From assembly GCA_018828125.1 (NCBI GenBank), contig JAHJWB010000016.1, positions 62,001 through 126,000 of the forward strand: 64,000 nt of DNA. The letters are read 5' to 3'. Shown in pieces: positions 1-64,000 of the stretch. The stretch's first letter is position 1. The number at the start of each line of letters is the position of its first letter. Below the pieces are notes generated by a model. That model worked only from the letters and a program-made list of their open reading frames with translations, made no database searches and had not been told where the DNA came from. The translations under genes were made by a program, and so were the position numbers. The DNA comes from Gammaproteobacteria bacterium (GTDB lineage Bacteria; Pseudomonadota; Gammaproteobacteria; Burkholderiales; Burkholderiaceae_C).

Positions 1-488
1 GTCGTGCTCAACTCGGTGCCGAAACTGGCCGCAGCCAGGACGATTCTGACCTCCTCATCCAACTCAACCAGCTCACCGTCATCCAGTTCCAGGAAGTCGC
101 GTATCGCGCGCTCAGGGTCATTCGTAGAACCAATGCTCGAGAGGTACTTACGGTGAGCCTCGACGGCCTGCTCGAAGCGCATAGCACTGATCATGGCCGC
201 GTAGCGAATCGCCTGTAGTTCCATGCTGGACCCATCCTCCCGTTTGAGTTCCACCACGACCAACTTGCGTTCTTTGTCGAGGCATAGGAGATCGATGCGC
301 CTGTTTGCGCCCACCCAGTCGCCAAACTCCTCGGCAAGAACCATCGTATCAACACCTGGTGTGATCGCTGAGATATGTGCACGCAAGGCCTTCTGCAGGT
401 GCCTTCGCTCATAAACACCCATGCTGGAGAAGCTGGTGAGAGGAATGGGGGAAAGAGTGTTTTCACCACCCATTTCGTAGAGGGCCAT
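1..488 (-). CDS. DUF91/NucS-like PD-(D/E)XK nuclease-domain protein, C-terminus cut by window edge
   Basis: The visible 162 codons begin at ATG 488 and run off the left edge, so the C-terminal part is missing. The reading frame has a restriction-endonuclease-like core: Asp66 in RRIDLLCLD, followed by VVVELKRE with Glu80 and Lys82. That D...ExK arrangement, with an LQxALR helix before it and a MELQAIRYAAMIS helix after it, is what DUF91/NucS-type nuclease domains show. The start is chosen because MALYEMG... leads straight into the family-like N-terminus; no clear ribosome binding site precedes it. The gene lies downstream of, and co-oriented with, the ABC-3C operon but separated from it by about 670 bases of decayed genes. 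Substrate unknown. A role in defence or repair is inferred only from the fold and neighbours. Confidence 0.62.
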   Translation of the reverse strand, partial: MALYEMGGENTLSPIPLTSFSSMGVYERRHLQKALRAHISAITPGVDTMVLAEEFGDWVGANRRIDLLCLDKERKLVVVELKREDGSSMELQAIRYAAMISAMRFEQAVEAHRKYLSSIGSTNDPERAIRDFLELDDGELVELDEEVRIVLAAASFGTELST

Positions 489-513
489 GGTCGTCAGAGT
501 GCCGCCGTTGATA

Positions 514-724
514 TTACATTCGACTATAAGCTGCGATTTCAGCCACAAATAGGCCCTCCTGAGGTGGTCGGCTCTCGATCAGGAAATTCTCGTGGTTCTG
601 CCTGCAATCCAGGCAGGAGACTTCCCTCGACCCGTCCAAGTCGCGCCATTTTTTTCGTCGCGGTAATTCGGGGTGACTTTTTTGACAGTGGTGTTGGCGC
701 CGATGAAGAAGTAAGCCACTTTTG
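514..724 (-). pseudogene. H-NS family protein remnant (frameshifted, N-terminus lost)
   Basis: Reading leftward, one frame gives a strong H-NS C-terminal DNA-binding signature: NYRDEKNGATWTGRGKSPAW followed by IAG. Right after this the frame hits a stop. Shifting by one base restores a typical H-NS ending, NHENFLIE. This points to a single-base frameshift around position 595. The N-terminal oligomerisation region that H-NS proteins normally carry (roughly the first 50-60 residues) is not recognisable upstream. I read this as a decayed xenogeneic silencer gene rather than a functional product. The 5' limit is uncertain. Confidence 0.6.
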
Positions 725-798
725 ACTCATGTGCCGACGACCCCGTTAGCCACGCGAGTGGCTCTATCCGCTGACGAGGCCAAGAGTTTCCGCCGTTT

Positions 799-1079
799 CT
801 ACCCCAAAGCGTGCGGCCCCAACCACAGGGCCGCGTCACGACTCACGGCCCCCCGGCGGGCTTCAGCGAGCCACCGGCTCACCTGGGCGATCTCACCTTC
901 CTGCACGGCGATGACGGCGTGGGCGGGCTTGCGCACCTCCGGATCCCTCCCGTACTCAAGCGCCATGTGGGCCCGTCGATGGCACCTTGGCGATGGGGAA
1001 TCATGCTGGGCACTAAAACGATCTCCGCGTCGCCTGAGAACTCCTATGCCATGTCAGTGTCCATCAAGACGTTGGCCTG
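799..1079 (-). pseudogene. DUF305 family protein remnant (in-frame stop plus frameshift)
   Basis: Three blocks typical of DUF305 proteins can be read leftward in order. The first is MDTDMA, then a TAG stop, then EFSGDAEIV. The second is MIPHRQGAID, matching the family's MIPHHQGAI motif. The third, in a shifted frame, is MALEYGRDPEVRKPAHAVIA followed by VQEGEIAQVSRWLAEA. The stop (near 1044) and the frameshift (near 975) make it non-functional. DUF305 proteins are often exported and sit near metal or redox genes. Here the remnant lies between the ABC-3C ATPase and the H-NS remnant, which suggests a scarred, repeatedly rearranged insertion zone. Confidence 0.6.
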
Positions 1080-1156
1080 TTAGCAAGCGCGAATCGTCGG
1101 GTTGGGTCGCTTCGCTGTCCGAGCGATGGCCTGCGTGGGCGAAGCGCACCCGATGG

Positions 1157-3187
1157 CTACTTTGTAGACCGACGCTTCCAATCACGAGGGATAAGGCCCT
1201 TGCCCGACGCCTTGGTCCAGCGCTCCTTCGTCGCGGCTACGTAGCGAGGGTCCGACGGAAAGTAGGCATGCTCCAGCAGAAGTACTTGCAAGCCGCTGCG
1301 CGCCTCAACCTCTTTGAAGAGGAAGTCGATGTGCTGTCGCATGGCCACATAGTCCTCGTCGTCGGAAATCGATATCTCGTCCGGTCGGGCTTCATCCACG
1401 TCCGAATCGACCTCGGCGACATCCTCATCCCCTTCGCCCTCAACTTCATCGGCGTCCCTACCCTGATTGGGGAAGTAGGGACGGCTGAGCTGGTCGAGGA
1501 CGATGACGCCGGGTACGGGTCTGCGCTCTTTCTCGAAATGCCTTTGCAGTCCAAACGCCAGTGCTACGTGGACTGCCAGCCAGTTCTGATCTGAACCTAA
1601 ATCCGCCATCGAAAGCACCGCACCTTCAGGCCCGGCCTCAATGACAGAGATGGAGGGCTCCCGGGCCGAGAATATGAGCTCTGCGTCAACACAGGGCTCA
1701 ACCTTTGGCAACTTCGAGAAGGCTTCAGAGGCGTACTGTGAGACGGCGGCTTCCGCACGGCGCATGCGGATGCGTCGGTTGTCAGCGTCAACCTTCGCTT
1801 CCAGTGCCGCAATTTCATCCCGCTGTTTAGTCAGATCTTTGGCAGGCTTCAGAAGCTGGTCGTCGATGGTTTCAAGGAAGTATGTCGCCTTGCCGCGGAA
1901 GAAGGACTGGAGCTGAGCAAGGTCGGCAAATTGCTTGGCCTCGGCAATCTGGTTCAGCGCGGACGCGACTGCAGCATCGAGTTCCCTCAGAAGTCCGCTG
2001 AGCTCTTCAACTCGCTTGTTCAGCTGCTCTGTCGCTTCGCCGATCTGCGGTCGAAGGCGCCCAACTGCACTCGTCTCTGCACGAATAGTCTCGAGTGATC
2101 GCCTCATGGCGACGGCGATTTCGGCGCCAGCGGGAGTTTCAGACTCACAGACCGGGCACTTGGTGGGGACATCCAGCAGGTGAAGATGCTCAGCAATCCG
2201 GAGTTTCTGCTGCTGGGTACTAACCGCAGCCTCGTAGTCCAATGACTCCTGTTCCGTCACGGCCAGCGCTCGAAGCTTGCGCTTAGTCTGGCTCAACTCT
2301 TTCAGTGTGGCTTGGCGGCGCTCCTGCAAGCTGTCAAGCTGGTCAGCGCCTGGGTATTGCAGCGGACGAGCTGCTGGCGATGCTGCCCTGCGCAACATGC
2401 CGATGAGGAAGGCTTCGTCAGCTCCTGCGGGCGGGCGCTCTACAAGTCCAAGTTGCTGCGCTTCACCAAGCAGCACCCGAGACCTCTGCTTTAGCAAGCT
2501 GTCCTTCGCGACGCGGGCCTCTTCACGAGCAGCGTCGATTTCTAGGGCTCTGCGCGCTTGTCGAAGGCGTCGCTCGGCGGCCGCCGTTGACCCAGTCACC
2601 ACGCCCAGGAAGTAGGGCATAGTCGCGATGATGGGGGGCGATTTGCGATTGTCGTCAAGCCCGTGAAGCAGGACCGTCTCACTGTCGATAACCTCCTTGG
2701 TGACGAACACGTATGGCGTGAACTGGCGGATGGACGGTCTGTCCAGCGAATCTCTTTCGGGTTGTTCGGAGTCTCCTATAGGCATCGCCTCGATGCCGAA
2801 CGCCTCGCCCAACCTGGCCTTGCTGACTGCCACGAGTCCTCTGCCTTCAAACTCTTCTACGGAGCGAGGAACCTTCAGGTTCCTTCCCGTAGTCACATAC
2901 ATGTAGGAGTTTGGCGCCTTGCCGACAAGCGGGACTTGGCGGCATGAGATCATCTCATCGGTACCCCTCACCCACTTGACTCCAACAGCAACGCAGCGGC
3001 GCCGTACATAGACAGGAAGCTGGCACTTTGACGACCCCAGGCAATAGTCCAATGCCTTGATGACCGCCGACTTGCCTGTGCCCGATGCGCCGGTGATGAT
3101 GTTCACGCGGTCAGCGTCTAGTTCGATGATCCGGAAAGCACCTTCCTCGCCAATGAAGAAGACGCTTGCGATGTTCCATCGTTTCAT
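1157..3187 (-). CDS. ABC-3C system SMC/Rad50-like ATPase, DUF3732 family
   Basis: 676 residues. The N-terminus has a P-loop, [10 protein letters not shown] at 33-42, in the usual RecF/SMC-like context. The middle is coiled-coil rich (about 205-320 and 370-480) around a CPVC motif at 344-347, the place where Rad50-like proteins carry a zinc hook. The C-terminal half has a signature-like DLGSDQNW at 529-536, a Walker B strand [14 protein letters not shown] at 560-573, and an EHAYF H-loop-like segment near 639. The aspartate of Walker B is followed by Gln, not the usual catalytic Glu; the LDQ-S-x-YFP pattern is, as I recall, characteristic of DUF3732. An acidic, low-complexity insert (about 578-617) follows Walker B. 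The start overlaps the middle-component stop by ATGA. By family, it should act as sensor or motor of a predicted conflict system. Confidence 0.82.
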
Positions 3188-3663
3188 ACAGAAACTCCCA
3201 ATGCTTCCAAGACGGACCTGGGCGAGCCCATCTCAGCCATCCAGATCCCCAGCAGGCGGGCCCGCTTCAAGGCAGCGCCAGCCACGCCGGTCGTCACCGC
3301 TGTCGGTAACGTCTTCCGGGTGCTTTTAACGCCTCCGTCGGCTGTGAGCTTGAAGATGCCGGCGATGCAGCCAAAGCGGATGGCGGCCGTCGTGATTTCC
3401 AGCGTCGAGTTGACCTTCTTTGCCAGGTCGACTGACACCTTTGGGTTTCGGCTCATCCACAGGGTAAACCCGGTCTCCCGATTGCAGCCTTCAAAGGTCG
3501 GCGCCAAGTCTTCCGAGATCGCAAGGGGTACGACTAGGTATACCAACGCCGCTGCCGGACAGACTCCGGGCCGTGCCGCCTGGTAGGCTAAACAAAACTG
3601 TGCAAACACTGCACCGCAGAACGCCGGATTGGTCTCGGCGAAGACGTCACGCGCGGCAATCAT
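3184..3663 (-). CDS. ABC-3C system middle component
   Basis: 159 residues from ATG 3663, which overlaps the upstream effector stop as ATGA; a GTG three codons earlier is possible but less attractive. The N-terminus [20 protein letters not shown], followed by a hydrophobic stretch [10 protein letters not shown], matches the layout of the small middle-component proteins of ABC-3C systems (an NPA motif followed by a LPL/VLPL-type strand). No catalytic motif is visible. In the family these proteins are thought to connect the effector to the ATPase. Its position between nuclease and ATPase, overlapping both by four bases, strongly supports the assignment. Exact MC subtype not determined. Confidence 0.72.
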
Positions 3664-4886
3664 GGGCGGCACTTCAACAGGGTCATGTAATCAGGGTGCC
3701 AGCCAACACTCTGCTCAACCGCTAGAACCTGATAGCTGCCACGCACGTAATAGGAAGCGCTCCAGTTTTTCGCGAAGGGGTCGACTTCCTGGTGGGCCTG
3801 ACTGAACGACCACCGAAAGATTACCAAGCCGGCAGCCTGCTTTTCGTTCTCCGGGGCTGACTGATGCTGCTCGGTCATCGGCTCATGCCGATCTCTCCAT
3901 TCTTGGACGAGATATTCGTCGTATCGATGGATACGGCCAGCCATGTCTGCTCGATCCGTCATCCACTTGTGGCGCTGGGACCGTGCTTTCCATTCTTCGC
4001 GTTGCGCCGACCGAATCTCGGATTTGGTGCAGTTCACGAGCTGTAGCTGCGTGGCAATCATGGACGGCGGGCTGTGGTCGTCGGGTGGAACCTCGAATTG
4101 GAAGTCGGCGAGCAACTCGTCGCGAGCCAGCTCGCCAGCCATCTCGAGCATTCGCTGTTGAACCTCGAGTCTGGTGATGAACCGCTCTCTCTTGGCGCAG
4201 AACGAGTACACGATCTGCAGATCCCACCACTCCATGAGGCGCCGCGAAATCGCTTCACGCTGGTCTGGAGGGAAGTTCGTGAGCGCGTTCGTGATGTCGC
4301 GTTGAATCTTTTTGATGTCATTCGCAGCAGGCTGGATCGTCGCACTGGACAGGAGCTTCTCGCGGATCACTTCCGGAAGGGCAAGATAGGCAGTACAGCC
4401 AGGTAGTCGCTCGAAGTGCGGCAGGGGACTTGTGCCATTCTGCTTGGCTGCAGAGTACTCATTCACTACGCGTTTGGCTTCCGCCTCCAGAAGCTTCAAG
4501 AGACCCGTGCGCGACGCCTTTTCATCAAGGAGCGGCGCCAAAACGCTGCCGGGCGGCAGCGGAGCCACAGTGACGAGTTGGAAGCGCGTGTCGTCAAGGC
4601 TTACCTTTGGCAGCACATCGATCCATGCCTTGAGTGTCTTCCAGAGGGTCACGGAGGCCAGGCTCACCCCCACAGGCTTCTTGCTCAGGGAGTGCTTGAG
4701 TTGAACGAGCAGCGATCGGCCGTTTAGGGCGATCTCCACATCATCTAGACGCTCCAGACATACCGCTGCATCGTCTTCAACGGCTTTAACAATAAGCAGC
4801 AGCCCATATAGCGATTGATAGTAGAACCCCAACGCCGCATCGATAGCGGAGTGATCGTCTACTGTGACCGTTGTCGCAGAACTCAC
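3660..4886 (-). CDS. ABC-3C effector: PD-(D/E)XK nuclease domain plus ABC-3C C-terminal domain
   Basis: 408 residues from GTG 4886, which has a GAGGG Shine-Dalgarno-like stretch just upstream. The frame stays open to 5039, but those extra residues (Arg/Gly-rich) look non-coding. The N-terminal domain carries Glu45, Asp49 and Gln62-x-Lys64 in LERLDDVEI...LLVQLKHS, a PD-(D/E)XK arrangement like that of Cap4-type and Mrr-like effectors. A linker with helices leads to a C-terminal domain beginning near RLMEWWDLQIVYSFCAKR (about residue 235), with an RLEVQQRMLEM helix, typical of the domain that couples effectors to ABC-3C ATPases. It is first in the operon. Predicted to degrade nucleic acid when the ATPase and middle component sense a trigger; the trigger is unknown. 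Confidence 0.75.
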   Translation of the reverse strand: MSSATTVTVDDHSAIDAALGFYYQSLYGLLLIVKAVEDDAAVCLERLDDVEIALNGRSLLVQLKHSLSKKPVGVSLASVTLWKTLKAWIDVLPKVSLDDTRFQLVTVAPLPPGSVLAPLLDEKASRTGLLKLLEAEAKRVVNEYSAAKQNGTSPLPHFERLPGCTAYLALPEVIREKLLSSATIQPAANDIKKIQRDITNALTNFPPDQREAISRRLMEWWDLQIVYSFCAKRERFITRLEVQQRMLEMAGELARDELLADFQFEVPPDDHSPPSMIATQLQLVNCTKSEIRSAQREEWKARSQRHKWMTDRADMAGRIHRYDEYLVQEWRDRHEPMTEQHQSAPENEKQAAGLVIFRWSFSQAHQEVDPFAKNWSASYYVRGSYQVLAVEQSVGWHPDYMTLLKCRP

Positions 4887-4936
4887 GTTGCCACCCTCAA
4901 TCTCCCCTTGTTCGCCGCGGCGTCGGCCCCTACCGA

Positions 4937-4998
4937 TCACATGTGAGCCGATCAGGTTATGTTCGCAAACTGTAACAAGTTTCAGGACATGCTGAAAC
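4937..4998 (-). promoter_or_regulatory. Palindromes upstream of the ABC-3C operon (operator candidates)
   Basis: Two perfect inverted repeats lie 50-115 bases upstream of the GTG start of the effector gene. One is TCACATGTGA at 4937-4946. The other is GTTTCAG, six bases, CTGAAAC at 4979-4998. No dedicated regulator gene is adjacent, so the cognate factor is unknown. The palindromes are seen directly; a regulatory role is inferred. Confidence 0.4.
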
Positions 4999-5068
4999 CT
5001 TTGGGTGCGACCACTCCGAGAGTTTTGATTCGTCGCCAACTATGCACACGTAGGATGAACGACAGAAC

Positions 5069-5092
5069 GGCTCCCGCGATCGTCCGGGAGCC
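5069..5092. other. GC-rich hairpin in the gap between nnrS and the ABC-3C operon
   Basis: GGCTCCCG and CGGGAGCC form a perfect 8-bp stem around an 8-base loop. There is no T-run on either strand, so it is not a classical intrinsic terminator, although it lies about 275 bases beyond the nnrS stop in the direction of nnrS transcription. The rest of 4999-5366 shows no convincing gene; a 74-codon open frame at 5125-5349 lacks a ribosome binding site and any recognisable motif. Confidence 0.4.
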
Positions 5093-5366
5093 AGGGGCCT
5101 AGCAGATGATTCGATGACTGCTTCGTGCAAAAAACGGACATGCTGCGCCGAATACCATACGACGGCAATCGCTGCGAAGCAGCCATAGCCTATGTGAGGA
5201 CTGCGTCTGAGGACTTAGCCCTTCACTCAACACATCAGACTGGAAAACATCCGTGCAGTCGGGTATTTGGACCTTATGCAGGGTTCGACAACGTAAAAAG
5301 TCATGTAGGGCCTGAAATTACTGGCCCCCAGCAAGCGGTGCGAGCATAGACACGCTCGTAAACTGT

Positions 5367-6572
5367 TCAGCCGTCTTTCCCATCAAGGCGGGTCGCAATC
5401 AGCCATGGTGCGTAGACAAACAGATACAGGGCGAAGGCAGCGCCCCAGGCGGTGGCTGCGACAGCTAGCCAGATGGCAAGGTGTTGCGGTGCCACCAGCG
5501 GCAGCAGCACTCTGGCAACTGCAGCGCTGGCAACTAACAGGTAAGCGGCCACTTCAAGCCGCGACGCCTGTAGCGTGCGGCCTGTGTGACCGCGTGCTGT
5601 GCGGGTGATCATGCCGATGATGAGCCCTCCAGTCGCACCCACCGCCAGTGCGTGGATGCCAGATGAAACACCCACAATACCTAATTGGGACATCCCGAGA
5701 AGCACCAGGCCGACAGGCAACCAGGCATAGGCCAGGTGCAGCACCCACAAGATCGGACGCGACCGCGTACGCATCGGTTTCCATCGCAAAAAGCGCAAAA
5801 CATGCAGCGTACCGGCCGCCCCAAGAGCGGTGGCGGTGAATGCGTTCGGCGGTATTAGTACCCACAATGCGAGAGAGATCGCGGTGGTCCCGAGCGCGGC
5901 CCGTTCCATCAGAGGGGGCACCTTCAACCTCACTCCAGGAAGGGCGGACATGGTGAACGCCGGAATCACCCGACCTGCTATCACGGATTCAATCAGTACC
6001 ACCAACGCCAGCCCTGCGTGCAGAGCGCGCACAGGTTCAATCTCGATGAGGCCGCTCAAGGCCGCGTGGAATGCTGCATTGGCCAGCGCCAGCAAGAGAA
6101 GAACCCCTCCCAGCGGCAAGTTGTGCCAGTTACCCGCACGTATGAGTACAGTGGTGAAGATGGTCCCCACCATCGGCAAAAGTAGCAGGTCGAGTACCAC
6201 GTATACGCCGTACGGAGCGAAGATGGCCGCGAGTCGTGCGGTCAGCCAAAGGCCGGCAAGTGCAGCAAGCACAACGCCGCGAGGAGTGTCCAGTCCTGTC
6301 CACGCTTTACCCGCTGTCAGCAGGAAACCCAAGATCACAGCCACAGCAAAGCCGAACAACATCTCATGCGCGTGCCAGAGCACGGGCGAAACCGTCAGGT
6401 CTAAGGAAATATGCCCCAGCAGGAGGGCGATCCATATCGGAATGGCCAGCATTCCATATGCAGCGGCTCCTAGGTAAAACGGCCGGAAACCGAGCCGGAA
6501 GAGTGGCCATCCTTGCTGCAATGGAACGGTGGCTGACGCGGATTTTTTCAGCGGCGATGGTGAAGTCGTCAT
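5367..6572 (-). CDS. nnrS: NnrS family haem/copper membrane protein
   Basis: 401 residues, almost entirely transmembrane (about twelve helices). The N-terminus has WPLFRLGFRPFYLGAA, the 'FRPFF/FRPFY' motif that marks NnrS, followed by HAHEMLFGFA, whose histidines are conserved in the family. NnrS proteins are inner-membrane metalloproteins that help cells cope with NO and nitrosative stress during denitrification. It lies 57 bases downstream of ytfE in the same direction, probably one transcription unit under NsrR. Length is normal for the family. No strong Shine-Dalgarno is seen before ATG 6572. Confidence 0.9.
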   Translation of the reverse strand: MTTSPSPLKKSASATVPLQQGWPLFRLGFRPFYLGAAAYGMLAIPIWIALLLGHISLDLTVSPVLWHAHEMLFGFAVAVILGFLLTAGKAWTGLDTPRGVVLAALAGLWLTARLAAIFAPYGVYVVLDLLLLPMVGTIFTTVLIRAGNWHNLPLGGVLLLLALANAAFHAALSGLIEIEPVRALHAGLALVVLIESVIAGRVIPAFTMSALPGVRLKVPPLMERAALGTTAISLALWVLIPPNAFTATALGAAGTLHVLRFLRWKPMRTRSRPILWVLHLAYAWLPVGLVLLGMSQLGIVGVSSGIHALAVGATGGLIIGMITRTARGHTGRTLQASRLEVAAYLLVASAAVARVLLPLVAPQHLAIWLAVAATAWGAAFALYLFVYAPWLIATRLDGKDG

Positions 6573-6629
6573 GGGGCGGGCAGTTAAGCCGGTAGATGAA
6601 ATCTTGTGCTCATCAGGAGATCAAGCGAC

Positions 6630-7328
6630 TCAACAGCAGCTAGATCGCTCGGATTCGAACTGCGTGAAAAGCTGGTTGTTTTCGATGTGGATGTGGGCAA
6701 TCAAGTCGTCTGCAAAAAGATGGATGCCTGCATAGAGCGCGCGCCAGCTGTTGCACGCGCCCGCAGGTGGCGTGGCGTCGTGCGTCAGGGCCATCAGCTG
6801 CTCAAGCTGGTTCCCGTGGCTGGTGTGCTCCTGGCGCATCACCCCGATGGGGTGCGCTGCCATACCGCGTCCACCTGCTCTCAGCATGGGGAACAGGATG
6901 TTCTCTTCCTTGGCCATGTGATCCAGCATCTCGGTCTGCATGGCCTCAAGGAGATCGGCTAGGCCGGTGGGCACATCGGGGTGCTCGCGGTGAACTGCCT
7001 CCACTCGGCGTGCCATACGGATCAGCTCGGGCAATTGTTCGCGGTGTACATCGTGGTAACGCGTGAGGATGTGGTCGATCATCTCGGCTGGCCCCTGGGG
7101 TGTGGCAGGGCTGTCTGGGCGGTCCAGCCTGGCGAGCTCAGCCAGCACAGAGTCCAACGCTAGCCCCTTGTTGTCGCAGGCCTGCTGCAGTGCGATCTGG
7201 CCGCCACAACAAAAATCGAGTTTCAGGCGCCGGAAGACAGCGGTGGAGCCCGGAAGCTCGACCGCAATCTGACCAATCGGCTGGTGGGCGCGGGCTAGTG
7301 TGTCGACTGAGGCGAGAGTAGTTGTCAT
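6630..7328 (-). CDS. ytfE: Iron-sulfur cluster repair di-iron protein (RIC/YtfE/ScdA)
   Basis: 232 residues from ATG 7328, with AAGGA seven bases upstream. The N-terminal ScdA_N-like part has the paired cysteines LDFCCGG near residue 40. The rest is a hemerythrin-like four-helix domain with the expected His/Glu ligands (HILTRYHDVHREQL, HMAKEENILFPML, GVMRQEHTSH, HIHIENNQLF). RIC proteins repair Fe-S clusters damaged by NO or oxidative stress in the cytoplasm. It is divergent from nsrR across a short intergenic region with palindromic sites, so NsrR control is likely. The frame is open to 7424, but the upstream part runs through the promoter. Confidence 0.93.
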   Translation of the reverse strand: MTTTLASVDTLARAHQPIGQIAVELPGSTAVFRRLKLDFCCGGQIALQQACDNKGLALDSVLAELARLDRPDSPATPQGPAEMIDHILTRYHDVHREQLPELIRMARRVEAVHREHPDVPTGLADLLEAMQTEMLDHMAKEENILFPMLRAGGRGMAAHPIGVMRQEHTSHGNQLEQLMALTHDATPPAGACNSWRALYAGIHLFADDLIAHIHIENNQLFTQFESERSSCC

Positions 7329-7343
7329 GGCTATGTCCTTTAA

Positions 7344-7364
7344 ATATTCATTCGACATGAATAT
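7344..7364 (-). promoter_or_regulatory. NsrR-type operator, perfect palindrome before ytfE
   Basis: ATATTCAT, a five-base spacer and ATGAATAT form a perfect inverted repeat ending 16 bases upstream of the ytfE start. Its half-site resembles the ATG(C/A)AT-type half-sites described for NsrR. Its place between ytfE and nsrR fits NO-sensitive repression. The palindrome is directly visible; the regulator assignment is inferred. Confidence 0.6.
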
Positions 7365-7389
7365 ATTAGCGCATAAAATGCAAAACATA

Positions 7390-7399
7390 TGAATATTCA
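7390..7399 (+). promoter_or_regulatory. Second NsrR-like half-site palindrome before nsrR
   Basis: TGAATATTCA is a perfect 10-bp palindrome 40 bases upstream of the nsrR start. It includes the same ATGAATAT half-site (7389-7396) as the site near ytfE. It could mediate autoregulation of nsrR. Confidence 0.45.
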
Positions 7400-7438
7400 G
7401 AACATCCACATGGCCATCCGTCATGAGGAGGATGCGCT

Positions 7439-7954
7439 ATGCGATTGACCCAATGGACCGACTACAGCCTGCGCGTGCTTATGTACTGCGCCGCGAACGA
7501 ACAGCGCGAGCAGCGCTCGACGGTGAGTGAAATCGCCGAAGCTCATGGCATTTCCCGCAGCCACCTCACAAAGATAGTGATGACGCTTTCCGGTCTGGGA
7601 CTGCTAGAAACCACGCGCGGGCGTGGCGGCGGCCTGCGGTTGCTCAAGCCTGCACACAGCATCGCTCTGGGCGAGGTTGTACGCCATACCGAGAGCGACT
7701 TCACCTTGGTGGAGTGTTTCGACGCCGACCACAACAGCTGCCGCCTTGACGGCCATTGCCGCCTCAAAGTTGCGCTACGCGAAGCTATGGACCGATATCT
7801 TGAGGTGCTGGATGGCTTGACGCTGGCTGATCTTGTTGCACCAGCGGCACGTACACACGAGGGCCAGCAAGTGCATTTCCTGCCCGGACTGCCACATCTG
7901 CCTGAGGCCGCAGCCCGTCGCAAGCAGGTATCTGCCGGCGGCGAAAGCCGCTAG
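7439..7954 (+). CDS. nsrR: Rrf2 family NO-sensing repressor NsrR
   Basis: 171 residues, with a GAGGAGG ribosome binding site at 7425-7431. The N-terminal winged helix is typical of Rrf2 proteins (MRLTQWTDYSLRVLMY; ISRSHLTKIVMTLSGLGLL; GRGGGLRL). Three cysteines, Cys93, Cys101 and Cys107, have the 8 and 6 residue spacing of the NsrR [4Fe-4S] ligands. NsrR represses NO-detoxification genes until its cluster is nitrosylated. Position, divergent from ytfE-nnrS, supports the call over other Rrf2 members such as IscR. The C-terminal tail (about 145-171) is somewhat longer than usual. Confidence 0.9.
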   Translation: MRLTQWTDYSLRVLMYCAANEQREQRSTVSEIAEAHGISRSHLTKIVMTLSGLGLLETTRGRGGGLRLLKPAHSIALGEVVRHTESDFTLVECFDADHNSCRLDGHCRLKVALREAMDRYLEVLDGLTLADLVAPAARTHEGQQVHFLPGLPHLPEAAARRKQVSAGGESR

Positions 7955-7963
7955 CCTCGCGCA

Positions 7964-9874
7964 ATGGTATCCACCGCATCCCTGTCAACCAAGCTGGTCC
8001 GCATCGGTGCGGGGCTGCTGCTCGTCGCGCTCGCGTCCATTGGACTAACGCTGTGGGTGACTTGGCAGCTCGAAGGTGGCGCTGCGGCAGTGAACGAGGC
8101 TGGTCGCATGCGCATGCAAACCTGGCGACTCACCAGCGTGGCGCAGTCCGATCGGGCGCCAACAGAGGTGGCAGCGCTGGTGCAGCAATTCGACCACAGC
8201 TTGGAGTTGCTGCGCCGGGGCGACGCTAGTCGGCCACTCTTCGTGCCCTGGGACGAAGCCGTCGCGCGCGAATTCGCTACCGTGGAGGCGTTGTGGCAGA
8301 ACCAGCGCCCGCTATGGCTGCAGGCCACACCACCCGACGCCGAGCAGGCGCTGGCCGCGGCCGACGCTTTCGTAGAGGCCATCGATGCCCTGGTGCTCGC
8401 CATCGAGCGCCAGCTCTCGGGCTTCACTGCCATCCTCAACCTGTTCCAGTTCGTCATGATGGCGCTGGCCATCGTCGGTGCCGTGGTGATGCTCTACACG
8501 GGTTACATGTACGTCATCAATCCGCTGGCCCACTTGCGCCAGGGCCTGCGCCAGCTCGAGTCCGGCGACTTCAAGGCGCGCTTGGAGGTTGCCACACTCG
8601 ACGAGTTCGGCCAAGTGGCGGGGGGCTTCAATCGCATGGCGGCCACACTGCAGTCGATGTACGCCGGGCTGGAAAGCCAGGTGGAGACTAAGACGCGCCA
8701 CATCGAAGCGCAGCGCGCGCGGCTTGAGACGCTGTATGAGGTCAGTGCGTTCATGGCCCAAGCCGGAAGCATTGAAGAACTCTCGCGCGGTTTTTCTCAG
8801 CGCGTACGTGCAGTGGTGAGGGCCGATGCGGTGGCGGTGCGCTGGAGCGACGAGGCCAGCCAACGCTACCTGATGCTGGCCACCGACTGTTTTCCGCAGG
8901 ACATGGTGGAAGCCGAGCGCAGCCTGCTGGCAGGTGCTTGTGCGTGCGGGAACCTGCAGCCCGATGCCCGCACCCGTGTGATCCCCATCCGCAGCCATGA
9001 CGAGGTGGAGGTGCGCCATTGCGTGCGCGCTGGCTTCGAGACGCTGGTGAGCGTGCCGGTGCGGCTGCAGCAGCGCCTCATCGGCGAGATCAACCTGTTC
9101 TACCGGACGCAGACCAGCCTGAGCGCAGGCGAGACCGAGCTGTTGGATGCCCTGGCAAGCCACCTTGCCAATGCGCTGGAGAGCCTGCGTGCCGCGGCGC
9201 TGGAACGCGAGGCAGCGGTGGGCGAGGAGCGGGCCTTGATTGCTCGCGAGCTGCATGACTCCATCGCGCAGTCGCTGGCCTTTCTCAAGATCCAGGTGCA
9301 GTTGCTGCGCACTGCAGCAACTAAAGGCCAAAACGCGCGAGTGATGAGCACGCTCGATGAACTCGACGAAGGTCTGCGTGAGAGCATCAACGACGTGCGC
9401 GAACTGCTGGTGCACTTTCGCACCCGCACCAACACCGACGACATCGAACGCGCCCTGCAGGAGACGCTGCAGAAGTTTCAGCACCAGACGGGCTTGTCAG
9501 CCAAGCTGCACGTCGAAGGCCACGGCCTTCCTCTGCCGGCCGACGTGCAGGTGCAGGTGCTGCACGTGTTGCAGGAATCGCTTTCCAACGTGCGCAAGCA
9601 CGCTGGAGCGCGTCACATTCAGCTCGATGTGATCAAGGGCGCACGCTGGCGCTTTCGTGTGCGCGACGACGGTGCGGGATTCGACGTGCTGGACACGCCC
9701 GACGAATCTCATGTCGGTCTGAAGATCATGCGCGAGCGCGCCGCACTCATTGGCGCGCGGGTCGACGTCAGTTCCGAGCCCGGCGACGGCACCACCGTGA
9801 CCCTGACGCTGCCACCCCACCCGGTGGCGGCCAGCCCTATTGCAGCAACCACCACCGAACACCACCTTCCATGA
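7964..9874 (+). CDS. narX: Nitrate/nitrite sensor histidine kinase NarX
   Basis: 636 residues. Order of parts: TM1 (about 13-33); a periplasmic sensor with the P-box-like AAAVNEAGRMRMQTWRL (40-56) that binds nitrate in NarX/NarQ; TM2 (about 154-178); a HAMP linker; a Cys-containing GAF-like region with CACGN near 326-330; and a HisKA_3 dimerisation helix with the phospho-acceptor His431 in ARELHDSIAQS. An HATPase domain at the C-terminus has QESLSNVRKHA and DDGAGFD. It overlaps narL by ATGA, so the two are co-translated. Starts nine bases after the nsrR stop. Signals to NarL to control the nar genes. Confidence 0.93.
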   Translation: MVSTASLSTKLVRIGAGLLLVALASIGLTLWVTWQLEGGAAAVNEAGRMRMQTWRLTSVAQSDRAPTEVAALVQQFDHSLELLRRGDASRPLFVPWDEAVAREFATVEALWQNQRPLWLQATPPDAEQALAAADAFVEAIDALVLAIERQLSGFTAILNLFQFVMMALAIVGAVVMLYTGYMYVINPLAHLRQGLRQLESGDFKARLEVATLDEFGQVAGGFNRMAATLQSMYAGLESQVETKTRHIEAQRARLETLYEVSAFMAQAGSIEELSRGFSQRVRAVVRADAVAVRWSDEASQRYLMLATDCFPQDMVEAERSLLAGACACGNLQPDARTRVIPIRSHDEVEVRHCVRAGFETLVSVPVRLQQRLIGEINLFYRTQTSLSAGETELLDALASHLANALESLRAAALEREAAVGEERALIARELHDSIAQSLAFLKIQVQLLRTAATKGQNARVMSTLDELDEGLRESINDVRELLVHFRTRTNTDDIERALQETLQKFQHQTGLSAKLHVEGHGLPLPADVQVQVLHVLQESLSNVRKHAGARHIQLDVIKGARWRFRVRDDGAGFDVLDTPDESHVGLKIMRERAALIGARVDVSSEPGDGTTVTLTLPPHPVAASPIAATTTEHHLP

Positions 9875-10563
9875 CCGTCACACCCACCCACCCGATACAG
9901 TTACTCGTGGTGGACGACCACTCCTTGTTCCGTCGCGGGCTCATGGCCCTGCTTTCGCAGGACACGCGCTTCGAGGTGACTTGCGAGGCGGGTGACGTAG
10001 GCGAGGCACTGCGCTGCGTTGCGCGCCAGCGACCTGACGTGATCTTGCTCGACAACCACCTCCCCGGTGTGTTGGGCGTGGACGCCATCCCCGCGCTGCG
10101 CGAGGCAGCGCCTGGCAGCCGCGTTCTCATGCTCACTGTGAGCGAAAACGAGGCCGACTTGGTGGCCGCGCTCAAAGCCGGCGCTGACGGGTATTTGCTG
10201 AAGACGGTGGAGTCGCACCACCTGTGTGAGGCCATCGTCAAGGTGATGGACGGTGAATCGGTGGTGAGCCCGGAGATGACGACTAAGCTGGTATCGGCCC
10301 TGCGCTCGCAGCCTGCCGCGAACGGTCCTGGCACTTCTATCGTTGCACCCGTGAATAACTCGGATTCTGAGCTCGCCTCGCTGTCGGTGCGAGAACTCGA
10401 AATCCTGCACCTTATCGCGCGCGGCGACAGCAACAAACACATCGCCCGTCAGCTCGACATCGCCGAGACCACGGTGAAGATACACGTGCAGCACATCCTG
10501 CGAAAACTCCACCTCACCTCGCGTGTGCAGGCGGCGGTATTTGCCGCCCGACACGCTTCCTAG
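9871..10563 (+). CDS. narL: NarL-type response regulator
   Basis: 230 residues. The receiver domain has DD (15-16), the phospho-acceptor Asp61 in VILLDNHLPG and Lys in YLLKTVE. A linker leads to a LuxR/FixJ-type helix-turn-helix (about 168-225; LSVRELEILHLIARG, ETTVKIHVQHILRKL). Overlaps narX by four bases. Expected to bind NarL heptamers and activate narK/narG promoters when phosphorylated under nitrate. Confidence 0.93.
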   Translation: MTVTPTHPIQLLVVDDHSLFRRGLMALLSQDTRFEVTCEAGDVGEALRCVARQRPDVILLDNHLPGVLGVDAIPALREAAPGSRVLMLTVSENEADLVAALKAGADGYLLKTVESHHLCEAIVKVMDGESVVSPEMTTKLVSALRSQPAANGPGTSIVAPVNNSDSELASLSVRELEILHLIARGDSNKHIARQLDIAETTVKIHVQHILRKLHLTSRVQAAVFAARHAS

Positions 10564-10658
10564 CAGGCCCGCCAGTTGCCCATCTTGAGCGGCGGGGTGC
10601 CGCACAGCTTGCTCGCGGTGGATGTCGACAGCGAATAGGTCAACCACGCTCTCGCGCA

Positions 10659-10672
10659 TTGATCCAGGTCAA
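10659..10672 (+). promoter_or_regulatory. FNR/Anr-type box upstream of narK
   Basis: TTGATCCAGGTCAA matches the FNR/Anr/Dnr consensus TTGAT-N4-ATCAA at nine of ten positions. It sits 154 bases upstream of the narK1 start in the 263-base gap after narL, a suitable place for anaerobic activation of the transporter-reductase operon. NarL heptamers were not confidently identified by eye in the same gap, and no other gene is seen there. Confidence 0.65.
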
Positions 10673-10826
10673 CCGGCGGCCACAAACCGGTTGAGGTAGT
10701 TCTTCTGGACGCCCTGAGTCCTCCCACCATCGTTCTTCAGAGCCGCCCTGACCACCCGGGTGACGGATAGCCACCAGCGTGCCCATCGCCGACAGTCTTG
10801 CCATGCCCCGCGTGGAGAAAGACATC

Positions 10827-12095
10827 ATGGCCTCTGAACTGAACAACGACAAAAAAGCGTGGTCGGTGCTGCTCGTCAGCACGCTGGCCTTCACCGTGTG
10901 CTTCATGGTCTGGATGATGTTCGGCGTCATCGGCATCCCGATCAAGAAGGCGCTCGACCTCAACTCCACCCAGTTCGGCTTGCTCATGGCTACACCGGTG
11001 CTCACCGGCTCGCTGGTGCGCGTGCCGCTGGGCATATGGACTGACCGCTACGGCGGTCGCATCGTGATGGCCCTGCTCATGGCAATCACCGTGCCGGCGA
11101 TCTGGCTCATGAGCTTTGCCACCGCTTACTGGCACTTCCTCACCATCGGCCTCTTCGTGGGCCTCGCGGGCGGATCATTTTCGGTCGGAACGCCTTACGT
11201 AGCACGCTGGTTCCCAAAACACCGCCAGGGCATGGCCATGGGCGTGTACGGCGCGGGCAACTCGGGCGCAGCGGTCAACAAGTTCGTGGCCCCTGTGCTG
11301 TTGGTCGCCTTCGGCTGGACCATGGTGCCGCAGGTGTACGCGGCGATCATGCTGGGCACGGTGGTGCTGTTCTGGCTCTTCACCTACAGCAACCCTGACC
11401 ACCTGGTGCCGAGCAATGTGTCCTTCGTGGACCAGCTCAAGGCGCTGAAAGACCCCAAGGTGCTGAAGTACTGCCAGTACTACAGCATCGTCTTCGGCGG
11501 CTATGTGGCGCTCTCGCTGTGGATGGTGCAGTACTACGTGGGCGAGTTCGGTCTGGACATCCGCGTGGCGGCGCTGCTTGCGGCCTGCTTCTCGCTGCCC
11601 GGCGGTGTGTTGCGCGCGGTGGGCGGTGTGATGTCGGACAAGTTCGGAGCACACAAGGTCACCTGGTGGGTGTTGTGGGTGAGCTGGATCTGTTTGTTCC
11701 TGCTGTCGTACCCGCAGACCGATTTCACAGTGGCCACGGTGGACGGCCCCAAGACCTTCCACATCGGCCTCAACGTCTACCTTTTCACCGCGCTGATGTT
11801 CATCCTGGGCATCGCCTGGGCGTTCGGCAAGGCCAGCGTCTTCAAGTACATCAGTGACGACTACCCGAAGAACATCGGCGCCATCAGCGGCATCGTGGGA
11901 CTGGCCGGTGGCCTGGGGGGCTTCGTGCTGCCCATCCTGTTCGGCGTGTTGATGGACCTCACCGGCATCCGCTCGAGCGCTTTCATGTTGATGTACGGCG
12001 TGGTCTGGGTGTCGCTCATCTGGATGTACTGGACCGAGGTGCGCAGGACCGAAGTCATGGGCACCAACGCAAAACCATTTTCCCTTCAGAACTGA
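10827..12095 (+). CDS. narK1: Nitrate/nitrite MFS transporter, NarK1-like
   Basis: 422 residues from ATG 10827, with GGAGA eight bases upstream; in-frame starts further upstream are less well supported. Twelve predicted helices, typical of the NNP family. The nitrate signature is visible as GVYGAGNSGAAVNKF in the fifth helix, and the substrate-site arginine lies in VRVPLGIWTDRYG. The compact length (about 420) fits type I NarK, generally viewed as proton-coupled nitrate importers. Followed after 19 bases by a second NarK. Confidence 0.9.
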   Translation: MASELNNDKKAWSVLLVSTLAFTVCFMVWMMFGVIGIPIKKALDLNSTQFGLLMATPVLTGSLVRVPLGIWTDRYGGRIVMALLMAITVPAIWLMSFATAYWHFLTIGLFVGLAGGSFSVGTPYVARWFPKHRQGMAMGVYGAGNSGAAVNKFVAPVLLVAFGWTMVPQVYAAIMLGTVVLFWLFTYSNPDHLVPSNVSFVDQLKALKDPKVLKYCQYYSIVFGGYVALSLWMVQYYVGEFGLDIRVAALLAACFSLPGGVLRAVGGVMSDKFGAHKVTWWVLWVSWICLFLLSYPQTDFTVATVDGPKTFHIGLNVYLFTALMFILGIAWAFGKASVFKYISDDYPKNIGAISGIVGLAGGLGGFVLPILFGVLMDLTGIRSSAFMLMYGVVWVSLIWMYWTEVRRTEVMGTNAKPFSLQN

Positions 12096-12114
12096 AGTCT
12101 TGCCAGTAAACACC

Positions 12115-13743
12115 ATGAACAACACCAACAAGATCGGCCCCGATATCGTGGATTGGCGTCCGGAAGACGACAAATTCTGGAACGCCACCGGCAAGCGCCT
12201 TGCCTACCGCAATCTCTGGATCTCCGTCCCGGCGCTGCTATGCGGTTTCGCCGTCTGGGGCATGTGGGGGATCATCACGGTGCAGATGCTCAACCTGGGC
12301 TTCCCCTTCACCCAGGCCGAGCTGTTCACGCTCACAGCCATCTCGGGAATCTCGGGCGCCACCATGCGTATCCCGGCGTCCTTTTTGGTGCGGCTGGCGG
12401 GTGGTCGCAACACCATCTTTCTCACCACCGCGATGCTGCTGGCCCCGGCCATCGGCACCGGCTTTGCGCTGCAGCACCCCGAGTGGCCGCTGTGGGTTTT
12501 CCAGCTGCTGGCGCTGTGGTCGGGCGTGGGCGGAGGCAACTTCGCCAGCTCGATGTCCAACATCAGCACCTTCTTCCCCAAACGCTTGCAGGGCACGGCG
12601 CTGGGCCTGAACGCGGGCCTAGGCAACTTCGGCGTGACCACGATGCAGATCGTCATCCCGCTCGTGATGACGCTGCCCTTGCTGGGTGCTTTTGGTGGTG
12701 AGTCGATGACGCTGGTGAAGGACAGCGGCTGGATCTTCGGCAAGATCGCTGCCGGCACGCCCACCTGGATCCAGAACGCCGGTTTCGCCTGGGTGATCTC
12801 GCTGGTGCCCCTGTCGATCCTCGCCTGGTTCGGCATGAACAACCTCAAGACCGTATCGCCCGACACCGGCAGCCCACTGGTAGCCTTTGCCAAGGTCACC
12901 TACCTCTACACCCTGGCCTTCATCCCGGCCATCTTCATGCTCTGGCTGTACCTGCCTGCGCCTACCGGGCTGGGAATCCTGAACATGTGGATCGCCATCC
13001 CGCTGGACATCATCCTGGCGCTACTCATGATGCGCCTGGCCGCCTTCGGTGCCATGAAGGAAAACGTGGCAAAGCAGTTCGCGATCTTCGGCAATAAGCA
13101 CACCTGGTCGCTCACCGCGCTCTACATCGTCACCTTCGGTTCCTTCATTGGCTTCTCGATGGTGCTGCCGCTAGCCATCACAGTGATTTTCGGCTTTCAG
13201 CACGTGGCGGACGCGGCCGGCGTGATGACGCACACGCTGAAAAACCCGAACGCCCCGTCGGCACTTACCTATGCCTGGATCGGCCCCTTCGTCGGTGCCG
13301 CGGTGCGCCCCATCGGAGGCTGGATCTCCGACAAGGTCGGTGGCTCCATCGTCACGCAGGTCATCTCGGCGGTGATGGTTCTGGCATCCGCCGCGGTGGG
13401 CTACGTAATGATGCAGGCCTACGGCTCGGCGACACCCGAGCAGTACTTTCCCGCCTTCATCGGCCTGTTCATCGTGCTGTTCTTTGCCAGCGGCATCGGC
13501 AACGGATCGACCTTTCGCACCATCGGCGTCATCTTCGATCGCCAGCAGGCAGGCCCCGTGCTGGGCTGGACCTCGGCCGTGGCCGCCTACGGCGCCTTTA
13601 TCGCACCAGTGGTGATCGGCGCGCAGATCAAGGCCGGCACACCGCAGTACGCCATGTACGGCTTCGCCGTCTTCTATGCCGTCTGCCTGGTCCTGAACTG
13701 GTGGTTCTACCTGCGTGAAGGCGCAGAGATCAAAAACCCCTGA
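12115..13743 (+). CDS. narK2: Nitrate/nitrite MFS transporter, NarK2-like
   Basis: 542 residues from ATG 12115. A longer NNP transporter with extended loops and the signature GLNAGLGNFGVTTMQ in helix five and GIGNGSTFRTIGVIF in a later helix, as in type II NarK (nitrate/nitrite antiport). The pairing of a short and a long NarK in tandem mirrors the NarK1-NarK2 fusion known from Paracoccus, but here the two are separate genes. Ends 45 bases before narG and very probably belongs to the same operon. Confidence 0.9.
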   Translation: MNNTNKIGPDIVDWRPEDDKFWNATGKRLAYRNLWISVPALLCGFAVWGMWGIITVQMLNLGFPFTQAELFTLTAISGISGATMRIPASFLVRLAGGRNTIFLTTAMLLAPAIGTGFALQHPEWPLWVFQLLALWSGVGGGNFASSMSNISTFFPKRLQGTALGLNAGLGNFGVTTMQIVIPLVMTLPLLGAFGGESMTLVKDSGWIFGKIAAGTPTWIQNAGFAWVISLVPLSILAWFGMNNLKTVSPDTGSPLVAFAKVTYLYTLAFIPAIFMLWLYLPAPTGLGILNMWIAIPLDIILALLMMRLAAFGAMKENVAKQFAIFGNKHTWSLTALYIVTFGSFIGFSMVLPLAITVIFGFQHVADAAGVMTHTLKNPNAPSALTYAWIGPFVGAAVRPIGGWISDKVGGSIVTQVISAVMVLASAAVGYVMMQAYGSATPEQYFPAFIGLFIVLFFASGIGNGSTFRTIGVIFDRQQAGPVLGWTSAVAAYGAFIAPVVIGAQIKAGTPQYAMYGFAVFYAVCLVLNWWFYLREGAEIKNP

Positions 13744-13788
13744 CCCCTGCGCACCTCTGATGCCCCGCCCCAATTCTCGGAGACCCTC

Positions 13789-16700
13789 ATGAGCCATTTC
13801 CTCGACCGCCTTTCCCACTTCTCTCTGCCGCGCGAAAACTTCTCGGGCAACCACGGTCAGACCACTGGTGAAGACCGCACCTGGGAAGATGCCTACCGCA
13901 ATCGGTGGGCGCACGACAAGATCGTGCGCAGCACCCACGGCGTGAACTGCACCGGCTCTTGCTCGTGGAAGATCTACGTTAAGGGCGGCATCGTCACCTG
14001 GGAAACCCAGCAAACGGACTACCCGCGCACACGGTGGGACATGCCCAATCACGAGCCGCGCGGTTGCGCACGCGGTGCCTCCTATAGCTGGTACCTGTAT
14101 TCCGCCAACCGCGTGAAATACCCCATGGTGCGCGGGCGCCTGCTGGAGCGCTGGCGTGCCGCACTCAGCGTGGCAAAGACCCCGGTGGACGCCTGGGCCA
14201 CCATCGTCGAGAACCCCGAAGCCCGTCGCGACTACCAGCAGGTGCGTGGCATGGGTGGCTTCGTGCGCAGCACCTGGGACGAAGTCAACCAGCTGATCGC
14301 AGCAGCCAACGTCTACACCATCAAGCAGCACGGACCCGACCGCATCATTGGCTTCAGCCCCATCCCTGCCATGAGCATGGTGAGCTACGCCGCCGGCTCG
14401 CGTTACCTCTCGCTCATCGGCGGCGTGTGCATGAGCTTCTACGACTGGTACTGCGACCTGCCGCCGGCAAGCCCGCAGGTCTGGGGCGAGCAGACCGACG
14501 TGCCCGAATCGGCCGACTGGTACAACAGCTCGTTCATCATCGCCTGGGGCTCCAACGTGCCGCAGACGCGCACGCCCGACGCTCATTTCTTCACCGAGGT
14601 GCGCTACAAGGGCGCCAAGACGGTGGCTGTGACACCTGACTACTCCGAGGTCGCCAAGCTCTCCGACCTCTGGCTTCACCCCAAGCAGGGCACCGATGCT
14701 GCACTTGCAATGGCCATGGGCCATGTGGTGCTGAAGAACTTCTATTTTCCCGATGGTGGCAAGCCGCGCAGCAGCTACTTCGACGACTACGCACGCCGCT
14801 ACACCGATCTTCCGCTGTTGGTGATGCTGAAAGAGCATACGCTCGCAGACGGTACGACAACCCTGGTGCCCGACCGCTACCTGCGAGCGAGCGATTTCAA
14901 CGGCCAGCTCGCCCAGAAGAACAACCCCGAGTGGAAAACCGTGGCTTTCGATACCGAGGGCAAGGCGGTGTTACCTAACGGCTCAATCGGTTTCCGCTGG
15001 GGCGAAGCCGGGCGCGCCGACGAAGGCAAGTGGAACCTGGAAGCCAAGGAAGCCCGCGGAGACACCGACGTGAAGCTCAAGCTCTCGGTGATTGAGGATG
15101 GCGAGCAGGACACCCAGGTAGTGGACGTGGCTTTCCCCTACTTTGGTGGCGAAGCCGCGCCACATTTCACTGCCAACGCGCAGAACGGTTCCATCAACCA
15201 CGCCCGTGTTCCAGCTGTTCGCCTGCGCTTGGGCAAGGCCGGTGAAGAGCGCCACGCCCTGGTGGCGACTGTGTTCGACCTGCAGGTCGCGCAGTACGGC
15301 ATCGACCGCGGTCTGGGCAGCGGTGCGAAAAACTTCGACGACAACGCAGCCTACACCCCTGCCTGGCAGGAGAGCATCACCGGTGTGCCGCGCGACCAGG
15401 TCATCACCGTAGCGCAGCAGTTCGCCGACAACGCCGACAAAACACACGGCAAGTCGATGGTGATCATCGGCGCGGCCATGAACCACTGGTACCACGCGGA
15501 CATGAATTACCGCGGCGTGATCAACCTTTTGATGATGTGCGGCTGCATCGGCCAGAGCGGTGGAGGTTGGGCGCACTACGTGGGCCAGGAAAAGCTGCGC
15601 CCGCAAACAGGCTGGGTGCCTCTGGCCTTTGCGACGGACTGGTTGCGCCCACCGCGTCTGATGAACAGTACCAGCTTCTTTTACGCACACACCGACCAGT
15701 GGCGCTACGAGAAGCTCGGCATGGAAGAGATCGTGAGTCCGCTGGCCGACAAGGCGGCGTTCGGCGGCAGCATGATCGACTTCAACGTGCGCGCCGAGCG
15801 CATGGGCTGGTTGCCCAGCGCCCCTCAGCTCAAGACCAACCCCCTGCAGGTCGTGAAGGACGCGACCGCCGCCGGGCTCGATGCCAAGGATTACGTGGTG
15901 CGTGCGCTCAAAGATGGCACGCTGGCCATGAGCTGTGAAGACCCAGACGCGCCGCAGAACTGGCCGCGCAACATGTTCGTGTGGCGCAGTAACCTGCTGG
16001 GCTCCAGCGGCAAGGGCCACGAATACTTCTGCAAGCACCTGCTGGGCACCGAGAACGGTGTGCAGGGCAAGGATTTGGGACGAGACGAAGCCAAGCCCGA
16101 AGAGGTGGTATGGCACGAGCAAGCGCCTCAGGGCAAGCTCGACCTGCTGGTCACGCTCGACTTCCGCATGAGCACGACCTGCCTGTACTCAGACGTGGTG
16201 CTGCCCACCGCGAGCTGGTACGAGAAGAACGACCTCAACACCAGCGACATGCACCCCTTCATCCACCCGCTCTCGGCGGCGGTGGACCCGGTGTGGCAGA
16301 GCCGCAGCGACTGGGAGATCTACAAGGGATTTGCGAAGGCCTTCAGCGAGGTCTGCGTGGGCCACCTCGGTGTGGAGAAGGAAGTGGTGCTCACCCCCAT
16401 CATGCACGACACTCCGGGCGAACTCGCGCAGCCGTTTGATGTCAAGGAATGGCGCAAGGGCCACTGCGATCTGATCCCCGGCAAGACCGCGCCGCAGATC
16501 ACCGTGGTGGAACGCGACTACCCCAACACCTTTAAACGCTTCACGGCGCTGGGCCCCTTGCTCGAAAAGCTGGGCAACGGCGGCAAGGGCATCGGCTGGA
16601 AGACCGGCACCGAGGTGGAGCAACTCGGCCAGCTCAACGGCACCACGCTGGACGAAGGTGTGACCAAGGGCATGCCGAAGATCGTGACCGATATTGACGC

Positions 16701-17607
16701 CTGCGAAGTCATCCTGCTGCTCGCCCCCGAGACCAACGGCCACGTGGCGGTGAAGGCCTGGGAAGCGCTGGGCAAGCAGACTGGCATCGACCACACCCAT
16801 CTTGCGATCCACCGCGAGGACGAGAAGATCCGCTTCCGAGACATCCAGGCGCAGCCGCGAAAAATCATCAGCAGCCCTACCTGGAGCGGCATTGAGAGCG
16901 AGACGGTGAGCTACAACGCTGGCTACACCAACGTGCATGAACTCATTCCATGGCGCACTCTCACGGGTCGCCAGCAGTTCTATCAGGACCACCCTTGGAT
17001 GATTGCCTTCGGCGAAGGGCTGGGTAGCTACCGCCCGCCGGTGGACCTGAAGGCGACTTCGGGTATCCACAACATCAAGTCCAACGGCAACGCTGAGATC
17101 GTGCTGAACTTCATCACGCCGCACCAGAAGTGGGGCATCCACTCGACGTACAGCGACAACCTGATGATGCTTACCCTCAACCGGGGCGGCACGGTGGTGT
17201 GGCTGAGCGAAGACGACGCCAAGAGCGCCGGCATCGAGGACAACGACTGGGTCGAGCTGTTCAATATCAACGGCGCGGTAGCCGCACGTGCGGTGGTGAG
17301 CCAGCGTGTGAACCCGGGCATGGTGATGATGTACCACTCGCAGGAAAAGATCATCAACACCCCGGGTTCGGAGATCACCGGCGTGCGCGGCGGCATCCAC
17401 AACTCGGTCACGCGCATCGTGCTCAAACCGACTCACATGATCGGTGGCTACGCGCAGCTCAGCTACGGCTTCAACTACTACGGAACGATCGGCACCAACC
17501 GCGACGAATTCGTCGTGGTGCGCAAGATGGACAAGGTGGACTGGCTCGACACACCGGCCGACGACCACCTGATCCGTGCCTACCAGTCCCAGGGCGAGAA
17601 CCCCTGA
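13789..17607 (+). CDS. narG: Respiratory nitrate reductase alpha subunit (molybdenum)
   Basis: 1272 residues, a normal NarG length. The N-terminus binds the FS0 [4Fe-4S] cluster through His and cysteines in HGVNCTGSCSWKIYVKGG and RGCARGASYSW. The Mo ligand Asp lies in ESADWYNSS, followed by IIAWGSNVPQTRTPDAHF. Further molybdopterin-binding signatures run to the C-terminus. Catalyses nitrate to nitrite on the cytoplasmic face, with electrons from NarH. No Tat signal is needed beyond the vestigial N-terminus. A GGAG sequence lies just before ATG 13789. Several long open frames on the opposite strand here are coding shadows. Confidence 0.97.
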   Translation: MSHFLDRLSHFSLPRENFSGNHGQTTGEDRTWEDAYRNRWAHDKIVRSTHGVNCTGSCSWKIYVKGGIVTWETQQTDYPRTRWDMPNHEPRGCARGASYSWYLYSANRVKYPMVRGRLLERWRAALSVAKTPVDAWATIVENPEARRDYQQVRGMGGFVRSTWDEVNQLIAAANVYTIKQHGPDRIIGFSPIPAMSMVSYAAGSRYLSLIGGVCMSFYDWYCDLPPASPQVWGEQTDVPESADWYNSSFIIAWGSNVPQTRTPDAHFFTEVRYKGAKTVAVTPDYSEVAKLSDLWLHPKQGTDAALAMAMGHVVLKNFYFPDGGKPRSSYFDDYARRYTDLPLLVMLKEHTLADGTTTLVPDRYLRASDFNGQLAQKNNPEWKTVAFDTEGKAVLPNGSIGFRWGEAGRADEGKWNLEAKEARGDTDVKLKLSVIEDGEQDTQVVDVAFPYFGGEAAPHFTANAQNGSINHARVPAVRLRLGKAGEERHALVATVFDLQVAQYGIDRGLGSGAKNFDDNAAYTPAWQESITGVPRDQVITVAQQFADNADKTHGKSMVIIGAAMNHWYHADMNYRGVINLLMMCGCIGQSGGGWAHYVGQEKLRPQTGWVPLAFATDWLRPPRLMNSTSFFYAHTDQWRYEKLGMEEIVSPLADKAAFGGSMIDFNVRAERMGWLPSAPQLKTNPLQVVKDATAAGLDAKDYVVRALKDGTLAMSCEDPDAPQNWPRNMFVWRSNLLGSSGKGHEYFCKHLLGTENGVQGKDLGRDEAKPEEVVWHEQAPQGKLDLLVTLDFRMSTTCLYSDVVLPTASWYEKNDLNTSDMHPFIHPLSAAVDPVWQSRSDWEIYKGFAKAFSEVCVGHLGVEKEVVLTPIMHDTPGELAQPFDVKEWRKGHCDLIPGKTAPQITVVERDYPNTFKRFTALGPLLEKLGNGGKGIGWKTGTEVEQLGQLNGTTLDEGVTKGMPKIVTDIDACEVILLLAPETNGHVAVKAWEALGKQTGIDHTHLAIHREDEKIRFRDIQAQPRKIISSPTWSGIESETVSYNAGYTNVHELIPWRTLTGRQQFYQDHPWMIAFGEGLGSYRPPVDLKATSGIHNIKSNGNAEIVLNFITPHQKWGIHSTYSDNLMMLTLNRGGTVVWLSEDDAKSAGIEDNDWVELFNINGAVAARAVVSQRVNPGMVMMYHSQEKIINTPGSEITGVRGGIHNSVTRIVLKPTHMIGGYAQLSYGFNYYGTIGTNRDEFVVVRKMDKVDWLDTPADDHLIRAYQSQGENP

Positions 17608-17636
17608 ACACCCGCCGATCCGAAGGAGCCTGAATC

Positions 17637-19169
17637 ATGAAAATACGCGCACAAATCGGCATGGTGCTCAACCTGGACAAGTGCATCGGTTGCCACACCT
17701 GTTCGGTCACCTGCAAGAACGTCTGGACCAACCGCCCCGGGGTGGAATACGCCTGGTTCAACAACGTCGAGACCAAGCCTGGCATCGGCTATCCCAAAGA
17801 GTGGGAGAACCAGGAGAAGTGGCAGGGTGGCTGGACGCGCCGCGCCGACGGCTCCATCGTGCCGAAGCAAGGAGGCAAGTGGCAGCTGCTGATGAAGATC
17901 TTCGCCAACCCGCACCTGCCGGAGATCGACGACTACTACGAACCCTTCACCTTCGACTACGACCACCTGCAGTCGGCGCCAGAGATGAAGCACACACCCA
18001 CCGCGCGCCCGCGCAGCCTGATCACCGGCAAGCGCATGGAGAAGATTGAGTGGGGTCCGAACTGGGAGGAGATCTTGGGCGGCGAATTCGCCAAGCGCAG
18101 CAAGGACGCCAACTTCAACGGCTTCGAGGCCGCGCAGAAGGCCATGGTGGGGGAGTTCGAGAACACTTTCATGATGTACCTGCCGCGCCTGTGCGAGCAC
18201 TGCCTTAACCCTGCGTGTGTGGCCTCGTGCCCCTCGGGCTCGATCTACAAGCGCGAGGAAGACGGCATTGTGTTGATCGATCAGGACAAGTGCCGCGGCT
18301 GGCGCATGTGCGTGAGCGGCTGCCCCTACAAGAAGATTTACTACAACTGGAAAAGCGGCAAGGCCGAGAAGTGCATCTTCTGCTACCCGCGCATCGAGGC
18401 CGGCCAGCCCACCGTGTGCAGTGAAACCTGCGTGGGCCGCATCCGCTATCTCGGCGTGCTGCTGTACGACGCCGACCGCATCCAGGAAGCCGCTAGCGTG
18501 CCCAACGAGATGGACCTCTACAAGGCACAAATCGACCTGTTCCTGGACCCGCACGACCCGGCGGTGATTGCACAGGCGCGCGCCGACGGCATCCCCGACA
18601 ACTGGCTGGAGGCCGCGCGCCACAGCCCGGTCTACAAGATGGCGGTGGATTGGAAAGTGGCGCTTCCGCTGCACCCAGAGTACCGCACGCTGCCCATGGT
18701 CTGGTACGTGCCGCCACTCTCTCCCATCACGGCCGCGGCCAACGCCGGACACCTGAGCGGCAACGGTGAAATTCCAGACGTGAGCCAGCTGCGCATTCCG
18801 GTGAAGTACCTCGCCAACCTGCTGACCGCCGGGGACACTGTACCGGTGGTGCGCGCACTCGAACGCATGCTGGCCATGCGCAGCTACCAGCGCGCCAAAC
18901 ACGTGGACGGCGTGATCAACCAGGACGTGCTCGACCAGGTGGGCATGAGCGTGCGCGAGGTCGAGGACATGTACCAGACCATGGCGATTGCCAATTACGA
19001 GGACCGTTTCGTGATTCCCACCACCCACCGTGAATACGCCGAGAACACCTTCAACATCAAGGGCGGCTGCGGTTTCACGTTCGGCAACGGCTGCTCGGAG
19101 GGGCAGACGGAAACCAGTCTGTTCGGCAGTGAGAAAAAACGAACCATTCCGATCAAGGCAGGGGTCTGA
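17637..19169 (+). CDS. narH: Respiratory nitrate reductase beta subunit (Fe-S)
   Basis: 510 residues, preceded by GAAGGAG. Four ferredoxin-like cysteine clusters are visible: CIGCHTCSVTCKNVW near the N-terminus, CEHCLNPACVASCP, CRGWRMCVSGCP (the Trp in place of Cys is the mark of the [3Fe-4S] site) and CIFCYPRIEAGQPTVCSETC. Carries electrons from the NarI haems to NarG. 29-base gap from narG, one base before narJ. All features match a functional subunit. Confidence 0.97.
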   Translation: MKIRAQIGMVLNLDKCIGCHTCSVTCKNVWTNRPGVEYAWFNNVETKPGIGYPKEWENQEKWQGGWTRRADGSIVPKQGGKWQLLMKIFANPHLPEIDDYYEPFTFDYDHLQSAPEMKHTPTARPRSLITGKRMEKIEWGPNWEEILGGEFAKRSKDANFNGFEAAQKAMVGEFENTFMMYLPRLCEHCLNPACVASCPSGSIYKREEDGIVLIDQDKCRGWRMCVSGCPYKKIYYNWKSGKAEKCIFCYPRIEAGQPTVCSETCVGRIRYLGVLLYDADRIQEAASVPNEMDLYKAQIDLFLDPHDPAVIAQARADGIPDNWLEAARHSPVYKMAVDWKVALPLHPEYRTLPMVWYVPPLSPITAAANAGHLSGNGEIPDVSQLRIPVKYLANLLTAGDTVPVVRALERMLAMRSYQRAKHVDGVINQDVLDQVGMSVREVEDMYQTMAIANYEDRFVIPTTHREYAENTFNIKGGCGFTFGNGCSEGQTETSLFGSEKKRTIPIKAGV

Positions 19170-19170
19170 C

Positions 19171-19884
19171 ATGGGCTTTTTCTCCACCCCCACAAAGCCC
19201 GCGGTTCACACGCTGCGCGTGCTCGCCCACCTGCTACGTTACCCAACCTCCGAGCTGCGCGAGCACGCCGGTGAACTGCGCGACGCGTTGCGCGCCGAGG
19301 CCGCCTTGCCGGCCACGCGCCTGGTCGAGCTTGACGCACTGCTGGTGCACCTGAGCCAGCAGCCGGCACTGGACGTCGAGGCCGACTACGTCGAGTTGTT
19401 CGACCGGGGACGCAGCACCGCGTTGCACTTGTTCGAACACGTGCTTGGCGATTCGCGCGACCGGGGTCCGGCCATGATCGACCTGATCCAGACATACGAG
19501 AAGGCTGGCCTGTTTTTTGGCCCAGCCGAACTGCCCGACCACTTGAGCGTGCTGCTCGAATTCGCCTCCACCCAGCCCGCAGCGGTGGCGCGCGAATTCC
19601 TCGGCGAGAGCGCGCACATCGTGAGGGTGATATTCAGCGCGCTGCTCAAGCGCCAGAGCCCCTACGCCAGCGTGCTGGCCGCGGTACTCGAAATCGCCGG
19701 TGAAAGAGCCGAACCCGTGCCCGTGGCCGCCGACCCTGGCATCGACGAAAGCTGGGCCGAACCCGAGGTGTTCGGTGGCTGCTCCACTGAAGGCCAGGCC
19801 AAACCCGGCCAGCCCCAACCGATCCGCATCGTGAAGGCGGCCACCGGCCGTCATCCCTCATCCCCACCAGGAGCACAGGCATGA
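19171..19884 (+). CDS. narJ: Nitrate reductase molybdenum cofactor assembly chaperone
   Basis: 237 residues from ATG 19171, one base after the narH stop. A TorD/NarJ-type all-helical chaperone: LRVLAHLLRYPTSELREH at the start, DYVELFDRGRSTALHLFEHV in the centre (the family motif) and a variable C-terminal tail with Pro-rich stretches. Needed to insert the molybdenum cofactor into NarG before membrane attachment. Overlaps narI by ATGA. Confidence 0.94.
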   Translation: MGFFSTPTKPAVHTLRVLAHLLRYPTSELREHAGELRDALRAEAALPATRLVELDALLVHLSQQPALDVEADYVELFDRGRSTALHLFEHVLGDSRDRGPAMIDLIQTYEKAGLFFGPAELPDHLSVLLEFASTQPAAVAREFLGESAHIVRVIFSALLKRQSPYASVLAAVLEIAGERAEPVPVAADPGIDESWAEPEVFGGCSTEGQAKPGQPQPIRIVKAATGRHPSSPPGAQA

Positions 19885-20612
19885 CCTCACTGCACCACTT
19901 CCTCTTCGGCGTCTATCCCTACATCTGCCTGGCCGTGTTCTTCATGGGCAGCCTCGCCCGATTCGACCGCGACCAGTACACCTGGAAAAGCGATTCGTCG
20001 CAGCTGCTGCGCAAGGGCCAGCTGCGCTGGGGTAGCAACCTGTTCCACATCGGCATCCTGTTTCTGTTCTTCGGCCACGCAGTGGGTCTGCTTACGCCAC
20101 ATTTTTTCTACGAAGGCTTCATAGACGCCTCAGTCAAGCAGCGCCTGGCCATCTACGCGGGCGGCACTGCCGGTGTGATCTGTTTCGTCGGTCTGTCGAT
20201 GCTGCTGCACCGCCGCATCTTCGACCCGCGCATCCGGTTGACCAGCCACCGCACCGACATCGCCATCCTGGTGATCCTGTGGGTGCAACTGGTGCTCGGT
20301 CTGATCACGCTGCCGTACTCGTATTCGCATGCCGACGGCAGCGCCATGCTGGTGCTGGCCGAGTGGGCGCAGCGCATCGTCACCTTCCGCCCCGATGCGT
20401 CGGCCCTGGTCAACATGGACTGGCCCTACAAGGTGCACTTGGTGCTAGGTATGACGATCTTCCTGCTTTTCCCGTTCTCTCGGCTGGTGCATGTGTGGAG
20501 CGGATTCGGCAGCCTCGCCTACTTGGTGCGGCCCTACCAAGTTGTGCGCAGCCGCCGCCTGGGCGTACCTACCAACCCGACCAATCCGGCCCACCCCTCC
20601 GAACCCCGCTGA
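19881..20612 (+). CDS. narI: Respiratory nitrate reductase gamma subunit (cytochrome b)
   Basis: 243 residues with five transmembrane helices. Histidines expected for the two b haems are seen in NLFHIGILFLFFGHAVGL and in KVHLVLGMTIFLLFPFSRLVHVW. NarI takes electrons from quinol at the periplasmic side and anchors NarGH. Overlaps narJ by four bases; the parvulin gene follows after 24 bases. Confidence 0.95.
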   Translation: MTSLHHFLFGVYPYICLAVFFMGSLARFDRDQYTWKSDSSQLLRKGQLRWGSNLFHIGILFLFFGHAVGLLTPHFFYEGFIDASVKQRLAIYAGGTAGVICFVGLSMLLHRRIFDPRIRLTSHRTDIAILVILWVQLVLGLITLPYSYSHADGSAMLVLAEWAQRIVTFRPDASALVNMDWPYKVHLVLGMTIFLLFPFSRLVHVWSGFGSLAYLVRPYQVVRSRRLGVPTNPTNPAHPSEPR

Positions 20613-20636
20613 TCAAACCCAACGACGGGAGCCACT

Positions 20637-21494
20637 ATGAGCCACGATCTTTCCACCTCACCCTCCACCGGCTGCGGCAGCAGCGCCTGCGCCTGCAAAG
20701 GCCCTGAAGTCGCTGCTGCCCCGGTCGAGATCGCTAGCATCAACGGTATCGCGTTGCACGAAGCCGGCGAGGTGTTGGATGAGCAATCTCTGCGCGAGCG
20801 CGCCTGCACCGAGCTGCTGCGCCAGCAAGCGGTGAGTGCGGGCCTTCTGCCGCAATACACGGGCCTGAGCGCGCCCGAGCCCGATGACGAGACACGGCGC
20901 GCAATTGAGTCCCTGCTCGAAGCGGAGGTGCACTCGCCCGAACCCGGCGCCGAGGAATGCCGGCGTCACTACGAGGCCCACAAGCGACGCTTTGTGGTTG
21001 GTCAGGCGCTACACGTGCGGCACATTCTGTTCGCGGTCACACCGGGCGTTCCGGTGAATGCGCTGGCTCAGCGCGCGGAAGCCGCGTTGCTGGAACTCTC
21101 GCGGCAGGGCGTGTCGATCGATCGTTTCGCGCAACTCGCCACCGAACTCTCCAACTGCCCGTCGAGCGCCCAGGGCGGCGACCTTGGCTGGATCACGCCA
21201 CAGGACTGCGCGCCCGAACTCGCCAAGGCACTGTTCCTGCAGAACGACGCCATCCAGGCCCTTGGGCTGCACCCGCGCTTGGTGCACAGTCGCTTCGGTT
21301 TGCACATAGTCGAAGTGCTGCAGCGCCAAGAAGGGCGCCTTCCCGAGTTCTCCGAGCTGCAAGAGCAGATTGGCGCACGCTTGGCCCTGCAGTCGCAAGC
21401 CACGGCGCTGCGCCAGTACATGCAATTGCTGGTGGGGCAGGCGCAGGTGGAAGGCGTCGAACTAGAAGGGGCCGATACCCCGCTGGTGCAATGA
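20637..21494 (+). CDS. Parvulin-type peptidylprolyl isomerase of the nar operon
   Basis: 285 residues. The N-terminus has a Cys-rich stretch, GCGSSACACKG, and no signal peptide, so it is likely cytoplasmic. A NifM/SurA-like N-terminal helical part is followed by a rotamase domain (about 120-225) with ALHVRHILFAV, NCPSSAQGGDLGWI and VHSRFGLHIVEVLQR. Genes for such isomerases directly follow narI in several betaproteobacterial nar operons; a role in folding the large reductase is inferred from that position. Overlaps the carbonic anhydrase start by ATGA, so translation is coupled. Confidence 0.88.
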   Translation: MSHDLSTSPSTGCGSSACACKGPEVAAAPVEIASINGIALHEAGEVLDEQSLRERACTELLRQQAVSAGLLPQYTGLSAPEPDDETRRAIESLLEAEVHSPEPGAEECRRHYEAHKRRFVVGQALHVRHILFAVTPGVPVNALAQRAEAALLELSRQGVSIDRFAQLATELSNCPSSAQGGDLGWITPQDCAPELAKALFLQNDAIQALGLHPRLVHSRFGLHIVEVLQRQEGRLPEFSELQEQIGARLALQSQATALRQYMQLLVGQAQVEGVELEGADTPLVQ

Positions 21495-22189
21495 ACGAAC
21501 CTGTCGACGGCGTAGTAGCGGACGAGCTGCTTTTGCGCCTTCGGCGTTTCCGAACTGCCTATTTCCCGCGCCACCAGCAGCGTTTTCAAGACCTAGTAGC
21601 CGATGGCCAGCATCCAAAAACGCTGTTTATCGGCTGTTCGGATTCGCGCCTCGTGCCTTACCTGCTCACCGGCGCTGGCCCGGGCGAACTCTTCATCGTG
21701 CGTAACGTGGGGGCACTGGTGCCGCCTCATGATCAGTCGCATGGCTTGCACGGAACGATGGCCGCAATCGAGTTCGCCGTTCTTAGCCTGCACGTCGAGC
21801 GCATCGTGGTGTGCGGCCACAGCCACTGCGGTGCGGTCCGCGCTGCATACGAAGGCGCGCCAGCGGAGGCCGTGGCCCTCACAGCTTGGCTCAAACTGAT
21901 CGACGAAGCCCTGCTGCCCGTGCAACCCTGTCCTGAATCGATGCGCCGCACTGAGCAGCGCGCCGTGGTGCTGCAGCTCGAACGCCTCATGGGTTATCCC
22001 ATGGTACGCCGCGAGGTTGAAGCGGGTCGGCTTACCTTGCACGGTTGGCACTACGTGATCGAAGACGGCGAAGTGCACGTGTTTGATTCGCAGCAAGGCG
22101 ATTTTGTCGCCGCCTCAGTCGCGTCCAACAGCGGCACAGGACCGTATCAACACTATGTGGAACACGATGGACAAGTAGTCAGTTTTTGA
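21491..22189 (+). CDS. Beta-class carbonic anhydrase
   Basis: 232 residues from ATG 21491 (ATGA overlap with the isomerase stop). Zinc ligands are complete: Cys49 in GCSDSR (with Asp51 and Arg53, the catalytic dyad), His110 and Cys113 in CGHSHCGA. The protein interconverts CO2 and bicarbonate in the cytoplasm. Its translational coupling to the end of a nitrate-reductase operon is noteworthy; supply of bicarbonate or pH buffering during proton-consuming nitrate respiration is a possible role, inferred only. The frame extends upstream inside the isomerase gene, but that part is a coding shadow. Confidence 0.93.
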   Translation: MNEPVDGVVADELLLRLRRFRTAYFPRHQQRFQDLVADGQHPKTLFIGCSDSRLVPYLLTGAGPGELFIVRNVGALVPPHDQSHGLHGTMAAIEFAVLSLHVERIVVCGHSHCGAVRAAYEGAPAEAVALTAWLKLIDEALLPVQPCPESMRRTEQRAVVLQLERLMGYPMVRREVEAGRLTLHGWHYVIEDGEVHVFDSQQGDFVAASVASNSGTGPYQHYVEHDGQVVSF

Positions 22190-22262
22190 AGCCTTCGAGT
22201 CCTGTGTCCGACTACTGCCGCAGGCATGGCCGAGCACCCATACACCTGAATCTGGAAACATC

Positions 22263-22667
22263 GTGAACATTAATACCTTTGATGACCTTCTGAGTGCTGC
22301 TCGGATGCAGCCGCTGCCGCAACGCTTGTTGTTTGTATTTGTGGCTGTCGAGCTGCCAGAAGACGCCACTCCTGTTCAGCGCAATGAGTTCGAGCAAGGC
22401 GAAGGTGGCCTACTGGTGCCGAAGATGTGTGTGGACAAAGGACCGGACGAACTTCATTCGTTCGATCAGTTGGTGCAAGAGGCCAAGGCGTATGGCCAAC
22501 CCTGGGGCATGGTTTTCGCTGCAGCGCTCACAGGTACGCCGAACCGGCTACTTGATAGTGCAGAGGCGCAGCAGCCGCTGCAAGACATGGTGGAGGCGAT
22601 CCGGCTTGGGCAATTGCAGGCGTTCATTCCGTTTGACCCAAGAGGCCAAGCCGTTGTCTTGAACTGA
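22263..22667 (+). CDS. Conserved small protein, nar-linked (function unknown)
   Basis: 134 residues, soluble. Starts MNINTFDDLLSAARMQPLPQ and has the blocks LLFVFVAVELPEDATP, MCVDKGPDEL and GMVFAAALTG. I recall similar proteins from Comamonadaceae annotated, without good reason, as 'ribonucleotide reductase subunit alpha'; nothing here resembles a reductase. It is 73 bases beyond the carbonic anhydrase and in the same direction, so it may be the last gene of the nar operon. Function unknown. Confidence 0.72.
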   Translation: MNINTFDDLLSAARMQPLPQRLLFVFVAVELPEDATPVQRNEFEQGEGGLLVPKMCVDKGPDELHSFDQLVQEAKAYGQPWGMVFAAALTGTPNRLLDSAEAQQPLQDMVEAIRLGQLQAFIPFDPRGQAVVLN

Positions 22668-23390
22668 GATGGTCGATTCGTTCTTCCAAGTCTCATCCTA
22701 ATATCAGGCAGTATTTGTCCTATGCTGGCTTTTAGGCGTCGTTCGAAATGCTGTGCACTTCTTTCGCGGCAGCAAAAAGTGCAGCGAAGGCTGACAAAGC
22801 TGGAGCAGCACGTTAGTGAACGTTTCAGTGCGCAAAACTCAACGCGCCACCGTAAACGCTGTTTTTGGTCCCAAAGACGGCCGCCACCTCAAGCAGGGCC
22901 ATATTGCGATCGCCACCGGTAGCGCGTTGCAAAGTCGGCTCCAGGCTGACTGCAGCCGGTCAGGTTTTGCAGCCCAATGACATCCGCCGCCGGAACCGGT
23001 CACTCGTCATCCCGCGAGGCGGCCGACCGCTGTACCTTCAGCAGCGGCCACTCAACCGCGATTGGCCGCACTAGGCGCTGAGCGACTCCTACCCGCCAAG
23101 GCGACCGGCTCTTCGCGACCCTGAGCAGACAATTCAGCACGATCCACATAGCAGTCGGTCGCGCTCAGCTCTGCGTCAGTGCGCGCTTTAGTGCGATGAG
23201 AGGTGCGCAAACGCTTCAGAGTCAGCGGCCCTAACGCGGCAGCCCGGTAGTGTCTCCGGCACTTCTCACTTTTTGTGGCTGACATGGAGGCGCAGGGCAA
23301 ATCATCGATCGCCTGAATTGAGCTGGGGCAACGCTTGCGCCGTAGACTTTGGGTGTAAACCCCTCGTCCAGTGGCTCAGAATCAAAACCC
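22668..23390. other. Gene-free stretch after the nar locus
   Basis: About 720 bases without a convincing gene on either strand. Short open frames exist (for example 22722-22922 on the plus strand and 23052-23300 on the minus strand) but they lack ribosome binding sites and recognisable motifs. No tRNA, terminator or insertion-sequence end was recognised. It may be decayed sequence at the junction between the respiratory block and the next gene set. Confidence 0.5.
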
Positions 23391-23771
23391 ATGAAATCCT
23401 CGCCACCTAAGCCTGCCTTCCCGAAGCGAATGCGCCGTTGGCTGGCGGTGTTGGCTCTGCTCATAGGCCTGGCCTTGGTGGTGGGGTTTGGCTGGCGCGC
23501 CTGGAAGCAGGTTCAGTTCAACCAGCGCGTTGCCAGCGGCGAAGTCAAGGTGGAGACTCTGCGGGGTTGGATGACGCTGGCCTACATTGAGCGGGCCTAT
23601 GGCGTGCCGCAGGCTGAGCTGCGCCAAGCTTTGGGGTTGCCCGCGACCGGCTTTGACGACCGAAGCGTTCACGAGTGGGGCGCCGTGACCGGACTGGACC
23701 CGGTGGCCGCACGCCACACTGTTGAAGAGCTGATTTTGAAACATGCACCGCCCTCGGGATCGGCGAAGTGA
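23391..23771 (+). CDS. Small single-pass membrane protein, function unknown
   Basis: 126 residues from ATG 23391. Basic N-terminus (PKRMRRW), one transmembrane helix (about 15-36), then a soluble part with VKVETLRGWMTLAYIERAYG and HEWGAVTGLDP. No known domain recognised; the part after the helix could face the periplasm and looks like a short helical module. The stop overlaps the GTG start of the DedA-like gene (GTGA), so the two proteins are probably made together and may cooperate. Confidence 0.7.
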   Translation: MKSSPPKPAFPKRMRRWLAVLALLIGLALVVGFGWRAWKQVQFNQRVASGEVKVETLRGWMTLAYIERAYGVPQAELRQALGLPATGFDDRSVHEWGAVTGLDPVAARHTVEELILKHAPPSGSAK

Positions 23772-24346
23772 CGGAAATCACCGATTTCCTGCTCACCAGC
23801 CTGCTGAACCACGGTGCGCTTGTTTTGGGGAGCACGTTGTTTCTGGCGGCTTTGGGCGTGCCGTTGCCCGCCACGATGTTGGTGGTGGCCACCGGGGCCT
23901 TCAGCAAACAAGGGGTGTTAAGCCTGCAAGTGGCCGCAGGCGTTGCTGTGGTGGCGGCCGTCGCAGGTGATGGCTGCAGCTACCTGTTGGGCCGACTGAT
24001 GGGAGTGCGGCTCACATCGCGGTGGAAAGGCTCCAAGGCTTGGCAATCAGCCGATCAACAGTTTGAGCGCTGGGGCATCTGGAGCGTATTCCTGAGCCGG
24101 TTCTTGTTCACACCCCTCGCTCTGCCAGTGAATTTGATGGCCGGCTCCACCCAGTTTCCCTGGCACCGATTTCTGTTGGCCGTGATGGTGGGGGAGGCGA
24201 TCTGGGTGGTGCTGTACGGCGGACTGGGGCTGTTGTTCGCCGACAGCTGGGAGGCGTTGAGCCAGATGGCGAGTGATCTGTCGGGCGTGTTGGTCGGGCT
24301 GCTGCTGCTGGTTGTGGGGGTTTACGCCCTGGCGCGTCGCCGCTGA
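23768..24346 (+). CDS. DedA/VTT-domain membrane protein
   Basis: 192 residues from GTG 23768. Several helices and the DedA-type core: a re-entrant region FLAALGVPLPATMLVVATGA, then GDGCSYLLGRLMG and the FxxR motif VFLSRFLFTPLALPVNLMAG. DedA proteins act in lipid-carrier flipping, membrane homeostasis and drug resistance. Coupled to the small membrane protein before it. Convergent with the LysR gene, with a 102-base gap in which no terminator is evident. Confidence 0.85.
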   Translation: MTEITDFLLTSLLNHGALVLGSTLFLAALGVPLPATMLVVATGAFSKQGVLSLQVAAGVAVVAAVAGDGCSYLLGRLMGVRLTSRWKGSKAWQSADQQFERWGIWSVFLSRFLFTPLALPVNLMAGSTQFPWHRFLLAVMVGEAIWVVLYGGLGLLFADSWEALSQMASDLSGVLVGLLLLVVGVYALARRR

Positions 24347-24448
24347 ACCGGTCGGCCCCAGCCCCAACCATCGCGGCATAGCGAAGGCGCGCGCAACAAG
24401 ATTTCTGACCGCCAGGAGGCGCGCTCAAAACCTTCGTTGTCGAGAACC

Positions 24449-25405
24449 TCAGGCTGTCTTCTTGCGCTTGGAACGACCGGCGTTGGCCTCAGGTGGACTG
24501 GCGGCACCGGCAGTGGCGCGCATCGCCGTCACCTTCGCATGAATGAAGTCCACAAAGTGCATGGAAATCGAGTGGCGTGACGCGTTGGCGGGCCACACGG
24601 CGTAGACCCCTGCCGAAGCCAGGTGCCAATCAGGCAGCAGCTCGACCAGCCTGCCCGAGGCGAGATCTTCCGCAACCATGAAGTCGATAGCAGCGAACAC
24701 ACCGGCACCTGCGATGGCGAACTGCCTGGCGGTCTGGACGTGGTTGGTGGACATGCGGCCGGCGAGCGGAATCCGGTGCGTGTCGCCTTCTGGCCCGATG
24801 AAGTCCACAAAGCGCGCGAGGATGGTCTCCTGGACCCATGGCCACTGCATGAGGTCGACCGGGTGCTGCGGCGTGCCCAGCCGCTCCATCAGCTCAGGCG
24901 CGGCGCACACGCGCCGTCGCACACTGAAGAGCTGGCGGGCCCGCAGTGCAGAGTCCTCCAGCCAGCCGATGCGGATCGACACATCGAAACCCGCTTCGAT
25001 CTGGTTCTTACGCTCGTCGTCCAGACACAGCTCCACTTCCACCGCCGGGTATTCGGCGGCAAACGCCAGAACATCGTCCACAAACGGCCCCGAGCCCAGC
25101 AGGGCCGGCGCGCCCACGCGCAGGCGCCCGGAGAGCTCGGTCTGGCGGTGGGCAACGCTGTTCAGGCCTTCTTCAGCGGCTTCCAGGGCGCGGGCACACG
25201 AAGATTGAAACACACGGCCATCGTCTGTCAGCGAGAGGCGGCGGGTCGAGCGGTACAGCAAGGCGCAATCCAGCCGCTTTTCCAGTCGAGAAACGTGGTG
25301 GCTGATCACCGAGGGCGACAAACCCAGCTTGGTGGCGGCGCCACGGAAAGAGCCCTCGGCGACAACGGTCGCAAAGACAGCCATGCTGCGCAGGTCGTCG
25401 AGCAT
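24449..25405 (-). CDS. LysR family transcriptional regulator
   Basis: 318 residues. Winged helix at the N-terminus (MLDDLRSMAVFATVVAEGSF, AATKLGLSPSVISHHVSRLE), then a periplasmic-binding-protein-like effector domain (about 90-295). A basic C-terminal tail (GRSKRKKTA) is unusual. Divergent from the siderophore-interacting protein gene with only 67 bases between starts, so it likely controls the six-gene redox set to the right and itself. Effector unknown. Confidence 0.9.
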   Translation of the reverse strand: MLDDLRSMAVFATVVAEGSFRGAATKLGLSPSVISHHVSRLEKRLDCALLYRSTRRLSLTDDGRVFQSSCARALEAAEEGLNSVAHRQTELSGRLRVGAPALLGSGPFVDDVLAFAAEYPAVEVELCLDDERKNQIEAGFDVSIRIGWLEDSALRARQLFSVRRRVCAAPELMERLGTPQHPVDLMQWPWVQETILARFVDFIGPEGDTHRIPLAGRMSTNHVQTARQFAIAGAGVFAAIDFMVAEDLASGRLVELLPDWHLASAGVYAVWPANASRHSISMHFVDFIHAKVTAMRATAGAASPPEANAGRSKRKKTA

Positions 25406-25472
25406 TGTGCGATTCTATGAAACAAAGAAAACTAACTGCACCATCTTATCAAACAGGCCTCTGCTGGAAACA

Positions 25473-26318
25473 ATGCCTCTATTCCCCAAAGAACACCCAT
25501 TGAACTCAAAGCAGAGACCATCCGTGAACACCACTCCTTCCACCACCGAGCCAGCCGCCGAGCCCGTGAGACGAAAGCCGACACTGCGTGCGGTCAAGGT
25601 GCGCAGCCTCGAAGACCTCGGACCCCGGATGCGGCGCGTCACCTTCTTTGGCGAAAGCCTGGAAGGCTTTGGGCCACCGAAGCCGGGCAGCCACATCAAG
25701 CTGTTCTTCGGCGATCTTCCGCCCGACTGGCAACCGGCGGCCGGGCAACCCCGCCCGCTAACGCGCACCTACACGCCCCGCCATTTCGACCCCGCTCGCC
25801 GGGAACTGGTAGTGGACTTTGTTCGGCACGGTGCGGGCGTGGCGTCTGCATGGGTGGAGCAGGCCCGGGTGGGCAGCGCTTTGATCATCGCGGGACCGGG
25901 CGGCGGGCAGGTGTTCCCTGATGACCTGCGCCACCTGGTATTGCTGGCCGATGAGTCGGCCTTGCCGGCAGTGGGAACCATCCTCGACAACCTGCCACCG
26001 ACCTCGCTGGTGACGCTGTATGCCGAAGTGGAAAACACCATGGACCGGTACAACCCGAGCTTGCGGGCATCGCCCGACATCCGCTGGCTGTTCCGATCGC
26101 CTTCTCGGGCCGCTCCGGGTGGTTTGCTGCGGCAGGTGGCGCAAGGCCTCAACCTGGCAGAGGGCGCCCTGATCTGGGTCGCCTGCGAAGCGACCGCGGT
26201 GCGCGAAATCAGGCAGTTGCTGCTGAACGAACGCGGCGTCGACCGCGCGCAAATGGTCACCCGCGGCTACTGGAAAGCGGGCGAAAGCGACCACCCCGAC
26301 CACGACATGGGCGATTGA
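25473..26318 (+). CDS. Siderophore-interacting protein (FAD-dependent, ViuB/SIP family)
   Basis: 281 residues from ATG 25473; a GTG at 25524 is an alternative start. FAD-binding part has RVTFFGESLEGF, PLTRTYTPRHFDP (RxYTxR-type flavin motif) and the pyrophosphate loop WVEQARVGSALIIAGPGG. The C-terminal SIP domain has LLADESALPAVGTILDNLP and ends with a typical RGYWKAGES. Such proteins reduce ferric siderophores in the cytoplasm with NAD(P)H. First gene of a co-directional redox set divergent from LysR. Confidence 0.9.
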   Translation: MPLFPKEHPLNSKQRPSVNTTPSTTEPAAEPVRRKPTLRAVKVRSLEDLGPRMRRVTFFGESLEGFGPPKPGSHIKLFFGDLPPDWQPAAGQPRPLTRTYTPRHFDPARRELVVDFVRHGAGVASAWVEQARVGSALIIAGPGGGQVFPDDLRHLVLLADESALPAVGTILDNLPPTSLVTLYAEVENTMDRYNPSLRASPDIRWLFRSPSRAAPGGLLRQVAQGLNLAEGALIWVACEATAVREIRQLLLNERGVDRAQMVTRGYWKAGESDHPDHDMGD

Positions 26319-26384
26319 GACCGGCCAGCCTGCCGCGCCCACCTCGTTCGTGTCTCCACCGCTCATTCATATCGGAGTCTCAAG

Positions 26385-27197
26385 ATGCCCGTATTGCACA
26401 CCCAATCGCCCGAAATCCTCAAGATGGAAGGCCTGCACCTTTTCCACGCGGGCCTGTCGAATTGTTCAATGCGCGTGCGCCTGTTGCTCGATGAGAAAGG
26501 CCTGGAGTGGACGTCTCACCCCGTGGATCTGGGAAAGCAGGAGAACTTGACGGATGAGTATTTCAGGATCAACCCCAAAGGTCTGGTGCCGGCGCTGGTG
26601 GACGACGGTGTACCGGTGACGGAATCGGCCGACATCCTGTTCTACCTGGAGGAGAAGTTTCCCCAGCCGTCCTTCACGCCCGACAGCACTCCGGATCAGG
26701 CGGCCATGAAGGAATGGGTTGACCTCGCTGCCGACCTGCACATGAAGGCTATCAAGACCTACGTCTACGGATCGACCGGTGGCGCCACCAAGAAGCGTTC
26801 CGACATGAAGCGGTACGCCGAGATTGAGCCAGACAAGGCCTTGGTGGAGTTTCACCAGAAGGCACTGGACGGCATTCCCGAAGAAGAGGTCGCCCAGGCA
26901 GTTCAGATGCTCGAGACTGTGTTTGCGCGCATGGAGGCCCGGCTGAAGGACCATGCCTATCTGGTGGGCGACCGCATCAGTCTGGCCGACATCGCCTGGA
27001 TTCCGCAGTACGTGGTGCTGTCGTTTGTCGGGTTTGATTTTTCTCCCTATCCCGCCATCAAGGCGTGGGACCACCGCATCGGAGAAAGGTCCACCTACAA
27101 GACGGCTATCACCGATTGGCTGCCCAAGGTACCGACGTGGCTCATGCTTCCGATGATGAAAGTGTCATCGTGGTGGCGTCGTCACCTGACGCAATGA
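26385..27197 (+). CDS. Glutathione S-transferase family protein
   Basis: 270 residues. Thioredoxin-like N-terminal domain (about 17-95) with LSNCSMRVRLLLDEKGLEW, INPKGLVPALVDDG (cis-Pro region) and TESADILFYLEEKF (glutathione gamma-glutamyl contact). All-helical C-terminal domain with DRISLADIAWIPQYV. Conjugates or reduces electrophiles with glutathione; substrate unknown. 66 bases after the SIP gene. Confidence 0.9.
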   Translation: MPVLHTQSPEILKMEGLHLFHAGLSNCSMRVRLLLDEKGLEWTSHPVDLGKQENLTDEYFRINPKGLVPALVDDGVPVTESADILFYLEEKFPQPSFTPDSTPDQAAMKEWVDLAADLHMKAIKTYVYGSTGGATKKRSDMKRYAEIEPDKALVEFHQKALDGIPEEEVAQAVQMLETVFARMEARLKDHAYLVGDRISLADIAWIPQYVVLSFVGFDFSPYPAIKAWDHRIGERSTYKTAITDWLPKVPTWLMLPMMKVSSWWRRHLTQ

Positions 27198-27267
27198 ACC
27201 CGGCACCAATCAAGGCCATCTGGAACGCCTTCGGGCATCAGGATCTACACCTTCAACCCAAATCACC

Positions 27268-27618
27268 ATGTTTCGAAAAATCGTTGCCATCACCATGTTC
27301 GTCTCGTTCGTCGCCATGTCCACTTCGGGCCTGCTGATGATCGTGATGGACCGAACCTCGTTCACTTTGCAGATGCACCCTGTGCACAAGGTCTTTGGCC
27401 TGTTGATGGTGGCGACCGCGCTGGCACATATCGCCTACAACTTTCGCAGCCTGAAGGCCCATCTAAAGGCCCGTGCCGCCGCCATCACCGGCGGGGTGTT
27501 GGTGGCCGCGCTGGTCGGTCTGTACGCGATTGCCATGAACAACTCGGTACCAGCCGAAACGGCCGCCTCGCTGGACGCACTGTCACACAAAGCCGAGCAG
27601 CAGATGGAAGGTCAATGA
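27268..27618 (+). CDS. DUF4405-type small membrane protein
   Basis: 116 residues with three hydrophobic helices. The central MHPVHKVFGLLMVATALAHI places two pairs of histidines on a helix, as in DUF4405 proteins, which resemble the haem-binding core of cytochrome b561/FdnI-like proteins. May bind b haem and pass electrons in the membrane; inferred. Lies inside the LysR-linked redox set, 70 bases after the GST gene. Confidence 0.75.
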   Translation: MFRKIVAITMFVSFVAMSTSGLLMIVMDRTSFTLQMHPVHKVFGLLMVATALAHIAYNFRSLKAHLKARAAAITGGVLVAALVGLYAIAMNNSVPAETAASLDALSHKAEQQMEGQ

Positions 27619-27684
27619 GGCCCGCAGGCCTTTGACGCTCCAACGCCGCGCCGCCCCTTCTTGCACATACCTCAAGGCATCACC

Positions 27685-28530
27685 ATGAAAATCGCCATCA
27701 CAGCCGCCAGCGGACAACTCGGTGCCGCCATCGTCAACGCCACAGCCCAACTCGTCGGGGTAGGCAACGTGGTCGCAGTGGCCCGAACCCCTTCGAAAGC
27801 GCAAGGCCTGGGCGTTGAGGTTCGCCCGGGCAGTTACGACGATCGCAGCGCTCTGCAGCAGGCCTTTGCGGGCATCGACACCGTGCTGCTGGTGTCGGGC
27901 ATGGACGCGCCAGACAAGCGCATAGAACAACACCGCAACGTGATTGAAGCGGCCAAGGCAGCAGGCGTTCGCAAGCTGGTTTACACCAGTGTGCAAGGGC
28001 CAGAAGAGGGTTCGGCCTTCTCACCCATCGTGCAGAGCAACCGCCAGACCGAGCAAGATGTCAAAGCCAGCGGACTGGACTGGGTGGTTGGCCGCAACGG
28101 CATCTACATCGAGCCCGATGTCGAATACATCGCCAACTACCAGGCCACCGGTGAAATCGCCAACTGCGCTGGCGATGGCTTGTGCGGGTACACCACGCGT
28201 GGTGAACTCGCCTACGCCTACGCACGCATGTTGACCGAGCCAAAGCACGACGGCCACACCTACAACCTGCATGGTGAGGCGATTTCGCAAGCAAGACTTG
28301 CGCAGTATCTGAGCGAAGCCTTTGGCACGCCGTTGCGCTACCGGCCCATAGAGGTTGAAGCCTACCGGGCCAACCGCATCGCCGAACTGGGCGAATTCAT
28401 CGGCAACGTCATCGCCGGCATCTACCAGGGCATCCGCACAGGTGCCTACAACGCACAGAGCGATTTTGCGCAGGCCGCAGGCCGGGCGCACCAGAGCTGG
28501 AACGCCTATTTCCAATCGCTGAAAACCTGA
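27685..28530 (+). CDS. NmrA-type NAD(P)-dependent reductase (QOR2-like)
   Basis: 281 residues from ATG 27685. Rossmann nucleotide-binding motif at the start (KIAITAASGQLGAAIV), then VVAVARTPSKAQGL, and VLLVSGMDAPDKRIEQHRNV followed by KLVYTSVQGP typical of NmrA/QOR2 proteins. QOR2 enzymes reduce quinones with NADPH. Substrate here unknown. Same strand and set as the flanking redox genes. Confidence 0.88.
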   Translation: MKIAITAASGQLGAAIVNATAQLVGVGNVVAVARTPSKAQGLGVEVRPGSYDDRSALQQAFAGIDTVLLVSGMDAPDKRIEQHRNVIEAAKAAGVRKLVYTSVQGPEEGSAFSPIVQSNRQTEQDVKASGLDWVVGRNGIYIEPDVEYIANYQATGEIANCAGDGLCGYTTRGELAYAYARMLTEPKHDGHTYNLHGEAISQARLAQYLSEAFGTPLRYRPIEVEAYRANRIAELGEFIGNVIAGIYQGIRTGAYNAQSDFAQAAGRAHQSWNAYFQSLKT

Positions 28531-28602
28531 ACAACCCATCACCAAGGCACCTACCGGCTCCCGCGCTGCTTCGGGGCCACAACCGACAGAAAAGCGCAAG
28601 CC

Positions 28603-29943
28603 ATGAAAAACATCAAGATCGCCATCTGGGCCATTCCCGTCGTGTTGACGGCGCTATGGTCGATCGCCAACTTTCCATTGCCCCAGACGCTGGGTTTCAT
28701 CGCCATTCGCAATCTGGTGGTGCAGTATTCGGGCGTGTTGAGCATGGGCGCGATGAGCGTGGCCATGATTCTGGCCACACGTGCACGCTGGCTGGAGTCG
28801 TGGGTGAACGGACTCGACAAATCCTACCGGCTGCACAAATGGCTCGGCATCTCGGCGCTGGTCACCTCAATCGTGCATTGGATCGCCGCACAGGGGCCGA
28901 AATGGATGGTCGGCCTGGGTCTGATGGAGGCCCCACAGCGCGGCCCCCGGCCGGCCGGGGCGCCAGACCTCGGTGCTGTGCAAGCCTTCTTCACGAGCCA
29001 GCGGGAGCTGGCAGAAGGCGTGGGCGAATGGGCGTTCTACGCGGCGGTCCTGCTGATCGCGCTGGCGCTGATCAAACGCTTTCCCTATCGGCTTTTCGCC
29101 TCGACCCATACGCTGATCGCCATCGCTTACCTGGCGCTCGTTGCCCATGGCGTGGTGCTGCTCAACTTTGAGAGCTGGCCCCAGCCACTGGGCATTGTGA
29201 TGGCGCCGCTCATGGCTGGCGGCGTGGTCTCGGCGGTGTTGGCCCTGTCGCGCCAGATTGGCCGTGGCAACCGGGTCGCCGGGAAGATCAAGACCATCAA
29301 AACCTTTGCCGAACTGAATGCCACGGCCGTGGGTATTGCCCTGGAAGAGGGCTGGGCCGGTCATGCTGCGGGGCAATTCGCCTTTGTGACTTTTGATCCC
29401 AAAGAAGGCACCCACCCCTTCACCATCGCTTCGGCGTGGGACCCCGCCTCGCGGGAAGTGTTGTTCATCTCCAAGGGGCTGGGCGACTACACCGACGTGC
29501 TGCCGAAGACGCTGGCGGTGGGCGGCGAAGCCACGGTCGAAGGGCCTTATGGGCGCTTCACCTTTGACGACGGTCAGGGCCGCCAGATCTGGATCGGCGG
29601 CGGCGTGGGCATCACGCCCTTCATTGCCCGGATGAAACACCTGGCGAAGATGCCGGGAAGCAAACCGGTCGATCTGATCCACAGCACGAAAGAAGTGTCC
29701 GCCGAAGCGCTGGACCTGCTGAAGGCCGACGCCGCAGCCGCCGGTATCCGGCTGCACGTGCTGATCGACGGCAGAGACGGTTTTCTCTCCGGCGAGCGCC
29801 TGCGCAAGCTGGTGCCCAGCTGGAAGGCGGCTTCGGTCTGGTTCTGCGGCCCGGCCGCTTTCGGCCAGGCATTGCGCGGCGATCTGTTGGCGAGTGGGTT
29901 GGCAGCCGACCAATTTCACCAGGAACTGTTCAACATGCGTTGA
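28603..29943 (+). CDS. Ferric-reductase-like transmembrane flavoprotein
   Basis: 446 residues. The N-terminal half has about six helices with haem-type histidines (KSYRLHKWLGISALVTSIVH, TLIAIAYLALVAHGV). The C-terminal half is a ferredoxin-reductase module: HPFTIAS for FAD, GLGDYTDVLP, and WIGGGVGITPFIARM for NAD(P)H, ending with WFCGPAAFGQALRGDL. Fits a membrane NAD(P)H:acceptor reductase like those that reduce ferric iron or quinones across the membrane. Its presence with SIP suggests iron or redox-cofactor acquisition. Confidence 0.88.
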   Translation: MKNIKIAIWAIPVVLTALWSIANFPLPQTLGFIAIRNLVVQYSGVLSMGAMSVAMILATRARWLESWVNGLDKSYRLHKWLGISALVTSIVHWIAAQGPKWMVGLGLMEAPQRGPRPAGAPDLGAVQAFFTSQRELAEGVGEWAFYAAVLLIALALIKRFPYRLFASTHTLIAIAYLALVAHGVVLLNFESWPQPLGIVMAPLMAGGVVSAVLALSRQIGRGNRVAGKIKTIKTFAELNATAVGIALEEGWAGHAAGQFAFVTFDPKEGTHPFTIASAWDPASREVLFISKGLGDYTDVLPKTLAVGGEATVEGPYGRFTFDDGQGRQIWIGGGVGITPFIARMKHLAKMPGSKPVDLIHSTKEVSAEALDLLKADAAAAGIRLHVLIDGRDGFLSGERLRKLVPSWKAASVWFCGPAAFGQALRGDLLASGLAADQFHQELFNMR

Positions 29944-29988
29944 CCACCGGCATCAGAGCCCTATCACTGGTTTCAAAGGAGGACCACG

Positions 29989-30996
29989 ATGATCACCCGA
30001 TTGCTTGCGGCCATATTGGCCATCCTTGGTTTGTTGCCGATGACCACATCGGCACAGCAGCCGTTCGACTACGAGAAGACGAAAGCCGAGCACGGTGTGC
30101 GTGAATACACCTTGTCGAAACTGCCAGCGCGTGGCTACGACTACTACAAGATTGCGGAGAACGCCTGGTTCGTACACGACGACTTCGAGAACATGGTGTT
30201 CTTTGTCACCGATGTTGGTGTCGTCGTCGTCGACCCTAAGCCCGATGTCTCACCCTTTGTGCTCGATGTCATCCCGCAGGTGACCAACAAGCCGATCACT
30301 CATGTGATCTACACACACCACCACCGTGACCACAGCCAAGGCGCGCGTCTGTTTCCCAACGATTCGGTTCTGATTGCTAGCAAAGCCACGGCGGACCTGC
30401 TCGCGGTGGCCAATGATCCGAAGCGCCCGCAGCCGGCCGTTGTGTTCGACCACGACTACGTGCTGGAAACGGGTGGACTGCGCCTTGAGTTGAAAACCCT
30501 GGGCCGGAACTGGCACTCGCAGGATGACATGGTTGCCTGGGCGCCGCAGCAGAAGATCCTGTTCGCGATCGATATGTTCCATCCCGACGCGGCCCCGTGG
30601 ATTCACTTTGGCGAAAGCTCGGACCCCTGGTTTGCGTTCGGCCTGCCTGACCTGCTCCTGAAGCAGTATGACTTCAACTTTGTCATCGTCGGGCATGAAC
30701 GCATCGTCGGGACACCGGAGCACATGAAGACCTACCAGGCCTTCATCGGTGACATGAAGATGACGCTGGGTGGGATCCTGAGCAGCGACGGCTACCAGTC
30801 AGCCATGAAGGAGGCGGCCGGGCGCTATTCAGAGTCGGCCTCGCACTACCTCTACAAGAGCGGGATCATGACCGCCTCGAATGTCTGTGCCCAGCAGATG
30901 ATCGAGAAATGGCAAGGCAGGATCCGCAACGCGGAACTGAACATGGTCGAGAACTGCCAGACCATGTTCATGCATCTTGCGGTTCTGGATCCATAG
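29989..30996 (+). CDS. Exported metallo-beta-lactamase-fold hydrolase
   Basis: 335 residues, preceded by GGAGG. Signal peptide (about 1-23, cleavage after TSAQQ-type sequence). Zinc motif THHHRDHSQG (HxHxDH), then RNWHSQDDM, IDMFHPDAAPW and IVGHERIVGTPEH provide the other expected ligands. The long C-terminal helical part (about 235-335) has cysteines. Substrate unknown; it acts in the periplasm. Last gene of the LysR-linked set. Confidence 0.85.
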   Translation: MITRLLAAILAILGLLPMTTSAQQPFDYEKTKAEHGVREYTLSKLPARGYDYYKIAENAWFVHDDFENMVFFVTDVGVVVVDPKPDVSPFVLDVIPQVTNKPITHVIYTHHHRDHSQGARLFPNDSVLIASKATADLLAVANDPKRPQPAVVFDHDYVLETGGLRLELKTLGRNWHSQDDMVAWAPQQKILFAIDMFHPDAAPWIHFGESSDPWFAFGLPDLLLKQYDFNFVIVGHERIVGTPEHMKTYQAFIGDMKMTLGGILSSDGYQSAMKEAAGRYSESASHYLYKSGIMTASNVCAQQMIEKWQGRIRNAELNMVENCQTMFMHLAVLDP

Positions 30997-31476
30997 GCGA
31001 ACTATGAAACCGGCCTGCTGATCAAAGATGGAGGTTTGATGAGAACCCTGCTGCGCGCGACAGCTGAAAGGGAGCGCGCTTTGAGCGACTGCTTTCCCGA
31101 TTGACCACTGACCGCTCTTGGCCGAAAGTGTGAGTGAGATCGGAGCTGGAAAGTCGACTTGCGGCGGGATACTACAGGTGACCAAAGTCAGCTTATAGCA
31201 GCTACCGTGGAGGCCTGATCTCGGCCATGAGCGGTCGGTCAAGCTGTCACATGAAACCGGTCGTTGGATCGCCAGCCCACTCGGCGATCAAATCTCACGT
31301 AGACCAGAAGAACGGCTCGTGACCAGACTTGCTTCAAGCTCGCAAGGAATAGGCTGTGCCGCGGTCAATATGGTCGCGCTGGAGTAGGCTGCCCGCTACG
31401 CGCAAGATCATTGATACTCGCTTGATCGTTGGTCGCCCCCGCACCCCGACCATGAGACGCGCACCGGGCCATCGAA
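30997..31476. other. Gene-free stretch before the two-component system
   Basis: About 480 bases without a supported gene, continuing gene-free to 31631. It contains a spaced inverted repeat (31107-31239) and, further on, a regulator-type palindrome (31477-31494). Open frames such as 30829-31242 on the minus strand have no ribosome binding site or motif. Confidence 0.5.
31107..31239. repeat. Spaced inverted repeat, possible miniature element remnant
   Basis: A 19-base arm at 31107-31125 (actgaccgctcttggccga) and its near complement at 31221-31239 (tcggccatgagcggtcggt) match at 17 of 19 positions, with about 95 bases between. No transposase gene or target duplication was seen. It could be a small non-autonomous element or a long structured RNA region. 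Confidence 0.35.
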
Positions 31477-31494
31477 CATGACAGAAATGTCATT
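31477..31494 (+). promoter_or_regulatory. Response-regulator site 1, ATGAC-N6-GTCAT, before the regulator gene
   Basis: CATGAC, four bases, ATGTCATT; the core ATGACA-GAAA-TGTCAT is a perfect inverted repeat. It lies about 138 bases before the response-regulator start. The same pattern with the same spacing recurs at 33780-33797 before the exported-protein genes, which suggests the response regulator binds both. Confidence 0.5.
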
Positions 31495-31631
31495 CACGGA
31501 AGTTCTCCGGACGCGTCCAGGGCGGGTTGTAATGTCGGACACGTCTTCCTTCGGCACCACGATCCGCGCTACAAGCAAATGCTGCCGGCGTTCCAATACC
31601 GCACTGCCGGCTGACATGCCGTTGGACACCC

Positions 31632-32318
31632 ATGAAAATCTTGGTCATCGAGGACGAGAAGAGGATTTCGGACTTCGTCTGCGCAGGCTTGACGGAGCGC
31701 GGCTTCGAGGTGGAGGCCTGCGACAACGGCCAAACAGGCTTCGAACAGGCCCGCCTGGGCCAACATGACACGATCGTGCTCGACCTGATGCTGCCCGGGC
31801 GCGACGGCCTCTCGGTGCTGCGGGGTTTGCGCGCCGAAGGCATCACCACACCGGTGATTTTGCTGACCGCCCGCAATGAGCTGGGCGACCGCATCGAAGG
31901 GCTCAACCTGGGCGCCGATGACTACCTGGCCAAACCGTTCTACGTGGAGGAGCTGGCGGCCCGCATCCAGGCCTTGCTGAGGCGCCAGTCCGGCGAGCGG
32001 CAGAACACGATTCAGGTCGGACCGTTCATGCTCGACTGCATGGTGCGCCAGGTCACAGTCCATGGCCAGACGATCGAGCTCACCCCCCGCGAGTTTGCCC
32101 TCATCGAGTTGCTGATGCGCTCGCCGGGTCGCGTGTTGACGCGCACGCAGATGCTGGAACACGTGTGGGGCTACGACTTTGATCCGGCCACGAACGTGGT
32201 GGATGTCTGTGTCCAGCGGATCCGCCGAAAGATCGAGTCCATCGACGCTGGCGCGGGCAGCGCCTCGCCGATCGAGTCCGTTAGGGGTGTTGGCTACCGT
32301 TTCAGGGTGTTGCCGTGA
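31632..32318 (+). CDS. OmpR/QseB-type response regulator
   Basis: 228 residues. Receiver domain with IEDE (6-9), phospho-acceptor Asp51 in IVLDLMLPG and Lys in YLAKPF; winged helix-turn-helix C-terminal domain (ELTPREFALIELLMRSPGRV, NVVDVCVQRIRRKIE, VRGVGYRF). Co-translated with the kinase gene that follows (GTGA overlap). Probably controls the three exported-protein genes downstream and itself. Confidence 0.93.
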   Translation: MKILVIEDEKRISDFVCAGLTERGFEVEACDNGQTGFEQARLGQHDTIVLDLMLPGRDGLSVLRGLRAEGITTPVILLTARNELGDRIEGLNLGADDYLAKPFYVEELAARIQALLRRQSGERQNTIQVGPFMLDCMVRQVTVHGQTIELTPREFALIELLMRSPGRVLTRTQMLEHVWGYDFDPATNVVDVCVQRIRRKIESIDAGAGSASPIESVRGVGYRFRVLP

Positions 32319-33730
32319 GGCTGGCCATGCCGTCGTTCCGGGTTCGCATTTTTGTGGTCACGGCCTTGATCGTGGGGCTGGTGCTGGCCAGCGTGACGCT
32401 GTTCAGCTGGTCAAGTGTGCTGGCGTTTGAGGGCCAACGGCTGGACGAGCGCCTGTGCGATGAAGCCCGGCGGCTGGCCAGCCCGGCACCCGCCAACGAT
32501 GTGGACCACCTGGGCGCCGACATGGTGGCCAAGCTGCGGTTGAAATCACCCGAACAACTGCTGTTGGCGGTTGACACGCAGAGCGGGTCCGATCTGCTGA
32601 GATCGGCTCACTGGCCCGATGGGCTGGACATCGACCAACTGTCCTGGCGTCGAGATGCGGCGGCTGCAGACACCCAAAACGTCTCCAACCCTCCGAACCG
32701 CAGCGCGTGTGCGCTGAGCCGGTTTGATCTGGCCGGTGGTGATTGGCACGCCGCCCTGGTCGGCGGCCCATCTGAGCGCGGATTCGTTGCGGCCGACCTC
32801 GCTGCCATTCGTGCTGACCTGCTGGGGGTTTGGCGGCAGGTGGCGGCCATCGCATTGCCGCTGGCGTTGGTGCTCACGGCGCTGGGGGCGTGGTTGCTGT
32901 CGGGCTTGGCGCTCAAGCCCGTGGTGCGTCTGCGCAACGCGATGAAAGCGGTCGATGAGAAGGCGCTGGATCAGCGCCTGTCGGCGGCGCTGGAAGACCG
33001 CGAGTTTCAGGAGCTCATCACCTCGTACAACAAGATGCTGGACCGGTTGGAGAGCAGTTTTCACCAGGCTTCGCGCTTCTCGGCCGATGCCGCGCACGAA
33101 CTGAAAACACCGCTCACCATTCTGCAAGGCCAGCTCGAACGCGCGGTGCAGCGAACCGACGGCCAAGCCCTTCAGCTGACCCTGATCGACATGCTGGACG
33201 AGGTGGGGCGCCTGTCATCGATCTCCAGAAAGTTGTTGCTGCTCTCGCAGGCCGACGCCGGCCGGCTGGCGCTGCAGCTCAGGCCGGTGAATCTGAGCGA
33301 TGCCTTGAACGAGCGTTTCGCCGAGGCGCAAACCTTTGAGCTGGACGTGAAAATTTCCGCCGAGGTGGTCGACGGGCTGACCGTGATGGCCGATCCGCAG
33401 TTGCTCGACCAGTTGCTCAACAACCTCACCAGCAACGCGCTGAAATACACGCCCGCTGGCGGGTGGATCCACTGGCGCGCGCGGGCCACGCCCTCGGGTA
33501 TCGAGCTTGAAATGGCGAACTTCGCGCCTGGCCTGACCCCCGGAGACCGGTCGCAATTCTTTGAGCGCTTCTTCCGAGGCGATGCGGCGCGCAATCGGCA
33601 GGTGGGCGGTTATGGCCTGGGTCTCAGCCTTTCGCGTGTCATCGCCCGCGCCCATGGCGGTGACTTGACGGTGGAGGCTGGCGCTGACGATGCGCTGGTC
33701 TTGTGTCTGCTGCTGCCTGCGGGAGCCTAG
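32315..33730 (+). CDS. QseC/TctE-type sensor histidine kinase
   Basis: 471 residues from GTG 32315, overlapping the regulator stop. TM1 about 8-30; periplasmic domain about 31-172, containing a short stretch rich in Asn/Pro; TM2 about 175-198; HAMP; HisKA with phospho-acceptor His261 in ADAAHELKTPLT; HATPase with NNLTSNALKYTP and GGYGLGLSLS. Signal unknown; the cluster it probably controls encodes exported proteins. Confidence 0.92.
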   Translation: MRLAMPSFRVRIFVVTALIVGLVLASVTLFSWSSVLAFEGQRLDERLCDEARRLASPAPANDVDHLGADMVAKLRLKSPEQLLLAVDTQSGSDLLRSAHWPDGLDIDQLSWRRDAAAADTQNVSNPPNRSACALSRFDLAGGDWHAALVGGPSERGFVAADLAAIRADLLGVWRQVAAIALPLALVLTALGAWLLSGLALKPVVRLRNAMKAVDEKALDQRLSAALEDREFQELITSYNKMLDRLESSFHQASRFSADAAHELKTPLTILQGQLERAVQRTDGQALQLTLIDMLDEVGRLSSISRKLLLLSQADAGRLALQLRPVNLSDALNERFAEAQTFELDVKISAEVVDGLTVMADPQLLDQLLNNLTSNALKYTPAGGWIHWRARATPSGIELEMANFAPGLTPGDRSQFFERFFRGDAARNRQVGGYGLGLSLSRVIARAHGGDLTVEAGADDALVLCLLLPAGA

Positions 33731-33779
33731 GGTAAGCCAGCAAGGCCGCCACCTACGTGGCCGCCCACATCGCCGCCTT

Positions 33780-33797
33780 CATGACGAAGATGTCATT
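33780..33797 (+). promoter_or_regulatory. Response-regulator site 2, ATGAC-N6-GTCAT, before the exported-protein cluster
   Basis: CATGAC, four bases (GAAG), ATGTCATT. Identical outside the four-base spacer to the site at 31477-31494. Located 77 bases upstream of the first exported-protein gene, after the kinase gene. A shared operator for the adjacent response regulator is the simplest reading. Confidence 0.5.
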
Positions 33798-33873
33798 TTC
33801 CAAGGCGTGTTGCGTCTTACGATGGGGTGACCGAAAGGACATTCTCTTCGTCCATATCACCAGGAGCCATCAC

Positions 33874-34539
33874 ATGACACTTTCCAAACGACATCTGACG
33901 TTGCGCCTGGCAGGCGCTTTCCTGGCCGCCAGCCTGCCATTCGCTGCGGCAGCCGGCGAGTTCAAGGCCGAGGTCTGGGCCGACAACTGGTTCTCGCTCC
34001 ATGTCGGCGAGCGCTTCGTGGGCGAAGACTCGGTGCCGATCACCACCGAGCGCTCCTTCAACGCTGAAACGCTGCGTTTTAAGGCGGAATATCCGCTGAC
34101 GCTGAATTTCATCGTCAAAGACTTCAAAGAAAATGACACCGGGCTGGAATACATAGGCAGCCCCAGGCAGCAAATTGGCGACGGGGGTTTCATCATGCAA
34201 ATCACCGACACCACCACCAACAAGGTGGTGGCCGTGTCGAGCAGCGAAGTCAAGTGCCAGGTCATCCACAAGGCGCCGCTCAACCCGAGCTGCGCATCGA
34301 GCAGCAACCCGACTGTGGCGAGCTGCGGCGCCACCATCACCCAAGAGCCCGCGAACTGGAAGACGAGCGGCTTTGACACCAGCGCCTGGGCAAACGCCAC
34401 CGAGTACAGCGCCGAGGCGATTGGCGTCAAAGACGGTTACCACGACATCACCTGGAACCCGGCTGCAAAGCTGATCTGGGGCGCCGACCTGAAGGCCGAC
34501 AACACCTTGCTGTGCAAGCTCACGGTCAAGGCCCCGTGA
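33874..34539 (+). CDS. Exported protein of unknown function (beta-sandwich-like)
   Basis: 221 residues from ATG 33874, with CAGGAG upstream. Signal peptide about 1-27 (AGAFLAASLPFAAAAGEF). The mature part begins FKAEVWADNWFSLHVGERF and has a repeated strand-turn character with Cys residues (SEVKCQVIHK, NPSCASSS, VASCGATI, TLLCKLTV) that may form disulfides. I do not recognise a named family. It precedes a YHYH protein gene and is probably co-transcribed with it under the neighbouring two-component system. Confidence 0.72.
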   Translation: MTLSKRHLTLRLAGAFLAASLPFAAAAGEFKAEVWADNWFSLHVGERFVGEDSVPITTERSFNAETLRFKAEYPLTLNFIVKDFKENDTGLEYIGSPRQQIGDGGFIMQITDTTTNKVVAVSSSEVKCQVIHKAPLNPSCASSSNPTVASCGATITQEPANWKTSGFDTSAWANATEYSAEAIGVKDGYHDITWNPAAKLIWGADLKADNTLLCKLTVKAP

Positions 34540-34588
34540 TGCGGCGAGCCGCCTTTTGCCTCTCGCACAACCCGTTTGTAGATGGACC

Positions 34589-36220
34589 ATGAAAACACCG
34601 ATTTCTCGCCCCACGTTGCAGGCCGTATTCGTCGCCGTTGCTGTGTCGTTCGGTAGCTTCACTTCCTTGAGCGCCATGGCCGCCACCGCCACCGGGGCAT
34701 CCCCGTTTGCCGTGGTGAGCGAAGCCGGGCCGGACGGCACCATGCCCAATGCCTACACCTGCGACGGCGCAGGCGCGACCCCTGCGCTCGCTTGGTCCAA
34801 CCCACCTGCGGGCACCCAAGAGTTCGCCTTGCTCATGAGCACGGTGCCACCCGATGGCGTCACCAAATACAACTGGGTGCTGTACGCCATCCCGGGCGCC
34901 ACGCGCCAGCTGAGCAAAGACAGCCACAACGTCGGCACCCTGGGCGCCGGCAGCAACGGCCCCACCGCCGCCTACCAACCGCCGTGTTCAAAGGGCCCGG
35001 GCCAAAAGAGCTACACCTTCACGGTGTACGCACTGTCGGCTGCGCCGGTGTTGCCCCAGGGCGCGCCCGTGTCAGGCCCTCAGCTTCTGAGCGCGATGCG
35101 TTCGATCACGCTGGGAACGGCAAGCCTGAGCCTGCACCACACCCGGTCGAACGAGAACGCCAACCGCAACCCACCGCCACAGCCGTCGAAGGCCGTGACC
35201 AGTGGCGCAGCTGCAACCGTGGGCATGACTTTGGTCGCTGCAACCACGCAAGCCCAAAACGAGGCCTGCGTCCGGGTGGCGAATTCGCTCAAAGCATCGA
35301 CCACTGGTGTGGCCACCGTGGAATGCGACAGCAACTACGCCTACGTGTCATCCAACGGCTTGCCCACCCACACCATGATGGACGGCATCGTCGCCAGCAA
35401 CCTGCAAGTGCCGATTGCGCAGAGTTTCTTCGGCGCCAACGCCTGGAAGATCCCGCTCAAACCCGCTATCGCCGCGACGACTACCACCGCGAACGACGGT
35501 CCGATCGGTGTTGCCATCAACGGCGTACCGATCTTCAATCCCTGCAAACAAGGTGGTTGCCAGAACGGTGACACCAAGGCGCTGGGTGAACTCGACGTAT
35601 GCAACGGCCACGCCGGCCGAGCCGACGACTACCACTACCATGCCGCCCCGACTTGCCTGATGGCCGGCAAGCCCGCCGGCTACTGGGACACCCATCCGCT
35701 GGGCTGGGCACTCGATGGCTTTGCGATCTTCGGCTACAACGACGCCGACGGCCGCGTGGCGTCGCGCGATGGTGTGTGTGGTGGCAACACCAGCGCCGTG
35801 GCCAACGCACCCTCGGGCTACAGCTACCACGTGACCGATGCGTCGCCCTACGTGTTGTCGTGTTTCAGGGGAACGCCCAGCCCGGACCTGGCTGGTCAAG
35901 GCGCCAAATTTTCGCCGATTCGGCAGCCGCCGGTGCGTCCCTTTGGCGTCTCTGCGATGACGCTGACGACCGACGCCGCAGATGGCTACCAGGTGCTCCA
36001 GTTCCAGTCGGACCGCCCGTTCACCAGCACTGCAACCGGCAGCGACAGTTACGCCAACAGCGCAGGCAGCTATCACATTCGCTACCAGACCGTCACGGGC
36101 CCCGAACTGGCGACCCTGCTCGCGCAGCGCGAGCACGCCGGCAAGTCCCAGTGCTGGAATTTCCAGTTCACCACCAGCGCCGGGCTCACCACCCAGCCCG
36201 CCGTCTCCTACTGCCGTTGA
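34589..36220 (+). CDS. Exported PEBP (YbhB/YbcL-like) - YHYH domain fusion protein
   Basis: 543 residues from ATG 34589. Signal peptide about 1-31 (ends SLSAMAA). A PEBP-like domain (about 37-185) has YTCDGAGATPALAWSNPP and YNWVLYAIPG. A Pro/Asn-rich linker follows (about 187-200). Then a second hydrophobic, signal-peptide-like segment, AATVGMTLVAATTQAQ (208-223), leads into a YHYH domain with DDYHYHAAP (346-354), HPLGWALDGFAIFGYND and SCFRGTPSPDL. The internal pseudo-signal suggests that two adjacent exported-protein genes fused. YHYH proteins are exported and of unknown function. PEBPs bind lipid or small ligands. Confidence 0.8.
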   Translation: MKTPISRPTLQAVFVAVAVSFGSFTSLSAMAATATGASPFAVVSEAGPDGTMPNAYTCDGAGATPALAWSNPPAGTQEFALLMSTVPPDGVTKYNWVLYAIPGATRQLSKDSHNVGTLGAGSNGPTAAYQPPCSKGPGQKSYTFTVYALSAAPVLPQGAPVSGPQLLSAMRSITLGTASLSLHHTRSNENANRNPPPQPSKAVTSGAAATVGMTLVAATTQAQNEACVRVANSLKASTTGVATVECDSNYAYVSSNGLPTHTMMDGIVASNLQVPIAQSFFGANAWKIPLKPAIAATTTTANDGPIGVAINGVPIFNPCKQGGCQNGDTKALGELDVCNGHAGRADDYHYHAAPTCLMAGKPAGYWDTHPLGWALDGFAIFGYNDADGRVASRDGVCGGNTSAVANAPSGYSYHVTDASPYVLSCFRGTPSPDLAGQGAKFSPIRQPPVRPFGVSAMTLTTDAADGYQVLQFQSDRPFTSTATGSDSYANSAGSYHIRYQTVTGPELATLLAQREHAGKSQCWNFQFTTSAGLTTQPAVSYCR

Positions 36221-36222
36221 CC

Positions 36223-36801
36223 ATGACACCGTTCAAGCACCTTTTTGCTGGCTTGCTGTGCGTGTTGCTGACCATGACCGGCGTCGGGTCCGCCGGCGCA
36301 CACGGACTGGCAGAGAACCGCGCCACGCTCGTGCTGCGCGACCAGAACCATCTCTCGGTGGCGCTGTTCATCACGTTCTCCGAAGCCTTGCATCGCGTGC
36401 TTGCTCCGGACCGCAGCTTTCAGGAATTCGTTCTGGCACATGCGGCGATGCCGCCAGAGGTTTTCAAGTCGGCGCTGCTTGAGGCTGAGCGCCGCTTCCA
36501 GGCCGAGACGCTGGCCGAAACCGCTGATGGCGATCAACTTTTGTTCGAACGCTGGACCTGGCCCGATGCCGCCACCGTGCAACAGGCGCTGCGCGAACGC
36601 GCCATGCAGGCGCTTGTGGCGCCAACTGACCACGCGCACGAAGCGGCGTTCGAAGTCCGGGCCGACTGCCAGGCCGCCAAGGCCATCCACTCGGTGCGCG
36701 TGAGCTTCCCGTCAGCGTTTGCGCGTGTATTGGTCGTGTCATACCAGCCAAAGCAGGTTTGGGTCGAGCCTCAGCGCGCATCGCCGGAGATCACGTTCTA
36801 G
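36223..36801 (+). CDS. Exported protein of unknown function
   Basis: 192 residues from ATG 36223, two bases after the stop of the PEBP-YHYH gene. Signal peptide about 1-26 (CVLLTMTGVGSAGAHG). The mature region has LVLRDQNHLSVALFITFSEA and later VRVSFPSAFARVLVVSYQPK; one Cys. No family recognised. The tight spacing indicates coupling with the fusion gene; the three exported proteins may act together in the periplasm. Confidence 0.7.
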   Translation: MTPFKHLFAGLLCVLLTMTGVGSAGAHGLAENRATLVLRDQNHLSVALFITFSEALHRVLAPDRSFQEFVLAHAAMPPEVFKSALLEAERRFQAETLAETADGDQLLFERWTWPDAATVQQALRERAMQALVAPTDHAHEAAFEVRADCQAAKAIHSVRVSFPSAFARVLVVSYQPKQVWVEPQRASPEITF

Positions 36802-37160
36802 ACGCCTCACGCCCGGCCAAGTCCTGGGATACCGGCCGCCGACGCGAAAGTGATGGCGTCGGACGGGGGGTAAATCAGCAGAGGCGTGAGCGCTCCACGA
36901 ACGGCTGCATCCTTGACCGCGGAATGTCAGCTCAGGGTCGGGAGCACCAGTCCAGGTGATGGGAAAGCGGTCAGTAGAGATGCGCCAGTAGGGTCGCGGA
37001 AGACCTATGACCGCAGTACCCCTGACAGCCGCCACTCAGGCCATCGCCGGCCGCCGTTTCAAACAGCCGCTTCGTGGCAGTGAGCGCGCGTACGCCTGGC
37101 AGTGCCCACCGGCAGCAGTCGCTGCTAAGCAGCCCGATGGGAAAGTCTGTCATACCGCTA
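36802..37160. other. Gene-free stretch at the left border of the integrated element
   Basis: About 360 bases between the exported-protein cluster and the integrase stop. No gene, tRNA or terminator recognised. Because the integrase reads toward it, this stretch may contain one element end (attL or attR), but no direct repeat could be paired by eye with the other side near 39.7 kb. Confidence 0.4.
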
Positions 37161-38213
37161 TCAAAGCAGCTTCGCCGCTGGGTTGTCGCTGGAGGGGCGG
37201 TAGTACCCAACGACGCTAGCAACACTCCGGTGTCCTGTCATCGCCATGGTGTCAGCCAAGGGCACTTTTTGGACTGCGGCTTCAGTCACAAAGCCAGACC
37301 GCAGCGAGTGCGCAGAAAACACCTCCGGCAGCCCGGCAAGTTTTGCTCGCTCTCGAACAATATCTCGTACGGCAGCAGGGGAGAGCGGCGCGCCAAGGTG
37401 CCCGCCTTTCCTGACCTGTCTAAATACTGCACCGTCCACGATGCCCGAAGCCGTCAACCAGTCCTGCAGAGCTTCGCCCGCAATGCCCTCCAGCGGTTTC
37501 ACGTTCTCCGGACGATCCGCCGCAGACTGGTTGCTTTTGGAATAGGCGAGGGTGTAGGTGAAGCTGCTCGGCCCCACGCGGTGAAGATTCTTCATCGTCG
37601 CCCCCGTCACTTCAGACCGGCGGCGCCCGCCCGAAGCCCAGGCAAAGAGGAGGAGGGCACGGTCACGGATGCCCTTGAGTGATTCGTCACAGGTGTCCAG
37701 GATTGCCATCAATGGGTCCTTGGTCAGCGCATCCTTCTTCTGCGGAAGCGCGCCACGTTTGCCGTGGGCCCGGCGTGTCTTTGCCAACAACTCGCGGACT
37801 TTAGGGTCCTGGCAAGGGTTTTTCAACTCTCGGAGCTGATGAGCCTTCGACAGTACAGCGATCCGGTGGATCAAGGTGTTGAGCGCCATCGGGCCTGGCT
37901 TGCCTTTGAATCCTGCATCCACCAGCGCTTGGTCAATCGCAGGCGGTAGTTCGTGAGCCAGTCCATCGGCAGTAGTCCGCTGCGCGTGATCCACGATGAA
38001 CTGCAGGACGGCGTTCGCCGGCAGTGGCAGCGTGATGCCTTGCCCGTACCGAACGCGAAACCAGGCGGCCCAGTAGCGCAGCGCGGAGCGATAGCTTGCC
38101 AACGTGTTCGCAGACTCCCCCTCACGCATCAATTCTTCAACGGCCTGCGCAGTCACCTGAGACAGGGAAGACGGCTCCAGCGAGGGAACATTTCTCAGAG
38201 ACGGCAGGCGCAT
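37161..38213 (-). CDS. Tyrosine recombinase / site-specific integrase
   Basis: 350 residues from ATG 38213. N-terminal core-binding-like helices (SANTLASYRSALRYWAAWF, about 35-55) are followed by a catalytic domain with the first Arg in ASGGRRRSEV, the HxxR in AHSLRSGFVTEA, and GHRSVASVVGYYRP, which supplies the second His and the catalytic Tyr. Family length is normal. Divergent from the KfrA-like gene with 130 bases between starts; KfrA-integrase pairs of this type recur on betaproteobacterial elements. Probably active; target site not known. Confidence 0.88.
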   Translation of the reverse strand: MRLPSLRNVPSLEPSSLSQVTAQAVEELMREGESANTLASYRSALRYWAAWFRVRYGQGITLPLPANAVLQFIVDHAQRTTADGLAHELPPAIDQALVDAGFKGKPGPMALNTLIHRIAVLSKAHQLRELKNPCQDPKVRELLAKTRRAHGKRGALPQKKDALTKDPLMAILDTCDESLKGIRDRALLLFAWASGGRRRSEVTGATMKNLHRVGPSSFTYTLAYSKSNQSAADRPENVKPLEGIAGEALQDWLTASGIVDGAVFRQVRKGGHLGAPLSPAAVRDIVRERAKLAGLPEVFSAHSLRSGFVTEAAVQKVPLADTMAMTGHRSVASVVGYYRPSSDNPAAKLL

Positions 38214-38286
38214 GGTTGAAATTAAGGTTGGGAAAATCAATTTTGAACAAAAACTACATATGATGTATTGTTTACAACTAATTATG

Positions 38287-38318
38287 GTGATGGATCACGA
38301 TAACCATCAATTATCGTG
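38287..38318 (+). promoter_or_regulatory. Overlapping palindromes between integrase and kfrA
   Basis: GTGAT-GG-ATCAC at 38287-38298 and CACGATAA, seven bases, TTATCGTG at 38296-38318 are both perfect inverted repeats, sharing three bases. They lie 26-57 bases before kfrA in an AT-rich stretch that should hold both promoters. KfrA proteins bind their own promoter, so these are operator candidates. Confidence 0.55.
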
Positions 38319-38343
38319 GGTAAATTTAGGATGGAGTAGGGCG

Positions 38344-39345
38344 ATGCAGGCAAAAATTGTTCGAGGTCCGCGTGGTGTGCAAATGCAAGAGGTCTGGGCA
38401 GCCGCCGATACCGTCCTCAGCCTGGGCGAGCGGCCGACGATTGAGCGCGTGCGACAACAGCTCGGCCGTGGCTCCCCAAATACCGTCGGGCCGATGCTCG
38501 ACGGCTGGTACAGCTCCCTTGCGAAGCGACTGCAGGCGGTACCGAGCAACTCCGCGGAAGAAGAACCTGAGTCCAAAGAACCCATCCCGGCCGCCGTAAT
38601 CAGAGCCGCGAAGGCCATGTGGGGAAGGGCGCTTCAACACGCCGAAGAGCGGGCTGCGAACAATTTCGCCCAGCGGCGGGAAGAGTTGAGCGCTCAGGCT
38701 GAAGCCCTACAAAGGGCGCAGGGCGAGTTGGAGCAGGATGCGCGGCGTTTGGCCGACCGCAGCGCGGCATATGAGTTAGCGATGCAGGCCCGCGATGCCC
38801 AAATTGCCGACCTCGGCAGGCTGACCCAGGATCTGCAGCAGCAGCTCTTGAACAGCCAACATATCCTGGACGCCACACGCGCGGAATGCTTGCAATTGCG
38901 CCTTGCGACAGATGCGGAGCGGCGGCGCCAAGAGGTCAGGGAGGCGGAACACCAATCCGAGCGCGCGCGACTGGAAGAACGTGCCCAGGCGCAGGAGCGC
39001 AGGTTGAACGCGGAGGTGGACCGGGCACGACAAGAATCGAAAAGACTCGCACAACAGGTTGATAACGAGAGTAAGAAGGCCGCCAAATCACTCGCCGATG
39101 CGATGGACAGGGCGCGCGAATTCGAAACTCAACATGGGGCTTTGGAGATCGAAAAGGCAAGTCTTTCCCAAGAGTTGCAACTGGCTCGAGAAGAAATCAA
39201 AGAACTTAAAGCGAAACTAGATGAGAGGAGCAACGATATGTTTGCCGTGCTCACCGAACTACGGGATCGGTTGCCCCCAAGCCCCTTCCAAGAAACTACT
39301 CCGCACGGAAGGATTAGAAAGACGAAAGTTAAACGCAAGGTTTAA
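38344..39345 (+). CDS. kfrA: KfrA-like DNA-binding coiled-coil protein
   Basis: 333 residues from ATG 38344, with GGAGTAGGG upstream; an earlier in-frame ATG runs through the promoter. The N-terminal KfrA_N domain (about 10-60) has VWAAADTVLSLGERPTIERV and RGSPNTVGPMLDGWY, a helix-turn-helix seen in plasmid KfrA. From about 85 to 315 it is one long coiled coil (Glu/Ala/Arg/Gln rich). Basic C-terminus KTKVKRKV. On plasmids KfrA is an autoregulated, filament-like partition accessory; here it sits by an integrase on what looks like chromosomal DNA and may regulate the element. Confidence 0.85.
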   Translation: MQAKIVRGPRGVQMQEVWAAADTVLSLGERPTIERVRQQLGRGSPNTVGPMLDGWYSSLAKRLQAVPSNSAEEEPESKEPIPAAVIRAAKAMWGRALQHAEERAANNFAQRREELSAQAEALQRAQGELEQDARRLADRSAAYELAMQARDAQIADLGRLTQDLQQQLLNSQHILDATRAECLQLRLATDAERRRQEVREAEHQSERARLEERAQAQERRLNAEVDRARQESKRLAQQVDNESKKAAKSLADAMDRAREFETQHGALEIEKASLSQELQLAREEIKELKAKLDERSNDMFAVLTELRDRLPPSPFQETTPHGRIRKTKVKRKV

Positions 39346-39369
39346 CGAGCGGAACGGTCGAGCCAGACT

Positions 39370-39681
39370 TCAGGGATGATCTGGATCAAATTCGTCACTG
39401 GTAGCCTGGCCAGCTATCTGCAGGATCGCCATCACTCTATTAAGTCCAGCCGGGATTAGAGCGGCATCTTCTGGGCTAGCTCCGTCAATCTGAGCGTTTG
39501 GTTTGGCCAACCACTCTCTTGCACGCTCCCACGATTGGAAGGCTGCAAATGCGGACTCAGCCAGCATTGCCAAGCGCTCATAGGCCGGACTTCCGAGTTC
39601 CCGGCCTACTGGGGGCATCGTATCGTGCCAAGCGGGGGCCGACTGGGTCAACCGGTTCTTTAGCTTTGCACTTTCTGGCAT
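39370..39681 (-). CDS. DUF2384 (MbcA/ParS/Xre antitoxin-like) protein, unpaired
   Basis: 103 residues. The second half, LAESAFAAFQSWERAREWLA followed by SPEDAALIPAGLNRVMAILQI, follows the antitoxin C-terminal pattern (vF-x-s-x-ekAx-WL ... sPldll-x-x-G-x-x-V). These proteins usually partner a RES-domain toxin, but no RES gene is present nearby; the next gene downstream is kfrA on the other strand. It is convergent with kfrA, 24 bases apart. Possibly an orphan antitoxin or a regulator of the element. Confidence 0.65.
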   Translation of the reverse strand: MPESAKLKNRLTQSAPAWHDTMPPVGRELGSPAYERLAMLAESAFAAFQSWERAREWLAKPNAQIDGASPEDAALIPAGLNRVMAILQIAGQATSDEFDPDHP

Positions 39682-40077
39682 ACAGACCTAGTCCACCGCT
39701 GGCTGGTCTGGCGAAGTGTCTTCGTCCTAGCGGGATGTTAAATGCATTACCTGGAGTTGTTGAGATGAATTGAATAAAAGCTCAATAGATCAACAAGTTG
39801 CGTTAGAAAATTCGAAGCGCATCAAAGCGTTTACCCAGAAAAATGTCAAACGAATTGCCTCACCCGCCTTCAGGCTCTAGCGCTTATCTAGCAAGCGCAT
39901 GCAGCTATTGATTGCATAGCGCATTTGCCATTTAACATAATATACATCGTATAAAGTCATACTGAGTCTTGTGGCTAGCTCTGAGTTCTTGAGTCTCCAA
40001 CATCTGGGCTCTGTCTGCCTGCCTGCCACTTCATGCGACGAGCGCTAGCAACTAGCTACCCGCTACCATCCCCGACC
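39682..40077. other. AT-rich gene-free stretch, right side of the integrated element
   Basis: About 395 bases, clearly richer in A and T than the surroundings, without a supported gene. The first recognisable copy of the family-type palindromic repeat lies at 39875-39910, which marks the return to ordinary chromosomal sequence. The SDR promoter should lie near its right end. Confidence 0.45.
39875..39910 (+). repeat. Degenerate copy of the TAGCGCTT palindromic repeat
   Basis: Contains CTCTAGCGCTT and, after an altered loop, CAAGCGCATGCAGCTATTG. It matches the better copies at 40883 and 62865 with several changes. First copy from the left in the window. Confidence 0.5.
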
Positions 40078-40875
40078 ATGACTATTTCCACCACCACACC
40101 TTCGACATCCTCCATTCACTTCGGCCACAAGGGCCGCGTCTGCATCGTCACGGGCGGCGCGCAAGGCATTGGTGAGGCTTGTGTCCGACGTTTCGCTGCC
40201 GAAGGCGCCAAGCCTGTGATCGTCGATGTGGACGACGCGCGCGGCCAGGCGTTGGCGCAGGAGTTGGGCGCGCTGTATGTGCGCTGCGATGTGGGCGACA
40301 AGGCGCAGGTGGATGCGCTGGTGGCGCAGACGCTGGCGGCCCATGGCCGCATTGATGTGTTGGTGAACAACGCAGGCATTTTTCGGGCGGCCGACTTTCT
40401 GGACGTGACCGAGGCCGACTTTGATGCGGTGCTGCGGGTCAACCTCAAGGGCTCGTTTCTCGTCGGCCAGGCCGTGGCACGGGCCATGGCGGTTTCAGGC
40501 GGTGGCTCCATCGTCAACATGAGCTCGGTCAACGGCGTGCTGACCATTCCCAATATCTCCAGCTACAACGTCAGCAAAGGCGGCGTGAACCAGCTGACGC
40601 GTGTGATGGCGCTGGCATTGGCTGACAAGAACATCCGCGTAAATGCGGTGGCACCCGGAACGATTGCGACCGAGCTGGCCGCCAAAGCCGTACTGACCAG
40701 CGATGAGGCCAAGAACAAGATCATGAGCCGCACACCCATGAAGCGGCTGGGCGAACCATCGGAGATTGCCGATGTAGTGGCTTGGCTGGCCAGTGATGCG
40801 GCCAGTTATGTAACCGGCGAGATCGTGACGGTGGACGGCGGCCGCATGACGCTGAACTACACCGTCCCGGTTTGA
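40078..40875 (+). CDS. SDR family oxidoreductase
   Basis: 265 residues from ATG 40078. Classical short-chain dehydrogenase: TGGAQGIGEA for NAD(P), VLVNNAGIF, the serine MSSVNG, the catalytic SYNVSKGG (YxxxK) and GEIVTVDGG at the end. An Asp at the end of the second strand (VIVDVDDA) points to NAD(H). Substrate unknown. A palindromic repeat follows its stop. Confidence 0.9.
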   Translation: MTISTTTPSTSSIHFGHKGRVCIVTGGAQGIGEACVRRFAAEGAKPVIVDVDDARGQALAQELGALYVRCDVGDKAQVDALVAQTLAAHGRIDVLVNNAGIFRAADFLDVTEADFDAVLRVNLKGSFLVGQAVARAMAVSGGGSIVNMSSVNGVLTIPNISSYNVSKGGVNQLTRVMALALADKNIRVNAVAPGTIATELAAKAVLTSDEAKNKIMSRTPMKRLGEPSEIADVVAWLASDAASYVTGEIVTVDGGRMTLNYTVPV

Positions 40876-40882
40876 TTCATTG

Positions 40883-40940
40883 AAATACTATTAAATTGAT
40901 AGCTGCTAGCGCTTTATGGATAAGCGCTAGCAGTCAATTT
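40883..40940 (+). repeat. TAGCGCTT palindromic repeat, best copy
   Basis: CTGCTAGCGCTT and AAGCGCTAGCAG form a perfect 12-bp stem around a 7-base loop (TATGGAT). Flanks TACTATTAAA and TCAATTT also recur at the 45741 copy. It lies between the convergent SDR and MATE genes and could help end both transcripts. Confidence 0.85.
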
Positions 40941-40954
40941 GGCTCACATTTCTC

Positions 40955-42364
40955 TCAAGCCTGCGGCATCCGCTGCAGCAGCCCGGCCATACTGCGGGGC
41001 CAGCCGACCGCTCCAAACCACGCACCGCCGGCCACCGCCCAGGCGTTGACCACGCCGTACAGCACCAGCGCCACGGCTTGCGCAGCAAACACCGCCGCCA
41101 GGCCGCCGCCCCAGCGCAACGCTAACCAGCCGCCCGTCACGGCCACGACCAGCCGGACGATGTTGCCAATGACGGGCCAGAGCAGACGCCCTGCCCCTTG
41201 CGAGGCAAAGTACAACACCAGGCCCAGACCGAAAAACCCATACAACGGGCCCACGATGCGCAGGTATTGCGCGCCCGCTTCCACCATGGCGGGGTCGCTG
41301 TTGAACAACGACAGCCACGCGCCCGGGAATGCCGCCGCCCACAGGCCGATGGCTTCGGCCATCACAAACGCGATGCCAGCACCGATCCAGGTGGCGCGCA
41401 GAGCGCGTTCACGCTGGCCGGCGCCAATGCAGGTTCCGACCATGGCCACCAGGGGCGCGCCCAGGCCGAACACCAAGGGCACCAGCAGATATTCCAGCCG
41501 TGATGCGGTGCCGTAACCGGCAATGGCCGCCGTGCCAAAGCCACCGACCAGCGCGGTGGTCACGCCAATCGCCACGTTGGTGGCCACGGTCGACACTGTG
41601 CCCACCAGTCCGACCCGCAAAATGTCTTTGAACAACACCCAGCGAAACCGGATGTGCGCAAACGACGGTTGCAGCAGGCTGCGCGGCGACCACAGATACG
41701 CTGCCAACACAGCGCTGCCCACCAGGTAATACGCCATCAGCGCAATGGCCCCGCCCGCGATGCCCAGGCTAGGCACCGGCCCCCAGCCAAAGATGAGCAA
41801 CGGCGACAGCGGCACCAGCACAACAGCCCCCAGCACCGTGACGTAGGCAGGCACGGCCATGTTGCCCGTGCCCCGAATCACCGCCGACAGCGTGTTGAAC
41901 AGCCACACCAGAAACGCGCCCGCAAACACCCAGTTGGAATAGACCAGCGCCGCATCCAGCGCCCCGCCCGTGCCGCCCATGCGGGTGTAAAGCCAGCGCC
42001 CTCCTCCCACCACGCCCACGGTAAAGATCAGTGAGAAGACCGCCGCAATGGCCAGCGAGTGCAGCACCAGTGCATCGGCATCGTCACGCCGCCGCGCGCC
42101 CAAAGCACGGGCGATGGCCGACGCAATGCCACCGCCCATGGCGCCCGCAGACGTCATCTGCATGAGCATGACCACCGGGAACACCAGCGCCATGCCGGCC
42201 AGCGCATCCGTACCGAGCTTGCCGACAAAGTAGGTCTCGATCAGGCCGACACCCGCCTGCGCCAGCATCACCAGCACATTGGGTGCGGCCAGGCGCAGCA
42301 GCGTGGGCGCGATGGGCGCCTCCAGCAGCATGCGGGTGCGCGGGTTCAGGGCTTCGGTGGTCAT
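40955..42364 (-). CDS. MATE family efflux transporter
   Basis: 469 residues from ATG 42364, overlapping the MaoC gene stop as ATGA. Twelve helices in two similar halves, beginning APTLLRLAAPNVLVMLAQAG, with GGFGTAAIAGYGTASRLEYL in the second half; typical multidrug/Na+ or H+ antiporter. Last gene of a leftward run MarR-MFS-MaoC-MATE. Substrate unknown. Confidence 0.88.
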   Translation of the reverse strand: MTTEALNPRTRMLLEAPIAPTLLRLAAPNVLVMLAQAGVGLIETYFVGKLGTDALAGMALVFPVVMLMQMTSAGAMGGGIASAIARALGARRRDDADALVLHSLAIAAVFSLIFTVGVVGGGRWLYTRMGGTGGALDAALVYSNWVFAGAFLVWLFNTLSAVIRGTGNMAVPAYVTVLGAVVLVPLSPLLIFGWGPVPSLGIAGGAIALMAYYLVGSAVLAAYLWSPRSLLQPSFAHIRFRWVLFKDILRVGLVGTVSTVATNVAIGVTTALVGGFGTAAIAGYGTASRLEYLLVPLVFGLGAPLVAMVGTCIGAGQRERALRATWIGAGIAFVMAEAIGLWAAAFPGAWLSLFNSDPAMVEAGAQYLRIVGPLYGFFGLGLVLYFASQGAGRLLWPVIGNIVRLVVAVTGGWLALRWGGGLAAVFAAQAVALVLYGVVNAWAVAGGAWFGAVGWPRSMAGLLQRMPQA

Positions 42365-42879
42365 GCGGCCACCACGGCGCCATTGCCAGGCTGGCGCGGC
42401 ACCACGATGCGCACGGTCGAGATTTGCAGCACATCGCCGTGCTGGTTGCGGGTTTCGCTGCGCACGGTGACCATGCCCCGGTCGGGCTTGGACTTGGACG
42501 GCGCAATCTGCACCACCTCGCTCACCACATGCAGCACGTCGGTCGGGCGCGTAGGCCGGGGCCAACTCAACTCGCCCCCTGCTCCCACGATGCCGCCCGC
42601 AATGGGCAGCCCGCTGGTCACTTGCAGCCGCATGGTGATCGCCGCCGTGTGCCAGCCGCTGGCGGCAAGACCGCCAAAGAGCGTGGCTCGGGCAGCAGTG
42701 TCGTCCAGGTGAAAAGGCTGGGGGTCAAACTGCGCAGCAAATGCCTTGATCTGCGCCTCGTCCATGGCGTGTTCGCCGCTTTTGAACTGGTCGCCGACCA
42801 CAAGGTCGTCCAGGTACCTGGGCTGCAACGCAGCCGTTGCAACTTGCTCAGCGGGGTTGGAAGCGTGGGTGTCCGTCAT
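42361..42879 (-). CDS. MaoC-like (R)-hydratase/dehydratase
   Basis: 172 residues from ATG 42879. Hot-dog fold with the MaoC hydratase motif (Asp and His in QFDPQPFHLDDTAA), then FGGLAASGWHTAAITMRL and ELSWPRPTRPTDVL. Likely hydrates enoyl-CoA or a related acyl substrate. Coupled to the MATE gene by ATGA; 46 bases after the MFS gene. Confidence 0.85.
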   Translation of the reverse strand: MTDTHASNPAEQVATAALQPRYLDDLVVGDQFKSGEHAMDEAQIKAFAAQFDPQPFHLDDTAARATLFGGLAASGWHTAAITMRLQVTSGLPIAGGIVGAGGELSWPRPTRPTDVLHVVSEVVQIAPSKSKPDRGMVTVRSETRNQHGDVLQISTVRIVVPRQPGNGAVVAA

Positions 42880-42925
42880 GGCGTTGGCGCTTTCGTTGGA
42901 TGATGGAGGTGAGTTAATGGAGCGC

Positions 42926-44200
42926 TCAAGCCGCGGCCGGGCGCACCAGGCGGGCCTCACGGATCGGCAGGTTGACCAGCGCAGCGCCTGCGGCCAGCAC
43001 GATGTCGATGTACCAAACCCAGTCATAACTGCCCGTGGCCTGGAACACAGTGCCGCCCAGGTAGGCGCCAAAGAAGCCGCCAATCTGGTGGGACAGCATC
43101 ACGATGCCAAACAGCATCGCCATGTTGGCCGTGCCGAACATCTTGGCGACCAGTCCGACCGTGGGCGGTACGGTGGACAGGAACGTCACGCCCATCACCG
43201 CCGCAAAAATCAGCACCACAGCGGGTGTTTTGGGCGCAAACAGAAAGATCAGCACCGCCAGACCGCGCGTTGCGTACAGCAGCGACAGCAGCGACTTCAT
43301 GCGCCAGCGCCCCACTGCCCAGCCCATGGCCAGGCTGCCGACGATGTTGAACAGCCCGATCATGGCCAACGACCAGCCGCCGATCTCGGGCGGCAAACCG
43401 CAGGCGGCGATGACGCCCGGCAAATGCGTGGCCAAGAACGCCACGTGGAATCCACACACCAGAAACCCCGCTGCCAGATACCGGTAGCTGGGCGTAGCCA
43501 GTGCCTGGGCAGTGGCCTCGCGTGCCGTCAGCGCCTTCTGGCCCGATGCAGCAGCGGCCTGCGCGGCCAGCGCATTGGAATTGCCCCGCAGTACCCACAC
43601 CGCAGGCAACGCCAGCAACACCAGCACGCCCAGCCATTGCATCGCACTGGCCCAGCCCACAGCGGCTGTCAGGCCAATGGCGATGGGCGCCATCACAAAC
43701 TGGCCAAACGAGCCACCCGCGTTGACGATGCCGCTGGCCAGCCCGCGCTTGTGCGCTGGCACCAGCCGTGCCGTGGCCGCCATCAACACCGACGGGCCCG
43801 CCATGCCCGCGCCCCCCGCGGCCAGCACGCCAATCGCAAAAATGAGCCCGGCCGTGGTGGTCATGTAGGGCGTGATGAAGGTGCCCAGAGCGACCAGTGC
43901 TACGCCCAGCAAGATCACCCGGCCAGTGCCGATGCGGTCTGCGACAGCTCCAGCAAAGGGCTGGGTCAGCCCCCACCAGAGCTGGCCAAACGCAAAGGCC
44001 AGGCTGATGCTGCCGATGCCCAGCGCGGTGGAAGTATTGAGGGCCGAGAGGAACAAGCCCATGGTCTGGCGCGTGCCCATGGTGAGCGCAAACGCACCGG
44101 CAGCGGCCAGCAGCACCAGCCACAGGGCCAGCGGCGCGGCGGGCTTTGCTGCCGGTGCGTTGGGGGCCGCGGTGGTCGTGGAGGTGGTGTTATTCGTCAT
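42926..44200 (-). CDS. MFS transporter
   Basis: 424 residues from ATG 44200, after which a Thr/Ala-rich tail precedes twelve helices. MFS motifs: RIGTGRVILLG between helices 2 and 3, and LVPAHKRGLASGIVNAGGSF. Similar in layout to oxalate/formate-type and YbfB-like carriers. Start overlaps the MarR gene stop by eleven bases, so both are in one operon and MarR probably controls the transporter. Confidence 0.87.
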   Translation of the reverse strand: MTNNTTSTTTAAPNAPAAKPAAPLALWLVLLAAAGAFALTMGTRQTMGLFLSALNTSTALGIGSISLAFAFGQLWWGLTQPFAGAVADRIGTGRVILLGVALVALGTFITPYMTTTAGLIFAIGVLAAGGAGMAGPSVLMAATARLVPAHKRGLASGIVNAGGSFGQFVMAPIAIGLTAAVGWASAMQWLGVLVLLALPAVWVLRGNSNALAAQAAAASGQKALTAREATAQALATPSYRYLAAGFLVCGFHVAFLATHLPGVIAACGLPPEIGGWSLAMIGLFNIVGSLAMGWAVGRWRMKSLLSLLYATRGLAVLIFLFAPKTPAVVLIFAAVMGVTFLSTVPPTVGLVAKMFGTANMAMLFGIVMLSHQIGGFFGAYLGGTVFQATGSYDWVWYIDIVLAAGAALVNLPIREARLVRPAAA

Positions 44201-44690
44201 GACCCACCTCCTGCCCTGGCAATGCGGCCAGCAACGCCAGCGAGTCGTCCACCAGCGCATGCAACGCCTGCACCCGCTCGGCGCCCAAGGTGTCGTTCAG
44301 CGCCAGCTGGGCCGCCTTCCAGTGGCGCTTGGCTTCGGCGCGCTTGTCGCGTCCCGCGTCCGTGATGTGGGCGAGGCGGCTGCGGGCGTCGGCACCCGCC
44401 TCCAGCGTCACCCAGCCCGCATCGACCAGTGGACGCAGGTTGCGTGTCAGCGTGGAGGCGTCCATCTTCATGGCCACCGCCAGGTCGCCCGGGCGGATCG
44501 GCCCCAACGTGAGCACGTGCGACAGCAGCGAATACTGCGTCGTCTTGAGCCCACATTGGGCCATCTCGGCATCGTAGTGGTTGGCCACCCGGCGCATGAG
44601 CTGGCGCAATTTGAAGTTGGTACAACCCTTCGGCAGCGCCATGGAGACTGGCGGTTCGGCAGGTTCGAGGGTGGTGTGTTCGGCTTGCAT
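44190..44690 (-). CDS. MarR family transcriptional regulator
   Basis: 166 residues (start may instead be Met17). Winged helix with LKTTQYSLLSHVLTLGPIRP, LAVAMKMDASTLTRNLRPLV and the wing ADARSRLAHITDAGRD. Probably represses its own operon (MFS, MaoC, MATE) and the divergent thioesterase gene through the palindrome at 44714-44725. Ligand unknown. Confidence 0.9.
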   Translation of the reverse strand: MQAEHTTLEPAEPPVSMALPKGCTNFKLRQLMRRVANHYDAEMAQCGLKTTQYSLLSHVLTLGPIRPGDLAVAMKMDASTLTRNLRPLVDAGWVTLEAGADARSRLAHITDAGRDKRAEAKRHWKAAQLALNDTLGAERVQALHALVDDSLALLAALPGQEVGHDE

Positions 44691-44713
44691 AGATTTGATT
44701 GTATCTGCAATAA

Positions 44714-44725
44714 TTGCATATGCAA
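44714..44725. promoter_or_regulatory. MarR operator candidate
   Basis: TTGCATATGCAA is a perfect 12-bp palindrome in the 73-base gap between the divergent marR and thioesterase starts. Size and position fit a MarR-family operator. Confidence 0.55.
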
Positions 44726-44763
44726 CTCTTCAGCATCAACCCCCACAGCAACGAGGAAACACC

Positions 44764-45315
44764 ATGACCCAACACAACCACCTGGAAGACTGGCTTGCCC
44801 AGGAGCGCGAAATACTGGCCCGGCTGGATGCTGGCCCCGGCCCGGGCGTGGCCAGCCGGGAGCAGATCGCCCACCTGAACGGCCTTCAGCAGATGCAGGC
44901 CATGCTGCGCGGCGAGTTGCCCTACGCTGCCATTGCCAAGACGCTGGATTTTTTGATCATTGAAGCGGGCGAAGGTACGGCCGTCTTCCAGGGCACGCCC
45001 CGGCTGGAGCACCTCAACCCCATGGGCACCGTGCACGGCGGCTGGTTTGCCACCTTGCTCGACTCGGCCCTGGGCTGCGCCGTGCACACGCGCATGGAAC
45101 CTGGGCGTGGCTACACCACGGCCGAGCTGGGCATCAACCTGGTCAAGGCCATCACGCCCAAAGTGCAGCGCGTGCGGGCAGAGGGTCGCGTGATTCACTC
45201 TGGCCGCCAGCTGGCGACTGCCGAAGCCCGCCTGGTGGGCCCCGACGGCACGCTGTACGCCCACGCCACCACCACCTGCTTGGTTTTTGACTTGCCTGCA
45301 CAATCCCGTGGATGA
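44764..45315 (+). CDS. PaaI-type hot-dog thioesterase
   Basis: 183 residues from ATG 44764. The motif [19 protein letters not shown] with preceding NPMGTV is the catalytic region of PaaI-like acyl-CoA thioesterases (Asn/Gly/His and Asp). Substrate unknown. Overlaps the glyoxalase gene (ATGA), so the two are translated together. Confidence 0.88.
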
Positions 45316-45725
45316 AATTCCTCCACACCATGCTGCGCGTTGGCAACCTTCAACGCTCGATTGATTTCTACACCCACGTGCTGGGCATGCAACTGCTGCG
45401 CCAGTCCGAGAACCCCGAGTACAAATACTCGCTGGCGTTTCTGGGCTTTGACGGCGGCAACCCCGGCCAGGCCGAGATCGAGCTGACCTACAACTGGGGC
45501 ACCGAAAGCTACGACATGGGCACGGCCTATGGCCACATTGCGCTGGGTGTGCCAGATGCGTACGCGGCGTGCGAAAAGATCAAGGCTTCGGGCGGCAACG
45601 TGACGCGCGAAGCAGGCCCCGTTAAAGGCGGCACCACGGTGATCGCGTTTGTGACCGACCCGGACGGCTACAAGATTGAGCTGATCCAGCGCGCTGAAGG
45701 TACTGGCGGCGCAGGTCTGCGTTGA
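45312..45725 (+). CDS. gloA: Lactoylglutathione lyase (glyoxalase I)
   Basis: 137 residues. Metal ligands are in the usual places: His5 (KFLHTMLRV), Glu in IELTYNWG, His in YGHIALGV and Glu in KIELIQ. Converts the methylglyoxal-glutathione adduct to S-lactoylglutathione. Ends before a palindromic repeat and an intrinsic terminator. Confidence 0.94.
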
Positions 45726-45740
45726 CCGACACCCAGCCAT

Positions 45741-45796
45741 TTACTATTAAATATATAGCTACTAGCGCTTGATGGATAAGCGCTAAATGGCAATTT
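45741..45796 (+). repeat. TAGCGCTT palindromic repeat, second copy
   Basis: Carries TACTATTAAA, then TAGCTACTAGCGCTT, a loop GATGGAT and AAGCGCTAAATGG, close to the copy at 40883. Just upstream of the terminator. Confidence 0.75.
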
Positions 45797-45803
45797 GACC
45801 AAT

Positions 45804-45830
45804 AAAAAACCCGGCGCTGCCGGGTTTTTT
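45804..45830. terminator. Bidirectional intrinsic terminator
   Basis: AAAAAACCCGGC, loop GCT, GCCGGGTTTTTT. A strong GC stem with an A-run on one side and a T-run on the other, so it can end both gloA (plus strand) and the OmpA-like gene (minus strand). Confidence 0.9.
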
Positions 45831-45874
45831 ATTGAGCGACCTGCTGAAGGTCGCTGCGCGTCACAAGGCGGGCA

Positions 45875-46408
45875 TTACGCGCCCAGCGCCACTTCCACGC
45901 GGCGCGCTTCGGCGTTGCTGCCGCTGGCGGTGGTGACTTCGGGCTTCTTCAGTTCGATCTTGTCTTCTGCCACGCCCAGGGCCTTGAGCGCATCGCGCAC
46001 GGCAAAGGCGCGTTGTTTGGCCAGTTCTTCGTTCATGGCGGCATCGCCCGTGGAGTCGTGGAAGCCCGACACGACTGCCTTCTTGCCTTCGGCCACACCC
46101 TTGACCACATCCGCCAGGGCTTCGTTGGCACCGGCGGCCACGTCGGCTTTGGCGGTGGCAAAGTAGAACTTCACCACGCCGTTTTCAACCCGTACGCTGG
46201 CGGCGTCGGCGTCGGTAGCCGCAGCGGGGTCAGCCACCACTGCGGCTGGCGCGTTGCTTGCAACAGTGGTGGTTGCAGGGGCCGCGCCCTTGCCGCCCAT
46301 TTGCTTGACCACTACTGTGCCCACCACCACGGAGATCACCAGCGCCAGCAGCGCGAACAGGAAACCGAGGGCAAAACGTTGTTGGCTGTCGTCGTCAGAG
46401 CTGGACAT
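45875..46408 (-). CDS. Small OmpA-domain envelope protein
   Basis: 177 residues. A short N-terminus and one helix (about 13-34) anchor it in the inner membrane. A spacer rich in Ala/Asp follows, then an OmpA-like peptidoglycan-binding domain (about 75-175; VVSGFHDSTGD, NEELAKQRAFAVRDALKALG, ARRVEVAL). Envelope stability role inferred from the fold. Confidence 0.88.
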   Translation of the reverse strand: MSSSDDDSQQRFALGFLFALLALVISVVVGTVVVKQMGGKGAAPATTTVASNAPAAVVADPAAATDADAASVRVENGVVKFYFATAKADVAAGANEALADVVKGVAEGKKAVVSGFHDSTGDAAMNEELAKQRAFAVRDALKALGVAEDKIELKKPEVTTASGSNAEARRVEVALGA

Positions 46409-46530
46409 ATGGAAGACCCCTTTTGTGGTGGTGATGGTGAGAAAGAAACAATGAACTGCCGCCGCCTTGAAACCTGCAGTGCAGAAGCCCCAGAGCGCCG
46501 AAGCAAAGCTTTCGATTGTAGAGTGACCGC

Positions 46531-47124
46531 ATGACGAATCTCCCCGCGCCGCTGCGAGACCCCGCCCCCATGCTGGAGCGCGCCCTTGACGAATGGGGCG
46601 GCCACCAAGACCTGTGGGTGTTTGGCTATGGCTCGCTCATCTGGAGGCCCGATTTTGACTACGCCGAACGCCGCGCCGCCAAAGTACACGGCTGGCACCG
46701 TGCGCTCAAGATGTGGAGCCGCATCAACCGCGGCACGCCCGAATGCCCCGGCCTGGTGTTTGGCATGTTGTCGGGCGGCAGCTGCCGGGGCATGGTGTTC
46801 CGGGTGGACAAGGCGCATGCCCGGCAGGTCATGATCAACCTGTGGCAGCGCGAGATGATCACCGCTGTGTACGACCCGCGCTGGTTGACGTGCCACACGC
46901 CCCTGGGCCCGGTCAGTGCGCTGGCCTTCACCCTGTCGCGCAAAAGCCCCAACCACACGGGTGAGCTGCCTGACCACGAATACTGCCGCATTTTTGAGCA
47001 AGCCAGCGGGCGTTATGGGACCACACGCGACTACGCCCAGGCCACTTACGACGAGCTGCGCAAGCACGGCATCCACGATCAGGCACTGGGCCGGCTGATT
47101 GCATTGGCAAAAAAAGAGGTGTAG
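46531..47124 (+). CDS. ChaC-like gamma-glutamylcyclotransferase
   Basis: 197 residues. The motif LWVFGYGSLIWRPDF marks the gamma-glutamylcyclotransferase fold, followed by RAAKVHGWHRALKMWS and SGGSCRGMVFRVD. ChaC proteins cleave glutathione to 5-oxoproline and Cys-Gly. Divergent from the OmpA-like gene across 122 bases. Confidence 0.9.
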   Translation: MTNLPAPLRDPAPMLERALDEWGGHQDLWVFGYGSLIWRPDFDYAERRAAKVHGWHRALKMWSRINRGTPECPGLVFGMLSGGSCRGMVFRVDKAHARQVMINLWQREMITAVYDPRWLTCHTPLGPVSALAFTLSRKSPNHTGELPDHEYCRIFEQASGRYGTTRDYAQATYDELRKHGIHDQALGRLIALAKKEV

Positions 47125-47223
47125 TTCGCGCCCTCCGCAGATAGGATGGCGTGCCACCGCTTGCGGGCGCCCGCAACCATCTGCGGTTTTCCTCTATCGT
47201 CTATGTTTTAAGGAGATTGGGCC

Positions 47224-47754
47224 ATGAAAGTTCGTTTCACCCTGTCGATTCTTGCGTCTGTTGCTGCACTGGCTCTGGCTGGCTGCGCATCTCACCATGT
47301 CGATGCCCGTGCCACCGCCAAACTGGAGCCCACACGCGGCAATACCACCAGCGGTACAGTCACTTTTGCCCAGACCCACGATGGCGTCCGCGTGTCCGGC
47401 GAAATTCGCGGCCTCAAGCCTGATTCCGAGCACGGTTTTCATGTGCACGAAAAGGGCGACTGCTCCAGCGGCGACGGCATGAGCACTGGCGGTCACTTCA
47501 ACCCCACAGGCAAGTCCCACGGCAACCACGGTGCAGGCGAGCACCACACGGGGGACTTGCCCAGCCTCAAAGCCGATAGATACGGCGTAGCAGCATTCAG
47601 TTTTACGTCGAACAGCATCAGCCTGACGCGCGCGACGACCGAGGTCATCGGCAAGGGCCTGATCGTTCACCGCGACCCCGACGACTACAAGACCCAACCC
47701 ACAGGCAACGCCGGCCCACGCCTGGCATGTGCTGTGATCACGGCGGTGAAGTAG
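47224..47754 (+). CDS. sodC: Cu/Zn superoxide dismutase, lipoprotein
   Basis: 176 residues, AAGGAG upstream. Lipobox LALAGC near residue 20 predicts a lipid-anchored periplasmic enzyme. Metal ligands: GFHVHEKGDCS, GGHFNPTG, GAGEHHTGDLPSL and HRDPDDYKTQPTGNAG with LACAVI at the end. Removes superoxide in the periplasm. Confidence 0.93.
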   Translation: MKVRFTLSILASVAALALAGCASHHVDARATAKLEPTRGNTTSGTVTFAQTHDGVRVSGEIRGLKPDSEHGFHVHEKGDCSSGDGMSTGGHFNPTGKSHGNHGAGEHHTGDLPSLKADRYGVAAFSFTSNSISLTRATTEVIGKGLIVHRDPDDYKTQPTGNAGPRLACAVITAVK

Positions 47755-47795
47755 CCACCTGCAAGGCAGGTTTCACACGACGTCATCGTGGAGTC

Positions 47796-47866
47796 GGCTT
47801 CAATCGATTTGAAGCCGTTCACGCTGAGTTTGTCGAACCGCGCGAGGCTTCGACAACCCTGTCTAT
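47796..47866. repeat. Intergenic hairpin and REP-like element after sodC
   Basis: GGCTTCAA, five bases, TTGAAGCC at 47796-47816, followed by CCGTTCACGCTGAGTTTGTC and the pair TTGTCGAA...TTCGACAA. The second part resembles a very widespread proteobacterial intergenic motif (CCGTTC...CTGAGC.TGTCGAA). Lies between convergent sodC and the mocA-like gene. No T-run. Confidence 0.55.
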
Positions 47867-47881
47867 GAGGCAGGTAGTCAG

Positions 47882-48454
47882 CTACCGCCGCGCCGCCAGC
47901 AGCCGCTCGGCGCGGTCCAGGTCCTGCACGGTGTCCACGTCGGTCACCGTGCCCACATCGTCCACCTCTACCAAACGCACCCTGCCGTGTTGCGCCTGAT
48001 GGCGCACCACGCTGGCAGCGCCCTGCTCTCCTGCCAGGGCCAGCAGTCCTGGCAGGCACTGCGCGGCAAACCCCACGGGGTGACCCCGCTCGCCCTGATG
48101 CACCGGCACCGCCACTGCGCAGTCAGCCAGGGCCGCAGCGATGGTGCGCAGCGTTTCGGGCAGCACCAGGGGCAAGTCCCCTGGCAATACCAGCCAACCC
48201 GGCGCAGCAGCGGTGGCGCGCACGGCGGCAGCAATGGAATACCCCATGCCTGGGTGCCCCACGTCCTCCACATGCCAGGGCAAACCACTGGCGCGCACGG
48301 CGGCCAGCGTGTGCTCCAGCACGGTGGTGCGACCCAGCGGCGCGCGCAGCTTGTGCACCGCACCGCCGGATGCCGCAAACCGCTCGCCCCGGCCCGAGGC
48401 CAGCACCAGCACCACCGGCTGCGCGAGCGAAGGAGCGCCGGGATCTGCTGCCAT
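47882..48454 (-). CDS. MocA-like molybdenum cofactor nucleotidyltransferase
   Basis: 190 residues from ATG 48454, overlapping the molybdenum subunit gene by ATGA. GT-A nucleotidyltransferase fold: VVLVLASGRGERFAASGG (nucleotide loop, somewhat altered from LAAGxGxRFG), VLPGDLPLV (metal-binding DxxL) and GHPVGFAA. Such proteins attach CTP/GTP to molybdopterin for xanthine-dehydrogenase-family enzymes. Position supports a role in maturing the neighbouring hydroxylase. Confidence 0.82.
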   Translation of the reverse strand: MAADPGAPSLAQPVVLVLASGRGERFAASGGAVHKLRAPLGRTTVLEHTLAAVRASGLPWHVEDVGHPGMGYSIAAAVRATAAAPGWLVLPGDLPLVLPETLRTIAAALADCAVAVPVHQGERGHPVGFAAQCLPGLLALAGEQGAASVVRHQAQHGRVRLVEVDDVGTVTDVDTVQDLDRAERLLAARR

Positions 48455-50748
48455 CACGCCAACTTGAATGGCAGCTCGCGCGGCGTTTTGCCGGTGATTT
48501 GCGCAATGGCGTTGGCAAACGCCGGTGCGAGCGGCGGCAGGCCAGGCTCGCCCATGCCCTTGGGTGGGTCGGCGCTTGGCACGATGTGCACCGTGACCTG
48601 CGGCATGTCGGTGATGCGTGGCACAGCAAAGTCGCCAAAGTTGCTTTGCTCCACCACGCCGTCTTTCAGCGTGATGGCGCCGCCGGGCAGGCACATCGAC
48701 AGGCCCATCAGCGCTGCGCCTTGCACCTGGGCTTCCACGCTTTTCGGGTTGACCACCAGGTTGCAGTGCACGCCAGCGGTGATGCTGTGCAACCTGGGCG
48801 TGCCGTCTTTCACGGACGCCTCGACCACATAGGCCACCACCGATTCAAACGACTCGTGCACCGCCACGCCCCAGGCGCGGCCAGCGGCTAGCTTCTTTTT
48901 GCCGTAGCCCGACTGGGCGACGGCCAGCTGCAGCGCCGCCTTGTGGCGCGGGTGCTTGTCGCCCATCAAGGCCATGCGGTAGGCCACGGGGTCTTGCTGG
49001 GTGGCGCGGGCGACCTCGTCGATCAGCGTTTCCATCGCGTAGGCCGTGTGGGTGGAGCCCACGCTGCGCCACCACAACACCGGCACGTTCACATCCGGAT
49101 GGTGCACCGACAGTTTCATGGGCACGTCGTAGGGCTCCCTCATGCCCTCCACCGCCGTGGCGTCGATGCCGTTCTTGACCATGAAGGCCTCGAACGGCGA
49201 GCCCTTGAGAATGGACTGGCCGACGATGGTGTGGTCCCACGCCAGGATCTTGCCCTTTGCATCAAAGCCGATTTCGGCGCGGTGCACGTGCATGGGGCGG
49301 TAGTAGCCGCCCTTGACGTCGTCCTCGCGGCTCCACAGCGTGCGCACGGGCGCGGTAATGCCCGCCGTGCGTGCCGCCTTGGCCACGCCACAGGCTTCGA
49401 CCACGTAGTCGCTGGTGGGAATGGCGCGGCGGCCAAAGCCGCCCCCGGCCATTTGGGTGTGCACCTTGATGTTTTGCGGCTGCAGGCCCAGTGTTTTGGC
49501 GGCGGCCATGGCGTCCAGGCCGGGCATCTGGGTGCCCATCCAGAGTTCGGCCTTGTCACCGTCGAGTTTGACGGTGCAGTTGAGCGGCTCCATGGGAGCG
49601 TGTGCCAGATACGGGAACACAAATTCTGCGCTGATCTTTTGGGGTGCCCCTGCCAGCGGCGCCATGTCGGCCTGCATGGCCACGTTGCCGGGCTTGGTGG
49701 CCAGCTCGCGGTACTGCGCCAGCAGCGCCGTGGTGTCGGGTTTGCCCACAGCACTGGTATCCCATTCCACCTTCAGCGCGTCGCGCCCTTGCTTGGCAGG
49801 CCAGTAGCCATCGGCCACGATGGCCACGCCCTCGCCGCCCCGGTCGGTGGGCACACGGAGCACGGCCTTCACGCCCTTGATGGCTTTGGCGGCGCTGTCG
49901 TCCAGCGACTTGAGCTTGGCGCCAAACACGGGTGGGCGCGCCACCACGGCCGTAAGCATGCCGGGCAGGCGCACGTCAATGCCGTAGTCCTGCTGGCCGC
50001 TCGACTTGGCCTTGGCGTCGAGCCGGCCGGTGGGCTTGCCGATGAGGCGGAACTGCTTAGGGTCCTTCAAGGTAACCTTTTCGGGCACGGGTTGCTTCAT
50101 GGCCGCTTCGGCCAGCGCGCCGTAGCCCAGCTTCTTGCCACCGGGGCCGACGACAAAACCGTTGCTGGTGCGCAACGCCGAAGCATCCACGCCCCACTGC
50201 GCCGCAGCGGCCGAGACCAACATGGCCCGGGTGCGGGCACCCAGTTCGCGGTACTGGGTGTACGAGTTTTTGATGGAGTTGGAGCCGCCGGTGAGGTGCA
50301 TGCCCATCGTGGGGTCGGCATAGGCCTGGTTGGCATCGCCGTGCACGCTGCGCACCTTGCTCCAGTCGGCATCCAGCTCTTCGGCCAGGATCATCGGCAG
50401 GCCGGTTTGCACGCCCTGGCCAAAGTCCAGGCGGTTGATGGTGACGGTGACGGTGCCATCGGCGTCGATGCGCACAAAGGCCGAGGGCTGCTCGAACGGT
50501 TTCAGGCCAGCAGGTGCGGCCGCTGCACCAGTGGCTTGTGCACCGGCGACCAGCGGAAACGCGCCCAGCGCAAAACCCGATGCTGCGGACACCTTGAGAA
50601 AGGTGCGCCGCGCCAAGCCATCCAGGCCACCCACTGCAGCGGTCACTCCTGAATTGGTAGCTACTTGCGCTTTATCCATAAGCGCTAGCAGGTGTTTTGG
50701 CATGAAAATATGGGCCTGGCCCGGCAGCGTATTGGTGTCGAAGTGCAT
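48454..50748 (-). CDS. Molybdopterin-binding subunit of a periplasmic xanthine-dehydrogenase-family hydroxylase (IorB-like)
   Basis: 764 residues from ATG 50748, with AAGGAG upstream. The N-terminus has a Tat motif ARRTFLKVSAASGFALGAF at about 46-64, so the enzyme is exported folded. Further on are IorB/CoxL-type regions (GQGVQTGLPMILAEELDADW, GGGFGRRAIPTSDYV, VLWWRSVGSTHTAYAMET, GMGEPGLPPLAPAFANAI with the catalytic Glu in GEPG). Oxidises an aldehyde or N-heterocycle; substrate unknown. Residues about 20-32 are encoded by a copy of the chromosomal palindromic repeat. Forms a unit with the 2Fe-2S gene upstream and mocA-like gene downstream. Confidence 0.9.
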   Translation of the reverse strand: MHFDTNTLPGQAHIFMPKHLLALMDKAQVATNSGVTAAVGGLDGLARRTFLKVSAASGFALGAFPLVAGAQATGAAAAPAGLKPFEQPSAFVRIDADGTVTVTINRLDFGQGVQTGLPMILAEELDADWSKVRSVHGDANQAYADPTMGMHLTGGSNSIKNSYTQYRELGARTRAMLVSAAAAQWGVDASALRTSNGFVVGPGGKKLGYGALAEAAMKQPVPEKVTLKDPKQFRLIGKPTGRLDAKAKSSGQQDYGIDVRLPGMLTAVVARPPVFGAKLKSLDDSAAKAIKGVKAVLRVPTDRGGEGVAIVADGYWPAKQGRDALKVEWDTSAVGKPDTTALLAQYRELATKPGNVAMQADMAPLAGAPQKISAEFVFPYLAHAPMEPLNCTVKLDGDKAELWMGTQMPGLDAMAAAKTLGLQPQNIKVHTQMAGGGFGRRAIPTSDYVVEACGVAKAARTAGITAPVRTLWSREDDVKGGYYRPMHVHRAEIGFDAKGKILAWDHTIVGQSILKGSPFEAFMVKNGIDATAVEGMREPYDVPMKLSVHHPDVNVPVLWWRSVGSTHTAYAMETLIDEVARATQQDPVAYRMALMGDKHPRHKAALQLAVAQSGYGKKKLAAGRAWGVAVHESFESVVAYVVEASVKDGTPRLHSITAGVHCNLVVNPKSVEAQVQGAALMGLSMCLPGGAITLKDGVVEQSNFGDFAVPRITDMPQVTVHIVPSADPPKGMGEPGLPPLAPAFANAIAQITGKTPRELPFKLA
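50655..50697 (-). repeat. TAGCGCTT palindromic repeat inside the hydroxylase coding sequence
   Basis: TAGCTACTTGCGCTT, loop TATCCAT and AAGCGCTAGCAG. It keeps the reading frame and encodes about 13 residues before the Tat motif. Confidence 0.75.
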
Positions 50749-50763
50749 GGTGATCTCCTTCAA

Positions 50764-51225
50764 TCAAGCCAGAGTTTTGGCCGCGTCGTGGATGGCCGCG
50801 CGAATGCGCACATAGGTGCCGCAGCGGCACACATTGCCCGCCATGGCGGCGTCGATGTCGGCGTCGGTAGGTTGCTTTTTTCCTTGCAGCAACGCGGTGG
50901 CGCTCATGATCTGGCCGCTTTGGCAGTAGCCGCATTGCGCCACGTCGTGTTTGACCCATGCAGCGTGCACGGCCTTGCCCACCTTGTCGGTGGTGGAAAC
51001 GGCCTCGATGGTGGTGATCTTCTGCCCCGCCGCCGCCGAAATAGGCGTGACGCAGGAGCGAATGGGTGCGCCGTTCAGGTGCACCGTGCAGGCCCCGCAC
51101 AAAGCCTGGCCGCAGCCAAACTTGGTGCCCGTCATGCCCAGCGTGTCGCGCAGGGCCCAGAGGATGGGGGTGGATTCATCGGCTTCCACAGCCGTGTCTT
51201 TGCCGTTGATATTGAGGGTAGGCAT
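50764..51225 (-). CDS. (2Fe-2S)-binding subunit of the molybdenum hydroxylase (IorA-like)
   Basis: 153 residues from ATG 51225, GGAGAA upstream. First cluster: [14 protein letters not shown] after KFG; second cluster: [10 protein letters not shown] and [12 protein letters not shown]. Standard small iron-sulfur subunit of the xanthine dehydrogenase family, passing electrons from the molybdenum centre. Lacks its own Tat signal and is presumably co-exported with the large subunit. Confidence 0.93.
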
Positions 51226-51352
51226 CGTGGGTTCTCCGTGGGGAAAGGTCGTTGTGGTCTGGGTGGGAGTCGTTTGGCGATGGAGCAAACCGGAAGCGTC
51301 AGCGACGCCATCGGCCACGAAAGGGTTGGTGCAACGTGTTCGACATTTTTAA

Positions 51353-51374
51353 GAGAATTTATATTCGTTTAAAA
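51353..51374 (-). promoter_or_regulatory. AT-rich control region of the molybdenum hydroxylase operon
   Basis: Within the 202-base gap after the TetR gene stands AAACGAATATAAAT (read leftward). A related word, GCGAATATTTG, lies just upstream of the TetR start near 52015. The shared CGAATAT suggests one regulator for both, perhaps TetR itself. Weak. Confidence 0.25.
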
Positions 51375-51427
51375 GATCAGTCCGTGGCGGGTCATAAGGC
51401 GTCTCCCCTCTCTGCTGACCTGTCCGT

Positions 51428-52000
51428 TCAGGCTTTCAGAGCGTCCCAGCACAGGCCAAAGGCCATCTGGTGCACGGCCTCATCGTCTGGCAGCACCTTG
51501 GTTCGAATCAAATTGCCTGTCTCGCGCACCGACCCCACCAGGCTGGCCGTGAGCAGCGGAATGGGCACCGCCTTCAAGATCTCCTGCTGCTGGCCTTCTT
51601 CCATCAAAGCAAAAAAACCTGCCATCAGGCGGGTCGAGAACTCGCGGTTGCCGTCAGTGAACCAGGGCGAGTTGTAGTACTGCTCTTGAAAGACCACCTC
51701 GGCATACTGGTCCAGACGGTGCCGCAACAGGTTACCCCAGGCGCGGCGTACGCGTGCGCGGTAGGGTATGCCGGGCGCGATGCCCTCCATGATGCGCGCG
51801 GCCGTCACCGTCTTCGCATCCTGGTACAACTGGCTGATGAGTTCATCCTTGGACGGGTAATACACATACAGCGTGCTGGTGGCGATGCCTGCTGCGCGTG
51901 CAATGTCGGCCAGAGTCAGGCCGCTCAAGCCGGTCTGGGCCACCAGATCGAAGGTGGCCTGTGCAATGGCGCGCTGCTTCTCGTCGTCTTTGGGTTTCAT
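51428..52000 (-). CDS. TetR family transcriptional regulator
   Basis: 190 residues from ATG near 52000. Helix-turn-helix [20 protein letters not shown] followed by YPSKDELI. The C-terminal ligand domain is variable ([19 protein letters not shown]). Upstream of, and in the same direction as, the molybdenum hydroxylase genes, which it probably controls. Divergent from pdxH. Confidence 0.9.
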
Positions 52001-52104
52001 CGGTGGGGCAATATAAGCGAATATTTGTTCGGCGACAACCGTGGGCAAAATTGCCCCGAAACGCTAGCGTCTGCCGCGCAAAGTCGGCGTGCACAATCGC
52101 TCCC

Positions 52105-52743
52105 ATGACCACCTCCATCGCCGACCTTCGCAAAAGCTACGAGCGCGCCGAACTCAACGAAGACGCCTCGCACGCCGCCCCGCTGCAGCAGTTTGACCAG
52201 TGGCTCAACGAAGCCATCAACGCCCAGGTTCCCGAGCCCAACGCCATGACCCTGGCCACCGTGGGCAGCGATATGCGCCCCAGCACCCGGATCGTGCTCA
52301 TCAAGGGCTATGACGAGCGCGGCATCGTCTGGTTCACCAACTACGACAGCCGCAAGGGCCGGCAGATTGCAGGCAACCCCTACGTGGCGCTGCAGTTTCA
52401 CTGGGTGGAGCTGGAGCGCGTGGTGCGCATCGAAGGCATGGTGGAAAAAGTCAGCGACGCAGAAAGCGACGAATACTTTGCCAGCCGCCCGCTGGATTCG
52501 CGCATCGGCGCCTGGGCCAGCCCGCAAAGCCAGGTTATCAGCGGCCGGGGCGTGCTGGTGGCCAACGCTGCCAAGTACGGCGCGCAATTCATGCTCAAAC
52601 CACCCCGCCCACCACACTGGGGCGGCTATCGCCTCAAACCCGACCAGTGGGAGTTCTGGCAAGGGCGCAAGAGCCGTCTGCATGACCGGTTGCGGTATCG
52701 GATGGATGGTGGCGAGTGGGTGCGGGAGCGGCTGGCGCCCTGA
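52105..52743 (+). CDS. pdxH: Pyridoxamine 5'-phosphate oxidase
   Basis: 212 residues from ATG 52105. FMN and substrate regions are intact: [56 protein letters not shown] and the C-terminal [16 protein letters not shown] and RLAP. Makes pyridoxal 5'-phosphate. Confidence 0.95.
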
Positions 52744-52791
52744 ACGCAACCCGCGCCCGTCGCCAGAGCAAACCCCCAGAGAGGATCAACC

Positions 52792-53199
52792 CTGTTCTCC
52801 CACATCCACATCGGGGTCACCGACTTTGACCGCGCCCTCGCCTTTTACCAACCCGTAATGGCGGCGCTGGGCATTGAGCCGCGTTTTGTCGACGCCACCC
52901 AACCCTGGGCCGGATGGCAAAGCCACCCCCACCCACGCCCTCTTTTTCTCATCGGCCGCCCCTTTGAAGGTCAGCACGCGCCGGGCAACGGTCAGATGAC
53001 GGCCTTTCTCGCCAGCACCCGCGCGCAGGTGGACGCCGTACACGCGACGGTCATCGCCTACGGCGGCCGTTGCGACGGGCCGCCCGGGCTGCGGCCGCAT
53101 TACCACGCCCACTACTACGGCGCGTATTTCAAAGACCCGGATGGAAACAAGCTGTGTGTGGCTTGCCATGCGGCGCCCGACGTTTCAGCGTCTGACTAA
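52792..53199 (+). CDS. VOC (glyoxalase-fold) family protein with an apparent CTG start
   Basis: 135 residues if translation begins at CTG 52792, which lies seven bases after AGAGAGGA. The resulting N-terminus, FSHIHIGVTDFDRALAFYQ, is the standard first strand of VOC proteins, while the first ATG (52858) would remove it. The rest is typical (GGRCDGPPGLRPHYHAHYYG, AYFKDPDGNKLCVACH). Metal-dependent role unknown. Start codon could also be a sequence error for ATG. Confidence 0.8.
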   Translation: MFSHIHIGVTDFDRALAFYQPVMAALGIEPRFVDATQPWAGWQSHPHPRPLFLIGRPFEGQHAPGNGQMTAFLASTRAQVDAVHATVIAYGGRCDGPPGLRPHYHAHYYGAYFKDPDGNKLCVACHAAPDVSASD

Positions 53200-53216
53200 C
53201 CAACCTGGCACGAAGA

Positions 53217-53603
53217 ATGTCGTCCGCTCTCGCCTTTGCGCCCCTTGTCCTGTTGCCCGTAGTGCTGACCGTGTCTGTCAAAGCCGCCGCCTGGGTGTTC
53301 AAACGCACACAACTGGGATGGGGACATGCGTTCGGCTACGGAGTCATCGCCAGTCTTGTGAACATGGCGGGCATGTTGACGGCACGCATGCCAGCGCCAC
53401 CTTCAATTCCCCTGCCCGTGTTGGCGGCCGTCAGCCTGCTGGCCGTGCTTGCGCTGGGTGGCTGGTACCTGGGGCCGCGCGCCAAGACCGCTGCGGGCGA
53501 CGCTTTGCGATTCAAAGGCGGCGTTGTTGTGTGCCTGATAGCCTGGTTGATGCTTGTTGCGGTATCGGTCGCCATCTTCTTTGCCAGTGCCTTGGTTATT
53601 TGA
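53217..53603 (+). CDS. Small four-helix membrane protein, unknown function
   Basis: 128 residues with four predicted helices (about 5-25, 38-58, 66-86 and 103-125). No family recognised. 17 bases after the VOC gene in the same direction. Convergent with the AEC transporter gene, 21 bases apart. Confidence 0.6.
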   Translation: MSSALAFAPLVLLPVVLTVSVKAAAWVFKRTQLGWGHAFGYGVIASLVNMAGMLTARMPAPPSIPLPVLAAVSLLAVLALGGWYLGPRAKTAAGDALRFKGGVVVCLIAWLMLVAVSVAIFFASALVI

Positions 53604-53624
53604 ACCAGCGGGTTTCGGTGGCGG

Positions 53625-54581
53625 CTACCCCGCCACCCACCGCGTCACCGCCAAAATCACCACCGGCATCGTCAGCAACCCCAGCGCGGTGGACACCGCC
53701 ACGCTCGCCGTCACCTCGTCCTCGGCCACCGCATAACGCTGCGCAAACAAGAACACATTGGCCCCCACTGGCAGCGACGCCGCCACGATCATCACCGCCA
53801 GCGGCATGCCCGACAGGCCCAGGGCCAGGCCCAAAGCGGCCAGCACGATGGGGTGCACCACACACTTGACCAGCGCAATGCGCAGGGCGGCCTTGAAGTG
53901 GTGGCCTACCTTGGTGAACGCCAACGTCACCCCCACCAACAGCAGCGCAATCGGCCCCAGCGCCTGCCCCAGCAGCAGCAGAGGTTTGTCGACCACCTGG
54001 GGCACTATCAGGCCGGTCTGCGCAAACAGCAGGCCCGCAATGATGGGCAACGGCACCGGGTGCACGATGCCGTTGCGCATGGCCTGCAGCACCGTGCGCC
54101 ACATGGGTTGCTGCGCGGCGCCTTCCCGCCCGGCATGCTCGCGGGCGGCGGCCAGCTCGAACACCACCGTGGCGGCGGTCAGCAGGATGAGCGAATGCAC
54201 CGAGATCAGCGTGAACAGCGTGACCAGCCCGGCATCGCCAAACACCAGACCCACCAGCGGCACGCCAATCATCAGCGTGTTGCTGAAGGTGTTGGCCAGC
54301 GCCCGCGCCGCGGCCAGCGTGTTAAAGCCCTGCAGCGCCAGCGTGGCCGCGTACACGATGCCAAACGCCACAAAGTAGATGCCCACCGGGCCAAAGTTGA
54401 GGTCTTCGATGTGCACCGTGCTCATGGTGCGAAACAACAGCGCGGGCGTGAGCACCATGAAAACGAGATTGGCCAGGTCCTTCACCGCAGTGGCCCGGAT
54501 CCACTGGCGCCGCCCCACATAAAAGCCGATGGCGATGAACAGGATGACGGGGATCAGCGAGGTGAAAACGGGGGAATTCAA
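53625..54581 (-). CDS. AEC (auxin efflux carrier) family transporter
   Basis: 318 residues, ten helices: N-terminal half with LIPVILFIAIGFYVGRR, ALLFRTMS and ANTFSNTLMIGVPLV, C-terminal half with ALGPIALLLVGVTL and SLPVGANVFLFAQRY. The best start is TTG 54581, since no ATG is suitably placed. Substrate unknown (family members move organic acids). Confidence 0.87.
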   Translation of the reverse strand: MNSPVFTSLIPVILFIAIGFYVGRRQWIRATAVKDLANLVFMVLTPALLFRTMSTVHIEDLNFGPVGIYFVAFGIVYAATLALQGFNTLAAARALANTFSNTLMIGVPLVGLVFGDAGLVTLFTLISVHSLILLTAATVVFELAAAREHAGREGAAQQPMWRTVLQAMRNGIVHPVPLPIIAGLLFAQTGLIVPQVVDKPLLLLGQALGPIALLLVGVTLAFTKVGHHFKAALRIALVKCVVHPIVLAALGLALGLSGMPLAVMIVAASLPVGANVFLFAQRYAVAEDEVTASVAVSTALGLLTMPVVILAVTRWVAG

Positions 54582-54643
54582 GGTGCGGTGGCTCGGTGGG
54601 CAGGCCCACGCGCCGCAAAGCGCAAGGCTCTTTAACTATGATT

Positions 54644-54689
54644 TTGATAGCTACTGGCGCTTTCACATCAAGCGCTGGACGCCATTTTC
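54644..54689 (+). repeat. TAGCGCTT palindromic repeat, diverged copy
   Basis: TTGATAGCTACTGGCGCTTT, then CACATC and AAGCGCTGG, in the 336-base gap between the AEC and pirin genes. No gene is supported in this gap. Confidence 0.6.
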
Positions 54690-54870
54690 GCTCAATATCT
54701 GCCTTACCTGCAGCCGTTTGCACTTCACCCTTCGCAGTCGACCAGTGGATAAACAGAAAGACAGGCACAGGGGCGCGGAAAATCGCAACCCGCAGTGCCC
54801 CGAGGCGGTGGGCTAAAGGGTTTTTTGCTGCGTGACTGCATCGTTGTTAGAAAAGGCCGTGTCAGCCTGC

Positions 54871-54917
54871 CGAAGGGGCGAAGGGGCGAAGGGGCGAAGG
54901 GCCGAAGGGGCGAAGGG
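54871..54917. repeat. Tandem repeat of an 8-base unit (CGAAGGGG)
   Basis: About six head-to-tail copies of CGAAGGGG, two slightly altered (CGAAGGGC). It ends immediately at the pirin stop codon. Such short-unit arrays change copy number by slippage, so the length may vary between strains. Confidence 0.85.
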
Positions 54918-55775
54918 CTACCCCAGCCGCCCTGCCTGCCGCAGTTCCATTCCCATGCGCCGAATCTCTGCCTCGCCCTGGGTGAGTGCGGCGCGGCTGG
55001 TGTGCACCGAGTACGCACCCAGCACCAGTTCATGCGGGTGTGGCGCGGTGGAGCCCAGCACAAAACGCGTCTCCTCGCCCTGCGCCACAAAGTCGATGGC
55101 CTGCTCGGAATGCTCGAACGCCGCCAATTCACCGGCTGCAACCGTGTCGGCGCCAGTATTCAATTGACCGGCCGCCACGGCCACCCATGCCACGGTGTGG
55201 CCCGCGGGTGGCATGTACCGCCAGCGCTCACCGGCAGCCAGTTGAACCGAGAGATAGGTCATGTCTGACGGGGGCGCAATGGCACTTTGCGCGGCGCCGT
55301 AGCGGCCCAACAGCACCCGCGCTGGGCCTTCTTGGGGCACGTCGCTGGGCGCCAGGTACTGGCTGCGCGCAAGAGTGTTCTCCAGCGCCGCAGGCAGGGC
55401 TACCCACAGCTGAAAACCTTGGCCCGGCGTGTTGCCCACGGGCGCGCCGGTGTGCCACACGCCGCTACCGGCCTGCATCCACTCCACGCCGCCCGCCAGC
55501 AGCACACCGGATTGGCCGGTGGTGTCTTCGTAGCGCACATCGCCTTGGGTCAAAAAGGTCAGGGTTGCAATGCCCGAATGGGGATGCATGCCAAAACCCT
55601 GCCTGGCTGCACCGGGCTGGAAGTTCACCAGATCCAAAAACACAAAGGGCTTCAGCACCTGGCCCAGGTCGCTCGGGCTCATCAACCGGGTGATGGGCCC
55701 ATGCGTGGTGCCGCGTGTGCGGTGGGCAATGGCCCGGACTTCGGTCGCGGCCAGATGGGTGGCGGCGGCGTTCAT
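54918..55775 (-). CDS. Pirin family protein
   Basis: 285 residues from ATG 55775. Bicupin with the pirin motifs: FQPGAARQGFGMHPHSGIAT (metal-binding HPH), EDTTGQSGVLLAGGVEWMQA and SGVWHTGAPV. Pirins include quercetin dioxygenases and redox-sensing regulators. Coupled to the FMN reductase gene upstream (ATGA). Preceded downstream by an 8-base tandem repeat at its stop. Confidence 0.92.
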   Translation of the reverse strand: MNAAATHLAATEVRAIAHRTRGTTHGPITRLMSPSDLGQVLKPFVFLDLVNFQPGAARQGFGMHPHSGIATLTFLTQGDVRYEDTTGQSGVLLAGGVEWMQAGSGVWHTGAPVGNTPGQGFQLWVALPAALENTLARSQYLAPSDVPQEGPARVLLGRYGAAQSAIAPPSDMTYLSVQLAAGERWRYMPPAGHTVAWVAVAAGQLNTGADTVAAGELAAFEHSEQAIDFVAQGEETRFVLGSTAPHPHELVLGAYSVHTSRAALTQGEAEIRRMGMELRQAGRLG

Positions 55776-56356
55776 GCTGCGCTCCGCGCAGCCTTCAAGG
55801 CCGTGGCCCACCAGGCCATGTCGTCCAGCATGGCGTTGGCCGCCTGCGCCAGGTGCGGGTAGTCCGCAAAGCTTTTGCCTTGTTGCCACACACCCAAAAA
55901 CTCCACCATGCCCACGTGCACCGCGTTGCGCACGGGCGCCATCTGCAGCTCGATCGCCACCAGACGCAGTTGCTCAATGGCGCGCGCAGCGCCCACGCCG
56001 CCGTAGCCCACAAAGGCGATGGGCTTGCGGCTGAACTCATTGTACGCATAGTCAAAAGCGTTCTTCAGCACCGCGGTGGGGCCGTGGTTGTATTCGGGGG
56101 GGACCACCACCAGCCCGTCCAGCGTGCCCAGTTTGGCGGCCCAGCGCTGGGCGGCTTCGTTTTGCACCGGGGCCCAGGCGGGCGACACGGGTTCGTCAAA
56201 AAGCGGCAGTGGGTGATCGCGCAGGTCAATCAATTCAAAGCCCATGTCCGGGCGTGCCCGGGCGAGTTCCAGAATCCATTGCGCAGGCTTGTCGCCAAAA
56301 CGACCCTCGCGGGTGGAACCAATGACGATACCGATGTGAGGTTGAGCTTGGGACAT
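55772..56356 (-). CDS. NADPH-dependent FMN reductase
   Basis: 194 residues from ATG 56356. Flavodoxin-like: IGIVIGSTREGRFGDKPAQW for FMN phosphate, VVVPPEYNHGPTAVLKNAFD (PEYN motif) and VGYGGVGAARAIEQLR. Supplies reduced flavin or reduces quinones. Overlaps pirin by ATGA and is divergent from a LysR gene. Confidence 0.92.
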   Translation of the reverse strand: MSQAQPHIGIVIGSTREGRFGDKPAQWILELARARPDMGFELIDLRDHPLPLFDEPVSPAWAPVQNEAAQRWAAKLGTLDGLVVVPPEYNHGPTAVLKNAFDYAYNEFSRKPIAFVGYGGVGAARAIEQLRLVAIELQMAPVRNAVHVGMVEFLGVWQQGKSFADYPHLAQAANAMLDDMAWWATALKAARSAA

Positions 56357-56406
56357 GACGTAAACCTTGGGTGTGTTGAAGGGATGCGTGTAGGTTAGAA
56401 ATATGT

Positions 56407-56433
56407 CGATTGCCGCACTAGACGGCACAATCG
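56407..56433. promoter_or_regulatory. LysR-type operator candidate
   Basis: CGATTG, 15 bases, CAATCG between the divergent FMN-reductase and LysR starts. Arm spacing suits a LysR-type tetramer site; inferred. Confidence 0.4.
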
Positions 56434-56468
56434 GATTGCAGTCGTCCAATTTCACAAGGAATATCGCC

Positions 56469-57404
56469 ATGCTGGACCTCAATGACGTCGCCACCTTTGT
56501 GCAGGTGGTGCGCTGCGGCAGCTTTGCCGAGGCATCGCGCCGAATCGGCGTACCACCCAACACCTTGAGCCGCCGCGTGCAGAACCTGGAGACCCAGTTG
56601 GGCACACGGCTGATGCAGCGCACCACCCGCAACCTGGCGCTCACCGCTGCGGGGCAAACCTTTTACGACCGCTGCGCGGGCGCTGTGGACGGTTTGGTGG
56701 ATGCGGGCGAGGACCTGGCAGCGGGCAACCAGCAACCCAGCGGTCTGGTGCGGGTTGCCGCTCCGGCTGATTTTTTTGACTTCTTTCCGATGGAATGGCT
56801 GTCGGAGTTTCTGGCTGCACACCCCCAGGTCCGCGTCGACTTTGTGTTGAATGACGACCGGGCCGATCTCATCGCCGATCGCATCGACGTCGCGATCCGC
56901 GGCGGCATTCTGGAAGACTCCGGCTTTTTTGCCCTCCGGCTGCTGGACGCGGGATTGGATGGCCTGGTGGCCAGCCCCGCCTACATCGCGGCCCGGGGAG
57001 CGCCCGCCACCTTGCAAGACCTGCAAGACCACGACTGCCTGGTGTTCAGCCACCCCAGCGGCCGCGCCACCTGGCGCCTGTCCGGGCCCGGCGCTGATGG
57101 CGAGGCCGAAGTGAGCGTGTCTGGCCGCTTCAGCGGCAACACCGCGCAGGCCTTGCGCAAGGCCGTGCTGGCGGGGTTGGGCATAGCGCTGCTGCCATCC
57201 ACCATGACCCGGCGTGACCTGCGCGCCGGACTGATGGTGCCGGTGCTGCCCCGGTACCACCGCGAAGCCCACGGCGTGCACCTGGTCTACCCCAGCCGCC
57301 GCCACCTGCCGCTGGCGGTGTCGGCGTTTATTGACTTGGTGATGGACAAACTCGGCGCCGTGGAGGAACTGCCGATGATGGCCGAATGCCAGCCGAAGGC
57401 CTGA
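56469..57404 (+). CDS. LysR family transcriptional regulator
   Basis: 311 residues from ATG 56469 with AAGGAA upstream. Winged helix (MLDLNDVATFVQVVRCGSFA, RRIGVPPNTLSRRVQNLE) and an effector domain with FPMEWLSEFLAAHPQVRVDF. Divergent from FMN reductase-pirin, which it probably controls. Effector unknown. Confidence 0.92.
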   Translation: MLDLNDVATFVQVVRCGSFAEASRRIGVPPNTLSRRVQNLETQLGTRLMQRTTRNLALTAAGQTFYDRCAGAVDGLVDAGEDLAAGNQQPSGLVRVAAPADFFDFFPMEWLSEFLAAHPQVRVDFVLNDDRADLIADRIDVAIRGGILEDSGFFALRLLDAGLDGLVASPAYIAARGAPATLQDLQDHDCLVFSHPSGRATWRLSGPGADGEAEVSVSGRFSGNTAQALRKAVLAGLGIALLPSTMTRRDLRAGLMVPVLPRYHREAHGVHLVYPSRRHLPLAVSAFIDLVMDKLGAVEELPMMAECQPKA

Positions 57405-57707
57405 GCAGAAAACCCATCCGGCTGACGAGCATCCGCCCGTTTAAAACCCAAAAGAATATTAAACGTCAGTCACATGCAAATTGGGTTATACTCCGCGGCG
57501 TTGCAGTCACGGCTCTCTTGACGCGTGCAGTCACCGCAACACCTGCCCAGAGGCGCAAGTCTCCCCCAGCAGGCCGCCTTTCGCGACCTTGTTTTGTCGC
57601 CCAGTGGATCTGTAGAGCTGCAGCCCACCGCGTCCCTCGATGCTCATGCAGGCCAGCTTTCACGCCTGCCATCCTGATTGAATCCGATTTCACAGACCGC
57701 CATTTCC
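57405..57707 (+). promoter_or_regulatory. Long leader region before the small protein and RRM gene
   Basis: About 300 bases without a gene. A TATACT box at 57487-57492 could be a -10 element; a good -35 was not found at the normal spacing. If transcription starts there, the leader before 57708 exceeds 200 bases, as in many cold-shock mRNAs. No riboswitch was recognised. Confidence 0.35.
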
Positions 57708-57917
57708 ATGGGCCAATACGTCGTTTTGCCCTCGACACACCCGACCGCCTGTGGCCGCTTTCGCGCCTCTTTCTCGGTCCATCGATCCCAGGGCAACGGC
57801 AGCTACTGCCGCGTGTTCCGCTTTGACAAAGCCTTTGCATCGCGCGAAGCCGCCCGGCTGTTTGCAGTCACCCAGGGCTGGCTGCAAACGTGCATGCAGC
57901 ACCCGCCCACCTGCTGA
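57708..57917 (+). CDS. Small conserved-looking protein upstream of the RRM gene
   Basis: 69 residues from ATG 57708. MGQYVVLPSTHPTACGRFRA is followed by FSVHRSQGNGSYCRVFRFDK and REAARLFAVTQGWLQT. The balanced composition and codon use suggest a real protein. I believe similar short proteins occur in relatives but cannot name a family. Possibly co-transcribed with the RRM gene 181 bases downstream. Confidence 0.5.
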   Translation: MGQYVVLPSTHPTACGRFRASFSVHRSQGNGSYCRVFRFDKAFASREAARLFAVTQGWLQTCMQHPPTC

Positions 57918-58098
57918 TCGGCAGATCGTTTTAATGGGTTTGTCCGCGGATGAGGTTGATCGGCGCAGCGTCGCAGGCGCGGCCCACCATCCCTTCCCCC
58001 ACCCTTACTCCCGACCGCTGCGGATTCCCGATCCGTACGCTCGTACCCCAACGGTGCGCCATTCGTTGCACACCAAAATCTAGAAAGGCTCTACTTCC

Positions 58099-58446
58099 AT
58101 GAGTATCAAAATCTATGTGGGCAACCTGCCCTACTCCGTGACCGATTCCAGCCTGGAAAGCAACTTCGCCGAATTCGGCTCCGTCTCGTCCGCCAAGGTC
58201 ATGATAGACCGCGAAACCGGCCGCTCCAAGGGCTTCGGCTTTGTCGAAATGGCCACCGCTGAAGTGGCCCAGGCCGCCATTACCGCCCTGCACGGCGTGT
58301 CTGTAGACGGACGCTCGATCGTCGTGAACCTGGCGCGCCCGCGTGAAGAAGGTGGTGCTCGTTCAGGCGGCGCCGGTGGTTACACAGCCAGCAAGCGTGC
58401 GGACGTTGGGTACGGCAACGGTGGCTACGGCGGCGGCCGCTACTGA
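58099..58446 (+). CDS. RRM-domain RNA-binding protein (cold-inducible, glycine-rich tail)
   Basis: 115 residues. One RNA recognition motif (2-80) with RNP2 IYVGNLP and RNP1 KGFGFVEM, then a short Gly/Tyr-rich tail. Resembles Rbp proteins of cyanobacteria and many proteobacteria that bind RNA under cold stress. Followed by an intrinsic terminator. Confidence 0.92.
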   Translation: MSIKIYVGNLPYSVTDSSLESNFAEFGSVSSAKVMIDRETGRSKGFGFVEMATAEVAQAAITALHGVSVDGRSIVVNLARPREEGGARSGGAGGYTASKRADVGYGNGGYGGGRY

Positions 58447-58469
58447 TCCCGACAACCCTTTGAGAAGAA

Positions 58470-58495
58470 CCGGCTCCGAGGAGCCGGCTTTTTTT
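58470..58495 (+). terminator. Intrinsic terminator after the RRM gene
   Basis: CCGGCTC, loop CGAG, GAGCCGG, followed by seven T. A classical terminator 24 bases beyond the stop. Confidence 0.92.
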
Positions 58496-58527
58496 CGCCG
58501 TGCACCCCTCGGATGGCAGTGCTTCAG

Positions 58528-58578
58528 TTGCTATCAATACTGCAGCTGCTTACGCTTGATGGAAAAGCGCAAAAGGCC
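58528..58578 (+). repeat. TAGCGCTT palindromic repeat, diverged copy
   Basis: TTGCTATCAATACTGCAGCT, GCTTACGCTTGATGGAAAAG and CGCAAAAGGCC. Same layout as the other copies with weaker stem matches; between terminator and the diguanylate cyclase stop. Confidence 0.5.
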
Positions 58579-58699
58579 AAAAACATGTTTGATTTTGGCA
58601 TCCAATGTCGGCATCAGCCACCGACGAGCCATCGACGAGCAATCCCCCCTGGTCTCAGGCAAATGCGACAGCCTCTCAGGCAATCGCCCCTGGCACGAT

Positions 58700-60322
58700 T
58701 TATTGAAACACGCAGACGCCCAGTAATTGGCTTTTGGCCCGGTACATGGCGGTGTCTGCAGCGCGCAGGTAGTCGTCCACCGTCGCCAGCTTGGACGCGC
58801 TGCTGGCCAATCCGATACTCGCACCACTGATCACGGTGTGTTCGCCAATCACATAGGGCGCGGCGAGGGCCAACGCAATCTGCTGAGCGCGTTGGCTGGC
58901 CTCAGCGGGATCAATGGACTCGAGCAACACATTGAATTCGTCGCCACTCATGCGGGCGACCAGATCCACCGCCCGCACACAGGATTCGAGCCGCCGCGCC
59001 ACTTGCTGCAACAGCTGGTCGCCCACATGGTGCCCGTAGCTGTCATTGACGGCCTTGAACCCGTTGAGGTCCAGCAGCAGCACGGCGAACATGGTGGCCC
59101 CACCGCGCGTCGGCACGCCATCACCGTTCACCCCGTCGCCCTGGTGCAGCGCGATCAGTTGCGCAAGGCGGTCACGGAACAACGGCCGACCGGGCAAGTT
59201 GGTCAGCGCATCGTAGGAACTCCCCCGCTCGGCCAGATCGCTCAACGAGCCCGCCATGCGCACGGGAACACCGTCTTCGAACTCGGCGAGCCCGCGCCAA
59301 TTGACCCACACCAGCCGCCCCGCCCCGTGGAACGCGCGGAAGTCCACCGAAAAGTTCGGCCCGTTTCCCGACAGGTGCCTGCGGTAGGTCTCCTGCACGC
59401 GAGCGCGATCCTCCCGGTCGATGAGTTGCTCCAGAAAGCGCCAGCCGTCCTCAAACACATGATCGCGGCTACCGAGCCCGACGATCTGCAGAAAACGCCC
59501 GGACACATGCAAGGCGTCCGTTCGCAAGTCCCAGTACCAGATGCCGTCATTGGACCCGCGGGTCGCCAGCGAGTAGCGGTTTTCGGAGCGCAACAACTCA
59601 AGTTCGGTTTTCTTCTGCTGGGTGACATCGATCATCAGTCCGATCATGCGGTTCGGCCGCCCGGGCTCGACTACCGCACGGCACAGGTCACGCACCCACA
59701 CGACCTTGCCAGACTTGGCAATCAGCCGGTAGCTCATCTCGTAGGCATGGCTGTGCGTGGCGTTATAGGCGGCATCGTCGATCACCAGGGCCTGCGCCAG
59801 GTCATCGGGATGCACATGCGCCCGCCAAAAGCCCGGGTCAGCCCGCCACTCCTCGACGGAGTAGCCGAACAACCGCTCGACCTGTGGGCTTAAAAAAGTA
59901 TTGCCCACGCCGATTTCAGCTTCCCACACCACGCCGTCAATGGTTTCGAGCAAGCGCAGAAAGCGCTGACGGACCTCCACCAGCACCTGCTCGGTGACCT
60001 CGGTCACCTCGATCAGGACACCCTGGCGGCTGATCACCCGATCCGCCGCATCCGTCTCGGGGTGGAACTGCAGACGCACCCAGCGGTAGTCCGCGTTGGC
60101 AAAGCGCAAGCGAAACACCGGCATGCCCGAGCGCAGGGTGCCAATGTCGTCAGGGTGCACGAACTTCAGCAAAGATTTGCCGAGCGCCTCTGCCACTGAA
60201 TGGCCAGTGAGCTTGTGCCACGCCGGATTCAGATACGTGATCTCCCACAGCGCATCGGTCTGCACTACCGCCTCGGGAAGCAGTTGCAGCAGGTTTGCGG
60301 ACGGCGTGGGAGTGGCGGGCAT
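58700..60322 (-). CDS. PAS-PAS-PAS-GGDEF diguanylate cyclase
   Basis: 540 residues, no transmembrane helix. Three PAS-type domains (about 5-115, 120-240 and 250-360; LETIDGVVWEAEIGVG, NRYSLATRGSNDGIWYWDL) precede a GGDEF domain with DALTNLPGRPLFRDRL, LLLDLNGFKAVNDSYGHHVG and the active-site loop MSGDEF. The Ser in place of the first Gly is known in some active enzymes. No EAL domain. Likely makes cyclic di-GMP in response to a cytoplasmic signal. Confidence 0.9.
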   Translation of the reverse strand: MPATPTPSANLLQLLPEAVVQTDALWEITYLNPAWHKLTGHSVAEALGKSLLKFVHPDDIGTLRSGMPVFRLRFANADYRWVRLQFHPETDAADRVISRQGVLIEVTEVTEQVLVEVRQRFLRLLETIDGVVWEAEIGVGNTFLSPQVERLFGYSVEEWRADPGFWRAHVHPDDLAQALVIDDAAYNATHSHAYEMSYRLIAKSGKVVWVRDLCRAVVEPGRPNRMIGLMIDVTQQKKTELELLRSENRYSLATRGSNDGIWYWDLRTDALHVSGRFLQIVGLGSRDHVFEDGWRFLEQLIDREDRARVQETYRRHLSGNGPNFSVDFRAFHGAGRLVWVNWRGLAEFEDGVPVRMAGSLSDLAERGSSYDALTNLPGRPLFRDRLAQLIALHQGDGVNGDGVPTRGGATMFAVLLLDLNGFKAVNDSYGHHVGDQLLQQVARRLESCVRAVDLVARMSGDEFNVLLESIDPAEASQRAQQIALALAAPYVIGEHTVISGASIGLASSASKLATVDDYLRAADTAMYRAKSQLLGVCVFQ

Positions 60323-60642
60323 GCAGGGCTATCGCAAGATGGGGTCAGATACATACACATACCGGGCAGCGCTGAACAAGTCCTTCGCGCGTCGCGCCAC
60401 CCGGCTTAGCGCGGTGTGCTGCGGGACAAATCCCATTCCAATATCGGGCGCGCGCCATCATGGGCACTGTGGCAGCGTCGCCTTCGCGGATAGGGAAATC
60501 AACCCAGTAAAACCTAGTATGGCATGCCTCCAGGCCCCCTTGGTCGCGGCGGTTTGCGGCAGTGAAGGCGTGCAAGCCAGCAACACCCTCCCCAGTCGCT
60601 GGCTCGCTCACTCACTCGATCACATCAAGGCGGCGTCGCCTG
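60323..60642. other. Gene-free stretch between GGDEF and znuD genes
   Basis: About 320 bases; no convincing gene, RNA or terminator on either strand. A short open frame at 60345-60611 on the minus strand has no ribosome binding site or known motif. Confidence 0.45.
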
Positions 60643-62784
60643 TCAGAACGCCACTTTCACCCCCACCGTCACATTCCGCCCCATCAGGGGCGCGGCGTTC
60701 TTGATGAATGAGGTGTGGGCATACGCCAAGCGGTCCGTCAGGTTGTTGGCCTTCAGGTACGCCTGCCAGGGCGATCCATTGCTCAGCTGGCCGTTGTAGC
60801 TCACGCCCAGGTTCAACATGCCGTAGCCGGGGGTGGCGGTTTCAAAATCGGCCACGCGGTTTTGGCGGGCGACTTGGACCCACTCGACCTGGCCTTCCCA
60901 GGCTTGCCAGTTGGCGTCCATCCGAATACCGGCGCGCGTAGCGGGGATGCGGGGCAGCAAACCGCCGCCGTCGGCCAGCCTGGCGCGCACGGTGTCGCCG
61001 AACAGCGTGACGCCCAGGTTGCGGTTGATGCGCTGGCGCACCTGGCCTTCGATGCCAGTGAAGGTGGCGTCGGCCTGGCTGTATTGCAGCAGTTGCAGGC
61101 CATCGACTTCATCCAGGGTGCGGCCATAGATGTAGTTGTTGATGCGGTTGCGGAAGACGCTGACGCCAAAGGTGGTGTCGCCCGCCGTCTTCTTCAGGCT
61201 GACGTCGATGTTCTGCGAGATCTCGGACTTCAGGTTGGCGTTGCCGCGCTCGTACGTGCTGGTGGCCATGTGCAGGCCTTGGGCGTACAGCTCTTCGGCG
61301 GTGGGGGCGCGACTGGCCCGGGTGAAGGAGGTGCCGACCTGGTAGCCGGGCGTGAACTTCCACACCGCGCCCAGCGATGCGGACGTGCCGTTGTGGCTGC
61401 GTTCGATGCCGCTGGCCTGGGCCTCGGCCGTCTGGCGGTCGTGGCGCAGGGCGGCTTCAAATCGCCAGTCGCCCAGGCGGTATTCCTCCAGCGCAAAGAT
61501 GCCGAGCTTGCGGGTGATGGTGGGCTCGACGTAGGCTTCTTCGCCGTCGGCGGTGAACTTGCGCTGTGAGGTTTGCAGGCCAATGACGCCCTTGAACCCG
61601 GCAATGGGGTTGTGTTGCAGCTCGACGCGGGTGTCGTAGGCCTTGTTTTGGAAGGTGGTGCTGATGGCGCCGTCTTCGACTTCGTCGTGCACGTAGTCCG
61701 TCACCCCCGCGCGCAGGCGCAGGGCCGAGAAACCCGCAAAGGGGTTGCGCAGCTCGCCGCGGATGTCAAAGCGTTCGCTGCGCAGGTCGACCACGGGCAC
61801 GTCGCCATGTTCGTGATCGTGGTCATGGTCGTGGTCGTCCTCTCCTTCGTCATGGTCATGCGATCCGCAGTGCAGGCTGTTGCCGTGGGTGTGGCAGCCT
61901 TCAAAGCTGTGGTTGTGGCCAGGCAGGCCATATTTGGCAGTCTGGCGGGTGTAGGCGGCGCCCAGGTAGCCGCGGTCACCCACCCACGACAGGCCCACGC
62001 TGCCGGTATCGGTGCGGTTGAAGCTGCCCAGCACCTTGCGGGTGGGTTCGCCCTCGGGCGCCCAGCCCTTGCCGACGCGGTAGTCGCCCGCGTCGCGTGC
62101 CACGCCTTCCACGTGCACCGCCAGGTTGCCGGTGCCGCCGGTCAGCGAGAAGGCACCCGCTGCCTCGCGGGCGCCGGTGTTGGCGCGCAACTCGGCGCTT
62201 CCTTCAACGCCTTTTGGGGGCACGGCGGTGGGCACCTTGCCGTCGAGCACGTTGACCACGCCACCCACGGCGCCGTTGCCATACAGCAGCGCAGACGGGC
62301 CGCGCAGCACTTCGATCTGCGTGGCCAGCAGGGGCTCGGACACCACGGCGTGGTCGGGGCTGATGGTGGAGGCGTCGTGCAACTCGGCTCCGTCGCTCAG
62401 CACCTTGACGCGCGGGCCGTCCATGCCGCGAATGATGGGACGGCTGGCGCCTGCGCCAAAGTGGCTGCTGGTGATGCCGGGCTCGCTGTTGAGCGTCTCG
62501 CCCAGGGTGGCCTCTCGGCGGCGCACCAGTTCATCGCCCTCCAGCACGGTGACGGGCGTGGTCATGTCATTGGCGCCCAGTTGCAGGCCGCTGGCAGAGA
62601 CGGTGACGGGCGGCAGGCTGGCAGAAGCGCCTTGTTGTGACGCCGCCGCTTGAGAAGCGGGTGAAGTACCCTGCTGCGCGTGCGCTACGCCCGTGCCCGC
62701 CAGTGCGAGGATCGCAGCCAGAGCAATGGGGTGAAGGACTGGGTAGCAAAGGGTCGACTGGTGGGTGTGCTTGTGATGTGTCAT
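60643..62784 (-). CDS. znuD: TonB-dependent receptor, ZnuD-like zinc uptake
   Basis: 713 residues from ATG 62784. Signal peptide to about 37 (ALAGTGVAHAQQ), plug domain with PVTVLEGDELVRRREATLGE, GASRPIIRGMDGPRVKVLSD and LRGPSALLYGNGAVGGVVNV, then a 22-strand barrel ending VTVGVKVAF. A loop at about 290-327 is rich in His, Asp and Cys (HNHSFEGCHTHG, HCGSHDHDEG, HDHDHDHEHGD), the hallmark of ZnuD-like zinc receptors. Neighbouring His-rich and DUF3299 proteins support a zinc role. No clear Zur box was recognised upstream. Confidence 0.9.
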   Translation of the reverse strand: MTHHKHTHQSTLCYPVLHPIALAAILALAGTGVAHAQQGTSPASQAAASQQGASASLPPVTVSASGLQLGANDMTTPVTVLEGDELVRRREATLGETLNSEPGITSSHFGAGASRPIIRGMDGPRVKVLSDGAELHDASTISPDHAVVSEPLLATQIEVLRGPSALLYGNGAVGGVVNVLDGKVPTAVPPKGVEGSAELRANTGAREAAGAFSLTGGTGNLAVHVEGVARDAGDYRVGKGWAPEGEPTRKVLGSFNRTDTGSVGLSWVGDRGYLGAAYTRQTAKYGLPGHNHSFEGCHTHGNSLHCGSHDHDEGEDDHDHDHDHEHGDVPVVDLRSERFDIRGELRNPFAGFSALRLRAGVTDYVHDEVEDGAISTTFQNKAYDTRVELQHNPIAGFKGVIGLQTSQRKFTADGEEAYVEPTITRKLGIFALEEYRLGDWRFEAALRHDRQTAEAQASGIERSHNGTSASLGAVWKFTPGYQVGTSFTRASRAPTAEELYAQGLHMATSTYERGNANLKSEISQNIDVSLKKTAGDTTFGVSVFRNRINNYIYGRTLDEVDGLQLLQYSQADATFTGIEGQVRQRINRNLGVTLFGDTVRARLADGGGLLPRIPATRAGIRMDANWQAWEGQVEWVQVARQNRVADFETATPGYGMLNLGVSYNGQLSNGSPWQAYLKANNLTDRLAYAHTSFIKNAAPLMGRNVTVGVKVAF

Positions 62785-63201
62785 GGCTGCAATCAAAAAG
62801 GGGCGTGCCCAGCGGCACGCGGTGTCTTACCATGGGCAAAACACCAATGAAATATGAGTAAAAAGTGCCTCTAGCGCTTTATGGATAAGCGCTAGCAGCT
62901 ATCAAAAAAGCAGTCTTGTGCAACGAGAGGCCAGTACCCCACGGCATGCGAACAAGGCGTCAGATCAACACGTGTGGAGGCCCGGAACAGCGCAGTACAA
63001 AACCCATGGCGTGCCCGCCCCGGGGTTTGCGAGCCAAATGTTTCCGGGTCTTCTGGGGTGCAGATCTGAAGCCACGCGTTATGCGGCGTGGCGCAGTGGG
63101 GGTTCAAGCCCGATAAACCGCCTGATGCCTTGCCGCAATCGCAGCGAAATGCAGCAGGCAGGCAGGCTTCACGGCTTAACTGGCTGAACCCGTCACCCTC
63201 T
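62785..63201. other. Gap upstream of znuD
   Basis: About 415 bases. Should contain the znuD promoter near 62790-62860; a palindromic repeat stands at 62865-62911. The remainder, to the end of the His-rich protein gene, has no supported gene. Confidence 0.4.
62865..62911 (+). repeat. TAGCGCTT palindromic repeat, near-perfect copy
   Basis: CTAGCGCTT, loop TATGGAT, AAGCGCTAG, then CAGCTATCAAAAAAGC. Identical in stem and loop to the core of the copy at 40883. Confidence 0.8.
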
Positions 63202-63798
63202 TCACCCCGCCGCAGGGGGGGCGCGCGCGTGAAAAAGCGCGACATGCCGGGCCGCCGCGCTGGAGGGCCGGTGTGCCGCCGGTGCGTGCGCAAGCACCAG
63301 GGCGGCCAGCGCCATGGGGGCGCTGTGCAAGGCGTCGCCCAACGCCAGTTGGTCGAGCAAGAGGCAATCCACCGGCGCGTGGTGGGCCAGCAGCCGGTCG
63401 AGCAGGCTGTGGGCGTGGTCGCCGGTGGGGTTCTGGTGTTGGTGCGCGTGCGCTGTCTGCTCAGTGGCCTTACCGCCAGGGTCGGCGGTGGATATCGACA
63501 GTGCGTGGCCCGCAAGCAGTGCCAAACCCTGCGCAGCCTGGACCGCAGGGGCCATGGCCTGAGCAGTGGGTGCGCCGGGCAACGCCTTGGCATGTAGGAC
63601 CTGGTGCAACCGACCCAGCGTGGGCACCACCACCAAGGCCAGCAGCAGCCACACCAGCGCAGCCTGCGTCCAAAGGTGACGTTGGCGTTGGCTGTGGGTG
63701 GTGGTGGCCCGCGCGCGCAGCCCTGCCCGGCCAAGCACGGATGCCTGGCTGGCTATTGGCGCTGCGGGGCGCGGCGGTTGGGGGTGGGTGCGACGCAC
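63202..63798 (-). CDS. His-rich membrane protein next to znuD, unknown function
   Basis: 198 residues from GTG 63798. One membrane helix (about 46-64). Then a His-rich segment (TAHAHQHQNPTGDHAHSLLD) and LLAHHAPVDCLLLDQLALGD, which recall small proteins found beside zinc or copper receptor genes. Ends in an Ala/Pro/His-rich tail. A role in zinc handling is inferred from the composition and position between DUF3299 and ZnuD. Confidence 0.65.
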   Translation of the reverse strand: MRRTHPQPPRPAAPIASQASVLGRAGLRARATTTHSQRQRHLWTQAALVWLLLALVVVPTLGRLHQVLHAKALPGAPTAQAMAPAVQAAQGLALLAGHALSISTADPGGKATEQTAHAHQHQNPTGDHAHSLLDRLLAHHAPVDCLLLDQLALGDALHSAPMALAALVLAHAPAAHRPSSAAARHVALFHARAPPAAG

Positions 63799-63847
63799 GG
63801 ATGGTTCAGTGGGCAGGATTCAAAGGTTGATGGGCCGTTGGCGGGCG

Positions 63848-64000
63848 TTACTTCACCGGCACCGCTTCGACCACGCGGTAGTACAGGCCGTACTGGTCGT
63901 TGGTGAGCACGGTGAACTTGCCTTCGACCACCACCGGTTCCATGGAGTAGCGCACGGGGGTTTTGGCTTTGACTTCGATCATGCTTTCGGGGCCGCCCGG
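63848..64000 (-). CDS. DUF3299 family protein, N-terminus cut by window edge
   Basis: Only the last 50 residues are visible: PGGPESMIEVKAKTPVRYSM leading to VVEGKFTVLTNDQYGLYYRV and VEAVPVK. The pattern fits the C-terminus of DUF3299 proteins, usually exported lipoproteins encoded beside zinc transport genes. Continues beyond 64000. Confidence 0.7.
   Translation of the reverse strand, partial: PGGPESMIEVKAKTPVRYSMEPVVVEGKFTVLTNDQYGLYYRVVEAVPVK

What the first reader, a model, noticed from the sequence alone, without database searches (positions are those of the whole stretch)
34589..36220. PEBP-YHYH fusion with an internal signal-peptide-like segment
The protein has a normal signal peptide, a PEBP domain, then a hydrophobic segment (208-223) ending AQ like a second signal peptide, then a YHYH domain. 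It looks like two exported-protein genes merged in frame. Neither YHYH proteins nor this combination has, to my knowledge, a known role.
Basis: partly seen in the sequence, partly recalled or inferred. Interest (0 to 1): 0.6.

Follow-up and report, generated by a model that had tools for sequence, protein, structure and literature searches.

The report
Secreted PEBP–YHYH protein with conserved partners
A bacterial exported protein that joins two poorly understood domains turns out to be an old, conserved fusion that nearly always lies next to the same unnamed exported partner, which suggests that they work together outside the cell, perhaps in handling metals.

Summary
In detail: 34589-36220 encodes 543 aa with a signal peptide, a PEBP domain, a YHYH domain and a hydrophobic stretch at 208-223. 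The reading as two signal-peptide genes merged does not. The same gene is one colinear frame in 33 of 44 related loci from several phyla. The interdomain linker is 7-13 aa in 32 of them, 34 aa in the sister L001 (A/T/P-rich, not hydrophobic) and 41 aa in the window: a late linker expansion.

The fusion is part of an apparently undescribed exported module. A second protein ("DN", no Pfam family, invariant histidine at the predicted mature N-terminus) follows in 32 of 34 fusion loci; the other two end at contig edges. A third ("UP") lies upstream in the window. In Myxococcota and a Loktanella plasmid these components are separate neighbouring genes; other fusions (UP-PEBP-YHYH, UP-YHYH) occur. 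The PEBP domain has lost the family's five charged pocket residues. Neighbours in some loci (MbnP/MbnH, HupE, heavy-metal-like two-component genes, metallophosphoesterases) make extracytoplasmic metal handling, perhaps copper, the likeliest role. That role is inferred, not shown.

The parts
31632..32318 (+). OmpR-type response regulator; best NCBIfam match heavy-metal type cztR_silR_copR, below its cut-off
   Evidence: Pfam; NCBIfam 220.8 bits vs cut-off 279.2; homologues beside the fusion in L001, L002, L004, L011, L030
32315..33730 (+). sensor histidine kinase; best NCBIfam match heavy-metal type cztS_silS_copS, below its cut-off
   Evidence: Pfam; NCBIfam 226.4 bits vs 292.55
33874..34539 (+). 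UP: exported 221-aa protein ('WADNWF' family), weakly like rhamnosidase N-terminal domains; start chosen by eye within ORF 33757-34539
   Evidence: no Pfam hit at 0.01; 4 of 9 family members weakly match Bac_rhamnosid_N, best E 0.00064; near or fused to YHYH in other genomes
34589..36220 (+). PEBP-YHYH fusion protein, 543 aa
   Evidence: 33 colinear relatives
34589..34681 (+). N-terminal signal peptide (about residues 1-31)
   Evidence: hydropathy; cleavage site judged by eye
34739..35128 (+). PEBP domain (51-180), canonical charged pocket residues replaced
   Evidence: fold Z 20.9 to 3n08, rmsd 1.6, 145 aligned; residue counts
   Evidence: 7-13 aa in 32 relatives, 34 aa in L001
35261..35938 (+). 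YHYH domain region (225-450) with invariant H341, H349, H351, H369, D376, H414 and several invariant Cys
   Evidence: Pfam 286-384; invariant columns over 34 rows
35942..36217 (+). C-terminal beta-rich part (452-543), shortened in L028, L029, L031, L033
   Evidence: pLDDT about 75-94 in the models; HMM hits
36223..36801 (+). DN: exported 192-aa partner; predicted mature N-terminus is His27 (36301)
   Evidence: starts 2 bp after the fusion stop; homologue at 32 of 34 fusion loci; invariant His and Arg; no Pfam family

Best explanation
SHOWN: the protein is a PEBP-YHYH fusion present as one gene in several phyla (by record titles, many of them metagenome bins), and the hydrophobic stretch is confined to the window. 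The fusion recurs with DN directly downstream and, in a few lineages, with UP; PEBP, YHYH, DN and UP also occur as separate adjacent genes and in other fusions. INFERRED: the parts are exported and act together on the cell surface or in the periplasm, as a complex or relay. The YHYH domain provides a His/Asp metal site held by disulfides. DN provides another metal ligand at its N-terminal histidine. UP is a carbohydrate-binding-like anchor. The PEBP domain, having lost the canonical charged pocket, is a binding or docking part with a different ligand. The most likely role is handling of a transition metal, best guess copper, switched on in some Burkholderiales by the adjacent two-component system. 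Likelihoods: PEBP-YHYH-DN is a conserved functional unit about 0.9; UP belongs to it about 0.75; metal handling about 0.45; copper specifically about 0.3.
For: 33 of 44 loci carry the colinear fusion (L031 among them is cut by its contig end). DN follows in 32 of 34 fusion loci (in L013 in the same frame); L020 and L031 end at contig edges. A DN profile found nothing in 298 of 300 genomes of the order; its two hits, G000 and G233, are fusion carriers, but both had given rows to the profile. UP: 6 of 303 class genomes match, among them all 5 with a YHYH of this type; four of these gave rows to the UP profile because UP was seen beside YHYH, so only G495 (has YHYH, on another contig) and G588 (no YHYH found) are independent. 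Unfused operons: YHYH>DN>PEBP>UP in L114; YHYH>DN-like>PEBP in L038, L110, L112, where the DN-like protein is recognised by position and its A-H start, not by the DN profile; YHYH>PEBP>UP in Loktanella salsilacus. Other fusions: UP-PEBP-YHYH in L088, UP-YHYH in L087, HupE_UreJ_2-YHYH in L115. Metal context: in L016 MbnP (248.3 bits, cut-off 140) and MbnH (432.8, cut-off 362.85) directly upstream, with a CusF domain over cut-off and a multicopper oxidase best matched by CueO below its cut-off; heavy-metal models are the best NCBIfam match of 4 of 4 regulators and 3 of 3 kinases tested; HupE_UreJ_2 beside L021. DN: His at the mature start invariant in 35 of 35 rows, a second His in 90% or more. 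YHYH His and Asp invariant in 34 rows.
Against: MbnP/MbnH occur at 1 of 34 fusion loci, HupE at 1 of 34, the two-component pair at 5 of 34 plus the window, Spy-like genes at 4 of 34 (L013 weaker). All regulator and kinase matches are below the curated cut-offs, and for the regulator PhoB models score only 20-37 bits lower. Spy-like genes of the fusion loci match LTXXQ below its cut-off. No DN member matches HupE, CopC or another metal family in Pfam; three attempts at a DN-HupE profile comparison gave no result. Metallophosphoesterases are the commonest neighbours and could point to phosphate chemistry. UP is near the fusion in only L001, L013 and L021 of 34 loci. YHYH genes of other branches in the order (L089-L094, L096) have no PEBP, DN or UP nearby, and three Elusimicrobia genomes with PEBPs of this branch have no YHYH. 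YHYH has no solved relative and a poor model. No metal, complex or expression was measured.
Confidence: 0.45

Rival explanations
1. The module is an extracellular phosphate-ester or glycophosphate scavenging complex: metallophosphoesterases cut, UP binds the glycan, the YHYH domain is a second metal-dependent hydrolase, the PEBP domain binds the phosphorylated product.
For: Metallophosphoesterase-like genes at 11 of 34 fusion loci, about 0.6 expected from the genomes' own density; one such domain in the same frame as PEBP-YHYH in L017, below the Pfam cut-offs but strongly similar to the neighbours'; several in a row in L005 and L027; UP weakly resembles sugar-binding domains; YHYH predicted hydrolase in PMC7824862 (passage); PhoB models are runners-up for the regulator.
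Against: PEBP pocket residues proposed as the active or anion site are lost; the kinase scores far lower with PhoR than with the heavy-metal model (127.9 vs 226.4 bits); MbnP/MbnH and HupE neighbours are not phosphate genes; none of the window genes scanned between 29989 and 40872 is a calcineurin-type phosphoesterase.
Confidence: 0.25
2. Surface-display or adhesion protein: PEBP-YHYH is a compact cap carried on fn3/TIG stalks, with UP as lectin; no metal chemistry.
For: fn3 or TIG domains precede the fusion in L030, L013, L017; related PEBP domains sit in long PKD proteins of Elusimicrobia.
Against: Does not explain the invariant His/Asp set in YHYH, the DN partner or the metal-type neighbours.
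Confidence: 0.15
3. One reading: two exported-protein genes merged in frame, the second signal peptide kept and perhaps cleaved at about residue 223.
For: A hydrophobic stretch ending AQ exists; unfused neighbours exist in other phyla.
Against: Fusion shared by 33 relatives, 32 of them with short linkers; the sister L001 lacks the hydrophobic stretch.
Confidence: 0.03
4. Annotation or sequencing artefact joining two frames.
For: None found.
Against: Open frame in the window; same colinear protein in 33 other loci, including cultured Inhella and Undibacterium.
Confidence: 0.01

Closest known systems
PEBP / YbhB-YbcL family (PF01161, TIGR00481)
   Same: Sequence family over Pfam cut-off; fold Z 19.1-20.9 to E. 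coli YbcL and YbhB and Chlamydia CT736.
   Different: The five charged residues described for the family (two Asp, two His, one Arg; PMC8793217, passages) are replaced: T85, P87, N95, K140 and a variable 141; below the TIGR00481 cut-off; fused and in a recurrent gene cluster, whereas that paper says such associations are rare (section 7 part 1).
YHYH domain (PF14240)
   Same: Over Pfam cut-off; conserved His/Asp set compatible with the Zn site predicted in PMC7824862.
   Different: That paper describes YHYH in phage tails; the window's YHYH part matches no record of the phage collection at E 1e-5. Fused to PEBP and with its own C-terminal part.
MbnP/MbnH copper gene pair (TIGR04052/TIGR04039)
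   Same: Directly upstream of the fusion in L016.
   Different: Only 1 of 34 fusion loci; neither DN nor the fusion matched these models where scanned with NCBIfam.
HupE/UreJ_2 (PF13795) exported N-terminal domains
   Same: His directly after the predicted signal peptide, by eye; HupE fused to YHYH in L115.
   Different: No DN member matches PF13795; the window DN has no permease part.

Membership tests
PEBP superfamily (PF01161) | sequence match over the curated cut-off and PEBP fold | tested here: met
   58.3 bits vs 24; Z 20.9, rmsd 1.6, 145 aligned
PEBP superfamily (PF01161) | conserved charged quintet (D, D, H, H, R) around the pocket | tested here: not met
   T85, N95, K140 in 34 of 34, P87 in 31 of 34, position 141 variable; the 10 control PEBPs of the own genome and genus have H at 95 in 10 of 10 and H at 140 in 9 of 10 (after removing three copies of the window from that group). 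Mapping of the two Asp and the Arg is read from the alignment
YbhB/YbcL subfamily (TIGR00481) | score over curated cut-off | tested here: not met
   30.7 vs 57.75 bits
YHYH (PF14240) | score over curated cut-off | tested here: met
   66.2 vs 25 bits, profile 2-110 of 193
YHYH (PF14240) | three conserved His and one Asp (predicted metal site) | tested here: inconclusive
   H341, H349, H351 and D376 are invariant in 34 rows, but the passage seen does not say which residues it means; the mapping is mine
YHYH (PF14240) | metal binding and hydrolase activity | not testable with these tools
   seen only as a prediction
HupE/UreJ_2 or CopC (for DN) | Pfam match | tested here: not met
   neither is among the 9 families matched by any of 35 DN members at E 1
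Heavy-metal two-component system (TIGR01387/TIGR01386) | score over curated cut-off | tested here: not met
   best model in the library, but 220.8 vs 279.2 and 226.4 vs 292.55
Merged two-signal-peptide gene | internal hydrophobic segment shared with relatives | tested here: not met
   linker 7-13 aa in 32 of 33 relatives, non-hydrophobic in L001

The most novel reading that the evidence does not exclude
An undescribed four-part exported machine (UP, PEBP, YHYH, DN), shuffled between operons and fusions across at least four phyla, that loads, senses or oxidises a transition metal outside the cytoplasm: YHYH is a new metalloenzyme fold, DN a new protein with an N-terminal-histidine metal site, and the PEBP fold is recruited with a rebuilt pocket.
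Probability: 0.25. Interest if true: 0.8.

Novelty: new variant of a known kind. Interest (0 to 1): 0.55.

Why it matters
YHYH proteins and bacterial PEBPs have no settled function. A recurrent module with two further families unknown to Pfam, several fusion states and, in places, copper-type neighbours turns both into a testable question, and cultured hosts (Inhella, Undibacterium, Loktanella) exist. It also shows a PEBP branch that kept the fold but lost the pocket residues on which a current functional idea for the family rests (PMC8793217).

Tried and rejected
Second signal peptide and sequencing artefact: rejected (see rivals). Phage origin: no match of the YHYH part at E 1e-5 in 50,697 phage records. 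Plasmids: 4 records at E 1e-20, none covering 80% of the fusion. Fold of YHYH: model mean pLDDT 58.5, no Foldseek match at E 0.001 or better, so nothing is claimed about its fold; the pdb_via look at the full model tested in effect only residues 28-200. DN against HupE by profile comparison gave no result and is left open. An overlap p-value for UP and YHYH (3e-10) is withdrawn: the UP profile was built partly from the very genomes tested; without the four source genomes one of two UP genomes (G495) has YHYH. The likelihood for UP is lowered for that reason to 0.75. 'MPE' hits on the fusion ORF itself were left out of the count. Three copies of the window in the control group were removed before counting. 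L014 is interrupted inside PEBP: counted among the 34 fusion loci, not among the 33 colinear ones. L041 holds a PEBP cut by the contig end and cannot be classed. L024/L025, L020/L022 and L007/L009 are near-copies, so the 33 are not 33 independent events. The tree took only YHYH parts with E under 1e-35 and over 150 aa, so L088 and the other YHYH branches are not in it; its root is a midpoint and the tool warns of long branches (L087, L115). The Loktanella PEBP (L140) was not in the pocket counts; by eye it keeps a His near the second site.

Full report
WHAT IS THERE. The gene at 34589-36220 (+) encodes 543 aa with an N-terminal signal peptide, a PEBP domain (51-180), a linker, a YHYH domain (Pfam 286-384) and a C-terminal beta-rich part. 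The hydrophobic stretch at about 202-223 is the strongest outside the N-terminal region, mean hydropathy 1.45 against 1.94.

IS IT TWO GENES MERGED? A search of one genome per species gave 44 loci. In 33 of them PEBP and YHYH are in one colinear frame (L031 is cut by its contig end); L014 is interrupted inside PEBP; L035 is a YHYH fragment; the other nine (L036-L044) hold PEBP without fused YHYH, L038 with a separate YHYH gene, and L041 is cut by the contig end. The linker, measured as the stretch aligned to residues 186-226 of the window, is 7-13 aa in 32 of the 33, 34 aa in L001 (81% identical in the best segment; A/T/P-rich, not hydrophobic) and 41 aa in the window. A tree of the YHYH part separates the 10 rows not fused to PEBP from the fused ones by one branch and pairs window with L001 (100/99); the pair sits inside the fused group beside Burkholderiales, but the forks that place it there have 81-96% support and none is starred. 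The plainest reading is a late expansion of a short linker. L088, with UP-PEBP-YHYH in one frame, was too divergent for this tree and may be a separate fusion event.

PARTNERS. The next gene downstream (36223-36801, 2 bp after the stop) encodes an exported 192-aa protein, here called DN, without Pfam family or solved relative. A homologue is found at 32 of 34 fusion loci; L020 and L031 end at contig edges. In L013 it is in the same frame as the fusion, with its signal-peptide-like segment inside, which may be an assembly error. In the order, a DN profile hit 2 of 300 genomes, G000 and G233; both carry the fusion and both gave rows to the profile, so the informative part is the absence in the other 298 (at most 12 candidates per genome were scored). 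DN rows share a His directly at the predicted signal peptidase site, mostly A-x-A|H, invariant in 35 of 35 rows, an invariant Arg, and a second His in 90% or more. The gene upstream in the window (33874-34539, UP) is also exported. It lies near or is fused to YHYH in L001, L013 (partial), L021, L085, L087, L088, L111, L113 and L114 and on two Rhodobacterales plasmids, where the records call it 'PEBP family protein' although Pfam finds no PEBP domain in the Loktanella copy. In the class, UP was found in 6 of 303 genomes and this type of YHYH in 5 of 369; the 5 are among the 6. Four of the 5 (G000, G476, G633, G682) gave rows to the UP profile because UP was seen beside YHYH, so this is not an independent test. 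Of the two others, G495 has YHYH, on a different contig, and G588 has DUF3500 > a DN-like gene (by eye) > UP and no YHYH found.

UNFUSED STATES. Of six Myxococcota genomes with such a YHYH (6 of 235 sampled), L114 has YHYH > DN > PEBP > UP; L038, L110 and L112 have YHYH > an exported protein with the same A-H start, recognised by eye and not by the DN profile > PEBP; L111 has YHYH > DN with UP on the other strand nearby; L113 has UP > YHYH close to the contig edge. Loktanella salsilacus has YHYH > PEBP > UP > a second YHYH. So separate, adjacent PEBP and YHYH genes exist, but I saw none in the fused order. Against a universal link: YHYH genes of other branches in the order (seven contexts, L089-L094 and L096) have no PEBP, DN or UP within the 7-13 kb examined, and three Elusimicrobia genomes with PEBPs of this branch have no YHYH at E 1e-5.

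POCKET. Five charged residues are described as conserved in the PEBP family (PMC8793217, passages). Here none is kept: T85, N95 and K140 are in 34 of 34 rows, P87 in 31 of 34 and position 141 varies (the mapping of the two Asp and the Arg is read from the alignments). Ten control PEBPs (the own-genome paralogue and nine of the genus) keep His at the two positions in 10 and 9 of 10. The four unfused Myxococcota PEBPs already have N95 (4 of 4) and K or M at 140 (2 and 2); 18 PEBP domains of L036-L044 have N (13) or Y (5) and K (10) or R (8). The change is therefore not confined to the fusion.

CONTEXT AND LIKELY FUNCTION. L016 has, in tightly packed genes, a CueO-like oxidase, MbnP, MbnH with a CusF domain, PEBP-YHYH and DN. 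MbnP/MbnH are described as a widely conserved pair of unclear relevance in PMC3621798 (passages); NCBIfam names MbnP a copper-binding protein. L115 fuses HupE_UreJ_2 to YHYH, followed by a metallophosphoesterase. In the window and in L001, L002, L004, L011, L030 an OmpR-type regulator and a kinase lie upstream; in the proteins tested (regulators of window, L002, L004, L011; kinases of window, L002, L004) the best models are the heavy-metal ones, all below the cut-offs, with PhoB 20-37 bits lower for the regulators (an L020 ORF in the same call matched nothing). Metallophosphoesterase-like genes lie at 11 of 34 fusion loci within 0.29 Mb of flank in total. They were found by similarity to seed genes from L002, L005 and L027, and Pfam was run on those seeds only. 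The 18 genomes tested have 5-21 Metallophos matches in 2.4-11.9 Mb, about 2 per Mb, so under one locus would be expected by chance; near-copies among loci and the different search methods weaken this comparison. Together these favour extracytoplasmic metal handling, copper first, with phosphate-ester chemistry as the main rival. No step of the biochemistry is shown.

DISTRIBUTION. Among 47 same-genus genomes the fusion is in the own genome only; the other listed matches cover the PEBP part. PF14240 is in 16 of 399 genomes of the order. The block shared with L001 runs from the regulator to DN; the flanking window genes tested (29989 gene, integrase, KfrA-like, SDR) have no match in L001. Just beyond the block lie a phage-type integrase and a KfrA_N gene. 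This fits horizontal spread, though GC shows no break at the block (0.60-0.65) and drops to 0.51 only at 39-40 kb.

LITERATURE. No held paper has both YHYH and phosphatidylethanolamine-binding. 'YHYH domain' or 'YHYH protein' is in three papers; I saw one passage of PMC7824862. Whole-word YHYH gave 26 papers, seen as a listing only. I found no description of this module; most subscription papers are not held. Resemblance of DN's start to histidine-brace or CopC-type proteins is recalled, not tested beyond Pfam.

Noticed in passing
L140:8565-9212 and L141:6316-6957: The label 'PEBP family protein' sits on UP proteins; Pfam finds no PEBP domain in the L140 copy. The name was perhaps carried over from fusion proteins.
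   Followed up: yes
L036, L037, L039, L040: Elusimicrobia carry PEBP domains of the same branch in about 1,180-1,330 aa proteins with PKD repeats and a Spy-like part, followed by a stand-alone PEBP gene, a Spy-like gene and, in L036, L037 and L040, a metallophosphoesterase-like gene.
   Followed up: partly
L115:677-2668: HupE_UreJ_2 permease-type protein fused to a YHYH domain, followed by two metallophosphoesterase-like genes (the first checked with Pfam).
   Followed up: partly
L013:3707-6541: PEBP-YHYH-DN in one frame with DN's signal-peptide-like segment inside; may be a frameshift in a metagenome assembly.
   Followed up: no
L138:5312-7770 (minus strand): DUF3500 gene, DN-like exported gene and UP in a row in a genome where no YHYH of this type was found.
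   Followed up: partly
window 37164-39681: Phage-type integrase, KfrA_N protein and a gene with an Xre/MbcA/ParS antitoxin C-terminal domain directly after DN: a possible mobile-element edge.
   Followed up: partly
L017:2373-6065: Metallophosphoesterase-like, TIG, PEBP and YHYH domains in one 1,231-aa frame (phosphoesterase below Pfam cut-off).
   Followed up: partly
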